Assembly: GCF_000349845.1 (NCBI RefSeq) | Contig: NC_020829.1 | Coordinates: forward strand, 2,487,001 to 2,551,000 | Origin: Pseudomonas sp. ATCC 13867 | GTDB taxonomy: Bacteria > Pseudomonadota > Gammaproteobacteria > Pseudomonadales > Pseudomonadaceae | Direction of reading: 5' to 3' | Length of the DNA: 64,000 nt | The notes under the pieces: generated by a model | Told to the model about the DNA's origin: nothing | Database searches by the model: none | The model's input: only the letters and a program-made list of their open reading frames with translations | Program-made: the position numbers and the translations under genes | Part shown: in pieces, positions 1 through 64,000 of the stretch | Layout of the letters: every line of letters starts with the position of its first letter | Numbering within the stretch: the first letter of the stretch is position 1

Positions 1-948
1 AGCCTGCTGAGCGAACGTAGCCGAGTGTTCGAACGCGCCGATCCCTACGCGGTGTCGGGCTACGTCAACCAGCACGTGGGCACCCATGATCTGCGCCTGC
101 CGGCCCACGGCCATCCGCAGGCCAGCCTCAACCACCGGCGTTTCGCCAGCCTCGACCTGTGCCGCATCAGCTATGGCGGCGCGGTGCGCGTCACCTCGCC
201 GGCGCTGGAGAGCATCTTCCACCTGCAGATCCTGCTCAGCGGCCACTGCCTGTGGCGTGGCCAGCGCCAGGAGCACTACCTGGCGCCGGGCGAGCTGCTG
301 CTGATCAACCCGGACGATCCGGTCGACCTGACCTACTCGGACGACTGCGAGAAATTCATCCTGAAGATTCCGGTAACCCTGCTCGAAGCCATCTGTGCCG
401 AGCAGCGCTGGAACCATCCGCGCACCGGCGTGCGCTTCATCGAGAACCGTTACCAGCTCGGCGAGCTGGAAGGTTTCGTCAACCTGCTGTCGATGGTCTG
501 CCAGGAGTCCGAGGCCGGCGAGCGCCTGGCCCGGATCGACGAGCACTACCAGCAGATCGTCGCCAGCAAGTTGCTGACCCTGCTCAAGACCAACGTCAGC
601 CGCGAGCCCATCGCTGGCGCCAGCGTGTCTTTCGAGCGCATCGAGGCGTACATCGAGGGCCACCTGCGCGAGGACATCGACGTCGAAGCCCTGGCCCACC
701 AGGCGTCGATGAGCCTGCGCTCGCTCTACGCGCTGTTCGAGCGCCAGGCCGGCACCACGCCGCGCCAGTACATCCGCCGCCTCAAGCTGGAACGCATCCG
801 TGCCTGTCTGGGCGATCCGGCCTGCCCGGTGCGCAGCGTCACCGAGCTGGCGCTGGATTATGGCTTCCTGCACCTGGGGCGCTTCGCCGAAGGCTACCGC
901 CAGCAGTTCGGCGAACTGCCGTCAGAAACCCTCAAGCGCCGCAGCTGA
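1..948 (+). CDS. benR: BenR-like AraC/XylS-family activator (5' end cut off)
   Basis: Transcriptional activator of the AraC/XylS family, most likely the benzoate-responsive BenR. The frame is open from base 1, so the true start lies just outside the window; the first in-window start-like codon is GTG at 25. The N-terminal part is a cupin-like effector domain. The C-terminal ~100 residues carry two helix-turn-helix motifs, including the family-typical ELALDYGFLHLGRFAEGYRQ near the end. It lies upstream of benA in the same direction, and a tandem XylS/BenR-type operator is found before benA. Family call is secure; the BenR assignment rests on context plus that operator. Confidence 0.9.
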   Translation, partial: SLLSERSRVFERADPYAVSGYVNQHVGTHDLRLPAHGHPQASLNHRRFASLDLCRISYGGAVRVTSPALESIFHLQILLSGHCLWRGQRQEHYLAPGELLLINPDDPVDLTYSDDCEKFILKIPVTLLEAICAEQRWNHPRTGVRFIENRYQLGELEGFVNLLSMVCQESEAGERLARIDEHYQQIVASKLLTLLKTNVSREPIAGASVSFERIEAYIEGHLREDIDVEALAHQASMSLRSLYALFERQAGTTPRQYIRRLKLERIRACLGDPACPVRSVTELALDYGFLHLGRFAEGYRQQFGELPSETLKRRS

Positions 949-1400
949 CCTCCGCACTCCCCTGTAGGAGCGGGCCATGCCCGCGATCCGCCGGCAGGGC
1001 CGGCGCTTTCTTTTGCTCCTCGTGTTTCAGGTCCGCTGCTTTGGCTTGGGTGTTCCAGCGCCGCTTCGGCGTGCGCGCGGATTCTGTGTTTCGCCCCCTC
1101 GGGCGACCTACTTTGGCAAACGACGGATGGCCGCCCCACCCAAAGTAGGCAAAGGTCTTGCCCCGGACATCCGGTTTTTCGCTTAGGCGAAAAATTCCCT
1201 CGTTGAAGCGAAGTTCCAGGGGCCCGCGCTGACGGGCCATCCCTGGCCCGACAGCGCTCTCGCGGCATCCCTGCCGCTCAACCCCTGAAACTCCGCTTCA
1301 ACGAGGCCTCCTGAACGGCGCCGTTCGGAGTGAGCGGATGTTTCTCTGGAAGCCTTCAGAGCAAAGGCCAGAGCTGGAATCGAGTGAGTATTGGCTCTTC
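949..1400. repeat. long structured intergenic element between benR and benA
   Basis: No gene is supported here. The stretch starts with a REP-like motif at 964-1005. It then contains an inverted pair CCTACTTTGG (1107-1116) / CCAAAGTAGG (1140-1149) and a near-perfect 25-bp inverted repeat at 1198-1222 and 1282-1306 (2 mismatches) enclosing a GC-rich 59-bp loop. Short open frames exist on both strands but none has a ribosome site, conserved domain or coding character. I read it as a folded non-coding repeat of a type common between Pseudomonas genes. Its function is unknown to me. Confidence 0.55.
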
Positions 1401-1470
1401 GTAGGAGCGAGCTTGCTCGCGAACCGCTCAGTACCGAATTTCCCATGTAGGAGCGCCGCCTGCGGACGGC
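1401..1470 (+). repeat. REP-type palindromic repeats
   Basis: A canonical REP unit lies at 1401-1424, with the core palindrome GAGCGAGCTTGCTCGC. A degenerate unit (GTAGGAGCGCCGCCTGCGGACGGC) follows at about 1447-1470. They end three bases before the predicted BenR operator. Confidence 0.75.
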
Positions 1471-1472
1471 CC

Positions 1473-1508
1473 TGCAGAAAACGGATAGCACTCTGCACAA
1501 AGCGGATA
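1473..1508 (+). promoter_or_regulatory. tandem BenR/XylS operator and benA promoter
   Basis: Two direct repeats matching the XylS-family consensus TGCA-N6-GGNTA: TGCAGAAAACGGATA at 1473-1487 and TGCACAAAGCGGATA at 1494-1508. They are spaced 21 bp start to start, the arrangement known for the Pm and Pben operators. A possible -10 (TAACCT, 1530-1535) follows at a suitable distance, and benA starts at 1572. The match is seen directly; binding by the adjacent benR product is inferred. Confidence 0.85.
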
Positions 1509-1571
1509 TTGCCGCTTCGAACCCAGCCCTAACCTGAGCCTGCCTGAACAATAACAACGGAGGCCCCGGCC

Positions 1572-2939
1572 ATGTCCCTGGGTATCGACTACTTGCGTTC
1601 ACTGCTCGAGGAAGACCCCGAGAAGGGCGTCTACCGCTGCCGGCGGGAGATGTTCACCGACCCGCGCCTGTTCGACCTGGAGATGAAGCACATCTTCGAG
1701 GGCAACTGGGTCTACCTCGCCCATGAAAGCCAGATCCCCGAGAAGAACGACTTCCTGACGACCATGATCGGTCGCCAGTCGATCTTCATCGCGCGCAACA
1801 AGGACGGCGTGCTCAACGCCTTCCTCAACGCCTGCAGCCACAAGGGCGCCATGCTCTGCCGGCACAAGTCCGGCAACCGTTCCAGCTACACCTGCCCGTT
1901 CCACGGCTGGACCTTCAACAACTCCGGCAAGCTGCTCAAGGTCAAGGACCCGGCCGAGGCCGGCTATCCGGAAGGCTTCAACTGCGAAGGCTCCCACGAC
2001 CTGACGAAAATCGCGCGCTTCGAGTCCTATCGCGGCTTCCTCTTCGGCAGCCTGAAGGCCGACGTCAAGCCGCTGGTGGAGCACCTGGGCGAGTCGGCGA
2101 AGATCATCGACATGATCGTCGACCAGTCCCCTGAAGGCCTGGAAGTGCTACGCGGTTCCTCCAGCTACATCTACGAAGGCAACTGGAAGCTCACCGCCGA
2201 GAACGGCGCCGACGGCTACCACGTCAGTTCCGTGCACTGGAACTACGCCGCGACCCAGAACCAGCGCCAGGCGCGCGAGGCTGGCAGCGAGGTGAAGACC
2301 ATGAGTGCCGGCGGCTGGGCCAGGCAAGGCGGTGGCTTCTACTCCTTCGACCACGGCCATCTGCTGCTCTGGAGCCGCTGGGCCAACCCCGAGGCGCGCC
2401 CGGCCTTCGAGCGCCGCGACGAACTGGCCCGCGACCACGGCCAGGCCCGCGCCGACTGGATGATCGAGAACTCGCGCAACCTCTGCCTGTACCCGAACGT
2501 CTACCTGATGGACCAGTTCAGCTCGCAGATCCGCATCGCCCGGCCCATCGACGTCAACCGCACCGAAATAACCATCTACTGCATCGCGCCGAAGGGCGAG
2601 AGCAGCGAGGCGCGCGCCCAGCGCATTCGCCAGTACGAGGATTTCTTCAACGTCAGCGGCATGGCCACGCCGGACGACCTGGAGGAATTCCGTTCCTGCC
2701 AGCAGGCCTACCAGGGCAGCGCCGGCGGCTGGAACGACATGTCGCGCGGGGCGCAGCACTGGATCGACGGTGCCGACGACGCGGCGCGGGAGATCGACCT
2801 GGCGCCGGCGCTGTCCGGCGTGCGCACCGAAGATGAGGGCCTGTTCGTGCTGCAGCACCAGTACTGGCAGCAGACCATGATCGATGCGCTGGCCGCCGAG
2901 CAGGCCAAGCGCATCGCCATGACAGAGGAGGGCGTGTGA
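1572..2939 (+). CDS. benA: benzoate 1,2-dioxygenase, large (alpha) oxygenase subunit
   Basis: Catalytic subunit of the ring-hydroxylating dioxygenase that turns benzoate into a cis-diol using O2 and electrons from BenC. The 455 residues match the family length. The Rieske [2Fe-2S] ligands are seen as C-S-H near residue 87 and CPFHGW about 20 residues later. The mononuclear iron site follows as [13 protein letters not shown], which holds the bridging Asp and two His ligands. The ATG has a GGAGG-type ribosome site (about 1558-1563). The stop codon overlaps the benB start, so alpha and beta are translationally coupled. It is the first gene after the predicted BenR operator. Confidence 0.97.
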
Positions 2940-3424
2940 TGAGCCGCTACGAGACCGTGCGCGACTTCCTCTACCGCGAAGCGCGCTACCTCGATGACAA
3001 GGACTGGGATGCGTGGCTGGAGCTGTACGCCGCCGACGCCACCTTCTGGATGCCCTCCTGGGACGACCGCGACCGGCTCACCGAAGACCCGCAGCGGGAA
3101 ATCTCGCTGATCTGGTACGGCAGCCGTGGCGGCCTGGAAGACCGCGTGTTCCGCATCAAGACCGAGCGCTCCAGCGCGACCCTGCCGGACACGCGCACCT
3201 CGCACAACCTGAGCAATATCGAGGTGCTCGGCGAGGCCGACGGGCAGTGCCAGGTGCGCTTCAACTGGCACACCCTGAGCTTCCGCTACAAGACCGTCGA
3301 CAGCTACTTCGGCACCAGCTTCTACACGCTCGACGTGCGTGGCGAGCAGCCGCTGGTAAAGGCGAAGAAGGTCGTACTGAAGAACGACTACGTCAGGCAA
3401 GTCATCGACATCTACCACATCTGA
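2939..3424 (+). CDS. benB: benzoate 1,2-dioxygenase, small (beta) subunit
   Basis: Structural beta subunit of the BenAB oxygenase hexamer; 161 residues, the normal size. It contains the family features DWDAWLELYAADATFWMPSW near the N-terminus and the C-terminal KKVVLKNDYVRQVIDIYHI. I chose the ATG at 2939, which shares one base with the benA stop (TGATG). A GTG three bases upstream is also in frame. It is separated from benC by an unusual 154-bp gap filled by a large palindrome. Confidence 0.96.
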   Translation: MSRYETVRDFLYREARYLDDKDWDAWLELYAADATFWMPSWDDRDRLTEDPQREISLIWYGSRGGLEDRVFRIKTERSSATLPDTRTSHNLSNIEVLGEADGQCQVRFNWHTLSFRYKTVDSYFGTSFYTLDVRGEQPLVKAKKVVLKNDYVRQVIDIYHI

Positions 3425-3430
3425 AAAACA

Positions 3431-3559
3431 CGGCGTGAAGCTGCTGCGCTTGCCCGTGCTGCGTTGGAGAACGGTCCGTAATGCTCATTCACTAGAGTGA
3501 ACTGCGCTTCCGAACCGTCCTCCGCCTTGCCCGGCCTGCGCTCGCGACGCTTCAAGCCG
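3431..3559. repeat. 129-bp imperfect palindrome between benB and benC
   Basis: The sequence is an imperfect inverted repeat over its whole length. The outer arms CGGCGTGAAGC (3431-3441) and GCTTCAAGCCG (3549-3559) pair at 10 of 11 positions. The centre is the perfect palindrome TTCACTAGAGTGAA (3488-3501), and intermediate blocks such as GGAGAACGGT / ACCGTCCTCC also pair. Both arms are symmetric around base 3495. The form suggests a MITE-like or large-hairpin repeat inserted inside the ben operon. A T-run follows at about 3561-3566. Effect on expression is unknown. Confidence 0.75.
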
Positions 3560-3578
3560 CTTTTTTGAGGCGAATGAC

Positions 3579-4589
3579 ATGAACAAGATCGCGCTCAACT
3601 TCGAAGACGGCGTTACCCGCTTCATCGACGCCAGCCCCAGCGAGACCGTGGCCGACGCGGCCTACCGCCAGGGCATCAACATCCCGCTGGATTGCCGCGA
3701 CGGCGCCTGCGGCACCTGCAAGTGCTTCGCCGAAGCCGGCCGCTACGACCTGGGCCAGGACTACATCGAGGACGCGCTCACCGAGGACGAAGCCGAGCAG
3801 GGCTACGTGCTCACCTGCCAGATGCGCGCGCAGAGCGATTGCGTGGTGCGCGTGCCGGCCTCCTCGCAAGTCTGCAAGACCGCCCAGGCCAGTTTCGAGG
3901 CCAGCATCAGCGCGGTGCGCCAGCTCTCCGCAAGCACCATCGCGCTGTCGATCAAGGGCGAGTCGCTGAGCAGGCTGGCCTTCCTGCCGGGGCAGTACGT
4001 CAACCTGCGGGTGCCGGGCAGCGAACAGAGCCGCGCCTACTCCTTCAGCTCGCTGCAGAAGGACGGCGAGGTCAGCTTCCTGATCCGCAACGTGCCGGGC
4101 GGCCTGATGAGCAGCTTCCTCACCGGCCTGGCGAAAGCCGGCGACACGATGATCCTGGCCGGCCCGCTGGGCAGCTTCTACCTGCGCGAGATCAAGCGGC
4201 CGCTGTTGCTGCTGGCTGGCGGCACGGGGCTGGCGCCCTTCACCGCGATGCTCGAACAGATCGCCGAGCGCGGCAGCGAGCATCCGCTGCACCTGATCTA
4301 CGGTGTCACCCACGACTTCGACCTGGTGGAGATGGACCGCCTGGAAACCTTCGCCGCGCGCATCCCCAACTTCACCTTCAGCGCCTGTGTCGCCAGCGCG
4401 GAAAGCAGCTACCCGCACAAGGGCTACGTCACCCAGCATATCGCGCCGGCGCACCTGAACGACGGTGAGGTGGACGTCTACCTCTGCGGCCCGCCGCCGA
4501 TGGTCGAGGCGGTCAGCCAGTACATCCGCGAGCAGGGCATCACGCCGGCGAATTTCTACTACGAGAAGTTCGCGGCCAGTGCTGCCTGA
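3579..4589 (+). CDS. benC: benzoate 1,2-dioxygenase electron-transfer reductase
   Basis: NADH:ferredoxin-type reductase that feeds electrons to BenAB. The 336 residues have the expected order. First is a plant-type [2Fe-2S] ferredoxin domain, residues ~1-95, with CRDGACGTCKCF and the distal LTCQ cysteine. Next is an FAD domain with the flavin motif RAYSFSS near 150. Last is an NAD-binding domain with LLLAGGTGLAPFTAML near 215 and a C-terminal YYEKF. All cluster ligands are present. The ATG at 3579 follows the large palindrome; ribosome-site match is moderate (TGAGGCGA). Confidence 0.97.
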   Translation: MNKIALNFEDGVTRFIDASPSETVADAAYRQGINIPLDCRDGACGTCKCFAEAGRYDLGQDYIEDALTEDEAEQGYVLTCQMRAQSDCVVRVPASSQVCKTAQASFEASISAVRQLSASTIALSIKGESLSRLAFLPGQYVNLRVPGSEQSRAYSFSSLQKDGEVSFLIRNVPGGLMSSFLTGLAKAGDTMILAGPLGSFYLREIKRPLLLLAGGTGLAPFTAMLEQIAERGSEHPLHLIYGVTHDFDLVEMDRLETFAARIPNFTFSACVASAESSYPHKGYVTQHIAPAHLNDGEVDVYLCGPPPMVEAVSQYIREQGITPANFYYEKFAASAA

Positions 4590-4619
4590 TACCCGACATC
4601 CGATACCGGGCGGCTCTAC

Positions 4620-4700
4620 GTAGGACCGAGGGGGACGCCTAGTCCTTGCTCGCGAACCAAGCCCCGCTACGAAGCGGTTCGCGAGCAAGCTCGCTCCTAC
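4620..4700. repeat. REP pair, first unit with inserted CTAG block
   Basis: Two inverted REP units lie between benC and benD. The right unit is canonical. The left unit carries an extra block GGGGACGCCTAGTCC inside the core, which lengthens the hairpin. The same insertion is seen at 13512 and, inverted, at 14065. Confidence 0.8.
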
Positions 4701-4733
4701 AGGAGCTCTGCCCGCCGACGTCATGAGGTCACC

Positions 4734-5507
4734 ATGAAAAGATTCAACAACAAGATCGCCCTGGTCACCGGCGCCGCCCAGGGCATCGGCCGGCGTGTCG
4801 CCGAGCGGCTGGTGGAAGAGGGCGCCAGGGTCATCGTCGTGGACCGCTCCGAAATCGTCCACGAACTGCAGGACGCCCTCGGCCAGCATGGCGAAGTGCT
4901 TACCCTGACCGCCGACCTGGAGCGTTTCGCCGACTGCCAGGCTGTGGTCGACCAGGCGCTGACGCGCTTCGACCGCCTCGACATCCTCATCAACAACGTC
5001 GGCGGCACCATCTGGGCCAAACCCTTCGAGCACTACGCCGAGGACGAAATCGAAGCCGAGGTGCGCCGCTCGCTGTTCCCCACCCTTTGGTGCTGCCGCG
5101 CGGCCCTGGTGCCGATGCTGAAGCAGGGCGCGGGCGCCATCGTCAATGTCTCCTCCGTCGCCACCCGTGGCGTGAACCGCGTGCCCTACGGCGCGGCGAA
5201 GGGCGGGGTGAACGCGCTGACCGCCTGCCTCGCCTTCGAGACCGCCGAGCGCGGCGTGCGGGTCAACGCCACCGCCCCCGGCGGCACTCAGGCGCCGCCC
5301 CGGCGCATCCCGCGCAACGCAGCACAGCAGAGCGAGCAGGAGAAGCTCTGGTACCGGCAGATCGTCGAGCAGACCGTCGACAGCAGCCTGATGAAGCGCT
5401 ACGGCAGCATCGACGAACAGGTCGGCGCAATCCTTTTCCTCGCCTCCGACGAAGCCAGCTACATCACCGGCGTGACCCTGCCGGTGGGCGGCGGCGACCT
5501 CGGTTGA
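4734..5507 (+). CDS. benD: cis-dihydroxycyclohexadiene carboxylate dehydrogenase
   Basis: Short-chain dehydrogenase that oxidises and decarboxylates the benzoate cis-diol to catechol with NAD+. The 257 residues carry the Rossmann motif TGAAQGIG near residue 12, NNVGG near 88, a catalytic Ser in NVSSVA and the YxxxK site PYGAAKGG. The C-terminal ITGVTLPVGGGDLG is typical. Start ATG 4734 is preceded by GAGGTCACC. It closes the ben genes and is followed 66 bp later by catB with no visible terminator, so read-through into cat is plausible. Confidence 0.96.
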   Translation: MKRFNNKIALVTGAAQGIGRRVAERLVEEGARVIVVDRSEIVHELQDALGQHGEVLTLTADLERFADCQAVVDQALTRFDRLDILINNVGGTIWAKPFEHYAEDEIEAEVRRSLFPTLWCCRAALVPMLKQGAGAIVNVSSVATRGVNRVPYGAAKGGVNALTACLAFETAERGVRVNATAPGGTQAPPRRIPRNAAQQSEQEKLWYRQIVEQTVDSSLMKRYGSIDEQVGAILFLASDEASYITGVTLPVGGGDLG

Positions 5508-5573
5508 AAGCTGTCGCCTGAACGATCGCGCGGGCCACGCCCGTCCTCCAGAAACCCGAACGGAAATACCGCC

Positions 5574-6695
5574 ATGAGCAGTCCCGTCATCGAACGCATC
5601 GAGTCGATCATCGTCGACCTGCCGACCATCCGCCCGCACAAGCTGGCCATGCACACCATGCAGCAGCAGACGCTGGTGATCATCCGCCTGCGCTGCTCCG
5701 ATGGCGTCGAAGGCCTCGGCGAAGCCACCACCATCGGCGGCCTGGCCTACGGCAACGAGAGCCCGGAAAGCATCAAGGCCAACCTCGACGCGCACTTCGC
5801 GCCGCTGCTGGCCGGCCAGGACGCCAGCAACATCAATGCCTGCATGCAGCGCCTGGACAAGGCGATCAAGGGCAACACCTTCGCCCGCTCGGCGGTGGAA
5901 ACCGCGCTGCTGGACGCCCAGGGCAAGCGCCTCGGCCTGCCGGTCAGCGAACTGCTCGGCGGCCGCGTGCGCGACAGTCTCGAAGTGGCCTGGACCCTGG
6001 CCTCCGGCGACACCGCTCGCGATATCGCCGAAGCCGAGCAGATGCTGGATATCCGCCGTCACCGCATCTTCAAGCTGAAGATCGGCGCCAACCCGCTGGA
6101 GCAGGACCTCCGGCACGTGGTGGCGATCAAGCAGGCCCTGGGCGAGCGCGCCAGCGTGCGCGTGGACGTCAACCAGGGCTGGGACGAGTCCCAGGCCATC
6201 CGTGGCTGCCAGGTACTGGGCGAGAACGGCATCGACCTGATCGAGCAGCCCATCTCGCGCATCAACCGCAGCGGCCAGGTGCGCCTGAACCAGCGCAGCC
6301 CGGCGCCGATCATGGCCGACGAATCCATCGAGAGCGTGGCCGATGCCTTCAGCCTCGCCGCCGACGGCGCCGCCAGCATCTTCGCCCTGAAGATCGCCAA
6401 GAACGGCGGCCCGCGCGCCGTGCTTCGCACCGCGCAGATCGCCGAAGCCGCCGGCATCGCGCTCTACGGCGGGACCATGCTCGAAGGCGCGGTCGGCACC
6501 CTGGCCTCGGCCCACGCCTTCATCACCCTGGAGAAGCTGACCTGGGCCACCGAGCTGTTCGGCCCGCTGCTGCTCACCGAAGAAATCGTCACCGAGGCGC
6601 CGGTCTACCGCGACTTCCAGCTGATGGTGCCGCGCACCCCCGGTCTCGGCCTGACCCTCGACGAAGAGCGCCTGAAGCGTTTCGCCCGCCACTAA
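5574..6695 (+). CDS. catB: muconate cycloisomerase
   Basis: Converts cis,cis-muconate to (+)-muconolactone in the catechol ortho-cleavage branch. Enolase-superfamily protein of 373 residues, the standard length. The catalytic lysine motif HRIFKLKIG lies near 165. The metal ligands follow as VDVNQGW, IEQP and MADES, and the second lysine as FALKIAKNGG. It lies directly behind benD and before catC (14 bp). The LysR activator CatR, usually divergent from catB, is not next to it here, so control may pass to BenR or to a regulator elsewhere. Confidence 0.96.
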   Translation: MSSPVIERIESIIVDLPTIRPHKLAMHTMQQQTLVIIRLRCSDGVEGLGEATTIGGLAYGNESPESIKANLDAHFAPLLAGQDASNINACMQRLDKAIKGNTFARSAVETALLDAQGKRLGLPVSELLGGRVRDSLEVAWTLASGDTARDIAEAEQMLDIRRHRIFKLKIGANPLEQDLRHVVAIKQALGERASVRVDVNQGWDESQAIRGCQVLGENGIDLIEQPISRINRSGQVRLNQRSPAPIMADESIESVADAFSLAADGAASIFALKIAKNGGPRAVLRTAQIAEAAGIALYGGTMLEGAVGTLASAHAFITLEKLTWATELFGPLLLTEEIVTEAPVYRDFQLMVPRTPGLGLTLDEERLKRFARH

Positions 6696-6709
6696 CGGAG
6701 GAAAATCCG

Positions 6710-7000
6710 ATGCTGTTCCACGTGAAGATGACCGTGAAATTGCCCGTCGACATGGACCCGGCGAAAGCCGCCCAGCTCAAGGCCGACGAGAAGGAACTGG
6801 CCCAGCGCCTGCAGCGCGAGGGCAAGTGGCGCCACCTGTGGCGCATCGCCGGGCACTACGCCAACTACAGCGTGTTCGACCTCGCCAGCGTCGAGGAACT
6901 GCACGACACCCTGATGCAACTGCCGCTGTTCCCCTACATGGACATCGAGGTCGACGGGCTCTGCCGCCATCCGTCCTCGATCCACGCTGACGACCGCTGA
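6710..7000 (+). CDS. catC: muconolactone delta-isomerase
   Basis: Small enzyme of 96 residues that isomerises muconolactone to 3-oxoadipate enol-lactone. The N-terminal MLFHVKMTVKLPVDM and the C-terminal HPSSIHADDR are family signatures, and the conserved Glu of LKADEKELAQ is present. A strong ribosome site (GGAGGAAAA) sits before the ATG. It is placed between catB and catA, and all three are probably one transcript. Confidence 0.96.
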   Translation: MLFHVKMTVKLPVDMDPAKAAQLKADEKELAQRLQREGKWRHLWRIAGHYANYSVFDLASVEELHDTLMQLPLFPYMDIEVDGLCRHPSSIHADDR

Positions 7001-7047
7001 TTTTCGTTCCGTACGACTCGACAAGAACAAGACTTGAGGATCGCATC

Positions 7048-7980
7048 ATGACCGTGAAGATTTCCCAGACTGCCGACATCCAGAAGTTCTTCGAAGAAGC
7101 CAGTGGCGCCCTGAATGACCAGGGCAACCCGCGCGTGAAGAACCTCGTCCTGCGAATCCTGCAGGACACCGCGAAACTGATCGAAGACATGAATGTTACG
7201 CCCGACGAATTCTGGAAGGCGGTGGACTACCTCAACCGCCTTGGCTCCCGTCAGGAGGCCGGCCTGGTCGTCGCCGGCCTCGGCGTCGAGCACTACCTCG
7301 ACCTGCTGCTGGACGCCCAGGACGCGGCTGCCGGCCTCGGCGGCGGTACCCCGCGCACCATCGAAGGCCCGCTGTACGTGGCCGGCGCGCCGCTGTCCGA
7401 AGGCGAAGCGCGGATGGACGACGGCAAGGATGCGGGCACCGTGATGTTTCTTTCCGGCCGCGTGTTCGACCCGCAGGGCAAGCCGCTGGCCGGCGCGGTG
7501 GTCGATCTCTGGCACGCCAACACCCAGGGCACCTACTCGTACTTCGACAGCACCCAGTCCGAGTTCAACCTGCGCCGGCGCATCGTCACCGACGCCGAAG
7601 GGCGCTACCAGGCGCGCAGCATCGTGCCCAGTGGCTACGGCTGTCCGCCGGATGGCCCGACCCAGGAGTTGCTCGATCAGCTCGGCCGCCACGGCCAGCG
7701 CCCGGCGCACATCCACTTCTTCATCTCCGCGCCGGGGCATCGCCACCTGACCACGCAGATCAACCTCGCCGGCGACCAGTACCTGTGGGACGACTTCGCC
7801 TACGCCACCCGCGACGGGCTGATCGGCGAGGTGCGTTTCGTCGAAGACGCAGAGGCCGCGAAGGTGCGCGGTGTGGAAGGGCGTTTCGCCGAGATCGAGT
7901 TCGACTTCCAGTTGCAGCAGGCGGTTTCCGCTGATGCCGAGGACCGCAGCAACCGTCCCCGCGCGCTGCAGGAAGCCTGA
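7048..7980 (+). CDS. catA: catechol 1,2-dioxygenase
   Basis: Intradiol ring-cleaving dioxygenase that opens catechol to cis,cis-muconate using Fe(III). The 310 residues comprise an N-terminal helical dimerisation region (1-~105) and a beta-sandwich catalytic domain. The four iron ligands are visible: Tyr in QGTYSYFDS, Tyr in PSGYGCPPDG, and the two His of RPAHIHFFIS. Start ATG 7048 has GAGGATCGC upstream. It ends the catBCA block; REP repeats and a new promoter region follow. Confidence 0.97.
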   Translation: MTVKISQTADIQKFFEEASGALNDQGNPRVKNLVLRILQDTAKLIEDMNVTPDEFWKAVDYLNRLGSRQEAGLVVAGLGVEHYLDLLLDAQDAAAGLGGGTPRTIEGPLYVAGAPLSEGEARMDDGKDAGTVMFLSGRVFDPQGKPLAGAVVDLWHANTQGTYSYFDSTQSEFNLRRRIVTDAEGRYQARSIVPSGYGCPPDGPTQELLDQLGRHGQRPAHIHFFISAPGHRHLTTQINLAGDQYLWDDFAYATRDGLIGEVRFVEDAEAAKVRGVEGRFAEIEFDFQLQQAVSADAEDRSNRPRALQEA

Positions 7981-8001
7981 TTCCCGCGTGATGCTGACCC
8001 T

Positions 8002-8215
8002 GTAGGAGCGAGCTTGCTCGCGAACCAAGCTATCCGGCCGCTCCGGTGCTGGGCGGGTTCGCGAGCAAGCTCGCTCCTACGAAAAGCCTGCAACTGACTG
8101 CAGCCGCGACGTTCCTGCGCTCGGGCTGTCGTAGGCATGGCCAGCTCCTACAGGGGTAATCCCACGCTCACTTGTAGGAGCGAGCCATGCTCGCGATCCG
8201 CGGACAGGGTCCGCG
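8002..8215. repeat. cluster of REP palindromes after catA
   Basis: An inverted pair of canonical REP units spans 8002-8080. A short palindrome-like unit lies at 8131-8151. A second REP class with GAGCCATGCTCGCG and a following GCGGACAGGGTCCGC hairpin lies at 8174-8215. The gap of 391 bp between catA and catI holds no gene. Confidence 0.8.
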
Positions 8216-8273
8216 CCCGCGTGAACGACCATCTGCACCCCCGCAAGACAGCCGTTAGCCCCCTAAGAGAAGT

Positions 8274-8307
8274 GTTCGATATTCGCACCAATAGTCGATT
8301 ATCGCAT
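8274..8307 (+). promoter_or_regulatory. tandem PcaR-type boxes upstream of catI
   Basis: GTTCGATATTCGCAC (8274-8288) differs at one base from the PcaR box described for P. putida pcaIJ (GTTCGATAATCGCAC, from memory). A second, looser copy AGTCGATTATCGCAT (8293-8307) follows two helical turns away. The catI ATG is at 8372. PcaR is known to bind over the -35/-10 region of pcaIJ. The pcaR gene itself is not in this window, so the match is inferred to be functional. Confidence 0.75.
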
Positions 8308-8371
8308 TGTTCGCCCATCCCCCCGACGGTACTGTTTTCCCATCGGCACCCCCTACACAACGAGACCGACC

Positions 8372-9220
8372 ATGGCTGAACTCCTCACCCTCCGCGAAGC
8401 GGTCGAGCGCTTCGTCAACGACGGCGATACCGTCGCGCTCGAAGGCTTCACCCACCTGATCCCGACCGCTGCTTCCCACGAGCTGATCCGCCAGGGCAAG
8501 AAAGACCTGCACCTGGTGCGCATGACGCCGGACCTGGTCTACGACCTGCTGATCGGTGCCGGCTGCGTGCGCAAGCTGACCTTCTCCTGGGGCGGCAATC
8601 CCGGTGTCGGTTCGCTGCATCGCCTGCGTGACGCGGTAGAGAAAGGCTGGCCGCGTCCGCTTGAGATCGACGAGCACAGTCACGCCGACCTCGCCAACTC
8701 CTACGTTGCCGGCGCCTCGGGCCTGCCGTTCGCCGTGCTGCGCGCCTACGCCGGTTCCGACCTGCCAAAGGTCAACCCGAACATCAAGTTCATCGAGTGC
8801 CCGTTCACCGGCGAGCAACTGGCTGCCGTGCCGTCGGTGCGCCCGGACGTCACCGTGATCCACGCGCAGAAGGCCGACCGCAAGGGCAACGTGCTGCTGT
8901 GGGGCATCCTCGGCGTGCAGAAGGAAGCCGCCCTGGCCGCCAAGCGCTGCATCGTCACCGTCGAGGAAATCGTCGACGACCTCAACGCGCCGATGAACGC
9001 CTGCGTGCTGCCGACCTGGGCGCTGTCCGCCGTCTGCCTGGTGCCCGGCGGTTCGCACCCGTCTTATGCCCACGGCTACTCCGAGCGCGACAACCGCTTC
9101 TACCAGGCCTGGGACCCGATCGCCCGCGACCGCGATACCTTCAACGCCTGGATCGATACCTACATCTGCGGCACGAAAGATTTCAACGAGTTCAAAGCCA
9201 AACTCGCGGAGGCCAAGTAA
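8372..9220 (+). CDS. catI: 3-oxoadipate CoA-transferase, subunit A
   Basis: Alpha subunit of succinyl-CoA:3-oxoadipate CoA-transferase, which activates 3-oxoadipate. The 282 residues match the longer CatI-type subunit rather than the ~230-residue PcaI type. The CoA-transferase I features GDTVALEGFTHLIPTA near the N-terminus and FSWGGNPGVG near 75 are visible. Its stop overlaps the catJ start by one base (TAATG), as expected for a two-subunit enzyme. It follows the predicted PcaR boxes. pcaI would be an equally acceptable functional name. Confidence 0.92.
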   Translation: MAELLTLREAVERFVNDGDTVALEGFTHLIPTAASHELIRQGKKDLHLVRMTPDLVYDLLIGAGCVRKLTFSWGGNPGVGSLHRLRDAVEKGWPRPLEIDEHSHADLANSYVAGASGLPFAVLRAYAGSDLPKVNPNIKFIECPFTGEQLAAVPSVRPDVTVIHAQKADRKGNVLLWGILGVQKEAALAAKRCIVTVEEIVDDLNAPMNACVLPTWALSAVCLVPGGSHPSYAHGYSERDNRFYQAWDPIARDRDTFNAWIDTYICGTKDFNEFKAKLAEAK

Positions 9221-10002
9221 TGAGCGCCTACAGCACCAATGAAATGATGACGGTGGCCGCCGCCCGCCGCCTGAAGAACGGCGCCGTCTGCTTCGTCGGC
9301 ATCGGCCTGCCGTCCAAGGCCGCCAACCTGGCGCGCCTGACTGCATCGCCCGACGTGGTCCTGATCTACGAATCCGGCCCCATCGGCGCCAAGCCCAGCG
9401 TGCTGCCGCTGTCCATCGGTGACGGCGAGCTGGCCGAAACCGCCGACACCGTGGTGCCCACCGGCGAGATCTTCCGCTACTGGCTGCAGGGCGGGCGCAT
9501 CGACGTCGGCTTCCTCGGCGCGGCCCAGGTCGACCGCTTCGGCAACATCAACACCACCGTCATCGGCGATTACCACTCGCCGAAAGTGCGCCTGCCCGGC
9601 GCCGGCGGCGCGCCGGAGATCGCCGGTTCCGCCAAGGAAGTGCTGATCATCCTCAAGCAGTCCCACCGCACCTTCGTCGACAAGCTGGCCTTCATCACCT
9701 CGGTCGGCTTCGGCGAGGGCGGCGACCATCGCCAGCAACTCGGCCTTCCCGGCAAGGGTCCGGTGGCGATCATCACCGACCTGTGCATCATGGAGCCGGA
9801 AGCCGGCAGCAACGAATTCATCGTCACCTCACTGCACCCGGGCGTGACCCGCGAGCAGGTGGTGGAGAACACCGGCTGGGCGATCCGCTTCGCCGAGCAG
9901 GTCACCGAGACCGTTGCACCGACCGAAATCGAACTCGAAGCCCTGCGTGCCCTCGAAGCCCGCACTGCTGCCGCCCACGGCCAACTGGGAGGTGATGAAT
10001 GA
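9220..10002 (+). CDS. catJ: 3-oxoadipate CoA-transferase, subunit B
   Basis: Beta subunit of the same CoA-transferase, 260 residues. The catalytic glutamate is in the conserved YESGPIGA block near residue 50, followed by [13 protein letters not shown] and [17 protein letters not shown] chose the ATG at 9220, which overlaps the catI stop. The C-terminus overlaps pcaF by four bases (ATGA). Subunits A and B plus thiolase form a tightly coupled three-gene unit that completes the pathway. Confidence 0.93.
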
Positions 10003-11204
10003 GCCGCGACGTCTTCATCTGCGACGCCGTGCGCACGCCCATCGGGCGCTTCGGCGGCTCGCTCTCCGGCGTGCGCGCCGACGACCTCGCCGCCGTGCCG
10101 GTGAGGGCGCTGCTGGAGCGTAATCCGCAAGTCGACTGGGCCGCGCTGGACGAGGTGTACCTCGGCTGCGCCAACCAGGCCGGCGAAGACAACCGCAACG
10201 TGGCGCGCATGGCGCTGCTGCTGGCCGGCCTGCCGGAAAGCGTGCCGGGCGTGACCCTCAACCGTCTCTGCGCCTCGGGCCTGGACGCGGTGGGCACCGC
10301 CTTCCGCGCCATCGCCAGCGGCGAGGCCGAGCTGGTCATCGCCGGCGGCGTCGAGTCCATGTCCCGCGCGCCCTACGTGATGGGCAAGGCCGACAGCGCG
10401 TTTGGCCGTGGGCAGAAGATCGAGGACACCACCATCGGCTGGCGCTTCATCAACCCGCTGATGAAGGCGCAGTACGGTGTGGATGCCATGCCGCAGACTG
10501 CCGACAACGTGGCCGACGATTACCACGTCAACCGCGCCGACCAGGACGCCTTTTCCCTGCGCAGCCAGCAGCGTGCCGGCGTCGCCCAGGCCAACGGCTA
10601 CTTCGCCGAGGAAATCGTCCCGGTGGTGATCAAGGGTCGCAAGGGCGAGACCGTCGTCGACACCGACGAACACCCGCGCCCGGACACCACCGCCGAAGCG
10701 CTGGCCAAGCTCAAGCCTGTCAACGGCGAAGGCAAGACAGTCACCGCCGGCAACGCTTCCGGGGTGAACGACGGCGCCGTGGCGCTGATCCTCGCCAGCG
10801 CCGAAGCCGTTAAGAAACATGGCCTGACGCCCCGCGCGAAGGTGCTCGGCATGGCCAGCGCCGGCGTCGCGCCGCGCGTGATGGGCATCGGCCCGGTGCC
10901 GGCGGTGCGCAAGCTGCTGGAACGCCTGAACCTGTCGGTCGACCAGTTCGATGTCATCGAGCTGAACGAAGCCTTCGCTGCGCAGGGCCTGGCGGTGACC
11001 CGTGAACTCGGCATCGCCGATGACGACGCGCGGGTGAACCCCAACGGCGGCGCCATCGCCCTCGGCCACCCGCTGGGCGCCAGCGGTGCGCGCCTGGTGC
11101 TGACCGCTGTGCACCAGTTGCAGAAGTCCGGCGGCAAGCTCGGCCTGTGCACCATGTGCGTGGGCGTAGGGCAGGGCGTCGCTTTGGTGGTCGAGCGCGT
11201 GTGA
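9999..11204 (+). CDS. pcaF: 3-oxoadipyl-CoA thiolase
   Basis: Cleaves 3-oxoadipyl-CoA with CoA to succinyl-CoA and acetyl-CoA, the last step of both ortho-cleavage branches. Thiolase of 401 residues with the nucleophilic cysteine in [11 protein letters not shown] near 90, [17 protein letters not shown], the histidine motif [16 protein letters not shown] and the second cysteine in [10 protein letters not shown]. All catalytic residues are present. It overlaps catJ by 4 bp and is followed by a REP pair before pcaB. Confidence 0.96.
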
Positions 11205-11220
11205 TTAGCTCTGGCTCTTC

Positions 11221-11288
11221 GTAGGAGCGAGCTTGCTCGCGAACAAACCCCGCTGCGGGGCCAGGTTCGCGAGCAAGCTCGCTCCTAC
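11221..11288. repeat. REP inverted pair between pcaF and pcaB
   Basis: Two canonical REP units in inverted orientation around the short GC-rich loop CCCCGCTGCGGGG, which is itself a palindrome. Confidence 0.85.
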
Positions 11289-11348
11289 AGAGTCTTCCTC
11301 TCCGGTCATACTGTCCGACTACGCCCGCCGATCTCCGGAGCTACCCCC

Positions 11349-12704
11349 GTGAGCACCAACCTTCTGTTCGACGCCTACTTCACCCAGCCCGCCATGCGCG
11401 CGATCTTCAGCGACCACGGACGGGTGCAGGGCATGCTCGACTTCGAGGCCGCATTGGCCCGTGCCGAAGCCCGTGTCGGCGTGATCCCGGCGAGCGCCGT
11501 GGCGCCCATCGCCGCCGCCTGCCGCGCCGAGCTCTATGACTTCGATGCTTTGGCGCAGGCTATCTGCAGCGCCGGCAATTCCGCGATCCCGCTGGTGAAG
11601 GCGCTGGGCAAGCGCATCGCCGCCGAGGATGCCGATGCCGAGCGCTATGTCCATCTCGGTGCCACCAGCCAGGATGTCATGGACTCCGGGCTGGTCCTGC
11701 AACTGCGCGCCGCCATCGAGTTGCTGGAAAGCGACCTTGCCCGGTTGGCCGATGTCCTCGCCATCCAGGCCAAGGCCCACGCCGGTACGCCGATGGTTGG
11801 CCGCACCTGGCTGCAGCACGCCACGCCGGTCACCCTCGGCATGAAGATTGCCGGCTGGCTGGGCGCGATCACCCGCCACCGCCAGCGTCTGAATGAACTC
11901 AAGCCGCGCCTGCTGTGCCTGCAATTCGGCGGCGCCTCCGGCAGCCTTGCCGCCCTCGGCGAGCAGGGCTTTGCCGTGGCCGAGGCGCTGGCTGAAGAGC
12001 TCAATCTGCAACTGCCCGAACAACCCTGGCACACCCAGCGCGACCGCCTGGTGGAGTTCGCCAGCCTGCTCGGCCTGATCGCCGGCAGCCTAGGCAAGCT
12101 GGGCCGCGACCTCAGCCTGCTGATGCAGACCGAGGTCGGCGAGGTCTTCGAGCCTTCCGCGCCAGGCAAGGGTGGTTCCTCCACCATGCCGCACAAGCGC
12201 AACCCGGTGGGCGCCGCTGTGCTGATCGGCGCGGCGACCCGTGCGCCGGGCCTGGTCTCGACCCTGTTCGCCGCCATGCCCCAGGAACACGAGCGCAGCC
12301 TCGGCCTGTGGCACGCCGAATGGGAAAGCCTGCCGGAGCTGTGCTGCCTCGTCTCCGGTGCACTGCAACAGGCACTGAGCCTGGTGCCGGGCCTGGAGGT
12401 CGATGCCGGGCGAATGCTGGCCAACCTCGACCTGACCCGTGGCCTGGTGCTTGCCGAAGCCGTAAGCATCGCCCTGGCCCAGCGCATCGGCCGCGACGCC
12501 GCGCACCACCTGGTGGAGCAATGCTGCAAGCAGGCGGTGAGGGAGGGCGCACACCTGCGCGCGGTGCTTGGCGCCAATGCCGAGGTCGCCGCACAACTGA
12601 ATGCCGAAGAACTGGATCGCCTGCTCGATCCCGCCCATTACCTGGGCCAGGCGCGCCGCTGGGTCGAGCGCGCGCTGGCCGAACATCTACAAGTTTCGCG
12701 ATAG
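11349..12704 (+). CDS. pcaB: 3-carboxy-cis,cis-muconate cycloisomerase
   Basis: Lactonises 3-carboxymuconate in the protocatechuate branch. Fumarase/aspartase-superfamily protein of 451 residues with the signature GGSSTMPHKRNPV near 275, HLGATSQDVMDSG near 100 and WLQHATPVTLG. The start is a GTG with CTCCGGAG upstream; no better ATG exists. pcaD follows after 9 bp. The ring-cleavage enzyme PcaGH that makes its substrate is not in the window. Confidence 0.94.
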   Translation: MSTNLLFDAYFTQPAMRAIFSDHGRVQGMLDFEAALARAEARVGVIPASAVAPIAAACRAELYDFDALAQAICSAGNSAIPLVKALGKRIAAEDADAERYVHLGATSQDVMDSGLVLQLRAAIELLESDLARLADVLAIQAKAHAGTPMVGRTWLQHATPVTLGMKIAGWLGAITRHRQRLNELKPRLLCLQFGGASGSLAALGEQGFAVAEALAEELNLQLPEQPWHTQRDRLVEFASLLGLIAGSLGKLGRDLSLLMQTEVGEVFEPSAPGKGGSSTMPHKRNPVGAAVLIGAATRAPGLVSTLFAAMPQEHERSLGLWHAEWESLPELCCLVSGALQQALSLVPGLEVDAGRMLANLDLTRGLVLAEAVSIALAQRIGRDAAHHLVEQCCKQAVREGAHLRAVLGANAEVAAQLNAEELDRLLDPAHYLGQARRWVERALAEHLQVSR

Positions 12705-12713
12705 GAGCCCTGC

Positions 12714-13502
12714 ATGCCTGCCGTACATCTCGCCGATGGCGACCTGAACTATCAATTGGAAGGCCCGGTCGGCGCGCCGGTGCTGGTGCTGTCCAACTCC
12801 CTGGGCACCGACCTGCACATGTGGGACGCGCAGATTCCGACCTTCGCCGAACACTTCCGCGTGCTGCGTTATGACACCCGTGGCCACGGCGCTTCGCTGG
12901 TCACTCCCGGCCCTTACAGCATCGAGCAGAATGGCCGCGACGTGCTGGCCCTGCTGGATGCGCTGGATGTCCCGCGCGCGCACTTCTGCGGCCTGTCCAT
13001 GGGCGGCCTGATCGGCCAGTGGCTGGCCATCCATGCGCCGGAGCGCCTCTCGCGCCTGGTGCTGTGCAACACCGCCGCCAAGATCGGTACCCCGGACATC
13101 TGGAATCTGCGCATCGAGACCGTGCTCAGCGGCGGCGCCGAGGCCATGTGCAACCTGCGCGATGCTTCGATCTCGCGCTGGTTCACCGCCGATTTCGCCG
13201 AGGCCGAGCCGGGCAAGGTCGAGCCCATCGTCGGCATGCTGGCGCAGACCTCGCCGGAAGGTTATGCAGCCAACTGCGCGGCTGTGCGTGATGCCGATTT
13301 TCGTGGCGAGATCGGTGCGATCAGCGCACCGACCCTGGTGGTCTGCGGCGCCGCCGATCCGGTGACCACCCCCTCGGACGGCCGCTTCCTGCAGGCGCAC
13401 ATCCCCGGCGCCGAGCTGGTGGAGTTGCGTGCCGCGCACCTGTCCAACGTGCAGGCCGGCGATGCCTTCAGCCAGCGCGTGCTGGACTTCCTACGCGCCT
13501 AA
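12714..13502 (+). CDS. pcaD: 3-oxoadipate enol-lactonase
   Basis: Alpha/beta hydrolase of 262 residues that opens 3-oxoadipate enol-lactone, the point where the catechol and protocatechuate branches meet. The nucleophile elbow CGLSMGGLIGQW lies near 102, the acid follows in CGAADPVT and the histidine in RAAHLSNVQ. TAGGAG precedes the ATG. It therefore serves catBCA as well as pcaBC, which explains the joint clustering. Confidence 0.95.
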   Translation: MPAVHLADGDLNYQLEGPVGAPVLVLSNSLGTDLHMWDAQIPTFAEHFRVLRYDTRGHGASLVTPGPYSIEQNGRDVLALLDALDVPRAHFCGLSMGGLIGQWLAIHAPERLSRLVLCNTAAKIGTPDIWNLRIETVLSGGAEAMCNLRDASISRWFTADFAEAEPGKVEPIVGMLAQTSPEGYAANCAAVRDADFRGEIGAISAPTLVVCGAADPVTTPSDGRFLQAHIPGAELVELRAAHLSNVQAGDAFSQRVLDFLRA

Positions 13503-13511
13503 CTGCTTTTC

Positions 13512-13593
13512 GTAGGATCGAGGGGGGCGCCTAGCCCTTGCTCGCGAACAAAACCCGCTGCGGGCTCGGGTTCGCGAGCAAGCTCGCTCCTAC
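13512..13593. repeat. REP pair with CTAG-block variant, pcaD-pcaC gap
   Basis: Same layout as the repeat after benC. The left unit contains the inserted block GGGGGGCGCCTAGCCC, the right unit is canonical, and the loop is short and GC-rich. Confidence 0.8.
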
Positions 13594-13614
13594 AGGTTCT
13601 GATTGGAGTTTGAG

Positions 13615-14013
13615 ATGGACGAGAAAGAACGCTACGAAGCCGGCATGCAGGTGCGCCGCGCGGTGCTGGGCGACGCCCACGTCGACCGCAGCCTGCAGAA
13701 CCGTACGGACTTCAACGAAGAGTTCCAGGAAATGATCACCCGCCATGCCTGGGGTGACATCTGGACTCGCCCCGGCCTGCCGCGCCACACCCGCAGCCTG
13801 ATCACCATCGCCATGCTGATCGGCATGAACCGCGAGGGCGAACTGACGCTGCACCTGCGCGCCGCGCGCAACAACGGCGTGACCCGCGAGGAGATCAAGG
13901 AAGTCCTCCTGCAGAGCGCGATCTACTGCGGCATCCCGGCCGCCAACGCCACCTTCCACCTCGCCGAGGCGGTATGGGACGAACTGGGCACCGAGTCGCT
14001 GGGCGATGCCTGA
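13615..14013 (+). CDS. pcaC: 4-carboxymuconolactone decarboxylase
   Basis: Decarboxylates 4-carboxymuconolactone to 3-oxoadipate enol-lactone. The 132 residues are one CMD domain with the typical N-terminus ERYEAGMQVRRAVLGDAHVDR, the middle WGDIWTRPGLPRHTRSLITIAML and the active-site stretch LHLRAARNNGVTREEI. I chose the ATG at 13615 with GGAG at 13605; a TTG at 13603 is in frame but unlikely. It is the last gene of the aromatic cluster. Confidence 0.95.
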   Translation: MDEKERYEAGMQVRRAVLGDAHVDRSLQNRTDFNEEFQEMITRHAWGDIWTRPGLPRHTRSLITIAMLIGMNREGELTLHLRAARNNGVTREEIKEVLLQSAIYCGIPAANATFHLAEAVWDELGTESLGDA

Positions 14014-14064
14014 TCAGCGCCGCCCGGACCATGCATCCGGGAGACGTCTGATCTGTCGGTGTAG

Positions 14065-14150
14065 GGTTCGCGAGCAAGAACTAGGCGTTCCCCTCGCTCC
14101 TACAGGCCTGCGCCAATGCGCTCTTCGTAGGAGCGAGCTTGCTCGCGAAG
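14065..14150. repeat. REP units after pcaC, one with inverted CTAG block
   Basis: The unit at 14065-14103 is the reverse-complement form of the CTAG-block variant. A canonical unit lies at 14127-14150. Together with the next repeat they fill the 340-bp gap between pcaC and the convergent aacS gene; no gene or clear terminator is seen in it. Confidence 0.75.
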
Positions 14151-14220
14151 CAGGGCCGGCACGTTGGTGCGGCCCGGAAACGATCGCAGCCGGAGTCCGC
14201 TTGTACGAGAGCAGGAGCTC

Positions 14221-14324
14221 CTAACCCTCTCTCGCACCCGGGAGAGGGGACCGTTCGGTGCAGTGAGCGGCCGTGGCGTCAGCCGGCACAATCTGCCCCC
14301 TCTCCTGAGGGAGAGGGCTGGGGA
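14221..14324. repeat. MITE-like repeat with CCCTCTCC / GGAGAGGG ends
   Basis: About 104 bp with an internal GACCGTTCGGTGCAG, then GTCAGCCGG and a terminal hairpin CCCTCTCCTGAGGGAGAGGG. A longer copy in reverse orientation lies at 29701-29834, and a degenerate end at 57189-57212. No coding capacity. Confidence 0.65.
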
Positions 14325-14353
14325 AAGCGTCGGCACGGCGTTACCTGAGAACC

Positions 14354-16306
<1,953 letters not shown>

Positions 16307-16406
16307 CTTGGGCGTCCGTCCGGTTTTTCTTATCTAACCAGTGTGGCACGGCCGCGGGGATGTAGGAGGAGCGGAAATCTTTTGTAGGGATGGTGAGCGA
16401 GTCCTT

Positions 16407-16477
16407 GTAGGAGCGAGTTTGCTCGCGAACAAACAAACCCCGCTGCGGGGCGGGTTCGCGAGCAAGCTCGCTCCTAC
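16407..16477. repeat. REP inverted pair between liuE and aacS
   Basis: Two REP units (left one with a single change, GAGTTTGCTCGC) facing each other around CCCCGCTGCGGGG. The loop sequence resembles that after pcaF. Confidence 0.85.
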
Positions 16478-16486
16478 AAAGAGCAC

Positions 16487-17389
16487 TCAGCGCCTGGCCA
16501 GCCGTGCCTTGGCCACGCGCGAGCCGTTGGGCTTGTCGAGCACCGCGCAGATACGCTGGCCTGCGTCGATCAGCTTGTCCAGGTCGATGCCGGTGTGGAT
16601 GCCCAGGCCGTTCATCAGGTAGAGCACGTCCTCGGTGGCGACGTTGCCGGTGGCGCCCTTGGCGTAGGGACAGCCGCCAAGCCCGGCGACCGAGCTGTCG
16701 AACACGGCGATGCCTTCCAGCAGGCCGGCATAGATGTTCGCCAGGGCCTGGCCGTAGGTATCGTGGAAGTGCCCGGCCAGTTGCGCGCGCGGCACGCGTT
16801 GGCCGACGACTTCGAACATCCGGCGGGTGGCCCCGGCGGTGCCGACGCCGATGGTGTCGCCCAGGGAGACTTCGTAGCAGCCCATCGCGTGCAGTTCCTC
16901 GGCGACGGCGGCGACCTGCGCCACGTCCACCTCGCCCTGGTAGGGGCAGCCGAGCACGCAGGAGACGTAGCCGCGCACGCGCACGCCGTGCTGGCGGGCC
17001 GCTTCCATCACCGGAACGAAGCGTTCCAGGCTCTCCTTGATCGAGCAGTTGATGTTCTTTTGCGAAAAGGCCTCGGAGGCGGCGGCGAAGACCGCGACTT
17101 CCTCGACTTTCGACTCCAATGCCGCCTCGAAGCCCTTCAGGTTCGGCGCCAGGGCGGCATAGGTCACGCCGGCTTTCTGCGCGATGCCGGCGAAGACTTC
17201 AGCCGAGCCGGCCATCTGCGGCACCCACTTGGGCGAGACGAAGCTGCCGACTTCGATGTAGCTCAGGCCGGCGGCGCTGAGGTCATCCACCAGGCGCACC
17301 TTGTCGGCGACGGCGATGGGCTGTTTCTCGTTCTGCAGGCCGTCGCGCGGGCCGACTTCGACCAGGCGGACGGATGGGGGCAGGGTCAT
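16487..17389 (-). CDS. liuE: hydroxymethylglutaryl-CoA lyase
   Basis: Splits HMG-CoA into acetoacetate and acetyl-CoA, the last step of leucine catabolism. The 300 residues form one TIM barrel. The N-terminal VEVGPRDGLQNE holds the substrate-binding Arg and metal Asp, GHFHDTYGQ holds the metal-binding histidines, and the catalytic cysteine is in GLGGCPYAKGATGNVATEDV near 265. The frame runs further upstream, but that part lies in a REP repeat. ATG 17389 with GAGGACATTCC is the natural start. Confidence 0.95.
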   Translation of the reverse strand: MTLPPSVRLVEVGPRDGLQNEKQPIAVADKVRLVDDLSAAGLSYIEVGSFVSPKWVPQMAGSAEVFAGIAQKAGVTYAALAPNLKGFEAALESKVEEVAVFAAASEAFSQKNINCSIKESLERFVPVMEAARQHGVRVRGYVSCVLGCPYQGEVDVAQVAAVAEELHAMGCYEVSLGDTIGVGTAGATRRMFEVVGQRVPRAQLAGHFHDTYGQALANIYAGLLEGIAVFDSSVAGLGGCPYAKGATGNVATEDVLYLMNGLGIHTGIDLDKLIDAGQRICAVLDKPNGSRVAKARLARR

Positions 17390-17432
17390 GGAATGTCCTC
17401 GTTGAATGGGGGCGAAGGCGCGTTTGCTTTGT

Positions 17433-17512
17433 GTAGGAGCGAGCTTGCTCGCGAACGCATTACACCCGAAGTAACCGGAGTGAAGCGGGTTCGCGAGCAA
17501 GCTCGCTCCTAC
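17433..17512. repeat. REP inverted pair between liuD and liuE
   Basis: Two canonical REP units in inverted orientation, 33-bp unique loop. Confidence 0.85.
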
Positions 17513-17531
17513 GAAGAGCAGGGCATCAGCG

Positions 17532-19493
17532 TCAGGCCGACGCCTCTTCCAGCTCCACCAGCGCCGTACCTTCCGACACCAGTTCGCCTTCGCTGCAATA
17601 CAGCGATTTCACCACGCCAGCGTGCGGCGCGCGAATGCTGTGTTCCATCTTCATCGCTTCGAGCACTACCAGCGCGGCGCCGGCTTCGACGTTCTGGCCG
17701 GGTTCGACCAGGATGCGCACGATGCTGCCGTTCATCGGTGCGCCCAGGCCACCCTGGTGCGAGTGCGCGGCTTCCGCCTCGGCGATGGGGTCGAAGCGCT
17801 GCACGCTGACCAGCTCGCCGTTCCATTCCAGGTAGAGGCTGTCGCCACGGCGGATCACCTGATGACGGCGGCGGATGTCGCCGTCCTTCACGTCCAGCCA
17901 ATGACCGTCGAGCTTGGCGATACGCTGGCCATCGGCATGGCGCAGGCGCACCACGTGGGACTCGCCCTTGGCCAGCAGGTGGAGGTCGGTTTCCCCCGGC
18001 AGGCCACTGCGCCAGCCGCTCTGGGCGGACCAGGGCGAATGGGCGTCGTCGCCACGCACGCGGGCGGCTTCGCTCTGCACCCAGGCTTCGGCGGCGAGCT
18101 GCCAGAAGCGCTCCGGAAGGGCGGTGGCGGCGGGCAGCAGGGCATCCTGGTAGCGGCCGATGAAGCCGGTATCCAGCTCGCCCTCGGCGAAGGCCGGGTG
18201 GGCCAGCACGCGGCGCAGGAAGGCGAGGTTGGTCTTGAAGCCGCCGACGGCGGTTTCGCCGAGCATCGACAGCAGGCGCTGGCGCGCTTCCTCGCGGTTC
18301 TCGCCCCAGGCGATCAGCTTGGCCAGCATCGGGTCGTAGAACGGCGAGATGTCGTCGCCCTCGCGGATGCCGCTGTCCACCCGGCGGCCGGGGCCGGCGG
18401 CGGGTTCGCGGTACAGCGCGAGGTGGCCGCTGGCGGGGAGGAAGCCGCCTTCGGGGTCTTCGGCGTAGAGGCGCACTTCGATGGCGTGGCCGATCAGCGG
18501 CACCTGCTGCTGAGTCAGCGGCAGCGGCTCGCCACGGGCGATGCGGATCTGCCAGGCGACCAGGTCGAGGCCGGTGATGGCTTCGGTGACCGGGTGCTCC
18601 ACCTGCAGGCGGGTGTTCATTTCCATGAAGAAGAACTGGCCGCTGCCTTCGTCGTAGAGGAACTCCACGGTGCCGGCGCCGACGTAGCCGATGGCCTGTG
18701 CGGCGCGCACGGCGGCCTCGCCCATGCCCTGGCGCAGTTCCAGGGAGAGGCCCGGAGCCGGCGCTTCTTCGACCACTTTCTGGTGACGACGCTGGATCGA
18801 GCAGTCGCGTTCGTTTAGGTACAGGCAGTTGCCGTGCTGGTCGGCGAACACCTGGATTTCCACATGGCGCGGCTTGGTCAGGTATTTCTCCACCAGCATG
18901 CGCGAGTCGCCGAAACCGGACTGCGCTTCACGCTGGGCGGACTCCAGCGCCTCGGCCAGTTCGGCCTCGCGCTCGACCACCTTCATGCCCTTGCCGCCAC
19001 CGCCGGCGGCGGCCTTGAGCAGCACCGGGTAGCCGATTCGCTGCGCCTCGCGCTGGAAGGTCGCATAGTCCTGCGCCTCGCCGTGGTAGCCGGGCACCAG
19101 TGGCACGCCGGCGGTTTCCATCAGGGCCTTGGCGGCAGACTTGCTGCCCATGGCGTCGATGGCGCTGGCGGGCGGGCCGAGGAAGACCAGCCCGGCCTCT
19201 TCGCAGGCGCGGGCGAAGCCGGCGTTCTCCGAGAGGAAACCATAGCCGGGGTGGATGGCCTGGGCGCCGGCAGCTTTCGCAGCGGCCAGCACGGCGTCCG
19301 CGCGCAGGTAGCTTTCAGCCGGCTTGGCGCCGCCCAGGTCGATGGCGATGTCCGCTTCCTCGACGTGGCGGGCGTTGCGGTCGGTGGCGCTGTGCACGGC
19401 CACGGTGGTCAGGCCCAGGGCCTTGGCGGTGCGCATCACGCGGCAGGCGATCTCGCCGCGGTTGGCCACCAGCAGGGTATCGATCTTCTTCAT
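17532..19493 (-). CDS. liuD: methylcrotonyl-CoA carboxylase, biotin-carrying alpha subunit
   Basis: Biotin carboxylase / biotin carrier subunit (653 residues) of 3-methylcrotonyl-CoA carboxylase. Order: biotin carboxylase N-domain from residue 1 (LLVANRGEIACRVMRTAKALG), ATP-grasp with GGGGKGMKVV near 165, catalytic EMNTRLQVEHPVTE near 290, then a linker and a biotinyl domain at the C-terminus with the lysine in VVLEAMKMEHSI. Its ATG shares one base with the liuC stop, so they are translationally coupled. Partner is LiuB. Confidence 0.96.
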   Translation of the reverse strand: MKKIDTLLVANRGEIACRVMRTAKALGLTTVAVHSATDRNARHVEEADIAIDLGGAKPAESYLRADAVLAAAKAAGAQAIHPGYGFLSENAGFARACEEAGLVFLGPPASAIDAMGSKSAAKALMETAGVPLVPGYHGEAQDYATFQREAQRIGYPVLLKAAAGGGGKGMKVVEREAELAEALESAQREAQSGFGDSRMLVEKYLTKPRHVEIQVFADQHGNCLYLNERDCSIQRRHQKVVEEAPAPGLSLELRQGMGEAAVRAAQAIGYVGAGTVEFLYDEGSGQFFFMEMNTRLQVEHPVTEAITGLDLVAWQIRIARGEPLPLTQQQVPLIGHAIEVRLYAEDPEGGFLPASGHLALYREPAAGPGRRVDSGIREGDDISPFYDPMLAKLIAWGENREEARQRLLSMLGETAVGGFKTNLAFLRRVLAHPAFAEGELDTGFIGRYQDALLPAATALPERFWQLAAEAWVQSEAARVRGDDAHSPWSAQSGWRSGLPGETDLHLLAKGESHVVRLRHADGQRIAKLDGHWLDVKDGDIRRRHQVIRRGDSLYLEWNGELVSVQRFDPIAEAEAAHSHQGGLGAPMNGSIVRILVEPGQNVEAGAALVVLEAMKMEHSIRAPHAGVVKSLYCSEGELVSEGTALVELEEASA

Positions 19494-20290
19494 CAGACTT
19501 GCTCCTGCCAGGCCGGTTTGCGTTTTTCCAGGAAGGCGCGCAGGCCTTCCTGCCCCTCGGGGCTGATGCGGATGCGGGCGATGGCCGCTTCGGTGTAGCG
19601 ACGCAGCTCGGGCTTGAGCTCGCCGGCGCCGATTTCATGGAACAGCGCCTTGCAGGCCACCAGCGCCGCCGGACTGTTGTTCAGCAGGTTGGCGATCCAG
19701 GCGTCGGCCTTCGCATCCAGCTCGGCGGCCGGGTAGTGCTCGTCCACCAGGCCCAGCTCGCGGGCGCGAATGCCGCTGAAACGCTCGGCGGTCATGGCGT
19801 AGCGGGTGGCGGCGCGCTGGCCGATGGCCTTGGTGACGAACGGGCCGATGGTGGCGGGGATCAGGCCGATGCGCACTTCGGACAGGCAGAACTGCGCGTC
19901 CTCGGCGGCCAGCGCCATGTCGCAGCAGGCCACCAGCCCGACGCCGCCGCCGAAGGCCGCGCCCTGGACGATAGCGAGGGTCGGTTTCTTCAACTGGTGC
20001 AGGTTGTAGAGCAGTTCGGCGAGCTGCTGGGCGTCGGCCAGGTTGCCCTGGTAGTCCAGTTGCACGGAATCCTGCATCCACGCCAGGTCCGCGCCGCCGC
20101 AGAAGTGCCGGCCACGGCCGCGCAGCACCACGAGGCGCACGCGCTCGTCGCTGGCCACGGCGTCCAGCGCCTGGATCAGCTCGGCAATGGTCCGGGCGTT
20201 GAATGCGTTGTTCTTTTCCGGGCGGTTCAGCCACAGGCTGGCGACGCCGCGAGGGTCAATGTCTAGCTCGATGTTCTGGAAGTCGGTCAT
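19493..20290 (-). CDS. liuC: methylglutaconyl-CoA hydratase
   Basis: Enoyl-CoA hydratase-family enzyme of 265 residues that hydrates 3-methylglutaconyl-CoA to HMG-CoA. The oxyanion-hole segments HFCGGADLAWMQ and AAFGGGVGLVACCDMALA are clear, followed by the catalytic region FCLSEVRIGLIPATIGPFV. The reading frame extends upstream into liuB. ATG 20290, ten bases after the liuB stop, matches family length. Name follows from the liu context. Confidence 0.94.
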   Translation of the reverse strand: MTDFQNIELDIDPRGVASLWLNRPEKNNAFNARTIAELIQALDAVASDERVRLVVLRGRGRHFCGGADLAWMQDSVQLDYQGNLADAQQLAELLYNLHQLKKPTLAIVQGAAFGGGVGLVACCDMALAAEDAQFCLSEVRIGLIPATIGPFVTKAIGQRAATRYAMTAERFSGIRARELGLVDEHYPAAELDAKADAWIANLLNNSPAALVACKALFHEIGAGELKPELRRYTEAAIARIRISPEGQEGLRAFLEKRKPAWQEQV

Positions 20291-20300
20291 GGCAGCGGCC

Positions 20301-21908
20301 TTACATGCGGAAGACGCCGAAGCGCGTGGCTTCGACAGGCGCGTTGAGCGAGGCGGAGAGGGCCAGGCCGAGCACGTCGCGGGTCTGTGCCGGGTCGATG
20401 ACACCGTCGTCCCACAGGCGCGCGCTGGAGTAGTAGGGGTGACCCTGGCGCTCGTACTGTTCGAGGATCGGCGCCTTGATCTTCGCCTCGTCCTCGGCGG
20501 ACAGCGCAGAGCCTGCGCGTTCGGCCTGCTCGCGCTTGACCTGGGCCAGCACGCCGGCGGCCTGTTCGCCACCCATCACGCCGATCCGCGCGTTGGGCCA
20601 CATCCACAGGAAGCGCGGGTCGTAGGCGCGGCCGCACATGCCGTAGTTACCGGCGCCGAAGCTGCCACCGATGATCACGGTGAACTTCGGCACCTGGGCG
20701 CAGGCCACGGCGGTGACCAGCTTGGCGCCGTGCTTGGCGATACCGCCGGCCTCGTACTTCTGGCCGACCATGAAGCCGGTGATGTTCTGCAGGAACACCA
20801 GCGGGATGCCGCGCTGGCAGGCCAGTTCGATGAAGTGCGCGCCTTTCTGCGCGGCTTCGGCGAAGAGAATGCCGTTGTTGGCGAGGATCGCCACCGGGTA
20901 GCCGTGCAGGTGGGCGAAGCCGCACACCAGGGTGGTGCCGAACAGCGCCTTGAACTCGTCGAATTCGCTGCCGTCGACCAGCCGCGCGATGATCTCGCGC
21001 ACGTCGAACGGCTGCTTGCTGTCCACCGGGATCACCCCGTACAGCTCGTCGCTGGCGTACAACGGGGCGCGAGGGACGCGGGTGTTGAGCTGGCCCTGCT
21101 TGGTCCAGTTGAGGTTGGCGATGCAGCGGCGGGCGATGGCCAGCGCGTGCTCGTCGTCCTCGGCGTAATGGTCGGCCACGCCGGAGGTCTTGCAGTGCAC
21201 GTCGGCGCCGCCCAGGTCCTCGGCGCTCACCACCTCACCGGTAGCGGCCTTCACCAGCGGCGGGCCGGCGAGGAAGATGGTGGCCTGGTTGCGCACCATG
21301 ATGGTCTCGTCGCTCATCGCCGGCACGTAGGCGCCGCCAGCGGTGCAGGAGCCCATCACCACGGCGATCTGCGGGATGCCCTGGGCGCTCATGTTGGCCT
21401 GGTTGAAGAAGATCCGGCCGAAGTGCTCGCGGTCGGGGAACACCTCGTCCTGGCGCGGCAGGTTGGCGCCGCCCGAGTCCACCAGGTAGATGCACGGCAG
21501 GCGGTTCTGCTGGGCGATGGTCTGGGCGCGCAGGTGCTTCTTCACGGTCAGCGGGTAGTAGCTGCCGCCTTTCACCGTGGCGTCGTTGCCGACGATCATG
21601 CATTCCACGCCTTCCACGCGGCCGATGCCGGCGACCACGCCGGCGGCGGCGACGTCTTCGCCGTACACGCCGTGGGCGGCGAGGGCGGAGACTTCGAGGA
21701 AGGGCGAGCCGGCGTCGAGCAGGCGGTTGATGCGCTCGCGCACCAGCAGCTTGCCGCGCGCGGTGTGCTTGGCCTGGGCGGCGGCGCCGCCGCCTTCGTG
21801 AACGCGGCCGAGGACGGCGCGCAGGTCCTGGACGTTCTCCAGCATGGTCGCGGCGTTGGCGGCGTATTCCGGGGAACGGGTGTTGAGTTGGGTGCCGAGG
21901 ATGGTCAT
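20301..21908 (-). CDS. liuB: methylcrotonyl-CoA carboxylase, carboxyltransferase beta subunit
   Basis: Carboxyltransferase subunit (535 residues) that moves the carboxyl group from biotin of LiuD to 3-methylcrotonyl-CoA. It has the two crotonase-like halves: N-terminal with [21 protein letters not shown] and [12 protein letters not shown], and C-terminal with [41 protein letters not shown] and [11 protein letters not shown]. All match the family. A REP pair lies in the gap behind liuA. Confidence 0.96.
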
Positions 21909-21935
21909 GGCGTCTCCACGAGCGGGATTCTTTTT

Positions 21936-21997
21936 GTAGGAGCGAGCTTGCTCGCGAAGCTCTGCGTGATGCGGTTCGCGAGCAAGCTCGCTCCTAC
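21936..21997. repeat. REP inverted pair between liuA and liuB
   Basis: Two canonical REP units facing each other with a 14-bp loop, inside the liu operon. Confidence 0.85.
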
Positions 21998-22017
21998 AAG
22001 GGCAAGGGCGTCAGTGT

Positions 22018-23181
22018 TCAGCGGGTCTCGTTGAACAGCTCGCGGCCGATCAGCATGCGGCGGATTTCGCTGGTGCCGGCGCCGATCTCGTAGAGCTTGG
22101 CGTCGCGCAGCAGGCGGCCGGTGGGGAACTCGTTGATGTAGCCGTTGCCGCCGAGGATCTGGATGGCGTCCAGGGCCATCTGGGTGGCGCGCTCGGCGGT
22201 GTAGAGGATCACCCCGGCGGCGTCCTTGCGAGTGGTCTCGCCACGGTCGCAGGCCTGGGCGACGGCATAGAGGTAGGCGCGGCTGGCGTTGAGCTGGGTG
22301 TACATGTCGGCGACCTTGCCCTGGATCAGCTGGAACTCGCCGATGCTCTGGCCGAACTGCTTGCGGTCGTGGATGTAGGGGACGATCACGTCCATGCAGG
22401 CCTGCATGATGCCGATCGGGCCGCCGGCGAGCACCACGCGCTCGTAGTCCAGGCCGCTCATCAGCACCTTCACGCCGCCGTTGACCGCGCCCAGCACGTT
22501 CTCTTCCGGCACTTCCACGTCATCGAAGAACAGCTCGCAGGTGTTCGAGCCGCGCATGCCCAGCTTGTCGAACTTGCTGCCACGGCTGAAGCCTTTCCAG
22601 TCGCGCTCGACGATGAACGCGGTGATGCCGTGGGCGCCTTTCTCCGGCTCGGTCTTGGCGTAGATCACGTAGGTGTTGGCGTCGGGGCCGTTGGTGATCC
22701 AGGTCTTGCTGCCGTTGAGGACGAAGCGGTCGCCGCGCTTCTCGGCGCGCAGCTTCATCGACACCACGTCGGAGCCGGCGTTGGGTTCGCTCATGGCCAG
22801 GGCGCCGATGTGCTCGCCGCTGATCAGCTTGGGCAGGTACTTGGCCTTCTGGGAGGCCGAGCCGTTGCGCTTGATCTGGTTGACGCACAGGTTGGAGTGC
22901 GCGCCGTAGGACAGGCCGACCGAAGCCGAACCCCGGCTGATCTCCTCGATGGCGATGACGTGGGCCAGGTAGCCCATGTTGGCGCCGCCATATTCCTCCG
23001 CGACGGTGATGCCGAGCAGGCCCATGTCGCCGAACTTCTTCCACATGTCCATGGGGAACAGGTTGTCGGCGTCGATCTGCGCGGCGCGCGGGGCGAGTTC
23101 GCTGGCGACGAAGCCCTGCACCTGCTCGCGCAGCATGTCGATGGTTTCGCCGAGGCCGAAATTGAGGGAGGGGTAGCTCAT
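22018..23181 (-). CDS. liuA: isovaleryl-CoA dehydrogenase
   Basis: FAD-dependent acyl-CoA dehydrogenase of 387 residues that oxidises isovaleryl-CoA to 3-methylcrotonyl-CoA. Signature segments [20 protein letters not shown] near 130 and the flavin-binding [23 protein letters not shown] near 345 are present. The isovaleryl-type catalytic glutamate is in [12 protein letters not shown] near 250. The C-terminus [18 protein letters not shown] is standard. It is the first enzyme gene behind liuR. Confidence 0.96.
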
Positions 23182-23235
23182 GGGGTCACCTGTTGTACTT
23201 GTAATGGAGATGAAGGGGAGCGGGCAGGGCGGCGA

Positions 23236-23640
23236 TCAGCTCGGCACGCGCTGCTTGCGGGGTTTGTCGGTCTCGGCCATGGCCGCCAGGCAGCGCTCCT
23301 CGGCCGTGTCCAGTTCCAGTTTCATCTGCTCGATGTCGAGCAACTGCTGTTCCAGCTGCGCGCGGCGCGCGGTGATCTTGCCGAGGAAGGTCTGCAACTG
23401 CTTGGTGTTGCCGCTGCTGGGGTCGTAGAGGTCGATCAGCTCCTTGCACTCGGCCAGCGAGAAGCCGATGCGCTTGCCGCGCAGGATCAGCTTCAGGGCC
23501 ACCAGGTCCTTCGGGCTGTAGATGCGCTCCTGGCCACGGCGCTCGGGGCTGAGCATGCCCTGTTCCTCGTAGAAGCGGATGGCGCGGGTGGTGACGTCCA
23601 GTTCGCGGGCCAGCTCGGAGATGGTGTAGGTCGTGGGCAT
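23236..23640 (-). CDS. liuR: MerR-family regulator of the liu operon
   Basis: Regulator of 134 residues with an N-terminal MerR helix-turn-helix (YTISELARELDVTTRAIRFYEEQGML) followed by a dimerisation coiled coil. No metal-binding cysteine pair is seen, in line with an organic effector. A perfect 16-bp palindrome sits 28 bp before its start. In P. aeruginosa LiuR represses liuRABCDE; the same gene order is present here. Confidence 0.94.
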   Translation of the reverse strand: MPTTYTISELARELDVTTRAIRFYEEQGMLSPERRGQERIYSPKDLVALKLILRGKRIGFSLAECKELIDLYDPSSGNTKQLQTFLGKITARRAQLEQQLLDIEQMKLELDTAEERCLAAMAETDKPRKQRVPS

Positions 23641-23667
23641 GGGAATGTTCTTGCTCGGTCGTTTACC

Positions 23668-23683
23668 TTTACGTTAACGTAAA
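23668..23683. promoter_or_regulatory. LiuR operator palindrome
   Basis: TTTACGTTAACGTAAA is a perfect 16-bp palindrome just upstream of liuR, in the position and with the core (ACGTTAACGT) expected for LiuR binding. Probably overlaps the liuR promoter on the minus strand. Confidence 0.8.
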
Positions 23684-23758
23684 CCTGCCTTGGGTCACTG
23701 TCAATACAACTCGAAGGCGGCGCGAAAGGGAGTGGCATGGGGTGGTGGAGTAGCGGAG

Positions 23759-23774
23759 TGGCGCGAGAATTGCC
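23759..23774 (+). promoter_or_regulatory. sigma-54 promoter of the regulator-qhpFEG operon
   Basis: TGGCGCGAGAATTGCC fits the -24/-12 consensus TGGCACG-N4-TTGCW with one change; GG and GC are separated by exactly 10 bases. It lies 140 bp before the ATG of the sigma-54 activator gene, so that activator may switch on its own operon. No obvious upstream palindrome was found between it and liuR. The rest of the 273-bp gap to liuR shows no gene. Confidence 0.65.
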
Positions 23775-23913
23775 TCTCGCCTGGAGCTAACCTTTCCTAC
23801 CAGGGGCTTCCCCTTTACTGACGCTGCCGGGGGGTGTACACAGCCCTGACCAGCCTGCGAGTTCCATGCCCCCGACATCTAGAAAAGGGGCACGGAACCT
23901 ACCGGAGCGATGC

Positions 23914-25811
<1,898 letters not shown>

Positions 25812-25812
<1 letters not shown>

Positions 25813-27539
25813 TGTTCTTCACCCGCCTGATCGAGAGCGACGACCCGCAGGCGCTCAAGGCTTCGCTGCGCTGGCTGTACGGTTTCGTACGGCCGCACAA
25901 GATGGCCATTGCCGGCCTGCTCGGGTTGTCGTTCTGTGCCTCGATCCTGGTGCTGGCGCAGCCCTGGTTGACCAAGATGCTGATCGACGACGGCCTGCTG
26001 GCGAAGGACTTTCCGGTGCTGGTGATGGTCGCCAGCGCGATGATAGTCGTCGGCCTGGTCGGGACTGTGTTGTCCGGCCTGAACCGCTACCTGCACACGC
26101 GCCTGTCCGGGCGCATCCTGTTCTCCCTGCGCGACGCGCTGTACCGCCACCTGCAGACGCTCTCGCCGAGCTTCTTCGGCCGCCGCCGCATCGGTGACCT
26201 GATGTCCCGGTTGGACGGCGACGTCGCCGAGATCCAGCGCTTCGCCGTGGACTCGCTGTTCTCAGCCGTCTCCAGCGTGATCGGCCTGGTCGGCGCGCTG
26301 GTGCTGCTGCTCACCCTGTCCTGGAAACTCTCGCTGCTGGTCGCGCTGCTGATCCCGCTGGACGTGCTCTGGCTGCGCTGGATGCGGCGCAAGGTGGAGC
26401 GCGAGGCGCGCGGCCTGCGCGAGCGTTCGGCGGACCTGTCGTCGTTCTTCGTCGAGACGCTGCCGGCGATGAAATTCATCCAGTCCGCCGGCCAGCAATC
26501 CCGCGAATCCGGGCGCCTGGAAGGCCTGGGGCAGGGCTATCTCGGTCAACTGCTGCGCCTGCAACTCACCGAGTTCTTCACCCAGGCCGTGCCCGGCACG
26601 CTGATGTCGCTGTCCCGCGCCTGCGCCTTCCTGGTTGGCGGTTACTGGGTGGTGCAGGGCACCTGGCAGCTGGGGTCGCTGATCGCCTTTTCCACCTATC
26701 TGGGCATGGCCATCGGCCCGGTGCAGAGCCTGCTCGGCCTCTATGTCGCGCTGCAGCGCATGACCGTCAGCCTCGGCCGGGTGATGGAGCTGCGCGGCGA
26801 GGAAGCGACCATCGTTTCGCCCGCCGCGCCACGGCCGATGCCGGCGGTGGGCGAGCTGCGCCTGGAGAACCTGCACTACGCCTGGCCGGGGCGCGCTCAA
26901 GCGGTCCTGCAGGACGTGCAGGCGGTGATTCCGGCGGGCCTCAAGGTCGCCCTGAGCGGCCCGTCCGGGGTCGGCAAGAGCACCCTGATCGACCTGCTGC
27001 AACGCTTCTACGACCCCGATCAGGGGCGCATCCTGCTGGACGGTATCGACCTGCGCGAACTCGACCTGCACGCCCTGCGCCGGCGCGTGGCGGTGGTCAG
27101 TCAGGACATCGTGCTGTTCCGCGGCAGCCTCGCCGACAACCTGGCCTACAGCGCGCCCGAGTCGAGTCGCGAGGCCATCGACAGGGCCGCCCGCGCGGCA
27201 CAGCTGGACAGCCTGATCGCCAGCCTGCCCGAGGGCCTCGACAGCCCGCTGGGCGAGCGCGGCCAGCAGCTTTCCGGCGGGCAGAAACAGCGCATCGCCA
27301 TCGCTCGCGCGCTGCTGCAGGACCCGCTGATCCTGGTGCTCGACGAAGCCACCTCGCAGGTGGACGAAAGCACCGAGCGCGAGGTGATCGCGGCCATCGA
27401 CCGGCTGTTCGCCGGGCGCACGCGGCTGCTGATCAGCCACCGCACCTCGACCCTGGCCGCCGCCGATCTGCACCTGGAGTTGCAGGATGGACAGATGCGT
27501 GTGCGTGAGACGCAGCCGGTGCAGCACCATGAGGCCTGA
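25812..27539 (+). CDS. qhpF: ABC exporter, QhpF-like
   Basis: Half-size ABC exporter of 575 residues: membrane domain with about six helices (residues ~30-330), then an ATPase domain. Walker A is GPSGVGKSTLID, the signature is LSGGQKQRIAIARALL and Walker B is LILVLDEATSQVDE. Alone it could export many things. Its place next to a small subtilisin-like protease and a Trp-modifying-type flavoprotein matches QhpF, thought to export the matured gamma subunit of quinohemoprotein amine dehydrogenase. ATG overlaps the regulator stop; the 3' end overlaps the protease gene by 11 bp. Family certain, qhp role inferred from context. Confidence 0.8.
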
Positions 27540-28200
27540 GTTGCGGGTTGGGGTGGTCGATAGTGGTTTCGCCGATGCTCAATCCGCGAGCGTCAACGCT
27601 GCGCGGCGGTTCTTCCTGACTAACGACGGTCACTCTGACGGCGAGCCTGTGGCGGATGCCCTGGGCCACGGCAGCGTCGTCTGCGAAGCGATTCTTTCCC
27701 ATGCTCCCGAAGCTCGCCTGTGTGTCGCCCAGGTCTTCGATGAACGTGGCGTGACCAGCCCGCTGCAGATCGCCGCCGCGCTGCACTGGCTCGGCGAGCA
27801 GGGCGTGCGGCTGATCAACCTGAGCCTGGGCGTGCGCCAGGACCGGCCGATCCTGCGCGAAGCCGTGACGGAGCTGATCGAGGCCGGCGTACTGGTTTGC
27901 GCGTCCAGCCCGGCGCGGGGCGAGCCGGTGTTCCCGGCGAGCTACGCGGGGGTGATCCGGGTGACCGGCGATGCCCGTTGCGGCGAGGGCGAGTGGTCCT
28001 GGCTGGACAGCCCGCAGGCCGATTTCGGTGCGGCGGTGAAGGTGGGCGGGCGTTCCGGTGCGAGCCTGGGATGCGCGGCTTTCAGCGGGCATCTGGTGGA
28101 CTTGCTGCGCGAACGGCCGGAGTTGTCGAATGTGCAGCTCATCGATGTCATGCGTGAGCGGGCGGCTTTTTGTGGGATCGAGCGGAGGGTGGGGTTGTGA
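27529..28200 (+). CDS. qhpE: small subtilisin-like (S8) protease, QhpE-like
   Basis: Compact S8-family protein of 223 residues without signal peptide or prodomain, so probably cytoplasmic. The triad is readable: Asp11 in VGVVDSGF, His47 in LGHGSVV and Ser179 in GASLGCAAFSG. The usual oxyanion Asn motif (AAGN) reads CASSP here, so that Asn seems absent. The Pro after the catalytic Ser is also missing. This resembles the unusual QhpE protease that removes the leader of the QHNDH gamma subunit. ATG 27529 lies inside the end of the exporter gene; a longer start at 27487 is less likely. Confidence 0.78.
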   Translation: MRPELRVGVVDSGFADAQSASVNAARRFFLTNDGHSDGEPVADALGHGSVVCEAILSHAPEARLCVAQVFDERGVTSPLQIAAALHWLGEQGVRLINLSLGVRQDRPILREAVTELIEAGVLVCASSPARGEPVFPASYAGVIRVTGDARCGEGEWSWLDSPQADFGAAVKVGGRSGASLGCAAFSGHLVDLLRERPELSNVQLIDVMRERAAFCGIERRVGL

Positions 28201-29534
28201 GTGAGGGCTGCCGGGGCATGAGCGAGCTCCCCATCCTGATCCTCGGCGCCGGCCCCGCAGGAGCCGCCGTCGCCCTCGGCCTGCGCCGCCTCGGTCATCC
28301 CGTCATCGTCATCAGCGAGTGGCGCCGCTTCGCCGCCGTGGAAGGTGTGTCCCAGCGCGTGCTGGAAGGTCTGCGCAATTCCGGCCTGAACCACGCGCTG
28401 GAGTGCGCCGCGCCACCCTCGCAACGGCGCGTGCACTGGAACGGCGTGGAAAGCGCGCAGAACATCGAATGCATCCTCGACCGCCCGCGCTTCGATGCGG
28501 GGCTGCGCGAGGACCTGAAAGCGGCAGGTGTCGAGCTGATCGAAGCCCGGGTGCTGGCGGTGGTGGATGAGGGTACCGGCTGGCGTGCGAAGCTCGAGGG
28601 CGGGCGGGAAGTGCAGGGTGCCTTTCTGGTCGAGGCCCGAGGCCGGCAGGCGCCACTGAACCAGAAGGGCAGCAAGGCCCGGCGCGGCCCGGAAACCCTC
28701 AGCCTGCTCAATCGCTGGCAGGGCGCGTCCGGCCCGCTGGCGACGGCGGTGGAAAGCCTGGCCGATGGCTGGGCATGGATGGCGCGGCTGGAAGATGGCC
28801 GCTGCTACTGGCAGTGGACCCTGGATGTCGCCAGCAGCCGGCTGCCGCCACGCGAACAACTGCTGGATTACTGCCGCGAGCGCCGCGCCGCATCGAAGTT
28901 GGTCCGCCAGTTCTTCGGTGAGATCGAAGAGCGCGAGCTGGACCTGCACGCCCGCAGCAGCACGGCGATCCTCTGCCTGGAAGCCTGCGGCGACACCTGG
29001 ATTCGCGTGGGCGATGCGGCGATGGCGGTGGACCCGCTGTCCGGCAACGGTATCTTCCAGTCGCTGTCTTCGGCGTTGCAGGCGCCGCTGGTGATCAACA
29101 CCTTGCTGCGGGCGCCGGAGCGGGCGGAGTTGGCCAAGCGCTTCCATCAGCGGCGGGTCGAGCAGTTGTTCCTGCGTTTCGCCCGCGTCGGACGGGATTT
29201 CTATGCCAGCGAAGAGCGGTGGCTCGACCAGCCGTTCTGGCAGGCCCGCCGCGCCTGGCCTGACAAGCAGCCGAGCCACGCGCCGGCGGACTTCGCCAGC
29301 CTGCGCATCGAGCGCGCCCCCGTGCTCAAGGGCGAGTTCGTCGATGAGGCGGAAGTGGTGGTCAGCGTCGACCAGCCGCTGGGCATCTGGCACCTCGATG
29401 GGCTGGAGCTGGCGCCGTGGCTGCGACGGATTCGCGAGGAGCCCGAGGCCCAGGTGCTGGCCGATCTGCCACCGGAACGCCGCCGGGCGTTCCAGGGCTG
29501 GCTATTGGCGCAGGGCTATCGGCCGCAGTCGTAG
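28197..29534 (+). CDS. qhpG: FAD-dependent monooxygenase, QhpG-like
   Basis: Flavoprotein monooxygenase of about 445 residues. It has the dinucleotide motif LILGAGPAGAAVALGL at the N-terminus and the second FAD motif GDAAMAVDPLSGNGIFQSL near 280, as in tryptophan-halogenase/PHBH-like enzymes. QhpG of this type dihydroxylates a tryptophan in the gamma subunit on the way to the CTQ cofactor. A GTG at 28197 with GGAGGG seven bases upstream and a 4-bp overlap (GTGA) with the protease stop is preferred here. ATG 28218 is the alternative and has a weak ribosome site. Substrate assignment depends on gene context only. Confidence 0.78.
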   Translation: MSEGCRGMSELPILILGAGPAGAAVALGLRRLGHPVIVISEWRRFAAVEGVSQRVLEGLRNSGLNHALECAAPPSQRRVHWNGVESAQNIECILDRPRFDAGLREDLKAAGVELIEARVLAVVDEGTGWRAKLEGGREVQGAFLVEARGRQAPLNQKGSKARRGPETLSLLNRWQGASGPLATAVESLADGWAWMARLEDGRCYWQWTLDVASSRLPPREQLLDYCRERRAASKLVRQFFGEIEERELDLHARSSTAILCLEACGDTWIRVGDAAMAVDPLSGNGIFQSLSSALQAPLVINTLLRAPERAELAKRFHQRRVEQLFLRFARVGRDFYASEERWLDQPFWQARRAWPDKQPSHAPADFASLRIERAPVLKGEFVDEAEVVVSVDQPLGIWHLDGLELAPWLRRIREEPEAQVLADLPPERRRAFQGWLLAQGYRPQS

Positions 29535-29559
29535 GCACAAGCCCTAGGACTGGCTTTTC

Positions 29560-29638
29560 GTAGGAGCGAGCTTGCTCGCGAAGCAAGGTTCCCGGCGACG
29601 CTGGTGCCGGGCAGGTTCGCGAGCAAGCTCGCTCCTAC
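29560..29638. repeat. REP inverted pair after the qhpG-like gene
   Basis: Two canonical REP units facing each other, followed by a half unit GTAGGAGCAAC near 29657. The 323-bp gap to the GST gene holds only repeats. Confidence 0.85.
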
Positions 29639-29700
29639 AGTGACTGCGGGGCTTTTGTAGGAGCAACTGTCTTTTTCAGGGAGTTCCTCGCTGGACTTTC

Positions 29701-29834
29701 CCCCCTCACCCCAGCCCTCTCCCTCAGGGAGAGGGGGCAGTCCGTACCGGCTGACACCTAGGCTTCCTCCTGCACCGAACGGTTCCCTCTCCCGCTTGAG
29801 GAGCGGGGCGCGCAGCCAGGGTTAGGGTGAGGGG
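29701..29834. repeat. MITE-like repeat, inverted copy of 14221-14324
   Basis: About 134 bp beginning CCCCTCACCCCAGCCCTC and ending AGGGTTAGGGTGAGGGG, so the two ends are inverted. The inner blocks CCGGCTGAC and CTGCACCGAACGGTT are the reverse complement of blocks in 14221-14324. Non-coding. Confidence 0.7.
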
Positions 29835-29857
29835 CTCCTGATCTCGTAGGAAGCGGA

Positions 29858-30565
29858 TCAGTCGTCCTTGCCCAGACTGGCCGCCGTCTGCCCGAACAGG
29901 ATCTTCTTGCCTTCCTCGGTGACCGAGGGCCGCGACTGGAAGGGCTTGCCCTTCTCGTAGGCGCGCACGGTGGCGGGGCGGGTGGCGATGGTTTCGAACC
30001 AGCGCTTGAGGTGCGGGAAGTCGTCGAGGTCCTGCTGCTGGCGCTCCCACGGTACGACCCACGGGTAGCTGGCCATGTCGGCGATGCTGTAGTGCTCGCC
30101 GCCGAGGAAGGGCACCTTCTTCAGGCGCCGGTCCAGCACGCCGTACAGGCGGTTGGTCTCGTTGACGTAGCGCTGCATGGCGTAGGGCAGCTTCTCCGGC
30201 GCGTACTGCACGAAGTGGTGGTTCTGCCCGGCCATCGGGCCGAGGCCGCCGACCTGCCAGAACAGCCATTCCAGCACCGTCTTGCGTCCGCGCACGTCGC
30301 TGGGCAGGAACTGCCCGGTCTTTTCCGCGAGGTAGACGAGGATGGCGCCGGACTCGAACACCGTGATCGGCTCGCCGCCGTCGGTGGGCGCGGTGTCGAT
30401 GATCGCCGGCATGCGGTTGTTCGGCGAGAAGGCGAGGAAGTCAGGCTTGAACTGGTCGCCGGCGCTGATATCCACCGGGTGGATACGGTAGTCGAGGCCG
30501 GTTTCTTCCAGGAACAGGGTGATCTTGTGGCCGTTGGGGGTGGGCCAGTAATACAACTCGATCAT
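29858..30565 (-). CDS. glutathione S-transferase family protein (YfcG/YghU-like)
   Basis: Cytosolic GST-fold protein of 235 residues. The N-terminal thioredoxin-like domain begins MIELYYWPTPNGHKITLFLEETGLDYRI, with the TPNGHK motif typical of the Nu-class disulfide-bond oxidoreductases YfcG and YghU. FESGAILVYLAEK gives the glutathione-binding ES pair. The helical C-domain holds QNHHFVQYAPEK and SIADMASYPWV. The frame is open far upstream, but ATG 30565 with AAGGAGG begins the family domain. Gene sits 95 bp behind the aldehyde dehydrogenase in the same direction. Confidence 0.9.
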   Translation of the reverse strand: MIELYYWPTPNGHKITLFLEETGLDYRIHPVDISAGDQFKPDFLAFSPNNRMPAIIDTAPTDGGEPITVFESGAILVYLAEKTGQFLPSDVRGRKTVLEWLFWQVGGLGPMAGQNHHFVQYAPEKLPYAMQRYVNETNRLYGVLDRRLKKVPFLGGEHYSIADMASYPWVVPWERQQQDLDDFPHLKRWFETIATRPATVRAYEKGKPFQSRPSVTEEGKKILFGQTAASLGKDD

Positions 30566-30584
30566 GGAACCTCCTTGGGTGGGA

Positions 30585-30607
30585 CGCCCCGGCACGGCGC
30601 CGGGGCG
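30585..30607 (-). terminator. GC hairpin between aldehyde dehydrogenase and GST genes
   Basis: Inverted arms GCCCCGG (30586-30592) and CCGGGGC (30600-30606) form a strong stem in the 95-bp gap. There is no T-run on the minus strand, so it may be a pause or mRNA-stability hairpin rather than a true terminator. Confidence 0.35.
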
Positions 30608-30660
30608 TACAGCGCCCGCGCCGAGGAGAACGGCGTAGGGCGAGGCGCTGAGGATAAGCC

Positions 30661-32046
30661 TTACTGGCGGTCGATCCAAACGGTCTGCGGGTTGAGGAAC
30701 TCGCGCAGGCCGAAGTGCGACAGCTCGCGACCGAAGCCGCTCTTCTTCACACCGCCAATCGGTACACGGGGATCGGAAGCCGAGAAGCCGTTGATGAACA
30801 CGCCACCGCTGACCAGGCGACGGGCCATCTGCTGGGCGCGGGCCTTGTCGGCGCTCCAGATGGCGCCGGAGAGGCCGAACTCGCTGTCGTTGGCCAGCTC
30901 CAGGGCATGCTCGGCGTCGCGGGCGACGATCAGCGAGGCCACGGGGCCGAAGATTTCCTTCTTGAACGCGGTATTGCCCGGCTTGACGTCGGCCAGCACG
31001 GTCGGTGCGTAGTAGTTGCCTTCGCCATCGAGCTTGTGGCCGCCCAGCAGCAGGGTGGCGCCATCGGCGATGGCCTGCTGTACCTGGCTGTCCAGTTCCT
31101 CGCGCAGGTCGAAGCGGGCCATCGGGCCGACGAAGGTGTCGTCCGCCAGCGGGTCGCCGATCTTCAGGGCCTTGACGGCGGCCAGCAGCTTCTCGGTGAA
31201 GGCCGGGGCGATGGATTCTTCCAGGATCATGCGCTTGGCTGCGATGCACACCTGGCCGCAGTTGCCGAAGCGGCTGGCGACGGCGGCTTTCACCGCGGCG
31301 TCGAGGTCGGCGTCGGCGAGCACGATGAAGGCGTCCGAACCGCCCAGCTCCAGCACGCACTTCTTCAGCGCGGCACCGGCCTGGGAAGCGATGGCGGCGC
31401 CGGCGCCGACACTGCCGGTCACGGCGATGGAGGCGATGCGGTCATCGGCGATGGCCTTGGAGACCAGCGGCGGCTCGACGTTCAGCACTTCGAACACGCC
31501 TTCGGGCAGGCCAGCATCCCGCCAGGCTTTTTGCAACTGATAGGCGCAGCCCATGACGTTCGGCGCGTGCTTGAGCACGTAGGTGTTGCCGCCCAGGATG
31601 ATGCTCACCGCGCCACGCATGACCTGCCAGGTGGGGAAGTTCCACGGCATCACGGCCAGTACCGGGCCCAGCGGCAGGTAGGAGATGTACGCGCCCTCGA
31701 TCGGGGTCTTCTCGTCTTCGAGCATGGCCGGGCCGTTGTCGGCGTACCACTCGCAGAGGTTGGCGCACTTGTTGATCTCGCCACGGGCCTGGGTGACCGG
31801 CATGCCCATTTCCCGGGCTTCCATGCGGGCCATCGGCTCGACGTTGGCGCGCAGGACTTCGGCCATCTTGCGCAGCACGGCGACACGTTCGGCGATGCCG
31901 GTGTCGCGCCATTGGCGGAACGCGGCATCGCTGCGAGCCAGCGCGGTTTCCAGCTGGGCGGCGTCCTCGAAGGTGTAGCGGGCCAGTTCCTGGCCGGTGG
32001 CGGGGCTGCGGGAGATGGCAGCGGGGATGGCGGCGATCTGGTTCAT
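30661..32046 (-). CDS. sad: NAD(P)-dependent succinate-semialdehyde dehydrogenase (Sad/YneI-like)
   Basis: Aldehyde dehydrogenase of 461 residues, the short form that starts directly at the cofactor domain, as in E. coli Sad. VMPWNFPTWQVMRG near 140 forms the NAD site. The general base Glu is in LELGGSD near 235 and the nucleophile Cys in FGNCGQVCIAAKR near 270. The closest match by pattern is succinate-semialdehyde dehydrogenase, but other aldehydes cannot be excluded. It is divergent from a LysR gene of the YneJ type, as in E. coli. Confidence 0.85.
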   Translation of the reverse strand: MNQIAAIPAAISRSPATGQELARYTFEDAAQLETALARSDAAFRQWRDTGIAERVAVLRKMAEVLRANVEPMARMEAREMGMPVTQARGEINKCANLCEWYADNGPAMLEDEKTPIEGAYISYLPLGPVLAVMPWNFPTWQVMRGAVSIILGGNTYVLKHAPNVMGCAYQLQKAWRDAGLPEGVFEVLNVEPPLVSKAIADDRIASIAVTGSVGAGAAIASQAGAALKKCVLELGGSDAFIVLADADLDAAVKAAVASRFGNCGQVCIAAKRMILEESIAPAFTEKLLAAVKALKIGDPLADDTFVGPMARFDLREELDSQVQQAIADGATLLLGGHKLDGEGNYYAPTVLADVKPGNTAFKKEIFGPVASLIVARDAEHALELANDSEFGLSGAIWSADKARAQQMARRLVSGGVFINGFSASDPRVPIGGVKKSGFGRELSHFGLREFLNPQTVWIDRQ

Positions 32047-32138
32047 GGTGAGTCCTGCTTGTTCTGTTTAAGGCGCAAGGCCGGTCGTTCGTCCGGGCGG
32101 GTGGCTCCGGGATGGCGCAGAAATTAAGATGCGCAACC

Positions 32139-32155
32139 ATTCATGTAAAATGAAT
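32139..32155. promoter_or_regulatory. LysR-type operator in the sad-lysR divergent promoter
   Basis: ATTCAT-GTAAA-ATGAAT is a perfect 6-5-6 inverted repeat in an AT-rich stretch, 34 bp before the LysR start and 93 bp before the dehydrogenase start. It fits the T-N11-A form of LysR sites. Binding by the adjacent regulator is inferred. Confidence 0.5.
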
Positions 32156-32188
32156 AATCAAGAAAGACTCTTTCTCTCGGAGAGAATC

Positions 32189-33067
32189 ATGGACCTTACC
32201 CAGCTGGAAATCGTCCGCGCCGTCGCCGCCGAAGGCAGCATCACTGCCGCCGCGGCCCGTCTACATCGCGTGCCGTCGAACCTGACCACGCGGATCAAGC
32301 AGCTGGAAGCGGAACTGGGCACCGAGCTGTTCATCCGCGAGAAGCTGCGTCTGCGCCTGTCACCGACCGGGCGCAGCTTCCTCGATTACGCCGAGCGCAT
32401 CCTCGATCTGGTGGAAGAGGCCCGGCAGGTGGCGGTGGGCGCCGAGCCCCACGGCGGCTTCTCCCTGGGCTCGATGGAGAGCACGGCGGCGGTGCGCATC
32501 CCGGAGATGCTGGCGCGCTACCACCAACAGTGCCCGAAGGTGCAACTGGACCTGTCCACCGGCCCCTCCGGCGAGATGATCGACGGCGTGCTCTCCGGCC
32601 GCTTCATCGCCGCCTTCGCCGACGGCCCGGCCAACCACCCGCAACTGGACGGCCAGCCGGTGTACCGCGAGGAACTGGTGCTGATGAGCGCCAGGTCGCA
32701 CCCACCGGTGCACGACGCGCGGGACGTGGCGGGGGAGACGGTGTTCGCCTTCCGCGACACCTGCTCCTACCGCAAGCGCCTGGAGGGCTGGTTCGCCGAG
32801 CACCGGGTGGTGCCGGGCAAGATCGTCGAGATGGAGTCCTACCACGGCATGCTCGCCTGCATCGCGGCGGGCGGTGGGGTGGCGATCATCCCGCGGGCGA
32901 TGTTCGACAGCCTCGCCGGCGGTCGCAACGTGACCATTCACCGCCTGGCGCCGCATCATGCCGACGCCACCACCTGGCTGTTCTGGCGGCGCGGCACCGA
33001 TACTCCGGCGCTTCGCGCGTTCATCGGACTGCTGGAGCCCGAATCGACGGCCGCCGAGGTCGCCTGA
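32189..33067 (+). CDS. LysR-family regulator (YneJ/PtxR-like)
   Basis: LysR-type regulator of 292 residues. N-terminal winged helix-turn-helix (LTQLEIVRAVAAEGSITAAAARLHRVPSNLTTRIKQLEAELG) and a C-terminal effector domain with a typical late GGVAIIPRAMFD segment. The RVPSNLTTRIKQLE variant is characteristic of the PtxR/YneJ subgroup. I chose ATG 32189 (GGAGAGAATC upstream) rather than the open frame from 32129. It is divergent from the sad-type dehydrogenase and probably controls it. Confidence 0.9.
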   Translation: MDLTQLEIVRAVAAEGSITAAAARLHRVPSNLTTRIKQLEAELGTELFIREKLRLRLSPTGRSFLDYAERILDLVEEARQVAVGAEPHGGFSLGSMESTAAVRIPEMLARYHQQCPKVQLDLSTGPSGEMIDGVLSGRFIAAFADGPANHPQLDGQPVYREELVLMSARSHPPVHDARDVAGETVFAFRDTCSYRKRLEGWFAEHRVVPGKIVEMESYHGMLACIAAGGGVAIIPRAMFDSLAGGRNVTIHRLAPHHADATTWLFWRRGTDTPALRAFIGLLEPESTAAEVA

Positions 33068-33069
33068 AC

Positions 33070-34035
33070 TCAGCCCGTCGCGCGCTCGTCCTCGACCCAC
33101 AACTGGCGCAGGCCGCGACCTTCTCGCAGCAGGAAGAGCGCGCCCAGGCCATGCTCGCGCGCCACCTGCGGGCCGCGCTCGGGACCCAGCACCATCAGCG
33201 CGGTGGCCCAGGCGTCGGCGAGCATGCAGGTCGGCGCCAGCACCGAGACCGAGGCGACGGCGTTGTCCAGCGGCGCGCCGCGCAGCGGATCCATCGTGTG
33301 GGCGTAGCGTTTTCCGTCTCGCTCGTGGAAATGCCGGTAGTCGCCCGAGGTGGCCAGCGCGCCATCGCCCATCTGCAGCACGCCGAGGGCCGTGCGGACG
33401 CCTGCCTGGGGGCGCTCGATGGCCACTGTCCAGAGCTGGCCGCCTGGCTTGGAGCCGCGCGCGCGGAACTCGCCGTCGATGCTCACCAGATAATCGTGGA
33501 TGCCGTGATCCTCCAGGCAGCGGGCCAACTGGTCGACGCCGAAACCCTTGGCGATGCCGGAAAGGTCCAGTTGCACCGGATGGCGCTTGCGCACGCGGCC
33601 GCCCTCGAAGTCGAACTCCAGCGCTGCTGCGGCGCTGGACCTCGGCTGGCTGCGGAGCGCGTCGCGCCGGGCATCGTCGGTGAACCCGCCCGGCGGGCCG
33701 AAGCCCCAGGCGTCGACCAGATCGCCCACCGCGATGTCGAAGGCGCCGGCGGACTCGGCGCCGACCTGGATGGCGGTGTGCAGCACCCAGAGCAGTTCCG
33801 CCGGCAGGGTCATCCAGGTGCCCGCCTCCAAGGCATTGAAGCGCATCAGTTCGGAGTCGGGCCGCCAGTTCGACATCTGCCGGTCCACCTGGGTGACGGC
33901 GAGCTCCAGCTGTTGCGCCAGCGCTTCCCGGTCCAGCGTGGCGGGGCTGTAGAACAGCGCGCGGTAGCGCGTCCCCATGACGGCGCCGTTGAAGTCGTAG
34001 CGCCCGGTGCTTGCGGGTTCAGAAAAGGTCTTCAC
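33070..34035 (-). CDS. apbE: FAD:protein FMN transferase (ApbE family)
   Basis: Attaches FMN covalently to Thr/Ser of target proteins. The 321 residues carry the family landmarks: MGTRYRA near 20, NWRPDSELMRFN near 57, FDIAVGDLVDAWGFG, the FAD-binding VQLDLSGIAKGFGVDQLA near 180, and YAHTMDPLRGAPL with the metal-binding DAWATALMVLG at the end. The start is GTG, overlapping the flavoreductase gene by 17 bp. No signal peptide or lipobox is visible, which is unusual because most ApbE proteins work outside the inner membrane. Its likely target is the DUF2271 protein two genes upstream. Confidence 0.92.
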   Translation of the reverse strand: MKTFSEPASTGRYDFNGAVMGTRYRALFYSPATLDREALAQQLELAVTQVDRQMSNWRPDSELMRFNALEAGTWMTLPAELLWVLHTAIQVGAESAGAFDIAVGDLVDAWGFGPPGGFTDDARRDALRSQPRSSAAAALEFDFEGGRVRKRHPVQLDLSGIAKGFGVDQLARCLEDHGIHDYLVSIDGEFRARGSKPGGQLWTVAIERPQAGVRTALGVLQMGDGALATSGDYRHFHERDGKRYAHTMDPLRGAPLDNAVASVSVLAPTCMLADAWATALMVLGPERGPQVAREHGLGALFLLREGRGLRQLWVEDERATG

Positions 34036-36181
34036 GGTAGCGGCCTCCGGCTCTGAGATGCTCCACGCTCAGCGCCAGCGGGCCGAGCAGTTCGTCGATC
34101 GCCTTGCGCACGCCCTCGGCCATCCCGCGTCCGCCGCAGACCAGTACCTGGGCTCCGGCGGCCAGCAGCTGGCGCAGCTCGGCTGCGTCGCGGCGCAGGT
34201 GGTCCTGCACGTAGGCCCGCTGCGGGCCGGCGGAAAACGCCATGCGCAGTTCGCGCAGGCGGCCGTCGGCGCGGGCGCGGTCGAGGTCGGGGGCGAAGGG
34301 CACGCCGGCTTCCGGCACCCGTCCGCCCCAGTAGAGGTAGAGCGGGCGCTCGCAGCGGTTCTGCCGGACGAAGCCGACCAGCGGGCCGATGCCGCTGCCC
34401 GCGCCGATCAGGATCAGCGGCGTCTCGCCCGGCTGCGGTCGGAATTCGCGGTGCGGCTGCAGCGTGGCGGCGATCTCATCGCCGGGCCGCAGGCCGTGCA
34501 GGTAGCCGGAGCAAAGGCCGCCGGGACGCAGGCGCACGCAGATATCCAGCAGGCCGTCGCTGCTGTCGCTGGCGAGCGAGTAGCGGCGCGGCGCGGCAGC
34601 ACCGGGCGTGTGGACCGCCAGCAGGTCGCCCGCCTGGTAGGCCGCGATGCTGCCGAGCGCGGCGAAGCGCAGCACCACCAGGGGGGTGTCGCCAGGTGCA
34701 TCGTGCAGGTGCCGCTCGATCAGCCTGAAACGGGACTCGGGGCGCGCCATGCCGACCTCGCCGATGCGCAGGGGCAGGCCCAGTGCGTTGCCGAGTTCGC
34801 CGGTCCAGGTGGAGAAGTCTTGCGGCTGCGCGGCTTCCATGTCCCGGCGCGGCAGCAGGCGTTGCAGGCCCCGGCCGGCGAGTGCGGCGTCCACCTCCGC
34901 CGCGTACTGGCAGAAGCGCGGGAAGCGCCGGTCGCCGAAACCGAGTACGGCGAAGCGCGCGTCTGCCGGCAGGCGCAGATGACCGAGGTGGTCGAGGAAG
35001 CCCACGGCCGACTGCGGCGCGTCGCCATCGCCATAGGTGGCAGTCAGCACCAGCAGTTCGCGCGCGGCGGGAAATGCCCGCGCGCCCTGCTTCAGCGGGG
35101 CGCTGTGCACGCGCCGGCCGGCGGCCGCCAGTGCGGCCTGCAGCGCCTGGGCGAAGGCCCAGGTGCCGTTCGTCTCGCTGCCCACCAGCAACACGCATTC
35201 GGCGCTGTCGGCGCTCGCCTGCCCGGCGTCGCGCACGGGAGCGCGGCGACGGCGCAGGAGCAGCAGCAGGCCGGTGATGCCCAGCAGGGGCACGCCCAGG
35301 GCCGCCAGGCCGAGTACGGGACTGGCGGCGCCGAACAGCTCGCCGCTGTGCAGGTCGTAGATGAATTCGTTCAGGCGACGCGCCGGAGCGTGGGGCAGGT
35401 AGCCCAGCAGCTCACCGCTGACCGGGTCGACATAGCCGTCGCCCTTGGCGGTGCGCAGCGTGTAGGCGGACTGGGAGGCCCCGGCGACTGGGAATTCCAG
35501 TTCGCGCAGTTGCCGGAGCGGCACATCGAGCAGCGCCTTGAGCTCGCCGGGAGCCTGCGGCGTACCCTGGGCCAGGTGCGTGGGGAAGGCCGGTTCCTGG
35601 TCCGAGCCATCGGGGATCAGCTCGAAGTGCACCGCCGACAGGTAGATGCCGCTCAGGCCGAACAGCAGGGCCACGGGCAGCAGGGCTCGGCCGACCTGAT
35701 TGTGCCAGCGCGAAGCCGCGTCGCCGCGAACCGGGCCGGCCAGCTTGCGCCAGCCGCCCTGGCGACGGGCCAGCAGTATCAGGCCGGAGACGCCCAGCAG
35801 GAGCATGCCGAGCGCGCCGGCGCCGGCCAGGGCGTGCCCCGGCTCGCCCAGCAGCAACGCACGGTGCAGGTCGTGGGCGACGCGGTACAGCGGCGAGGGT
35901 TCATAGGCGTCCAGCACCGAGCCGTCACGCGCGGAGATGCGCAGCGCACCCTGCTCGTCGTAGGCGATCAGCAGGCCGGAGGCATGGCGCTCCAGGCGCT
36001 CGATGCCGGGCACCTGCTGGCTCACTTGCGCGGCGATCTGCGCCACGCTGCGGGACGGCTCCCCGCCGGCCGCCAGGCGCTCGGCCAGGGGCTGGGTGGC
36101 GAGCAGGGCGCCGCTACCGGCCAGCAGGAGCAGCAGGGCGGCCAGCAGGATGCCGGGCCAGGCGTGCAGTCGACGAAGCAT
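34019..36181 (-). CDS. PepSY membrane protein fused to flavodoxin and FNR-type reductase domains
   Basis: Predicted transmembrane electron-transfer protein of 720 residues. N-terminal PepSY-type membrane part (~1-370) has about four hydrophobic helices (residues ~8-30, ~140-160, ~185-210, ~325-350) and periplasmic PepSY loops. A flavodoxin-like domain follows (~385-520; LLVGSETNGT and LTATYGDGDAPQSA), then a CysJ/FNR-like domain with FAD motif RRYSLAS, NADPH motif IGAGSGIGPLVGF and the C-terminal YREDLF. It likely moves electrons from cytosolic NADPH to periplasmic flavin or iron carriers. ATG 36181 chosen; upstream frame overlaps the DUF2271 gene. Confidence 0.88.
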   Translation of the reverse strand: MLRRLHAWPGILLAALLLLLAGSGALLATQPLAERLAAGGEPSRSVAQIAAQVSQQVPGIERLERHASGLLIAYDEQGALRISARDGSVLDAYEPSPLYRVAHDLHRALLLGEPGHALAGAGALGMLLLGVSGLILLARRQGGWRKLAGPVRGDAASRWHNQVGRALLPVALLFGLSGIYLSAVHFELIPDGSDQEPAFPTHLAQGTPQAPGELKALLDVPLRQLRELEFPVAGASQSAYTLRTAKGDGYVDPVSGELLGYLPHAPARRLNEFIYDLHSGELFGAASPVLGLAALGVPLLGITGLLLLLRRRRAPVRDAGQASADSAECVLLVGSETNGTWAFAQALQAALAAAGRRVHSAPLKQGARAFPAARELLVLTATYGDGDAPQSAVGFLDHLGHLRLPADARFAVLGFGDRRFPRFCQYAAEVDAALAGRGLQRLLPRRDMEAAQPQDFSTWTGELGNALGLPLRIGEVGMARPESRFRLIERHLHDAPGDTPLVVLRFAALGSIAAYQAGDLLAVHTPGAAAPRRYSLASDSSDGLLDICVRLRPGGLCSGYLHGLRPGDEIAATLQPHREFRPQPGETPLILIGAGSGIGPLVGFVRQNRCERPLYLYWGGRVPEAGVPFAPDLDRARADGRLRELRMAFSAGPQRAYVQDHLRRDAAELRQLLAAGAQVLVCGGRGMAEGVRKAIDELLGPLALSVEHLRAGGRYREDLF

Positions 36182-36195
36182 GGCGGCCTCCGTCC

Positions 36196-36666
36196 TCAAA
36201 GCTGGTAGCGGAAGGCCGAGACATAGCCGCTGCCGGCGTTGTCCTTGCCGGCGCCGTCGCGGGTCAGCGGCACCTGCACCTCGGCGCGGTTGGAGCGCTT
36301 GTCTTCCACGGCGCTGTCGATGCGGATCTGGTAGCCGGCGTCGATCAGGCTGTCGGCCACCTCCACCGAGACTTCCAGGGTGTCGCCGCTGCCGACGCTG
36401 GCGCCGCTCAGGCCGTCGAGCTCGGCGGTGCGCAGGCCGCTGCCGCGGGCCCAGTCGGCCAGGTGCTTGTAGTACTTGGCCTTGCGCCCGGCGACCCACA
36501 GCGTGCGCTGGTACTGGCCGTCGGCATCGGTCAGGTAGATGGCCAGGTAGGCCTTGTCGCCACGGTATTCGTCGAGGGTGGTGCTCAGCGTGAGCTCGCG
36601 GGCTTCAGCCAGCGCCGGGCCGGCGAGAGCGCCAGCGACGGCCAGGGTGGCTACGGCAGTCTTCAT
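36196..36666 (-). CDS. secreted DUF2271 protein with an ApbE flavinylation motif
   Basis: Exported protein of 156 residues with signal peptide MKTAVATLAVAGALAGPALA, cleavage after residue 20. The body is one DUF2271 domain (beta-rich). Residues 84-90 read DGLSGAS, which fits the ApbE target pattern D-G-x-S/T-G-A-T/S, with Ser90 the predicted FMN-bearing residue. It is the first gene of the operon with the PepSY-flavoreductase and apbE, so it is probably the periplasmic flavoprotein partner. The family has no firmly known function; flavinylation is inferred. Confidence 0.82.
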   Translation of the reverse strand: MKTAVATLAVAGALAGPALAEARELTLSTTLDEYRGDKAYLAIYLTDADGQYQRTLWVAGRKAKYYKHLADWARGSGLRTAELDGLSGASVGSGDTLEVSVEVADSLIDAGYQIRIDSAVEDKRSNRAEVQVPLTRDGAGKDNAGSGYVSAFRYQL

Positions 36667-37033
36667 GATGGAGTCTCCTGCGGGGGGAGGCTCTACTCTG
36701 GGCGCGGGCGCTTAAATAAAGCTGAACCTTCCCGGAGTGGCGCTTCAGACTGCATTCAGAAAACTCTGCTAGGGCGCGGTGTCTTCTGTCCGTTATCGGA
36801 CTACCGGACGAGTCGCCCGCCGGGGCCGACAGCGGCCTGGGACGGGGCCTTCCGGGCACTGTTTCAACGGTGCTACGTATCGCGGCGGAGACAGTCGCGA
36901 AATACTCGCAATTGCCCCTTGCAGAGCCATCATGCTGCGCTAACGTGTGCTTCTCTGTCCGTCGTGCGAAGGCGGCAAATGCTCTTCGCGGCAGGGCGCT
37001 TTCTTCCCGTTGGCCCTTCGCCCGGAGCGCATG
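36667..37033. promoter_or_regulatory. divergent intergenic region with TTCAGA direct repeat
   Basis: No gene in this 367-bp gap. Two direct copies TTCAGA at 36744-36749 and 36755-36760 are 11 bp apart, the spacing used by OmpR-type response regulators. They lie ~80-95 bp before the DUF2271 gene. No clear Fur box was seen. Function of the repeat is uncertain. Confidence 0.35.
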
Positions 37034-37945
37034 ATGGACACACGCAGCAAGAGCCGCCGCGCCAACTCATTCCAGATCGGTGTCATGGGCACAGGGCTGG
37101 TCTGCCTTGCGCTGGTGCTCGCCGGCCTGCTGGTGGCCCTGTGGCCGCAGCTGTATCCCAGGTTTCCGCCGCCGGGCGCGGTCGGCGACTCCGGCGTGCA
37201 ATGCCTGGCCGGCTGGTGTCCGGGGCCGGACGCGCGGCTGCTGGCGATGGTCATGGTCGCCGGCGGGTTGGGCAGCTTCGTGCATGTGGCCAAGTCCTTC
37301 GGCGACTTCGTCGGCAATGAGCGCTTCATGGCCAGCTGGATCTGGTGGTACGTGCTCAAGCCCTTCATCGGCATGATTCTCGCGGTGATCCTCTACCTGA
37401 TTGTCCGTGGCGGCTTCCTCACTGTCAGCGCGTCCGGCGAGGCGAGCAACGTCAACCTCCACGGGCTGATCGGCATGGCCTGCCTGGCCGGCATGTTCGC
37501 CAAGCAGGCCACCGACAAGCTCAGCGAACTCTTCGACAGCCTGTTCCGCACCCGCAGGGCGGCGAGCGACGCCAAGCGCAAGGATGTCCTGGAGAACCCC
37601 GTCGCCTGCATCATCGATGCGCAACCACCGATTGCCGGCCCGCAGGCGACCTACATCAATCTGCGCGGTACGGGGTTCGCCCGCGGTGCGCGGGTGCAGG
37701 TGAACGGGGAGGGGCGCGAGACGACGCTGGCCGACAGCACCCGGCTGGCCTTCCAGTTGCTGCCCGAGGATGTGGCGCAGGCTGGCGCCCTGGTGGTGGC
37801 GGTGGTCAATCCGCCGCCCGGCGGCGGATCGTCGGCGCCGCTGATGCTGGCTGTCGGCGGGCCGGTGGCGGCGGTCGATGTCGCTCCCGTGGCGGCGCTG
37901 AGGGCGCCCATCGAGGAGGAAATGGCGATATACGATCACCGGTAG
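37034..37945 (+). CDS. membrane protein of unknown function with IPT/TIG-like tail
   Basis: I do not recognise this gene. The 303 residues begin with a basic stretch and a strong transmembrane helix (VMGTGLVCLALVLAGLLVAL, ~18-37). Two or three more hydrophobic segments follow (LLAMVMVAGGLGSF, FIGMILAVILYLIV, GLIGMACLAGMFA). After a charged linker, a C-terminal domain of ~95 residues (PPIAGPQATYINLRGTGFARGARVQVNG ...) looks like an IPT/TIG Ig-like fold. ATG 37034 has GGAG at the right distance; 37031 is also possible. It is divergent from the flavin operon and ends at a REP pair. Confidence 0.7.
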   Translation: MDTRSKSRRANSFQIGVMGTGLVCLALVLAGLLVALWPQLYPRFPPPGAVGDSGVQCLAGWCPGPDARLLAMVMVAGGLGSFVHVAKSFGDFVGNERFMASWIWWYVLKPFIGMILAVILYLIVRGGFLTVSASGEASNVNLHGLIGMACLAGMFAKQATDKLSELFDSLFRTRRAASDAKRKDVLENPVACIIDAQPPIAGPQATYINLRGTGFARGARVQVNGEGRETTLADSTRLAFQLLPEDVAQAGALVVAVVNPPPGGGSSAPLMLAVGGPVAAVDVAPVAALRAPIEEEMAIYDHR

Positions 37946-37960
37946 GGCCTGCCGGGGTCT

Positions 37961-38037
37961 GTAGGAGCGAACCTGCTCGCGAACCGCCTGGCACCGGTGT
38001 CCGGCAGGACTCCGTTCGCGAGCGAGCTCGCTCCTAC
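37961..38037. repeat. REP inverted pair
   Basis: Two slightly diverged REP units (GAGCGAACCTGCTCGC and GCGAGCGAGCTCGC cores) between convergent genes. Confidence 0.8.
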
Positions 38038-38044
38038 AGAACGG

Positions 38045-38072
38045 AAAAAGCCCCGCGGGTGCGGGGCTTCTT
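38045..38072 (-). terminator. Rho-independent terminator of the NCS2 permease gene
   Basis: Stem AAGCCCCGC (38048-38056) / GCGGGGCTT (38061-38069), 4-base loop. On the minus strand it is followed by a T-run, 16 bases past the permease stop. Confidence 0.85.
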
Positions 38073-38087
38073 GTGCGCGGTGCCGGG

Positions 38088-39638
38088 TCAGACGTGGCTG
38101 TTTTCCGCCTCGCGCAAGGGGCGTTTGTGAGCGGAGGCGTGGTGGTCGTCGCGATCGTCATGATCATCGTGAACCAGCGGGACTTCCTTGCCATCGCAGT
38201 CGTACAGCTTGCCGTTCTGGAAGTAGTCGCCTTCGTTCAGCGCGGCGATGTCGCGGTAGCGCAGGGTGCGCTCCTCGGCGGCGACGAACACCGACTGCTG
38301 ATCCGAGTTGCCGGTCTTGAAGTGGTTGAACAGCAGGTTCAGACCGATGGCCATGATGGCCGCGGAACTGATGCCCGAGTGGAAAATGGTGGCGAACCAG
38401 CTCGGGAAGTGCTCGTAGAAGCTGGGCGCGGCGATCGGGATCATGCCGAAGCCGATGGAGGTGGCGACGATGATCAGGTTCATGTTGTTGCGGTAGTCCA
38501 CGGTCGCCAGGGTGCGGATACCACTGGCCGCCACGGTGCCGAACAGCACGATGCCGGCGCCGCCGAGGACGGAGGTGGGCACGGCGGCGATCACGCGGCC
38601 CATCACCGGCAGCAGGCCGAGGGTGACCAGGATCAGGCCGCCGGTGGCCACCACGTAGCGGCTCTTCACGCCGGTCACGGCGACCAGGCCGACGTTCTGG
38701 GCGAAGGCGCTCTGGGTGAAGGAACCGAAGATCGGCGCGATGATGCTGGAGGCCATGTCGGCGCGTAGGCCGTTGCCCAGGCGCTTGGAGTCGACCTTGG
38801 TGCCGATGATTTCACCGACGGCGAGGATGTCCGCCGAGGTTTCCACCAGGGTCACCATGATCACGATCAGCATCGAGATGATGGCCGCGATGTGGAAGGT
38901 CGGCATGCCGAAATGGAACAGCGACGGCATCGCCACCATCGGGCCTTCGGCCACGCGGGAGAAGTCGGTCATGCCCAGGGCGGCGGCGATCAGGGTGCCG
39001 ATCACCATCGCCAGCAGGATCGACAGGCGCGAGATGGTGGCGCTGCCCAGCTTGCTCAGCAGCAGGACGATCACCAGGGTCATGGCGGCCAGGCCGATAT
39101 TGTCCATGCTGCCAAATTCCGGGGCCTTGGAGTTGCCGCCCATCGCCCAGCGCGCGGCGACCGGCATCAGCGTCAGGCCGATGGTGGTGATCACGATGCC
39201 GGTGACCAGCGGCGGGAAGAACTTGGTGATGCGTGAGAACACCGGTGTGATCAGGAAGCCGATGAACGATGCCGCTATCACCGCGCCGAGCACGGCCGGC
39301 AGGCCGCCGCCTTCATAGCCACCGCCGAGGATGGCGATCATGGTGGCCACACCGGCGAAGGACACGCCTTGCACCAGCGGCAACTGACAACCGAAGAAGG
39401 GGATGCCCAGGGTTTGCAGCAGGGTGGCCAGGCCACCGGCGAAGAGCGAGGCGGCGATCAGCATGCCGATCTCGCTGGGTGAGAGCCCGGCCGCCTGGCC
39501 GAGGATCAGGGGCACGGCGACGATGCCGCCATACATGGTCAGAACGTGTTGCAGGCCGTACGCCAGATTGGCGCCGATACCGAGGTTCTCATCTTCCGGA
39601 CGTGTTCCGACGGACGCTACAGCTGAACGATCATTCAT
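38088..39638 (-). CDS. NCS2-family nucleobase (uracil/xanthine/urate) permease
   Basis: Inner-membrane permease of 516 residues with 12-14 hydrophobic segments. Family landmarks: GLQHVLTMYGGIVAVPLILG near the N-terminus, FFGCQLPLVQGVSF near 85, and FGSFTQSAFAQNVGLVAVTGVKSRYV near 310, which holds the NCS2 signature with its conserved Gln-Asn-Xaa-Gly. The hydrophilic C-terminal tail is rich in His/Asp (HDDHDDRDDHHASAH), which is unusual and could bind metal. Substrate is not decided by sequence. Divergent from a LysR gene that may control it. Confidence 0.88.
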   Translation of the reverse strand: MNDRSAVASVGTRPEDENLGIGANLAYGLQHVLTMYGGIVAVPLILGQAAGLSPSEIGMLIAASLFAGGLATLLQTLGIPFFGCQLPLVQGVSFAGVATMIAILGGGYEGGGLPAVLGAVIAASFIGFLITPVFSRITKFFPPLVTGIVITTIGLTLMPVAARWAMGGNSKAPEFGSMDNIGLAAMTLVIVLLLSKLGSATISRLSILLAMVIGTLIAAALGMTDFSRVAEGPMVAMPSLFHFGMPTFHIAAIISMLIVIMVTLVETSADILAVGEIIGTKVDSKRLGNGLRADMASSIIAPIFGSFTQSAFAQNVGLVAVTGVKSRYVVATGGLILVTLGLLPVMGRVIAAVPTSVLGGAGIVLFGTVAASGIRTLATVDYRNNMNLIIVATSIGFGMIPIAAPSFYEHFPSWFATIFHSGISSAAIMAIGLNLLFNHFKTGNSDQQSVFVAAEERTLRYRDIAALNEGDYFQNGKLYDCDGKEVPLVHDDHDDRDDHHASAHKRPLREAENSHV

Positions 39639-40021
39639 GACTGAGGACTCGCTTGTTTTTGTTGTGTGGGCACTGTAGACAAAATCCGTATGAAATATCT
39701 ACTGATTTGTATACATGTTTTTGTCCGATGGTCCGAAATCTGACCGATCGGTTACACGCTGGCGGATCGCGAATGCCTCTGGGATGGGAATCTTGTAGAG
39801 CTAACGATGTCGATATTGATGTACACGATATGGTATATACATTGCGCTCAAAAAGGATTAGATGTGGGTACAAAAAGATATGGGCACCTGCCAATACAGC
39901 TATCCAGACCCGCATCCGTCGTGCTCATGGCCCCGATCGTTGCCTGGCCCGTTCCCTCACGGCGACCGCTCCTGATATAACCCTTCGCCACGGTCGAGCG
40001 GGTCGCAACAACGGAGCAACG
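39639..40021. promoter_or_regulatory. AT-rich divergent promoter region, permease and lysR
   Basis: This 383-bp gap is clearly richer in A/T than its surroundings. It contains the palindrome TGTATACA (39708-39715) and a stretch with two TGTACA/TATACA-like motifs (about 39818-39842). A short open frame on the minus strand (39631-39915) has no ribosome site or domain and is not called. Likely holds promoters and LysR sites for both genes. Confidence 0.45.
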
Positions 40022-40906
40022 ATGGCGCTTCCTCCACTTCACAGCTTCAGGGTGTTCGAGAGCGTTGCCCGGCTGGGCAACCTGGCGGCGGCCGCCGTGG
40101 AGCTGCACGTCACTACCGGCGCGGTCAGCCAGCAGATCAAGTCGCTGCAGGGCAGCCTGGGCGTCGAACTGTTCGAGAAGAGCGGTCGGCAACTGGTGCT
40201 GACCGCCAGCGGGCGGGAATTGCAGAAGCGCGTCGCCAGCGCGATGGGAGAGATCACCGAGGCTGTCCAGGCATTGCGCGCCGGTGGCCAGCGGGAACCG
40301 GAGCGGGTCGGGATCACGCTCTCCATTCCTCCGGCGGACGGCGTTACCTGGCTGGCCACGTCGCTGTTTCGTTTCATGGAGGATTCGCGGGCGATCAGCC
40401 TGAGGGTGATTGCCGCCACCGGATTTCACCAGGTGGACTGGCGCCGCGCCGATGTCGCGGTGGTCTATGGCACGCCGCCCTGGCCGGGCTTCTGGTGGCG
40501 GCTGCTGCATGGCATCCGCCTGACGCCAGTGTGCAGTCCGCAGTTCCTGCGTGGGCCGCAGGCCATCCGCGAGGCGGCGGACCTGGTGCGGCACCGGTTG
40601 CTGCACGAAGACGACGGCAGCCAGTGGCAGCACTGGCTGGCCGAGGCCGGGTTCAGCCGTGGCGGCGCCGAGGACATCCATTTCGAGGACTTCGGCATGG
40701 TGCTGCAGGCCGCGCGGGATGGTTTCGGCGTGGCGCTCAGCGATGAGACGGTTTCGCAGCGCGACCTCGACGAAGGCCGGCTGGTACGCCCGCTGCCGAT
40801 CTCGGTGGCGGCGGTGCACAACTACTACGTCGTCTGCTCCGAGGCAAAACGCCAACGCCCGGAGGTCCGGGCGTTCATCGACTGGTTGCTGTCGATAGGC
40901 GAGTAG
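40022..40906 (+). CDS. LysR-family regulator (GcvA-like)
   Basis: LysR-type regulator of 294 residues with the GcvA-type N-terminus LPPLHSFRVFESVARLGNLAAAAVELHVTTGAVSQQIKSLQGSLGVELFEKSGR, followed by an effector domain. I chose ATG 40022 (ACGGAGCAACG upstream) and not the open frame from 39653, which is low-complexity and lacks a domain. It is divergent from the NCS2 permease, a likely target, and convergent with the metallo-hydrolase gene. Confidence 0.88.
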   Translation: MALPPLHSFRVFESVARLGNLAAAAVELHVTTGAVSQQIKSLQGSLGVELFEKSGRQLVLTASGRELQKRVASAMGEITEAVQALRAGGQREPERVGITLSIPPADGVTWLATSLFRFMEDSRAISLRVIAATGFHQVDWRRADVAVVYGTPPWPGFWWRLLHGIRLTPVCSPQFLRGPQAIREAADLVRHRLLHEDDGSQWQHWLAEAGFSRGGAEDIHFEDFGMVLQAARDGFGVALSDETVSQRDLDEGRLVRPLPISVAAVHNYYVVCSEAKRQRPEVRAFIDWLLSIGE

Positions 40907-40999
40907 GGCTCGGCCGGGGAGTCCGGTTTTCTACTGCGGGTTGGGCGAACCTGTAAAAAGGCTGTCTGGGCCTCCCCTCGGTCCTACAAAGAGCTGCGT

Positions 41000-41908
41000 T
41001 CAGTAGCCGTAGCCGCGGCCATCGATGAACTGGATGTCGGTGAGGATGCTGATGTCCTTCTCCACCTTGTACAGCTCCGAGCTCTTGATCAGCTCCTGGT
41101 CGCTGAAGGCTTCGCCCTTGGCGCGGCCAGCCTGGATCTGCTGCATCTTGTCGCGAATCGCCACGACGTCGGCGTAGGTCATGGCCGGCACCTTGCTCGG
41201 ATCCTCGTCGGCGTGGGCCCCGTAGAGGGTGGTCTGTGGGTTGATCACCTTCAGCGTGGCGTCCAGCGAGGCGACGTAATCCTTCAGGTTCCCCGCCAGC
41301 AGCCAGGACGGATAGAGGTGGTCGCCGGAGAGCAGGATGTTGTGCGCCTCGTCATACAGCACGACTTCGTCCGGCGTGTGGCCGGGCATGCTCAGCAGGC
41401 GCACCTTGAGACCGCCCAGGTCGATCACCTCACCGGGTTTCACCAGCCGCGACACCTTGAAGGGCGCCAGGGTCATGTGGTCGATGTTGCCCAGGTAGAC
41501 CGGCTCCGGTATCTGGTAGAGACCGTCGGCGCGGCGGAATTTCGCGGTGAAGGGCGTATCCGGCAGGTAGATGCTCTGGAAGTTGTGCAGCCCGCCCAGG
41601 TGGTCGAAGTGCAGGTGCGAGGGCAGCACCGACAGCGGCTTGTCGGTGATGCGTCGGGCCACCTGGGTGATGTCTTCCTTCTGGTTGGCGCCCGAGTCGA
41701 ACATCAGCGCCTGGTCCGTCCCCACCAGCAGGTACGAGTAGTTCTTCTGGTAGTAGTTCGGCTCGCCGATCGCATAGAGAAAGTCGCTGAGCTTGTGTAC
41801 CACGAAGGCTTCCGCATTCGCCTTGGCGCCGTCGCCCGCCAGGGCCGGGAGTGGCGCGCTCAGCAGCGCGGTGGAGGCCAGGGCAAGCACCTTGAAGAAT
41901 GTTCGCAT
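41000..41908 (-). CDS. exported metallo-beta-lactamase-fold hydrolase
   Basis: Protein of 302 residues with a signal peptide (MRTFFKVLALASTALLSAPLPALA) and one metallo-beta-lactamase domain. The zinc motif HLHFDH is at about 109-114. A second His is in MPGHTPDEVVLYD and the Asp/His pair in LLSGDHLYPSW, with a late GAHADED. The fold covers lactamases, lactonases, glyoxalase II and others; nothing here proves beta-lactamase activity. The frame extends to 42097 but the signal peptide fixes the start at 41908. Confidence 0.82.
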   Translation of the reverse strand: MRTFFKVLALASTALLSAPLPALAGDGAKANAEAFVVHKLSDFLYAIGEPNYYQKNYSYLLVGTDQALMFDSGANQKEDITQVARRITDKPLSVLPSHLHFDHLGGLHNFQSIYLPDTPFTAKFRRADGLYQIPEPVYLGNIDHMTLAPFKVSRLVKPGEVIDLGGLKVRLLSMPGHTPDEVVLYDEAHNILLSGDHLYPSWLLAGNLKDYVASLDATLKVINPQTTLYGAHADEDPSKVPAMTYADVVAIRDKMQQIQAGRAKGEAFSDQELIKSSELYKVEKDISILTDIQFIDGRGYGY

Positions 41909-42384
41909 GGGGGGTGAACCTCTTTTTTGTTGTTCCGGATCGGTTGTTGGCAGAGCGTGTTCTGCCGGGCCCATCTCACCGTCCGGGCGAGCGCACTTCA
42001 ATGCACGTTTTTTAAAGGCTCGGACTTCAGGGCAGCTAAAGCATGTTGCGGCTGGGACCGCCTGCGCGGCGGTCTTCAGTGGAGGGCCCGAAGCCACGGC
42101 CCGCCCCCGGCGCCGTGGTACGTCCGTCCAAGAGAGCTATGGACAGCGTCGGCGGTGATCCTGTGTAATGAGTGCTTTACAACAAAAGCGATAGCACTAG
42201 TCGCTTCAACGCGGGATGTGGTTGGACTGCAGGCTGTTAGGGGCTTCGGCAGGGGCAGGCAGAACGACACGTCAGGGAATTTCCGCATACGAGCTCAGGG
42301 ATTGTAACGCCCATCCGTGCATGAGCTTCCGGGGTTCCTCCTGCGTGACTGGCTGCGTCCATCGCGTACAAGAGAGAACCGTGG
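41909..42384. other. intergenic region upstream of bapA
   Basis: 476 bp without a supported gene. It has lower GC content from about 42150 to 42310 and must hold the promoters of the hydrolase (minus) and bapA (plus). No sigma-54 or other clear promoter match was found by eye. Confidence 0.5.
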
Positions 42385-45300
42385 ATGTCGATTCCAGCGA
42401 AAGTCGTTCCGTCTGCTCAATCCGTCAGTACGTCTCCCACCGTCCAGCTCGATGGCCGGCTGGTCCTCGACCAGCGCAGCAAGGTTGCGCTGCAGGTTCC
42501 CAGGGACGCGGTTGCCGAATACTCCCGTGAAGGTTCAGACCTCGTCGTTCATCTCAAGAATGGCGAGTCCCTGCGTATCGCCAATTTCTATGCGGCCGGG
42601 CAGCCTCCCAGCGAACTGTTCCTCGTCGAAGAGGGGCAACTGGTGGCTGTGCAGTTGCCCGTAGCCGGAGAAGGGACGATGGCGGCGACCTATGCTCCCG
42701 AGCCGGTGGCAGCCGGGTTCGACTCGCTGACCAGCGACTCGTCCGGCCTTGCCGGCATGAGCGCGACCACCACGGCGCTGGCCGCCTTGGCGGTGGTGGG
42801 CGGCGGCGTAGCGCTGGCCAGCGGCGGCGGCGGTGGTGGCGGCGGGGGCGACTCGGCGCCCGCGCCGGACACCAGCGCCCCGCACGCGGCGACCGACCTG
42901 CAGATTTCCACCGATGGCACGCGCCTGTCCGGGCATGCGGAAGCCGGGGCCAGCGTTGGCGTGGACACCAATGGCGACGGCGTGGCGGAGCTGAGCGTGG
43001 TGGCGGACGCCAACGGTCGCTTCGAGGTGGGCCTGAATCCGCCATTGACCGGTGGCCAGGCGATCAGCGTGGTGGTGACCGACCCGGCGGGTAACCGCAG
43101 TCCGGTGGCCAGCGTGCAGGCGCCGGACTTCCCGGATGCGCCGCAGGTCGAGGCCAGCAACGGCCGTGTCATTGCCGGCACCGCGGCCGCGGGCATGACG
43201 GTGGTGCTGACCGACGGCAACGGGCATCCGCTTGGCCAGGCCACGGCCGATGCCGATGGCAAGTGGTCGCTCACGCTGTCCCAGCCGCTCCCCGATGGCA
43301 TGCGGGTCTACGCGGTGGCCAGGGATGCCTTTGGCAATGACAGCCCGGCGAGCAGCCTCACCGTCGATGCCGTGGCGCCGACCCTGTCCGTCATCGGACT
43401 GAGCAATGGTACGCATGTCAGCGGTACCGCCGAAGCCGGTGCGACCGTCACGCTGACCGACGGCAACGGTAACCCCGTTGGCCAGGTCACCGCCGATGGA
43501 AATGGCCGCTGGAGCTACACCCCGGACAGCCCGCTGCCCGATGGCACGGTGATCGCGGCGGTGGCCACGGATACCGTTGGCAACGCCAGCGCGCCGGCCT
43601 GGGTAACGATCGATTCGACGGCGCCGGGCGCGCCGGTGCTCGACCCGAGCAACGGCAGCAGCCTCAGTGGCACCGCCGAGCCGGGCGCTACCGTGACCCT
43701 GACCGATGGCAGCGGCAACCCGATCGGACAGGTCACCGCCGACGGCAGCGGCAACTGGAGCTTCACCCCGTCCACGCCGCTGGCGGATGGAACCGTGGTC
43801 AACGCCACGGCCACCGATCCGGCGGGCAACACCAGCGGGCAGGGCAGCACCACCGTCGATGGCGTGGCGCCGGCCACGCCGACCGTCAACCTGAGCAACG
43901 GCAGCAGCCTCACCGGCGCCGCCGAGCCGGGCAGCACCGTGATCCTCACCGACGGCAATGGCAACCCGATCGCCGAAGTCAGCGCTGATGGCGGCGGCAA
44001 CTGGACCTATACCCCGTCCACGCCGATCGCCAACGGCACCGTGGTCAACGTGGTGGCCCAGGACGCCGCCGGCAACAGCAGCCCGGGCGCCAGCGTCACC
44101 GTGGACTCGCAGGCCCCGGCGGCTCCGGTGGTCAACCCGAGCAACGGCACCACGCTCAGCGGTGCCGCCGAACCGGGCAGCAGCGTGATCCTCACCGACG
44201 GCAACGGCAACCCGATCGGCCAGGTCAGCGCCGATGGCAGCGGCAACTGGAGCTTCACGCCGGGCACGCCGCTGGCCAACGGCACGGTGGTCAACGCCAC
44301 GGCCAGCGACCCGACCGGCAATACCAGCGCTCCGGCCAGCACCACCGTGGACTCGGTGGCGCCGGCCGCGCCGGTGGTCAATCCGAGCAACGGCGCGGAG
44401 ATCAGCGGCACCGCCGAACCGGGCGCCACCGTGACCCTGATCGACGGCAACGGCAACCCCATCGGGCAGGTCACCGCCGATGGCAGCGGCAACTGGAGCT
44501 TCACCCCGTCCACGCCGCTGGCGGATGGAACCGTGGTCAACGCCACGGCTACCGACCCGGCGGGCAACACCGGCGGCCAGGGCAGCACTACCGTGGACGC
44601 CATCGCGCCGGCCACGCCGACCGTCAACCTGAGCAACGGCAGCAGCCTCAGCGGCACCGCCGAACCGGGCAGCAGCGTGACCCTGACCGACGGCAACGGC
44701 AACCCGATCGCCGAAGTCACTGCCGACGGCAGTGGCAACTGGACCTACACCCCGTCCACGCCGATCGCCAACGGCACCGTGGTCAACGTGGTGGCCCAGG
44801 ACGCCGCCGGTAACAGCAGCCCGCCGGCGACGGTGACCGTCGATTCCAGCGCGCCGCCGGCGCCGGTGATCAACCCGAGCAACGGCGTCGTCATCAGCGG
44901 CACCGCCGAGGCCGGTGCCACCGTGACCCTCACCGATGCCGGCGGCAACCCCATAGGGCAGGTCACCGCCGACGGCAGCGGCAACTGGAGCTTCACGCCG
45001 GGCACACCGCTGGCCAATGGCACGGTGATCGTCGCCACGGCCACCGATCCGACCGGCAATACCGGCCCGCAGGCCGCCACCACGGTGGACTCGGTGGCGC
45101 CGGCCGCGCCGGTGGTCAACCCGAGCAACGGCACGAACATCAGCGGCACCGCGGAGGCCGGGGCCAAGGTGATCCTCACCGATGGCAGCGGCAACCCGAT
45201 CGGCGAAACCACCGCCGACGGCAGCGGCAACTGGGCCTTCACGCCGAGCACCCCGTTGGCCAACGGCACGGTGGTCAACGCCTTGGCCCAGGACCCAGCG

Positions 45301-48300
45301 GGCAATACCGGCCCGCAGGGCAGCACTGCCGTGGACGCTGTGGCGCCGAACACGCCAGTGGTCGATCCGAGCAACGGCAACCTGCTCAACGGTACTGCCG
45401 AGCCGGGCAGCACCGTCACCCTGACCGACGGCAACGGCAACCCGATCGGCCAGACCACCGCCGACGGCAGCGGCAACTGGACCTTCACGCCCGGCTCGCA
45501 ACTGCCCAACGGCACTGTGGTCAACGTGACCGCGACCGACGCCTCCGGCAACACCAGCCCGCCCGGCACCACGACGGTAGATTCCTCGCTGCCGTCGACT
45601 CCGCAGGTCGACCCGAGCAACGGCTCGGTGATCAGCGGCACCGCCGACGCCGGTAACACTGTCATCATCACCGACGGCAACGGCAACCCGATCGGCCAGG
45701 TCACCGCCGACGGCAGCGGCAACTGGTCGTTCACCCCGGGCATCCCGCTGCCGGATGGCACCGTGGTCAACGTGGTGGCGCGCAGTCCCGGCAACGCCGA
45801 CAGCTCGCCGGCGATGATCACGGTGGATGGCGTGGCCCCGCCGGCGCCGCTGATCGATCCGAGCAACGGCAGCGACATCAGTGGCACCGCCGAGGCCGGC
45901 GCGACGGTGATCCTCACCGATGGCGGCGGCAACCCGATCGGCCAGACCACCGCCGACGGCAGCGGTAACTGGAGCTTCACGCCGGGCACGCCGCTGGCCA
46001 ACGGCACGGTGATCAATGCGGTGGCCCAGGACCCGGCCGGCAATACCAGTGGGCCGAGCAGCGTCACCGTCGACGCCGTCGCCCCGCCGGCGCCGGTGCT
46101 CGACCCGAGCAATGGCGTGGTCATCAGCGGTACCGTGGAAGCCGGGGCCAAGGTGATCCTCATCGACGGCAGCGGCAACCCGATCGGTGAAACCACCGCC
46201 GACGGTAGCGGCAACTGGACGTTCACCCCGGCTACCCCGCTGGCCAACGGCACCGTGGTCAATGCGGTGGCCCAGGACCCGGCCGGCAACACCAGCGGCA
46301 CGGCCAGCGCCACGGTGGACGCGGTAGCCCCGGCCACCCCGGTGCTCGATCCGAGCAACGGTACAGTGATCAGCGGTACCGCCGAAGCCGGTGCGACGGT
46401 GATACTCACCGACGGCGGCGGCAACCCGATCGGCCAGGCCAGCGCCGACGGCAGCGGCAACTGGAGCTTCATCCCGGCCACGCCGCTGGCCAATGGCACG
46501 CTGGTCAACGCCGTGGCCCAGGACGCCGCCGGCAACACCAGCGGTCCGGTCAGCAGCATGGTGGACGCGGTGGCCCCGGCCACCCCGGTGATCGACCCGA
46601 GCAACGGTGTCGAACTCAGCGGCACCGCCGAACCCGGCGTCCGGCTGATCCTCACCGATGGCAATGGCAACCCGATCGGCCAGACCCTCGTCGACGGCAG
46701 CGGCAACTGGAGCTTCACTCCGAGCACACCGCTGGCCAACGGCACCGTGGTCAACGTCGTGGCCCAGGACCCGGCCGGCAATACCAGCGGCCCGGCCAGC
46801 GCCACGGTGGACACGGTGGCTCCGGCCACGCCGGTGATCAATGCCAGCAACGGCAGCGTGATCACCGGGACCGCCGAGGTCGGCGCCAAGGTGATCCTCA
46901 CCGACGGCAACGGCAACCCGATCGGCGAGACCACCGCCGACGGCAGCGGCAACTGGACCTTCACCCCCGGCACGCCGCTGCCCAACGGTACGCTGATCAA
47001 CGCCGTCGCCGAGGACGCCGCCGACAACGCCAGCGGTCCGGCCAGCACCACGGTGGACTCGGTGGTGCCATCCGCTCCGCTGCTGAGCATCAGCGCCGAC
47101 GGCGCGCTGCTGACCGGCATCGCCGAGCCGAACAGCCAGGTGCGCATCGTGGTCAATGGCGACAGCGCCAACCCGATCACGGTCAACGTCGACGGTAGCG
47201 GCAACTTCAGCCTGCCGTTCGCGCCGCCGCTGATCACCGGCGAGCTGATCGCCGGGGTCGTCGTGGACGCCGCCGGCAACGTCAGCGGACCGGGCACCAT
47301 CAACGGCCCTGACCTGGCGCCGCCAACCATCAGTGTGGCGGAAGCCGCCGATACCTGGGTCAACGCCGCGGAGATCGGCGACGGCATCCAGGTCGAGGTG
47401 ACGGTCCGCCCGACCATGCAGGTCGGCCAGGTGGTCATGCTCAAGTTCGCCGGGCAGGGTGGCTACGAGGCGGAGGTCAGCCATACCCTCAACGCCGGCG
47501 ACATCGCCGCCGGCAACGTGACCCTGACCCTGACGCCTTCCAGCGGACCGTTCCCGGAGGGCGCCTCGACCATTACCGCCGACATCAACGGCGGCACCGC
47601 GTCGACCCCGGTGCCGTTCACCATCGACACCATTCCACCGGCGACCCCGGTGCTGTCCCTGGTCGGCAACATCCTGACCATCTCGGCGGAGCCGGGCACC
47701 GAGCTGACGGTCACCGCCGGCGTCGGCGGGGTGACCGCCACCGCCACGGTGACCGCCGACAACAGCGGGCTGGCGTCGCTGAACCTGCTTACCGACCTGG
47801 ACATCGACTTCAGTTGGGACCAGTTGCTCGACGCCCAGGTCTCGGTGGTCGGCCGCGACCCGGCCGGCAACCCGAGCAACGTGGCGAGCATCGGCGTCGG
47901 CACCAGCATCGAGCAGCCGGTGACCATCGGCAATTTCGGCCTCGACGTCAGCCTCAACCCGCTGAACCCGCGATTCGGTTTCAGCGGTACCAGCGAGCCG
48001 GACTCCAGCGTGGTGATCCGGGTCATCACCCCGGCGCTGAACGTCGAGTTGCTGCCGATCCAGGCGGACTCGTCCGGAAACTTCTCGCTGAACCTGCTGA
48101 GCCCGACCATCCTCACCCAGTTGGGGTTGAACGTCTCCGACATCCTCGATCTCGGCTCGAGGATCTCGTTCAACCTGGTGTCCACCGATTCCAACGGCAG
48201 CGATAGCGCCGCCTACGGGATCACCCTGACCCCCAACGGACTGTCGCTGAACATCGGCCAGATCGATGTCAACGGCACGTCCGGCGACGACGTGCTGTCC

Positions 48301-48774
48301 GGCGCCAACGGCAGTTCGGAGCACATCAACGGCGGCGACGGCAGCGACCTGGTCTTCAACGTGGGCACCGGCGACCATGTGGTGGCCGGCAACGGCAACG
48401 ACACCCTCCAGATCACCGCGACCGATTTCGTCAGCATCGATGGCGGCGCCGGGTTCGATACCCTGGTCCTGGCCAACGGCATCGACCTCGACTACAACGC
48501 CGTCGGCGTCGGCACGCTCAGCAACCTCGAGCGCATCGACCTCGGCAAGGGCGATTCGGGTAGCGTGCTGACCCTGACCGCGGCGGAGGTGGATGCCGTC
48601 ACCGATGCCAACAACACCTTGCAGATCACCGGCGAGAACAACGACACCCTGAACGTGGTGGGCGCGGTGAATACCGGTACCACGCAACTGATCGACGGCA
48701 TTACCTACGATGTCTACACCTTCGGCAGTACCACCCTGCTGGTCGAGGACAATACGGTACAGGTGACCGTCTGA
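42385..48774 (+). CDS. bapA: BapA-type giant adhesin, type I secreted
   Basis: Secreted biofilm adhesin of 2129 residues. Residues 1-~125 are a BapA-prefix-like domain, then a hydrophobic segment (ALAALAVVGGGVALASG) and a poly-Gly run near 150. Residues ~165-1650 are Ig-like bacterial repeats, of which 15 (residues 336-1565) are 82-aa near-copies of the pattern DPSNG..ISGTAEAGA..ILTDGNGNPIGQ..ADGSGNWSFTP. More diverged Ig-like domains follow. The C-terminus from ~1960 has degenerate RTX motifs (GGDGSDLVF, GNGNDTL) and ends in an acidic/hydrophobic type I signal. The three secretion genes follow directly, as in P. aeruginosa PA1874-1877. Confidence 0.9.
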   Translation: MSIPAKVVPSAQSVSTSPTVQLDGRLVLDQRSKVALQVPRDAVAEYSREGSDLVVHLKNGESLRIANFYAAGQPPSELFLVEEGQLVAVQLPVAGEGTMAATYAPEPVAAGFDSLTSDSSGLAGMSATTTALAALAVVGGGVALASGGGGGGGGGDSAPAPDTSAPHAATDLQISTDGTRLSGHAEAGASVGVDTNGDGVAELSVVADANGRFEVGLNPPLTGGQAISVVVTDPAGNRSPVASVQAPDFPDAPQVEASNGRVIAGTAAAGMTVVLTDGNGHPLGQATADADGKWSLTLSQPLPDGMRVYAVARDAFGNDSPASSLTVDAVAPTLSVIGLSNGTHVSGTAEAGATVTLTDGNGNPVGQVTADGNGRWSYTPDSPLPDGTVIAAVATDTVGNASAPAWVTIDSTAPGAPVLDPSNGSSLSGTAEPGATVTLTDGSGNPIGQVTADGSGNWSFTPSTPLADGTVVNATATDPAGNTSGQGSTTVDGVAPATPTVNLSNGSSLTGAAEPGSTVILTDGNGNPIAEVSADGGGNWTYTPSTPIANGTVVNVVAQDAAGNSSPGASVTVDSQAPAAPVVNPSNGTTLSGAAEPGSSVILTDGNGNPIGQVSADGSGNWSFTPGTPLANGTVVNATASDPTGNTSAPASTTVDSVAPAAPVVNPSNGAEISGTAEPGATVTLIDGNGNPIGQVTADGSGNWSFTPSTPLADGTVVNATATDPAGNTGGQGSTTVDAIAPATPTVNLSNGSSLSGTAEPGSSVTLTDGNGNPIAEVTADGSGNWTYTPSTPIANGTVVNVVAQDAAGNSSPPATVTVDSSAPPAPVINPSNGVVISGTAEAGATVTLTDAGGNPIGQVTADGSGNWSFTPGTPLANGTVIVATATDPTGNTGPQAATTVDSVAPAAPVVNPSNGTNISGTAEAGAKVILTDGSGNPIGETTADGSGNWAFTPSTPLANGTVVNALAQDPAGNTGPQGSTAVDAVAPNTPVVDPSNGNLLNGTAEPGSTVTLTDGNGNPIGQTTADGSGNWTFTPGSQLPNGTVVNVTATDASGNTSPPGTTTVDSSLPSTPQVDPSNGSVISGTADAGNTVIITDGNGNPIGQVTADGSGNWSFTPGIPLPDGTVVNVVARSPGNADSSPAMITVDGVAPPAPLIDPSNGSDISGTAEAGATVILTDGGGNPIGQTTADGSGNWSFTPGTPLANGTVINAVAQDPAGNTSGPSSVTVDAVAPPAPVLDPSNGVVISGTVEAGAKVILIDGSGNPIGETTADGSGNWTFTPATPLANGTVVNAVAQDPAGNTSGTASATVDAVAPATPVLDPSNGTVISGTAEAGATVILTDGGGNPIGQASADGSGNWSFIPATPLANGTLVNAVAQDAAGNTSGPVSSMVDAVAPATPVIDPSNGVELSGTAEPGVRLILTDGNGNPIGQTLVDGSGNWSFTPSTPLANGTVVNVVAQDPAGNTSGPASATVDTVAPATPVINASNGSVITGTAEVGAKVILTDGNGNPIGETTADGSGNWTFTPGTPLPNGTLINAVAEDAADNASGPASTTVDSVVPSAPLLSISADGALLTGIAEPNSQVRIVVNGDSANPITVNVDGSGNFSLPFAPPLITGELIAGVVVDAAGNVSGPGTINGPDLAPPTISVAEAADTWVNAAEIGDGIQVEVTVRPTMQVGQVVMLKFAGQGGYEAEVSHTLNAGDIAAGNVTLTLTPSSGPFPEGASTITADINGGTASTPVPFTIDTIPPATPVLSLVGNILTISAEPGTELTVTAGVGGVTATATVTADNSGLASLNLLTDLDIDFSWDQLLDAQVSVVGRDPAGNPSNVASIGVGTSIEQPVTIGNFGLDVSLNPLNPRFGFSGTSEPDSSVVIRVITPALNVELLPIQADSSGNFSLNLLSPTILTQLGLNVSDILDLGSRISFNLVSTDSNGSDSAAYGITLTPNGLSLNIGQIDVNGTSGDDVLSGANGSSEHINGGDGSDLVFNVGTGDHVVAGNGNDTLQITATDFVSIDGGAGFDTLVLANGIDLDYNAVGVGTLSNLERIDLGKGDSGSVLTLTAAEVDAVTDANNTLQITGENNDTLNVVGAVNTGTTQLIDGITYDVYTFGSTTLLVEDNTVQVTV
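43390..47079 (+). repeat. 15 tandem 246-bp repeats inside bapA
   Basis: Fifteen in-frame units of exactly 246 bp (82 codons) without indels. A higher-order period of 738 bp is visible: units 4-6 (43636-44373) resemble units 7-9 (44374-45111) more than their neighbours, with the same alternation of DPSNGSS / NLSNGSS / NPSNG starts. This suggests a past duplication of a three-unit block. Expect length variation and assembly collapse here. Confidence 0.9.
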
Positions 48775-50048
48775 TGGCTGGCAAGCAGTACTTCCCGCCG
48801 GCCCTGTCCCGCGGGAAGAGCATCATCGGCCTGCTGTTGCTTGGCCTGCCGCTGTGTGCGCCGGCCATTCCCCTCGACGAAGCGGTGCGCGCGGGGCTGG
48901 CGATCCATCCGCAGTTGCGCTCCGCGCTGGCGGAGGCGGAGCGCGCCGGCACCGAGGTGGATATCGCCAAGGGCGGCTACTACCCAGCCGTCAGCCTGTC
49001 CGGCGGGCCGCAGGAGTTCGACTTCGGCGAAGTCGTCTACGATGCCACCGTTTCGCAGATGCTGTACGACTGGGGACGGGTGTCGAGCAAGGTGGACAGC
49101 GCCAGCGCCGACCGCCGCCGGCTGACCGAGGCGGCGCTGGTGGCGCGGGACGACGCGGCGCTGGACATCGTCGAGACCTACCTCGACGTGCTGGCCGCCG
49201 AGCGCCGGGTGGACACGGTGCGCCGGCATATCCAGCGCCTGGACGGCATTCGCGAGATGACCCAGGCGCGCGGCGGCGACGGCTATGCCGACCGCAGCGA
49301 GCTGGATCGCGCCAACCTCGAACTGTCGCGGGCCGGGGAACAGCTGTCGCTGGAAAAAGGCAGCCTGCAGGATGCGCGCAACCAGTACGCCCTGCTGGTC
49401 GGCCAGGCCCCCGGCGACCTGGTGGAGCCGGAGCCGGCCTCGCTGCAGCGTTACCTGGCGGGCAGCGACCTGAGTCGGGTGATCCAGGACGCGCCCTTGC
49501 AGCGCAAGGCGGTGGAAGAGGCCAACGCCGCGGAAGCGGGCGTGCGCGAGGCGAAGAGCGCGCTGCTGCCGCAACTGAACCTGGAGGCGACGGCGCTGCG
49601 CCGCGAGGTCGGCGGGCGCCCGGAAAGCGATTCGGTGCTGGCCCTGCGGCTGCGCATGGACACCTTCCAGGGACTTTCCAACTTCCGCCGGCCGACCGCC
49701 GCGCAGCAGCGCCTGGAGTCGGCGCGCTGGAGCGCCGATGCGATGCAGCGCGACATCCGCCGGCAACTGCAGACGCTGTTCGACAACGGCGAGACCCTGC
49801 GTTGGCGCGAGCAGTCGCTGAGCCAGCAGGTCAGCGAGTCGGAGCAGGTGGGCGAGTTGTACCGTGAACAGTTCGAGGTCGGGCGGCGCGACGTGATCGA
49901 CCTGCTCAACGTCCAGCGCGAACGCTTCGAGGCGGAGCGCCAACTGGTCAACCTGCACATCGAACGCAAGCGCATCGAATATCGGGCGGCGGCCCAGGTC
50001 GGGTTGCTGGGGTCGCTGCTGGAGAACCGGTTGAATCATGGAAGCTGA
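48774..50048 (+). CDS. bapB: TolC-family outer-membrane channel for BapA
   Basis: Outer-membrane efflux protein of 424 residues with signal peptide (IIGLLLLGLPLCAPAIP) and the TolC double repeat. First half: LDEAVRAGLAIHPQLRSALAEAERAG and YLDVLAAERRVDTVRRHIQRLD. Second half: VEEANAAEAGVREAKSALLPQLNLEAT and ending FEVGRRDVIDLLNVQRERFEAERQL. Its ATG overlaps the bapA stop by one base, so channel and adhesin are coupled. Equivalent to PA1875. Confidence 0.92.
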   Translation: MAGKQYFPPALSRGKSIIGLLLLGLPLCAPAIPLDEAVRAGLAIHPQLRSALAEAERAGTEVDIAKGGYYPAVSLSGGPQEFDFGEVVYDATVSQMLYDWGRVSSKVDSASADRRRLTEAALVARDDAALDIVETYLDVLAAERRVDTVRRHIQRLDGIREMTQARGGDGYADRSELDRANLELSRAGEQLSLEKGSLQDARNQYALLVGQAPGDLVEPEPASLQRYLAGSDLSRVIQDAPLQRKAVEEANAAEAGVREAKSALLPQLNLEATALRREVGGRPESDSVLALRLRMDTFQGLSNFRRPTAAQQRLESARWSADAMQRDIRRQLQTLFDNGETLRWREQSLSQQVSESEQVGELYREQFEVGRRDVIDLLNVQRERFEAERQLVNLHIERKRIEYRAAAQVGLLGSLLENRLNHGS

Positions 50049-52185
50049 AATGAACCTGTCCCAGGCGCCGGTCGATCCGCTGCGCGAGGGATTGTCGCTG
50101 CTGTGCCGGCAACTGGGCCGGCCGGTCAGTCCGGGCGAGCTGGCCGACGGCATCGCCCTGGAGCAGGGGAGGCTGCCGCTGCACCGGGTGGCTCGTGCCT
50201 TGCGCCGCGCGGAGATCACCGCCCAGGTGGCGGAATATCCGCTGCAGCGGATGGACGCCTACCTGCTGCCGGCACTGTTGTTGCTCAAGGATGGCGGCAC
50301 GCTGGTGCTGGCCGGACTCGACGGCGGCATGGCCGACGTGCTGGTGCCGCAGAGCGACGGCGGCAGCGAACGCCTGGCGCTGGCCGAGCTGGAAGCGCTC
50401 TACGCCGGCACGGCGGTGTTCGCCAAATGCCGCTACCGTCCCGATGGGCGTGTCGGCGACTACGCCAGCGCGGAGCCGGAGCACTGGTTCTTCGGTCCGC
50501 TGCGGCGGCTGCGGCGCTCCTACGCGGAGGTCGCCCTGGCGGCCCTGGTGGCGAACCTGCTGGCGGTCGCCTCGTCGCTGTTCGCCATGCAGGTGTATGA
50601 CCGTGTCGTACCCAACGGCGCCTTCGACACCCTGTGGATCCTCGCCAGCGGCGTGGTCCTGGCGATCTGCCTCGACGGTGTGCTGAGGATCCTGCGCGGG
50701 CACCTGCTCACGGTGCTGGGCAAGCGGCTCGACCTGCAACTCTCGACGCTGCTATTCTCCCGCGTGCTGGGCACCCGCCTGGCGGCCAGGCCGGCGTCGA
50801 TGGGCGCGTTCAGCACCCAGGTGCGCGAGTTCGAGTCGGTGCGCGAGTTCTTCACCTCGTCCAGCGCCGCGCTGATCAGCGACCTGCCGTTCGTGGCGAT
50901 CTTCCTGCTGATCATCGCGCTGATCGGCGGTCCGCTGGCCTGGGTGGTGCTGGCCGCCTGCGTGCTGATGGTGCTGCCGGGGTTGCTGACCCAGCGCCTG
51001 CTGGGTCGCCTGTCGCGGCAGAACCTGCGCGAAGGGGCGATGAAGAACAGTGTCCTGCTCGAAGCCTTCGAACACCTGGAGACGGTAAAGGCCACCCGCG
51101 CCGAAGGTCGCTGCCTGCACCAGTGGGAAACGCTCACCGGCCAGCTTTCCAGCACGGCGTTGAGGACCCAGGCGCTGGTTTCCACGCTCAGCTACGGTTC
51201 GGGCATCATCCAGCAGTTGTGCTATGTCGGCGTGGTGGTCGCCGGGGTCTACCGGATCAGCGACGGCGCCATGACCGTCGGTGCGCTGGTGGCCTGCTCG
51301 ATTCTGTCCTCGCGCGCCATCGCGCCCTTGTCCCAGGCGGCCGGTATCCTCGGCCGCTGGCAGCACACGCGGGTGGCGATGGAAGGGCTGGACCAGTTGA
51401 TGGGAGCGCAGCAGGAGCGCCCCGAGGGCAAGCGTTTCGTGCACCGGGAGCGCCTGCGCGGCAGCTACCGGCTCGAAGGCGTGCGCCTGGCCCACGGCGA
51501 GGGGGCGCCGGTGGTGGACGTGCAGGCGCTGAACCTCCAGGCCGGCGAACGCGTTGCGCTGCTGGGCGGCAATGGCGCCGGCAAGTCGACCCTGTTGCGC
51601 CTGCTCAGCGGTCTGCTGGACCCGCAGGCGGGACGGCTGCTGCTGGACGACGTCAGCCTCGGCCAGATCGACCCCGCCGACCGCCAGCGCGGCATCGGCT
51701 ACCTGCCGCAGGACGTGGCGCTGTTCCACGGCACCCTGCGCGACAACCTCAATCTGGAGAATGCGGCGCTGAGCGACGAGGAACTGCTGGAGGCGCTCGA
51801 TGGCGTCGGCCTGGGCGGTTTCGTGCGCGCCCATCCGCTGGGCCTGGACATGCCGATCCAGGGCAACGCCAGCCTGTCCGGCGGCCAGCGCCAGGCGGTG
51901 GGCCTGACGCGCGTGCTGCTGCAGGACCCGCCGATCCTGCTGCTCGACGAGCCGACCGCGGCCTTCGACCAGACCAGCGAAAACCGCGTCATCGAATACC
52001 TGCAGCAGTGGCTGGGCAGCCGCACCCTGGTGTTGACCACGCACAAGAAAAGCATGCTGGCCCTGGTGGACCGCGCGGTGGTCCTGCGCAACGGCCAGGT
52101 GATCATGGACGGACCGCTGCACCAGGTGGTGCAGGGCAACCAGGTGCAGGCGCCGCTGCACACCGAAGGAGGTGTCCGTGGCTGA
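50038..52185 (+). CDS. bapC: type I secretion ABC transporter for BapA
   Basis: Inner-membrane exporter of 715 residues of the LapB/HlyB group. Residues 1-~140 form a C39-like domain that lacks the peptidase Cys, as is normal for adhesin and RTX exporters. About six helices follow (~160-450) with FAMQVYDRVVPNGAFDTLW. The ATPase domain has Walker A GGNGAGKSTLLRLLSG, signature LSGGQRQAVGLTRVLL and Walker B ILLLDEPTAAFD. ATG 50038 overlaps bapB by 11 bp; ATG 50050 with GGAAG upstream is an alternative. Equivalent to PA1876. Confidence 0.92.
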   Translation: MEAEMNLSQAPVDPLREGLSLLCRQLGRPVSPGELADGIALEQGRLPLHRVARALRRAEITAQVAEYPLQRMDAYLLPALLLLKDGGTLVLAGLDGGMADVLVPQSDGGSERLALAELEALYAGTAVFAKCRYRPDGRVGDYASAEPEHWFFGPLRRLRRSYAEVALAALVANLLAVASSLFAMQVYDRVVPNGAFDTLWILASGVVLAICLDGVLRILRGHLLTVLGKRLDLQLSTLLFSRVLGTRLAARPASMGAFSTQVREFESVREFFTSSSAALISDLPFVAIFLLIIALIGGPLAWVVLAACVLMVLPGLLTQRLLGRLSRQNLREGAMKNSVLLEAFEHLETVKATRAEGRCLHQWETLTGQLSSTALRTQALVSTLSYGSGIIQQLCYVGVVVAGVYRISDGAMTVGALVACSILSSRAIAPLSQAAGILGRWQHTRVAMEGLDQLMGAQQERPEGKRFVHRERLRGSYRLEGVRLAHGEGAPVVDVQALNLQAGERVALLGGNGAGKSTLLRLLSGLLDPQAGRLLLDDVSLGQIDPADRQRGIGYLPQDVALFHGTLRDNLNLENAALSDEELLEALDGVGLGGFVRAHPLGLDMPIQGNASLSGGQRQAVGLTRVLLQDPPILLLDEPTAAFDQTSENRVIEYLQQWLGSRTLVLTTHKKSMLALVDRAVVLRNGQVIMDGPLHQVVQGNQVQAPLHTEGGVRG

Positions 52186-53362
52186 GCCGGGTTCCGATCA
52201 ATTGCGCCGGCAACTGGGCGACCCGCTGCTGGCGGCGACCCACCCGGTCTACCGACCGCTGCTCTGGACCCTGCTCGGGGTGGTCCTGCTGTCCATCCTC
52301 TGGGCGGCCTGGGCGGAGCTGGACGAGGTGACGCGCGGTGACGGGCGCGTGGTGCCCTACAGCCGCATCCAGAAGATCCAGAGCCTGGAGGGCGGCATCC
52401 TCGACCGCCTGCTGGTGAAGGAGGGCGACCGCGTCGAGGTGGGGCAGCCCCTGGTACGGCTGGACGACACCCATTTCCTCACCAATTACCAGGAGTCGGC
52501 CAACCAGGCCGCCGTCCTGCGCGCGGCCATCGCGCGGCTGGATGCCGAGGTGCTGGGCAAGGAACGCATCGAGTTCCCCGAGGGAATCGACGCCGCTGGC
52601 CCGTTGGCCCGCTCCGAGCGCGAGCTCTTCAACTCCCGGCGGGCCAAGCTGGTGGAAGGCAGCCAGGCCGTGCAGAAGCAGGTCCGCCTGGCGCAGAGCC
52701 AGCTCGACCTGGTCCGGCCGCTGGTGGAGAAGCGCGCCGTCAGCCAGATGGAGGCGCTGAAGCTCAGCCAGGACATCGCCACGCTCAACGGCAAGCTCAC
52801 CGAACTGAAGAACACCTACTTCCAGGATGCCTACACCGAGCGCGCGGAGAAGAAGGCCCAGCTCACCCAGCTGGAGCCCATCGTGCAGCAGCGCCGGGAC
52901 CAGTTGCGCCGCACGGAGATCCTGTCGCCGGTACGCGGGCGGGTGAACACCGTACTGATCAACACGCGCGGCGGGGTGATCCAGCCGGGAGAGGCGATCA
53001 TGGAGGTGATCCCGGTGGAGGAGCAGTTGCTGGTGGAGGCGAAGATCAAGCCGCGCGACGTGGCCTTCCTGGTGCCCGGCATGCCCGCCAAGGTGAAGAT
53101 CACCGCCTACGACTACACCCTCTACGGCGACCTCAAGGGTACCCTGGAGCAGATCAGCGCCGACACCATCGAGGAGGACACCGTGCACGGCAAGGAGTCC
53201 TACTACCAGGTGCTGATCAGGACCGACGGCAGCCAGTTGAAGCGGGGGAGCGAGGTGCTGCCGATCATCCCCGGCATGGTGGCGGAAGTGGACATCCTCA
53301 GCGGCAAGCGCAGCGTGCTCAACTATCTGCTGCGTCCGCTGATCAAGGCGCGGCTGTATTGA
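52178..53362 (+). CDS. bapD: HlyD-family membrane fusion protein for BapA
   Basis: Periplasmic adaptor of 394 residues linking BapC and BapB. One transmembrane helix near the N-terminus (LLWTLLGVVLLSILWAAWAELD), then a lipoyl half-motif (QSLEGGILDRLLVKEGDRVEVGQPL), a long coiled coil (~120-240) and the second half (ILSPVRGRVNTVLINTRGGVIQPGEAIMEVIP). The start is a GTG: 52178 has AAGGAGG five bases upstream, better than GTG 52172 inside it. Equivalent to PA1877. It closes the operon; no terminator is obvious. Confidence 0.92.
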   Translation: MAEPGSDQLRRQLGDPLLAATHPVYRPLLWTLLGVVLLSILWAAWAELDEVTRGDGRVVPYSRIQKIQSLEGGILDRLLVKEGDRVEVGQPLVRLDDTHFLTNYQESANQAAVLRAAIARLDAEVLGKERIEFPEGIDAAGPLARSERELFNSRRAKLVEGSQAVQKQVRLAQSQLDLVRPLVEKRAVSQMEALKLSQDIATLNGKLTELKNTYFQDAYTERAEKKAQLTQLEPIVQQRRDQLRRTEILSPVRGRVNTVLINTRGGVIQPGEAIMEVIPVEEQLLVEAKIKPRDVAFLVPGMPAKVKITAYDYTLYGDLKGTLEQISADTIEEDTVHGKESYYQVLIRTDGSQLKRGSEVLPIIPGMVAEVDILSGKRSVLNYLLRPLIKARLY

Positions 53363-53710
53363 ACCGCTGCCGTGGGTTCGCTCGGGCAGCGCCACGGGAT
53401 GAAACGGCGGCGCCGGAGCTGGCCGGCACGTCCGAACGTTGGCGGCGCCGGATGACGCGTCCAGCCGGCGCTTTCCCGACTATCGAGAACCTACGATGGC
53501 CAGCCGAATATCCCGTTGGGTCTAATTATCCGGCCTTGTTCTGGATAAAGAGGGTGACTCAAACGGGCTCGACGTTCTTCCGCTTATTCATTCGTTCCGC
53601 CATCCGGCGATAAGTGCGCCATTCCCGTCCGGGGCAATGGGCGCCTGTCCGAATCCAATTCATTTCAAGTTTGTGCCAGTGGCAGTGGTTGCCGCTGGTA
53701 AGGAGTTTTC
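53363..53710. other. intergenic region before the outer-membrane protein gene
   Basis: 348 bp without a supported gene. The second half has lower GC and probably contains the promoter of the following gene; the ribosome site AAGGAG lies at about 53699-53704. A short open frame over 53359-53613 has no domain and no ribosome site. Confidence 0.5.
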
Positions 53711-54211
53711 ATGCGTGCTGCAAAAGTGATTTCCGCCCTGTTCCTGTTGTCGACCCCGGCGCTGGCGTTCGCGGATGACAGCGGTCTTTATGTCGGTGGT
53801 GGTGTCACTCGTGCCGAAATCGACGAGTCCCGGTTCGACGACAAGGACGACAGCTACAAGCTCTATGCGGGGTATCGCCTGAACAACTACCTGGCGTTCG
53901 AAGGGGCGGTCGTCGATTTCGGTGACATGAGCGATCGCGACAAGCATTTCGACGGCCAGTCGGCGCAGGCCAGCCTGCGTCTGGGCTTCCCGATCGGCCA
54001 GCGCATCCGCCTGTTCGGCACGGCGGGCGTGCACGCCTGGCACGCCGACGACGATGTGGCGGGCAAGTCCGAGGATGTGGATGCCCTCTACGGCTACGGT
54101 GCGGAGATGGATGTGCTGGGCGGCCTGGGGATGCGCCTGGAGCAGGAAACCCTGAAGGTCGGCGACATCGATCTCGACCAGACCACCCTGTCGGCCTACT
54201 GGCGGTTCTGA
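53711..54211 (+). CDS. small outer-membrane beta-barrel protein
   Basis: Protein of 166 residues with a signal peptide (VISALFLLSTPALAFA) and alternating beta-strand pattern ending in the outer-membrane signature SAYWRF (terminal Phe). GLYVGGGVTRAEID and YKLYAGYRLNNYLAFEGAVVDFG resemble the OmpA-like / OmpW-like porin-family beta-barrels. Predicted eight strands. Strong ribosome site AAGGAG. It lies behind the bap operon but separated by ~350 bp, so it is likely its own transcript. Function unknown. Confidence 0.82.
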   Translation: MRAAKVISALFLLSTPALAFADDSGLYVGGGVTRAEIDESRFDDKDDSYKLYAGYRLNNYLAFEGAVVDFGDMSDRDKHFDGQSAQASLRLGFPIGQRIRLFGTAGVHAWHADDDVAGKSEDVDALYGYGAEMDVLGGLGMRLEQETLKVGDIDLDQTTLSAYWRF

Positions 54212-54216
54212 TCCGC

Positions 54217-54250
54217 CGGGAAGGGAGCGGAGAGGCCGCTTCCTTCCCCT
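54217..54250 (+). terminator. hairpin after the outer-membrane protein gene
   Basis: GGAAGGGAGCGG / CCGCTTCCTTCC inverted arms with a 5-base loop start about 8 bases after the stop. The following T content is weak, so termination strength is uncertain. Confidence 0.5.
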
Positions 54251-54384
54251 TGCATCGGCCTGCGTGCGAACCATCGATTTCCGGCAGAGTGACTATCGAT
54301 GGAATCGAGTGGTCCGGCCGTGGATCGCGCCTGAAGATCAGCCCGTGTGACCCGCAAGACCAACAACAGCACGGGAGCGATCGC

Positions 54385-54771
54385 ATGAACACTTCAATCT
54401 CCGGGATGAAACGCCATGCCCTTGGCAGCGCCTTCGGCATTTCCCTCCTCGCACTCGGCAGCCTCGCGGGCTGCGCGCAGACCTCCGAGCTCCAGCTCAG
54501 CTGGGACAACTTTGGCGGAACCACCCGCCGGGACAACGTCGCCTATCTCGACTGCGTCGGAAGCAAGGTCGCCCCTGGCGCCCAGACCTTCATCAGCACC
54601 GGCGACGGCACGGGCCGGCTCCTCGTCGGCAGCGACGATCCGCGCCAGGCCAGCGGCATCGTGGACGTCACCGCCATCGACGGCGGCAGCCACTTCAACG
54701 CCTATCAGAGTACGGCCTGGCAGGACAAGGGTGAGCTGCTCGACGCCGCCTACCTGTGTTCCCTGAGCTGA
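54385..54771 (+). CDS. small lipoprotein of unknown function
   Basis: Predicted lipoprotein of 128 residues. Signal sequence with lipobox LAGC; the modified Cys is residue 30 and the next residues are AQT. The mature part (LQLSWDNFGGTTRRDNVAYLDCVGSKVAPGAQTFISTGDG ...) is beta-rich and has two further cysteines. I know no function. ATG 54385 with GGGAGCG upstream fits the signal peptide; the open frame from 54250 does not. Confidence 0.75.
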   Translation: MNTSISGMKRHALGSAFGISLLALGSLAGCAQTSELQLSWDNFGGTTRRDNVAYLDCVGSKVAPGAQTFISTGDGTGRLLVGSDDPRQASGIVDVTAIDGGSHFNAYQSTAWQDKGELLDAAYLCSLS

Positions 54772-54878
54772 GCGAGCGCCTCGCGCAGTCAGCCGCCATT
54801 CCTTTCATTCCATCGCGAAGCGTGTTGCACGCCGCGCTTCGGGGGCTTCGTTCGCCCTCAATCCAGGGAGAGACTGCA

Positions 54879-54968
54879 ATGAAACAGCACATTCTGATCG
54901 TCGGCGCGGGTTTTGGCGGTGTCTGGAGCGCCCTGGCCGCTGCCGATCCCGCGTTCCCGGTGGCCTGA
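54879..54968 (+). pseudogene. remnant of an NAD/FAD-dependent oxidoreductase gene
   Basis: A good ribosome site (AGGGAG) and ATG lead into MKQHILIVGAGFGGVWSALA, the exact form of an N-terminal FAD-binding motif in NADH dehydrogenase-like flavoproteins. The frame stops after 29 codons (ADPAFPVA, stop). The rest of the ~400-residue protein is missing. A strong terminator follows 92 bp later, so promoter/start and 3' flank remain while the middle is deleted. Could in principle be a tiny peptide gene, but a deletion remnant is more likely. Confidence 0.7.
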
Positions 54969-55059
54969 CCCGCAGGTCGCGAAACACCGTCGCCAGCGTC
55001 TGCCATCGGCATTGCGCTGGGCCTCTGCCACTGGGCGCACATTCCCTCGCGCCCACTTC

Positions 55060-55095
55060 CGCCCGCCAGGGGGCACCTCGGCGGGCGTTTTTTTT
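55060..55095 (+). terminator. strong Rho-independent terminator
   Basis: Perfect 8-bp stem CGCCCGCC (55060-55067) / GGCGGGCG (55080-55087) followed by eight T. It lies after the oxidoreductase remnant, with no intact gene directly upstream, so it probably once served the deleted gene. Confidence 0.9.
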
Positions 55096-55268
55096 AATTT
55101 ACGCGTGTTGTGTATTCTGATCGTACGTGCCAGTGTGTGCGCCCTGGCGGCCCTATTCGCCACAGTTGCCATACTTCAGTTCCCGGTCCGTTCTCCGGGC
55201 GCTGATGGGCGCCGCCGGCCGACGGTACACTCACTCCCGTCGCGTAACAGAAGTACAAGAGAATCGAG

Positions 55269-55361
55269 ATGAACACGCACTTTCTGACTTGCGCCGTCTT
55301 CGTCCGCCGCGACGCAGACCTCCACCTTCCCACCAACCTTCAGCCGACGGTGAAAGCATGA
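55269..55361 (+). CDS. possible 30-codon leader ORF overlapping the amidase start
   Basis: ATG 55269 opens a 30-residue frame (MNTHFLTCAVFVRRDADLHL...) that ends in a TGA overlapping the amidase ATG (ATGA). It could be a leader peptide that couples translation to the amidase. Ribosome site is weak (AGAGAATCGAG), and no conserved feature is recognised. Could be chance. Confidence 0.25.
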   Translation: MNTHFLTCAVFVRRDADLHLPTNLQPTVKA

Positions 55362-57052
55362 TCGAGGTAACCGAAGTTTCCATTGCGCAGCTGCGTGAAG
55401 CCCTGGAGTCGGGCCGCACCACCGCGGTCGAACTGGTCAAGGCCTACCTCGCGCGCATCGATGCCTACGATGGCCCGACCCGGCTCAATGCCGTGGTCGT
55501 GCGCAACACCGAGGCCCTGAAGGAAGCCCAAGCCTCCGACGAGCGCCGCGCCCGCGGCGAGACCCTCGGCCCGCTGGATGGCATTCCCTACACCGCCAAG
55601 GACAGCTACCTGGTCAAGGGCCTGACTGCCGCCTCCGGCAGCCCGGCCTTCAAGGACCTGGTCGCCTACCGCGATGCCTTCACCGTCGAGCGCCTGCGCG
55701 CCGGCGGCGCCATCTGCCTGGGCAAGACCAACATGCCGCCCATGGCCAACGGTGGCATGCAGCGCGGCGTCTACGGCCGTGCGGAAAGCCCGTACAACCG
55801 CAAGTTCCTCACCGCGCCCTTCGCCTCGGGGTCGTCCAATGGCGCCGGCACCGCGACCGCCGCGAGCTTCTCGGCCTTCGGCCTGGCGGAAGAGACCTGG
55901 TCCAGCGGTCGTGGCCCGGCCTCGAACAACGGCCTGTGCGCCTACACCCCCTCCCGTGGCGTGATCTCGGTGCGCGGCAACTGGCCGCTGACTCCGACGA
56001 TGGACGTGGTGGTGCCCTACGCGCGCACGATGGCCGACCTGCTGGAAGTGCTCGACGTGGTGGTGGCCGAAGATACCGACACGCGTGGCGACCTGTGGCG
56101 CCTGCAACCGTGGGTGCCGATCCCCGCCGTCGCCGAGGTGCGTCCGGCGTCCTACCTGGACCTCGCCTCCGGCCCTGAAGCCTTCAAGGGCAAGCGCCTG
56201 GGCGTGCCGCGCATGTTCATCAACAAGGACGAGCTGGCCGGTACCAGCGAGAAGCCGGGCATCGGCGGCCCGACCGGCCAGCGCATCAATACCCGCGCTT
56301 CGGTCATCGATCTCTGGGAACAGGCCCGCAAGGCCCTGGAAGCGGCCGGCGCCGAAGTCATCGAAGTGGACTTCCCGCTGGTCTCCAACTGCGAGGGCGA
56401 CCGTCCGGGGGCGCCGACCGTGTTCAACCGCGGCATCGTTTCCGAGCAGTTCCTGCATGACGAGCTGTGGGAGTTGTCCGGCTGGGGCTTCGACGACTTC
56501 CTGCGCGCCAACGGCGATCCGAAGCTGAACAGGCTGGCCGACGTCGACGGCCCGCAGATCTTCCCCCACGATCCGGGCACCTTGCCGAACCGCGAGGGCG
56601 ACCTCTGCGCCGGCATGGACGAGTACGTGAACATGGCCAAGCGCGGCCTGAAAACCTGGGACCAGATCGAGACCCTGCCCGACGGCCTGCGCGGTCTGGA
56701 GAAGACCCGCAAGCTCGACCTGGAAGACTGGATGGACGAGCTGAAGCTCGACGCCGTGCTGTTCCCCACCGTGGCCGACGTCGGTCCGGCGGATGCCGAC
56801 GTCAACCCGGAATCGGCCGACATCGCCTGGAGCAACGGCATCTGGGTCGCCAACGGCAACCTGGCGATCCGTCACCTGGGCGTGCCGACCGTCACCGTGC
56901 CGATGGGCGTGATGGCCGATATCGGCATGCCGGTGGGGCTGACCTTCGCCGGCCGCGCCTATGACGACTCCGCGCTGCTGCGCTTCGCAGCGGCCTTCGA
57001 GGCCACCGGCTCCAAGCGCCTGGTGCCGCCGAGCACGCCGCCGCTGGGCTGA
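55358..57052 (+). CDS. amidase-signature family hydrolase
   Basis: Amidase-signature enzyme of 564 residues. The Ser-cisSer-Lys triad can be placed: Lys in IPYTAKDSYLVKG near 86, the cis-Ser in ASGSSNGAGTAT near 160, and the nucleophile in ETWSSGRGPASNN near 185, where most relatives have a DTGGSIR-type motif. A long C-terminal part with GVPTVTVPMGVMADIGMPVGLTFAG closes the fold. Substrate amide unknown. ATG 55358 fits the domain start (STAVELV-like TTAVELVKAYLARIDAYD at 20-40). A clear terminator follows. Confidence 0.88.
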   Translation: MIEVTEVSIAQLREALESGRTTAVELVKAYLARIDAYDGPTRLNAVVVRNTEALKEAQASDERRARGETLGPLDGIPYTAKDSYLVKGLTAASGSPAFKDLVAYRDAFTVERLRAGGAICLGKTNMPPMANGGMQRGVYGRAESPYNRKFLTAPFASGSSNGAGTATAASFSAFGLAEETWSSGRGPASNNGLCAYTPSRGVISVRGNWPLTPTMDVVVPYARTMADLLEVLDVVVAEDTDTRGDLWRLQPWVPIPAVAEVRPASYLDLASGPEAFKGKRLGVPRMFINKDELAGTSEKPGIGGPTGQRINTRASVIDLWEQARKALEAAGAEVIEVDFPLVSNCEGDRPGAPTVFNRGIVSEQFLHDELWELSGWGFDDFLRANGDPKLNRLADVDGPQIFPHDPGTLPNREGDLCAGMDEYVNMAKRGLKTWDQIETLPDGLRGLEKTRKLDLEDWMDELKLDAVLFPTVADVGPADADVNPESADIAWSNGIWVANGNLAIRHLGVPTVTVPMGVMADIGMPVGLTFAGRAYDDSALLRFAAAFEATGSKRLVPPSTPPLG

Positions 57053-57076
57053 TCGGTTCGTCGCTGCAAGCAAGAG

Positions 57077-57110
57077 AAAAACCGCGCTCCCAATGGGGGC
57101 GCGGTTTTTT
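57077..57110 (+). terminator. Rho-independent terminator of the amidase gene
   Basis: AAAAACCGCGCTCCC / GGGGGCGCGGTTTTTT inverted arms with a 3-base loop and a T-run, 24 bases past the stop. Confidence 0.9.
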
Positions 57111-57138
57111 GGTCTATGACGCCGGCCGGCCTGGCTGG

Positions 57139-57312
57139 CGGATCGCGGACGCAGTCCGCTTCCTACCGGACAGCTCCAGGCTCGGATCAACCCTCTCCCA
57201 GGGGGAGAGGGAGCCGTCCGCGATTGGCATCGTGCAGAGCAGTTCGCGAGCAAGCTCGCTCCTACAGGGAAACGCCGGGGTGTTCTTTGTAGGAGCGAGC
57301 TTGCTCGCGAAC
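57139..57312. repeat. mixed REP units between amidase and araC genes
   Basis: A unit of the GCGGACGCAGTCCGC class at 57139-57168, a CCCTCTCCC / GGGAGAGGG hairpin at 57189-57212, and a canonical REP pair at 57242-57312 in outward orientation (GCTCGCTCCTAC first). The 313-bp gap holds no gene. Confidence 0.75.
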
Positions 57313-57365
57313 GCGTTTCCCTGCGACGCGCATGACAAGCAGTTCGCTCCAGCGAGGATCTGCGC

Positions 57366-58394
57366 TCACTTGGCCGACTTCACGTTGCCGTAGCGCACTT
57401 CCTTGGACGGCGAGTAACCGTAGAACGAGGTGTAGCACTTGCTGAAATGACTGGGCGAGACGAAGCCGCAGGCCAGCGCCACCTCGTACATCGGCAGGCT
57501 GGAATGCTGCAGCAGGCGCCGGCTTTCGGTGATGCGCAGCTCCAGGTAATAGCGCACCGGCGTGGTCCCCAGTTGTTCCTGGAACAGCCGCTCGATCTGC
57601 CGCTTGGAGCGCCCCACGTAGAGCGACAACTGGTCCTGGCTCAGCGGCTCCTCGATGTTCGCGCTCATCAGGTTGATCGCTTCGCGCAGCGGCTCGCTGA
57701 GTTTCTCGTGCAGCGCCGGGCGGGTGCGGCGGAAGCGCGACTCCTCGAAGGCGAGGATGTCGACGATGGCATCCACCAGCTCGCGGCCGTGGCGCGCGTT
57801 GATCCACTCCAGCACCAGGTTGAAGGCGCCGGTGGGGCTGGCGGCGGTCAGACGGTCGCGGTCGAGCTGGTAGCTTTCGCTGGTGACTTCGCTGTGCCGG
57901 GCGATTTCCGCCAGGGCCGCGCGGTGTTCGGGGTGGATGGCGCAGCGGTAGCCGTCCAGCAAGCCGGCCTGGCCGAGGAACCAGGCGCCGTTCCACAGGC
58001 CGGCGAGGGTAATGCCCTTGTCGGCGGCAGCCTGCAGCAGGCGGGTCAGCTCGGGTGTGGCCCGCAGTTGGGTACGCAGGCCGCCGCAGACCACCAGCAG
58101 ATCCAGCTCGGCCAACTGCGAGGCGGTCAGCACCGCGCCGGGGCAGATCACCAGGCCGAGGTCGCTGGTGACCGATTCGCCGTCGAGACTGAAGGTCTGG
58201 GTGGTGAAGGTCTGGGCACGGATCAGGTTGGCGGTGACCAGGGTGTCCAGCGCCTGGGTGAAGGCCGGCAGGGAGAAATGCTCGAGCAGCAGGAAGCCCA
58301 CCCGCGCCTGGCGGGTGGGCTCCCTCTGCTGCTCGGCGATGAAGCGCAGGTTGCGTCCCTGCATGGCGCCACTGAATTGCCGTCGTTCGACCAA
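57366..58394 (-). CDS. GlxA/AraC-type regulator with DJ-1/PfpI-like sensor domain
   Basis: Regulator of 342 residues. Residues ~30-190 form a DJ-1/PfpI-like domain (VGFLLLEHFSLPAFTQALDTLVTANLI; LLVVCGGLR; GLWNGAWFLGQAGLLDG), where the usual Cys elbow is replaced. The C-terminal ~100 residues are an AraC DNA-binding domain (LYVGRSKRQIERLFQEQLGTTPVRYY and ALACGFVSPSHFSKCYTSFYGYSP), as in ArgR, GbdR and related amine/amino-acid regulators. The frame begins at a TTG with AGGTGG upstream; ATG 58364 is the alternative. It lies 49 bp behind the APC permease in the same direction. Confidence 0.88.
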   Translation of the reverse strand: MVERRQFSGAMQGRNLRFIAEQQREPTRQARVGFLLLEHFSLPAFTQALDTLVTANLIRAQTFTTQTFSLDGESVTSDLGLVICPGAVLTASQLAELDLLVVCGGLRTQLRATPELTRLLQAAADKGITLAGLWNGAWFLGQAGLLDGYRCAIHPEHRAALAEIARHSEVTSESYQLDRDRLTAASPTGAFNLVLEWINARHGRELVDAIVDILAFEESRFRRTRPALHEKLSEPLREAINLMSANIEEPLSQDQLSLYVGRSKRQIERLFQEQLGTTPVRYYLELRITESRRLLQHSSLPMYEVALACGFVSPSHFSKCYTSFYGYSPSKEVRYGNVKSAK

Positions 58395-58443
58395 TCACCA
58401 CCTCATGTTGCAGATGCCGCCGAGGCGGCGAGTATCGCCCGGA

Positions 58444-59868
58444 TCACCCGCCCGCGCCGCTGGCGCCGCGGCGGCGCAGCACCGTATCCGGCCTGTGTTC
58501 TAGCGTGCGCCGGCCGGTCTGGCTGAGCAGGATGATGATCACTGTCAGCGCCAGCGTCGAGCTTACCTCCACCCGGTGCGTGGGCATGATGAACATGACG
58601 GTCAGGATGAAGCCGATGATGCCGATCACCAGCCAGGTCAGCCAGGGGAACAGCCACATGCGGAACACCAGCTCGTGGTTGCGCCGGCGCAGGATCGCGC
58701 GCATGCGCAATTGCGAGATGGCGATGGCGAGGTAGACGAGCAGAGCGATGGAGCCGGAGCTGGCGAGCAGGAAGTCGAACAGGCGCGCCGGGGCGAAGAA
58801 GTTCAGCAGGGTGGTGGCCATGCCGATCAGCGTGCTGGCGATCACCGCCGCGCGCGGCACGCCGGCTGCCGAGGTGCGCTGGATGAAGGCCGGCGCGTCG
58901 TTGCGGCGGCTCAGCGAATAGATCATCCGCGAGGCGATGTACACCGAGGAGTTCAGGCAGCTGGCGACGGCGACCAGCACCACCAGGTCCATCAGCAGTT
59001 GCGCGTTGGGGATGTTCAGCAGCTCCAGGGTGCGCTGGTAGGAGCCGATTTCCACCAGGCGCGGGTCGTTCCACGGCACCACCGAGATGATCACCAGGAT
59101 CGACAGCAGGTAGAACACGCTGATGCGCCAGATCACCGAACGGGTAGCCTTGGCGATGTTGCGGCTGGGGTCGCTGGATTCGGCGGCGGCGATGGTCACC
59201 GCCTCGGTACCGATGAAGCTGAACAGGGTGGTGATCAGCGCACTGAAGATCGCCGTCCAGCCGTTGGGCATGAAGCCGCCGTGCTCGCCCATCAGCCGGG
59301 TCAGGCCGCTGACCTCGCGGCCGGGCAGCAGGCCCAGCAGCGCCGCCGCGCCGAGGCCGATGAACAGTACGATGGCGGCCACCTTGAGCATGGCGAACCA
59401 GAACTCGAACTCGCCGTACTTGGCGACGCTGAACAGGTTGGTGATGGTCAGCAGGAGCGTCATCGACAGGGCGAAGATCCAGGTCTCGACCTGCGGCAAC
59501 CAGTTGTTGAGGATGACCCCGGCGGCGATGGCTTCGATGGGGATGACCAGCACCCAGAACCACCAGTACAGCCAGCCGATGGTGAAGCCGGCCCAGCGGC
59601 CGATGGCCTGGTCGGCGTACGCGGAGAAGGAGCCGGTGTCAGGGCTGGCCACGGCCATCTCGCCGAGCATGCGCATCACCAGCACCACCAGCAGCCCGGA
59701 GAGGGCGTAGGCCACGATGGCGGCGGGGCCGGCGGCGGCGATAGCGTGGCCGGAGCCGACGAACAACCCCGCGCCGATGATTCCCGCGATGGAAAGCATG
59801 GTTACGTGGCGGGGCTTGAAGCCCTGCACCAGATCGCCATTGGCGCCTTTCGCACTAGGTGCACTCAT
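58444..59868 (-). CDS. APC-family amino-acid/GABA-type permease
   Basis: Inner-membrane permease of 474 residues with 12 hydrophobic helices. Signature GFKPRHVTMLSIAGIIGAGLFVGSG at the start, then GEMAVASPDTGSFSAYADQAIGRWAGFTIGWLYWW, resembling GabP/AnsP-type transporters. Substrate could be GABA or another amino acid or amine. ATG 59868 has AGGAAGG upstream; the track-like extension of seven codons includes that site and is rejected. It is followed by the AraC regulator gene. Confidence 0.88.
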   Translation of the reverse strand: MSAPSAKGANGDLVQGFKPRHVTMLSIAGIIGAGLFVGSGHAIAAAGPAAIVAYALSGLLVVLVMRMLGEMAVASPDTGSFSAYADQAIGRWAGFTIGWLYWWFWVLVIPIEAIAAGVILNNWLPQVETWIFALSMTLLLTITNLFSVAKYGEFEFWFAMLKVAAIVLFIGLGAAALLGLLPGREVSGLTRLMGEHGGFMPNGWTAIFSALITTLFSFIGTEAVTIAAAESSDPSRNIAKATRSVIWRISVFYLLSILVIISVVPWNDPRLVEIGSYQRTLELLNIPNAQLLMDLVVLVAVASCLNSSVYIASRMIYSLSRRNDAPAFIQRTSAAGVPRAAVIASTLIGMATTLLNFFAPARLFDFLLASSGSIALLVYLAIAISQLRMRAILRRRNHELVFRMWLFPWLTWLVIGIIGFILTVMFIMPTHRVEVSSTLALTVIIILLSQTGRRTLEHRPDTVLRRRGASGAGG

Positions 59869-60252
59869 CTGTCGGCCTTCCTGTTGCAATTGTTCTTATT
59901 GAAGTTGTCATGGAGGGCGCGCAGCCACGGGCCAGGGTGGGTTTCCACCAAGCCGCGATCCCGCTCCTCTCGGGTCGATGGGGGCTCGGAAATGCCACGC
60001 CGGACAGCCAGCATCACGCGGGGCCCAAGCTATGCCATGCGGGCGCCCCGCCAGTTGTTCAGGATCGCCACGGGCATGGCCAAAAGCGACATGGCGCGCC
60101 GCGCGACGGTAGCCATGAGCCACTCTGCAATGGGGCTCGACCGCATGCGGCAGACGTGGGATCGAGTCAAAAAAAATCCCCCGGCCGCTGCCGCGACCGA
60201 GGGATGCAAGGACCGGGCAGGGGATGCCCGGTCGAGGTAGACCCGCAGGGGG
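59869..60252. other. intergenic region upstream of the permease gene
   Basis: 384 bp without a supported gene. It holds the terminator of the aldehyde dehydrogenase gene (60168-60204) and, near 59880-59910, an A/T-richer stretch that may be the permease promoter on the minus strand. Confidence 0.5.
60168..60204 (-). terminator. Rho-independent terminator of the aldehyde dehydrogenase gene
   Basis: On the minus strand a TCCCTCGGTCGC / GCGGCCGGGGGA-type stem is followed by eight T. A second hairpin (CCGGGCATCCCCTGCCCGG) lies between it and the stop codon. Confidence 0.8.
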
Positions 60253-61746
60253 TTACAGACGAATCAGCACCGATTTCAGCTCGGTGTAGTGCTCGATGGC
60301 GGCGGCGCCCATCTCGCGGCCCACGCCCGACATCTTGAAGCCGCCGAAGGGCAGCGCCGGGTCCAGCGCGCTGTGGCAGTTGACCCACACCGAGCCGGAC
60401 TTGATGCGCGGCACCATGCGGTGCACCGCCGACAGGTCGTTGGACCAGATGCTCGCGCCCAGGCCGTAGGGGCTGTCGTTGGCCAGGCGCAGGGCGTCGT
60501 CGATGTCGTCGAAGGGCATGGCGACCAGCACCGGGCCGAAGATTTCCTCCTGCACCAGCGGGTTCTTCTGGTCGACGTCGACGATCACCGTGGGTTTGAC
60601 GAAGTAGCCGGGGCCGAACTGTTCGCCGCCGCAGGCGATGGTGGCGCCCTTGTCGCGGCCCAGTTCGATGTAGTCGAACACGCGCTTCTGCTGCTTGGCG
60701 GAGATCAGCGGGCCCATGTCGATGCTCGGGTCCAGGCCGTTGCCCAGCTTCATGCCGTTGGCGATGCCGGCGATGTCGGCGATCACGTTGTCGAAGTGCT
60801 TGCGCTGCACGTACAGGCGCGAGCCGGCGCAGCAGACCTGGCCCTGGTTGAAGAAGATCGCTTGCGCCGCGCCAGCGGCGGCGGTGGCGAGGTCGGCGTC
60901 GGCCATGACGATGGTCGGCGACTTACCGCCCAGCTCCAGGGTCACGCGGGTCATATTGTCCATCGCCGCCTTGCCGATTTCCTTGCCCACCGGGGTCGAG
61001 CCGGTGAAGGTCAGCTTGTCCACCAGCGGGTGGTGGGAGAGGGCGGCGCCGGCGGTGATGCCGGTGCCGGTGACGACGTTGAACACGCCTGCCGGGTAGC
61101 CCGCCTCCAGGACAAGCTCGGCGAGTTTCAGCGCGGACAGCGGGGTTTCGTCGGCGGGCTTGAGCACCACGCTGCACCCGGTGGCCAGCGCCGGGCCGAG
61201 TTTCCAGCAGGCCAGCAGCAGCGGGAAGTTCCAGGCGACGATGGCGCCAACCACGCCGACGGCTTCGCGGCGGATGTAGCCGTGGAAGTCGCCGTCGGGC
61301 ATCAGCGGCATCGACACATCGACGGTGGTGCCTTCGATCTTGGTGGCGTAGCCGGCCATGTAGCGCAGGAAGTCGATGGCCAACTGCACATCCATCACGC
61401 GGGCGACGGCGGCGCTCTTGCCGTTGTTCAGGCACTCCAGCTCGGCCAGCAGGTCGGCGTCGCGCTCCATCAGCTCGGCGAGCTTCCACAGCAGATTCTG
61501 CCGCTCGCGCGGACGCATGCGGCTCCAGGGCGAATCGTCGAAGGCCTGGCGCGCGGCGCGCACGGCGCGATCGACGTCGGCGACGGTGGCGGCCGGGACC
61601 TGGCACAGCACCTCGCCGGTGGCCGGGTTGCGCAGGTCCATCAGGGCGCTGTCGCTGGCGGAGGTCCAGTCGGCACCGATCAGCATCTTCGGTGCGCGCT
61701 GCAGGAAGGCGCGGGATTCGGGCTTGATGGGCAGGGAAGCGAGCAT
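60253..61746 (-). CDS. aldehyde dehydrogenase, phenylacetaldehyde dehydrogenase-like
   Basis: NAD-dependent aldehyde dehydrogenase of 497 residues. VAWNFPLLLACWKLGPALATG near 165, catalytic Glu in LELGGKSP near 265, nucleophile Cys in FFNQGQVCCAGSRLYV near 300. The end segment WVNCHSALDPALPFGGFKMSGVGREMG resembles FeaB/StyD-type phenylacetaldehyde dehydrogenases more than betaine or succinate-semialdehyde types. The frame runs to 61908, but ATG 61746 with AAGAGG fits the family. A sigma-54 promoter lies 65 bp upstream. Substrate not proven. Confidence 0.85.
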   Translation of the reverse strand: MLASLPIKPESRAFLQRAPKMLIGADWTSASDSALMDLRNPATGEVLCQVPAATVADVDRAVRAARQAFDDSPWSRMRPRERQNLLWKLAELMERDADLLAELECLNNGKSAAVARVMDVQLAIDFLRYMAGYATKIEGTTVDVSMPLMPDGDFHGYIRREAVGVVGAIVAWNFPLLLACWKLGPALATGCSVVLKPADETPLSALKLAELVLEAGYPAGVFNVVTGTGITAGAALSHHPLVDKLTFTGSTPVGKEIGKAAMDNMTRVTLELGGKSPTIVMADADLATAAAGAAQAIFFNQGQVCCAGSRLYVQRKHFDNVIADIAGIANGMKLGNGLDPSIDMGPLISAKQQKRVFDYIELGRDKGATIACGGEQFGPGYFVKPTVIVDVDQKNPLVQEEIFGPVLVAMPFDDIDDALRLANDSPYGLGASIWSNDLSAVHRMVPRIKSGSVWVNCHSALDPALPFGGFKMSGVGREMGAAAIEHYTELKSVLIRL

Positions 61747-61810
61747 TGCGATTGCCTCTTGTCGGTCTGTTCGTTCTGCTCGGATCGGGAGCAGGTTGGG
61801 AGCGGACATC

Positions 61811-61825
61811 GCAACGGCTGTGCCA
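61811..61825 (-). promoter_or_regulatory. sigma-54 promoter of the aldehyde dehydrogenase gene
   Basis: On the minus strand TGGCACAGCCGTTGC is a full match to TGGCAC-N5-TTGC with GG and GC 10 bases apart. It lies 65 bp before the ATG. An A/T-rich stretch (61831-61880) follows upstream, where IHF could bend the DNA. Confidence 0.8.
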
Positions 61826-61900
61826 ATGCTTAAATCGTTGATTAAGTATTTGAAATTAAAATGATTTATTGATTTTTTCGATTGGCGGGGAGAGGGCCGT

Positions 61901-61917
61901 TGTCGCACATTGCGACA
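61901..61917. promoter_or_regulatory. upstream activator site candidate (17-bp palindrome)
   Basis: TGTCGCA-CAT-TGCGACA is a perfect 7-3-7 inverted repeat about 85 bp upstream of the sigma-54 promoter. Position and form fit an enhancer site for a sigma-54 activator. The activator is unknown; the AcoR-like protein of this window is one candidate. Confidence 0.65.
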
Positions 61918-61948
61918 GCGGCTGAGACGGCCGGGCGCCCTGATTGGT

Positions 61949-62110
61949 CGTAGCGGACTCTGTCCGCGATTGGTTTCGTGTGGTGTGGTTCGCGAGCAAG
62001 CCCGCTCCTACAGGGCCCGACGGGCCAGCTCTTCGTAGGAGCGAGCTTGCTCGCGAACCGACCCGGCACCGGTCTTGCCGGTGTGGCGCGGAGAAGCTCC
62101 GCTCCCACGA
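61949..62110. repeat. REP units between the enhancer site and the MFS gene
   Basis: A GCGGACTCTGTCCGCG unit (61949-61975), a REP pair in outward orientation (61988-62058), and a diverged GGAGCGGAGCTTCTCCGC-like hairpin near 62090-62108. The gap of 425 bp between the two minus-strand genes holds only these and the promoter elements above. Confidence 0.75.
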
Positions 62111-62171
62111 GAACCGATCCTCCCTGCGGGCGTACAACCGCGAACGGTCGTACGCCGCATGGCTGTACCGC

Positions 62172-63848
62172 TCAGCCGTGGTGGATCTCCCGGTCCTTGG
62201 TTTCCGGAAGGAAGAAGGTCCCCAGGATCGCCGTCATCACCGCGATGACGATGGGGTACCAGAGCCCGTAGTAGATGTCCCCGGTGGCCGCCACCATCGC
62301 GAAGGCCACGGTCGGCAGGAAGCCGCCGAACCAGCCGTTGCCGATGTGGTAGGGCAGCGACATCGAGGTGTAGCGGATGCGCGCCGGGAACAGCTCCACC
62401 AGCCAGGCGGCGATCGGTCCGTAGACCATCGTCACGTAGATCACCAGCACGGTCAGGAGCAGCAGCATGGCCAGGTGGTTGATCTTCGCCGGATCCGCCT
62501 TCTCGGGGTAGCCGGCGTCCTTGAGGGCGGTGCTCAACTGCGCGGTGAGGGCATCGGACTGGGTCTTGAAGTCCGCGGCGGCCATGCCTTTGCCCTCGAA
62601 GCTTTCGATGGCCTTGTCGCCGATGTGCACCTGGGCCACGGTGCCGGTCTCGGCCTTGATGTTCTCGTAGGGGATGGCCTTCTTCGCCAGCAGGCTCTTG
62701 GCCAGGTCGCAGGAGCTGACGAATCTGGCCTTGCCCACCGGGTCGAACTGGAACGAGCACTGGGCCGGATCGGCGACCACGGTCACCGGGTTCTTCTCCT
62801 GGGCGGCGAACACGTCCGGGTTACCGAACTGGGTCAGGCCGTGGAAGATCGGGAAGTAGGTCAGCGCGGCGAGGATGCAGCCGGCCATGATGATCGGCTT
62901 GCGGCCGATGCGGTCGGAGAGGCTGCCGAAGAACACGAAGAACGGCGTGCCCAGCAGCAGCGAGCCGGCGATCAGGTAGTTGGCGGTCTGCGCGTCGATC
63001 TTGAGGGTCTGCAGGAGGAAGAACAGCGCGTAGAACTGCCCCGTGTACCAGACTACGGCCTGCCCGGCGGTACCGCCGAGCAGCGACATGATCACCACCT
63101 TGAGGTTGTCCCAGCGGCCGAAGGATTCGGTCAGCGGCGCCTTGGACGCCTTGCCTTCTTCCTTGATGCGCTTGAACACCGGCGACTCGGAGAGTTGCAG
63201 GCGGATGTACACCGAGACGATCAGCAGCAGGATCGACAGCAAGAAGGGCACGCGCCAGCCCCAGGCCTCGAAGGCCTCGGTGCCCAGCACGGTGCGGCAG
63301 GCCATGATCACCAGCAGCGAGAGGAACAGGCCGAGGGTGGCGGTGGTCTGGATCCACGAGGTGAAGAAACCGCGCTTGCCCTGTGGCGCGTGCTCCGCCA
63401 CGTAGGTCGCCGCGCCGCCGTATTCGCCGCCCAGGGCGAGGCCCTGGAGTAGCCGCAGGGTGATCAGGATGATCGGCGCGGCCACGCCGATGGTGGAATG
63501 GGCCGGCAGCAGGCCGACCACGGCGGTGGACGTGCCCATGATCACGATGGTGATGAGGAAGGTGTGCTTGCGTCCGATCATGTCGCCCAGGCGGCCGAAC
63601 ACGATGGCGCCGAAGGGGCGCACCGCGAAGCCGGCGGCGAAGGCCAGCAGGGCGAAGATGAAGGCGGTGGTCTCGTTGACCCCGGCGAAGAAGTGTTTGG
63701 CGATGATCGCCGCCAGTGAACCGTAGAGGTAGAAGTCGTACCACTCGAATACGGTGCCGAGGGAGGAGGCGAAAATGACCTTGCGCTCCTCCTTGGTGAT
63801 GCCGCTGTGGGGTGCGTTGCCCGCGGCCGGGCTGTATGTCTGCGCCAT
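62172..63848 (-). CDS. MHS-type major facilitator transporter with inserted periplasmic domain
   Basis: MFS transporter of the metabolite:H+ symporter type, 558 residues. FEWYDFYLYGSLAAIIAKHFF near 35 and GRLGDMIGRKHTFL near 85 are family motifs, as are LGGEYGGAATYVAEHAP near 150 and ARIRYTSMSLPYHIGNGWFGG near 490. Unlike the usual ~430 residues it has an extra ~110-residue hydrophilic segment (about residues 350-460, containing two Cys) before the late helices, probably facing the periplasm. Substrate is likely an organic or aromatic acid, not determined. ATG 63848 has GGAGAAGAAC upstream. Confidence 0.85.
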   Translation of the reverse strand: MAQTYSPAAGNAPHSGITKEERKVIFASSLGTVFEWYDFYLYGSLAAIIAKHFFAGVNETTAFIFALLAFAAGFAVRPFGAIVFGRLGDMIGRKHTFLITIVIMGTSTAVVGLLPAHSTIGVAAPIILITLRLLQGLALGGEYGGAATYVAEHAPQGKRGFFTSWIQTTATLGLFLSLLVIMACRTVLGTEAFEAWGWRVPFLLSILLLIVSVYIRLQLSESPVFKRIKEEGKASKAPLTESFGRWDNLKVVIMSLLGGTAGQAVVWYTGQFYALFFLLQTLKIDAQTANYLIAGSLLLGTPFFVFFGSLSDRIGRKPIIMAGCILAALTYFPIFHGLTQFGNPDVFAAQEKNPVTVVADPAQCSFQFDPVGKARFVSSCDLAKSLLAKKAIPYENIKAETGTVAQVHIGDKAIESFEGKGMAAADFKTQSDALTAQLSTALKDAGYPEKADPAKINHLAMLLLLTVLVIYVTMVYGPIAAWLVELFPARIRYTSMSLPYHIGNGWFGGFLPTVAFAMVAATGDIYYGLWYPIVIAVMTAILGTFFLPETKDREIHHG

Positions 63849-64000
63849 GTTCTTCTCCGTCTTGTTCTTGTTGAAGGCCGGAGTCCTTCCATACCGTTGC
63901 CGCACTCAGGCCCAGGGGCTGATGTCATCGTCATACGGATTGCGCGAAGCGTGAAAACAGGCGGCCCTGCCGTGGGGCAAGGTCACGAAAGAGGATAACC
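63849..64000. other. region upstream of the MFS gene, to the window end
   Basis: 152 bp that must include the MFS promoter on the minus strand. No supported gene and no recognisable promoter. Confidence 0.4.

Follow-up and report, generated by a model that had tools for sequence, protein, structure and literature searches.

A probable maturation cassette for quinohemoprotein amine dehydrogenase, separated by about 37 kb from the structural genes in a Pseudomonas genome

We have analysed a 64,000-nucleotide stretch of Pseudomonas DNA (the window; bases 2487001-2551000 of a single 5,696,307-base contig), and conclude that its segment 23914-29534 very probably carries the maturation genes of an ordinary quinohemoprotein amine dehydrogenase (QHNDH) system, designated qhp, or pea in Pseudomonas, with the structural half about 37 kb away. 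An earlier note on this DNA, made from the window, had described the cassette as being without its dehydrogenase. This description is correct for the window and incorrect for the genome, in which a complete qhpA-qhpD-qhpC-qhpB set is located ~37 kb downstream on the same strand as the cassette and begins ~2.7 kb beyond the window end. Judged by these sequences, the cassette has its expected substrate, QhpC, and the window edge alone hid the structural genes; an apparent orphan cassette is thereby settled as a normal QHNDH maturation set.

The two halves of the locus

The window segment contains four mutually overlapping genes on the + strand, which encode a sigma-54 activator, an ABC exporter, a subtilase and a flavoprotein (Table 1). 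Profile searches placed the subtilase in QhpE and the flavoprotein in QhpG, both above curated cut-offs and not in unrelated families, in agreement with the earlier identification of the trio as QhpF-QhpE-QhpG. The flavoprotein, which was the single QhpG above cut-off in a profile search of the whole genome, also aligned with the solved P. putida peptidyl-tryptophan dihydroxylase 7ctq (540 bits). For the exporter, no qhp-specific model matched, and the best NCBIfam match was MsbA-related (407 bits vs a cut-off of 780); we infer from its position and linkage that it is QhpF. All 19 REG54-headed cassettes that were read in relatives have qhpF flanked by REG54 and qhpE, and in both of the REG54-less clusters read (L073 and L077) it comes after qhpB. 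The flanks of the operon belong to unrelated families, with an acyl-CoA dehydrogenase and a MerR regulator on the left and a glutathione transferase on the right.

Table 1. Features of the two halves and of the predicted regulatory sites. Positions with the prefix L005 refer to the adjoining stretch that holds qhpD; all others refer to the window.
Feature	Position	Strand	Basis
Likely sigma-54 (-24/-12) promoter of REG54-qhpFEG, TGGCGCGAGAATTGCC	23759..23774	+	consensus scan
REG54 (name used here), sigma-54-dependent activator	23914..25812	+	Pfam Sigma54_activat 220 bits, HTH_8, weak PAS
qhpF, ABC exporter (permease + ATPase)	25812..27539	+	ABC_membrane 140 bits, ABC_tran 111 bits
qhpE, subtilisin-like leader protease	27529..28200	+	NF049966 8.2e-90, 300 bits, cut-off 165
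qhpG, flavin-dependent peptidyl-tryptophan dihydroxylase	28197..29534	+	NF049967 1.6e-173, 577.5 bits, cut-off 240
aldh2, aldehyde dehydrogenase, phenylacetaldehyde-dehydrogenase-like	60253..61746	-	Aldedh 583 bits
Likely sigma-54 (-24/-12) promoter of aldh2, TGGCACAGCCGTTGCG	61810..61825	-	consensus scan
17-bp palindrome TGTCGCACATTGCGACA, candidate activator site (UAS)	61901..61917	.	0 mismatches to TGTCKCANNNTGMGACA
CcmF-like gene, just upstream of qhpA	L005:3233-5515		PF01578 cytochrome c assembly domain, 45 bits
qhpA	L005:5614-7290 (longest ORF)	+	718 bits, above cut-off
qhpD	L005:7313-8797	+	777 bits, above cut-off
qhpC	L005:8799-9122	+	171 bits, above cut-off
qhpB	within L005:9002-10288	+	497 bits, above cut-off

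Genome-wide profile searches covered qhpD, QhpG and QhpR, and qhpA, qhpB and qhpC were located beside qhpD in the adjoining stretch. The qhpD search, which the earlier note had proposed as a check, gave one TIGR03906 match above the cut-off of 453 bits, at 2555393-2556790, to the right of the window and 38,889 bp from the QhpG match. A split locus, one of the two options given in the earlier note, is thus borne out, with qhpADCB downstream on the same chromosome and strand. Against the solved P. putida enzyme 1jmx, QhpA and QhpC scored 793 and 158 bits, respectively. In the alignment of QhpC to 1jmx_G, positions C7, E16, C27, D33, C37, C41, W43 and D49, which we take to be the cross-link/CTQ residues, were all kept. 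Residue 29 of the query aligned with residue 1 of 1jmx_G, such that a leader of 28 residues is present, as is described for QhpC in passages of PMC7876137.

By analogy with the characterised family, QhpD would make three thioether links in QhpC and QhpG would dihydroxylate the QhpC Trp, while QhpE would cut off the 28-residue leader and QhpF would export the product to the periplasm. The processed QhpC would be expected to join QhpA and QhpB in an enzyme oxidising primary amines, and the product aldehyde would be oxidised by aldh2, the neighbouring aldehyde dehydrogenase.

The earlier note had also considered that the cassette might serve another modified peptide, and in its fullest form this explanation would have the cassette recruited to a different small peptide and the QHNDH, encoded elsewhere, matured by other genes. 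The physical distance of the cassette from qhpADCB is in keeping with such recruitment, as are three further loci in this genome with weak scores against the QhpD model (74, 25.7 and 21.4 bits). Those radical-SAM scores are, however, far under the 453-bit cut-off, and the leader and cross-link residues of QhpC are intact. Also, of 398 genomes from the family, the 103 with qhpD are identical to the 103 with qhpG (107 qhpD loci and 104 qhpG loci), with none of the 398 having qhpG but not qhpD (E <= 1e-100 in each case). Since only one QhpG above cut-off is present in the genome, the cassette most likely serves QHNDH, and on these QhpD and QhpG searches and the co-occurrence count we regard its recruitment to another peptide as highly improbable.

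Occurrence and gene order in relatives

The same co-occurrence was observed in a set of 56 relatives, the window's own genome being counted, in which qhpD and qhpG above cut-off were carried by the same 28 genomes. The distance between the two genes varied widely in the family sample, as tallied for those qhpG loci that share a contig with a qhpD. In the window's genus, 2 of 17 qhpG loci were <12 kb from qhpD, namely that of G005 and a divergent second copy in G015; 14 were at 14-39 kb and one at 201 kb, and 8 more were on other contigs. A second genus, g11, had 1 of 9 qhpG loci at <12 kb and the rest at 47 kb to 1.19 Mb, with 9 more on other contigs. The halves were adjacent by the same measure (<12 kb) at 45 of 47 loci in g35 (22 and 77 kb at the remaining two, and 3 more on other contigs), at 4/4 loci in each of g5 and g9 (the latter with 1 more on another contig) and at the one locus in each of g36 and g39. 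Widely separated halves are frequent in two genera, the window's own and g11, and the remaining genera mostly have the halves together. In the aggregate, these observations indicate that the halves can sit tens of kilobases apart, and once 1.19 Mb, while qhpD and qhpG keep to the same genomes.

Besides the window's genome, the 56-genome set has 27 that are qhp-positive; in 20 of these, we read gene order by tblastn at 40 loci, a comparison that had also been proposed earlier. G005, G028 and G032 displayed a contiguous locus, in the order REG54-F-E-G, aldh2 (reverse) and A-D-C-B, and the split locus of the window retains this order and these strands. Compared with the contiguous loci, it has other genes between qhpG and aldh2, and aldh2 is separated from qhpA by an MFS transporter gene and a CcmF-like gene. 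The corresponding gap in G016 measures 14.2 kb, and only part of the gap genes of the window were found there. Gene order would be most simply explained if the ancestral locus was contiguous and other genes were inserted later.

The genes between the halves include, in a list that is not exhaustive, those for a glutathione transferase, an aldehyde dehydrogenase, a LysR regulator, ApbE, a PepSY/flavodoxin reductase, a xanthine/uracil-type permease, a metallo-beta-lactamase fold protein, an OmpA-like protein, an amidase, a BapA-like adhesin of 2129 residues together with type I secretion genes, an AraC/DJ-1 regulator and an amino-acid permease, as well as aldh2 and the gene for the MFS transporter. 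The start codon of aldh2 is our choice within the longest ORF, 60253-61908. Its product scored 691 bits against the StyD (phenylacetaldehyde dehydrogenase) model, under the cut-off of 850, and aldh2 was near qhpA in 18 of the 23 qhpADCB loci read; in G005, G028 and G032 it lies between qhpG and qhpA. Its position and its likeness to StyD are consistent with a putative role in oxidation of the aldehyde product.

The sigma-54 activator and its predicted sites

REG54 combines an AAA+ sigma-54 domain with a Fis-type HTH and a weak PAS match. Orthologues (E <= 1e-180) were detected in 101 of the 398 family genomes, 99 of these being qhp-positive, and no match at this threshold was found in 4 of the 103 qhp-positive genomes. 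Among the 99, REG54 was <=6 kb from qhpG in 95 and at 10.5 kb in 1; in the other 3, the two were on different contigs of drafts. The qhp-linked regulator in this family is a sigma-54 activator and not the AraC-type QhpR, and the remark to this effect in the earlier note applies to most qhp-positive genomes of the family.

Control of qhp might nevertheless lie with an AraC-type QhpR from another locus, the sigma-54 activator having a different target. Two loci in the genome, 874048 with 304 bits and 4441833 with 259 bits, did exceed the 250-bit QhpR cut-off, but neither is near qhp, and G029, which has neither qhpD nor qhpG above cut-off, yielded an equally strong match (299.7 bits), indicating that the QhpR model also catches relatives. 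REG54, in contrast, adjoins qhp and tracks it closely, and the -24/-12 elements described below fit sigma-54. We consider control by a distant QhpR to be unlikely, and favor REG54 as the probable regulator.

We scanned 250 bp upstream of start codons with what we took to be the -24/-12 consensus, using score weights of our own and leaving out matches of <55% identity or with <250 bp upstream. Within 79 kb, 93 sites scored >=12, and the element predicted before aldh2 was the best of them. The feature under study starts, at 23759, with the first base of the likely element before REG54. Sites at score >=13 were observed in 18 of 19 aldh2, 15 of 21 qhpA and 14 of 19 REG54 promoters (that of the window counted among the last), among which close relatives are not independent, and were missing from 1, 6 and 5 of these, respectively; control promoters of six genes gave 2/17, 2/17, 0/6, 0/15, 0/21 and 0/4 (4/80 in total). 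It is likely from these scores that -24/-12 promoters precede REG54-qhpFEG, aldh2 and qhpA.

A second element, the palindromic pattern TGTCKCANNNTGMGACA, was derived from dyads in the aldh2 and qhpA promoters of the window's genome and in G016. In 79 kb, we found 3 sites at <=2 mismatches, all 3 of them at <=1, as compared with means of 0.8 and 0.0 in ten Markov sequences; because the pattern was taken from the same promoters, these local matches are partly circular, and they amount to a strong suggestion rather than proof. Across the 5.70 Mb genome, exactly three sites at <=1 mismatch were present, upstream of aldh2, the CcmF-like gene and qhpA, the latter two sites being past the window end; 15 more sites had two mismatches, and the backward control gave 17 sites in all. 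In the loci read, the pattern was present at <=2 mismatches upstream of aldh2 in 19/19 and of the CcmF-like gene in 12/15, and at <=1 mismatch in 15 of 21 qhpA promoters; in G016, G028 and G032 it lies (<=1 mismatch) in a qhpA region shared with divergent aldh2. The qhpA site of the window's genome overlaps the end of the CcmF-like gene, and it is intact too in G001, which is without that gene, so that coding constraint alone does not explain its conservation. These findings strongly suggest that the palindrome is a candidate activator site of the qhp locus. Upstream of REG54-qhpFEG, we found no such site in the window and a site with two mismatches in just 1 of 19 loci of this kind in relatives; action of REG54 on its own operon through the palindrome is thus unsupported.

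Possibly, REG54 turns on the separate aldh2 and qhpA units via the -24/-12 promoters and the TGTCKCANNNTGMGACA site; such control would keep both halves co-expressed despite the distance between them.

A further alternative is that the maturation cassette is a dead remnant in a strain that makes no QHNDH. The halves have drifted apart, and regulator remnants do occur in the family, in that REG54 of both qhp-negative genomes with an orthologue (G246 and G251) has an in-frame TAA. Here, however, all eight genes of the two halves (REG54 and A-G) are open, and the six for which a specific model is available are all above cut-off. Moreover, the A-G proteins are 69-100% identical in the split loci read in the genus, second qhpADCB copies of G013 and G021 being left out, and the promoters and palindrome are conserved. 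We regard a dead cassette as highly improbable, and a maturation half that very probably works remains our reading of the segment.

The CcmF-like gene and comparison with known systems

The CcmF-like protein scored 87 bits against the CcmF/NrfE model TIGR00353, far below its cut-off of 569, and for this reason is called CcmF-like only. Its WHWDP segment, presumably a WWD-type motif, was invariant in 15 sequences. An AlphaFold model built with 15 sequences (pLDDT 71, moderate confidence) had CcmF 6zmq as its best match (E 1.9e-12), which was also the sole match at E <= 0.001. At another place, L114:2804-4912, the genome encodes a second CcmF-family protein, which shares 30% identity with the CcmF-like protein over 305 columns. 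In the family sample, the gene (E <= 1e-100) was confined to 24 of 398 genomes, all of them qhp-positive, and 25/25 loci were <=4 kb from a qhpD; no match at this threshold was detected in 79 of the 103 qhp-positive genomes, so the gene is an accessory at most. It is also present in contiguous clusters with divergent QhpG, namely the second copy of G015, in which it lies between qhpE and qhpG, and, by coordinates, G180. Two Thauera records encode a 44-45% identical protein: in L113, qhpADCB and an aldh2-like gene occupy the same 22 kb and qhpD is 6.6 kb from the CcmF-like gene, and in the 10-kb contig L112 no qhp gene matched. No consistent -24/-12 element was found before the CcmF-like gene, though the palindrome is present there. 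This protein could plausibly serve as a haem lyase dedicated to QhpA. We put forward more tentatively the larger proposal that the qhp regulon of this group may include a dedicated CcmF-type haem lyase that attaches or proofreads the haem c of QhpA, and thus an undescribed QHNDH maturation factor, coordinated by the sigma-54 activator across the split locus.

In a literature search, with most subscription journals outside its coverage, we came across no report of sigma-54 control of quinohemoprotein amine dehydrogenase or of a CcmF-type heme lyase with an amine dehydrogenase. Two testable leads most merit following up: control of amine oxidation in the family by sigma-54 via a defined palindrome, and the CcmF-like companion gene, which keeps to qhp-positive genomes within the family sample. 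For P. putida U, Arias et al. in 2008 reportedly named PeaR.

The system itself is a known one, and its oddness came from the window edge. As in the qhpABCDEFGR operon of Paracoccus denitrificans and Pseudomonas putida, all of A-G are present here, six above model cut-off, and the QhpC leader and modified residues are kept. The present locus differs from that operon in having two blocks ~37 kb apart in place of one cluster, a linked sigma-54 activator in place of the AraC-type QhpR, and a CcmF-like gene preceding qhpA. We treated the single-cluster layout and the linked AraC-type QhpR, known from Paracoccus, as usual and not as defining for qhp. According to PMC7876137, qhp genes vary in their arrangement, order and strands, and a qhpRADCBFE cluster is given for Methyloversatilis in part of PMC5023235. 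QhpG is related to the LodB/GoxB flavoprotein maturases, yet its matches to their models (110 and 104 bits) are far below the 400-bit cut-offs. In the pertinent portion of PMC3644233, peaA, peaC and peaD are QHNDH subunit genes, peaE encodes phenylacetaldehyde dehydrogenase, and these pea genes do not share one operon in two Pseudomonas strains. With this pea (2-phenylethylamine) pathway of Pseudomonas the present locus agrees in that peaA/C/D match qhpA/C/B and peaE matches aldh2.

The CcmF-like gene and the surroundings of the qhp halves

We observed the CcmF-like gene, at E <= 1e-100, in 24 of the 398 family genomes, all 24 of which were qhp-positive, and at each of the 25 loci in this sample it lay within 4 kb of qhpD, the radical-SAM enzyme gene. 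The adhesin in the gap between the qhp halves has 2129 residues and is built of Ig-like repeats, and is followed by the OEP, ABC and HlyD genes of a type I secretion system. The trio downstream of qhpB recurs in the relatives' loci L055 (where the third gene falls beyond the stretch), L057, L063 and L071.

Features of the qhp region and of related genomes (L005, stretch adjoining the window's right end; G000, this genome)
Feature	Position	Strand	Remark
TwoAYGGAY RNA	window 1191-1313	-	Rfam match
BapA-like adhesin and type I secretion genes	window 42385-53362		gap between qhp halves
CcmF-like haem-lyase gene	L005:3233-5515	+	~230 bases beyond window end; upstream of qhpA
TackOD1-GGDEF protein, glycosyltransferase and outer-membrane efflux-type protein genes	L005:10874-15698		downstream of qhpB
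Palindrome copy	G000:C1:2566058-2566074		two mismatches
REG54 relative	G246:C12:102978-104864		in-frame TAA
REG54 relative	G251:C2:115292-117175		in-frame TAA

Palindrome copy and RNA element

The two-mismatch copy of the 17-bp palindrome, located ~110 bases upstream of a minus-strand ORF (L005:17018-17950), may be a chance occurrence. TwoAYGGAY RNA was the window's only Rfam match above the gathering score.

Interrupted, divergent and duplicated loci in relatives

The TAA-interrupted relatives of REG54, the sigma-54-dependent activator heading qhpFEG, are probably remnants of lost qhp loci; neither qhpD nor qhpG was found in G246 or G251 at E <= 1e-100. The second qhp copy of G015 (L073) is contiguous and divergent (33-58% protein identity), in the order A-D-C-B-F-E-CcmF-like-G. 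A single maturation cassette may serve two dehydrogenases in G013 (L084/L085) and G021 (L081/L082), because each genome carries two qhpADCB sets against one qhpG genome-wide (E <= 1e-100).
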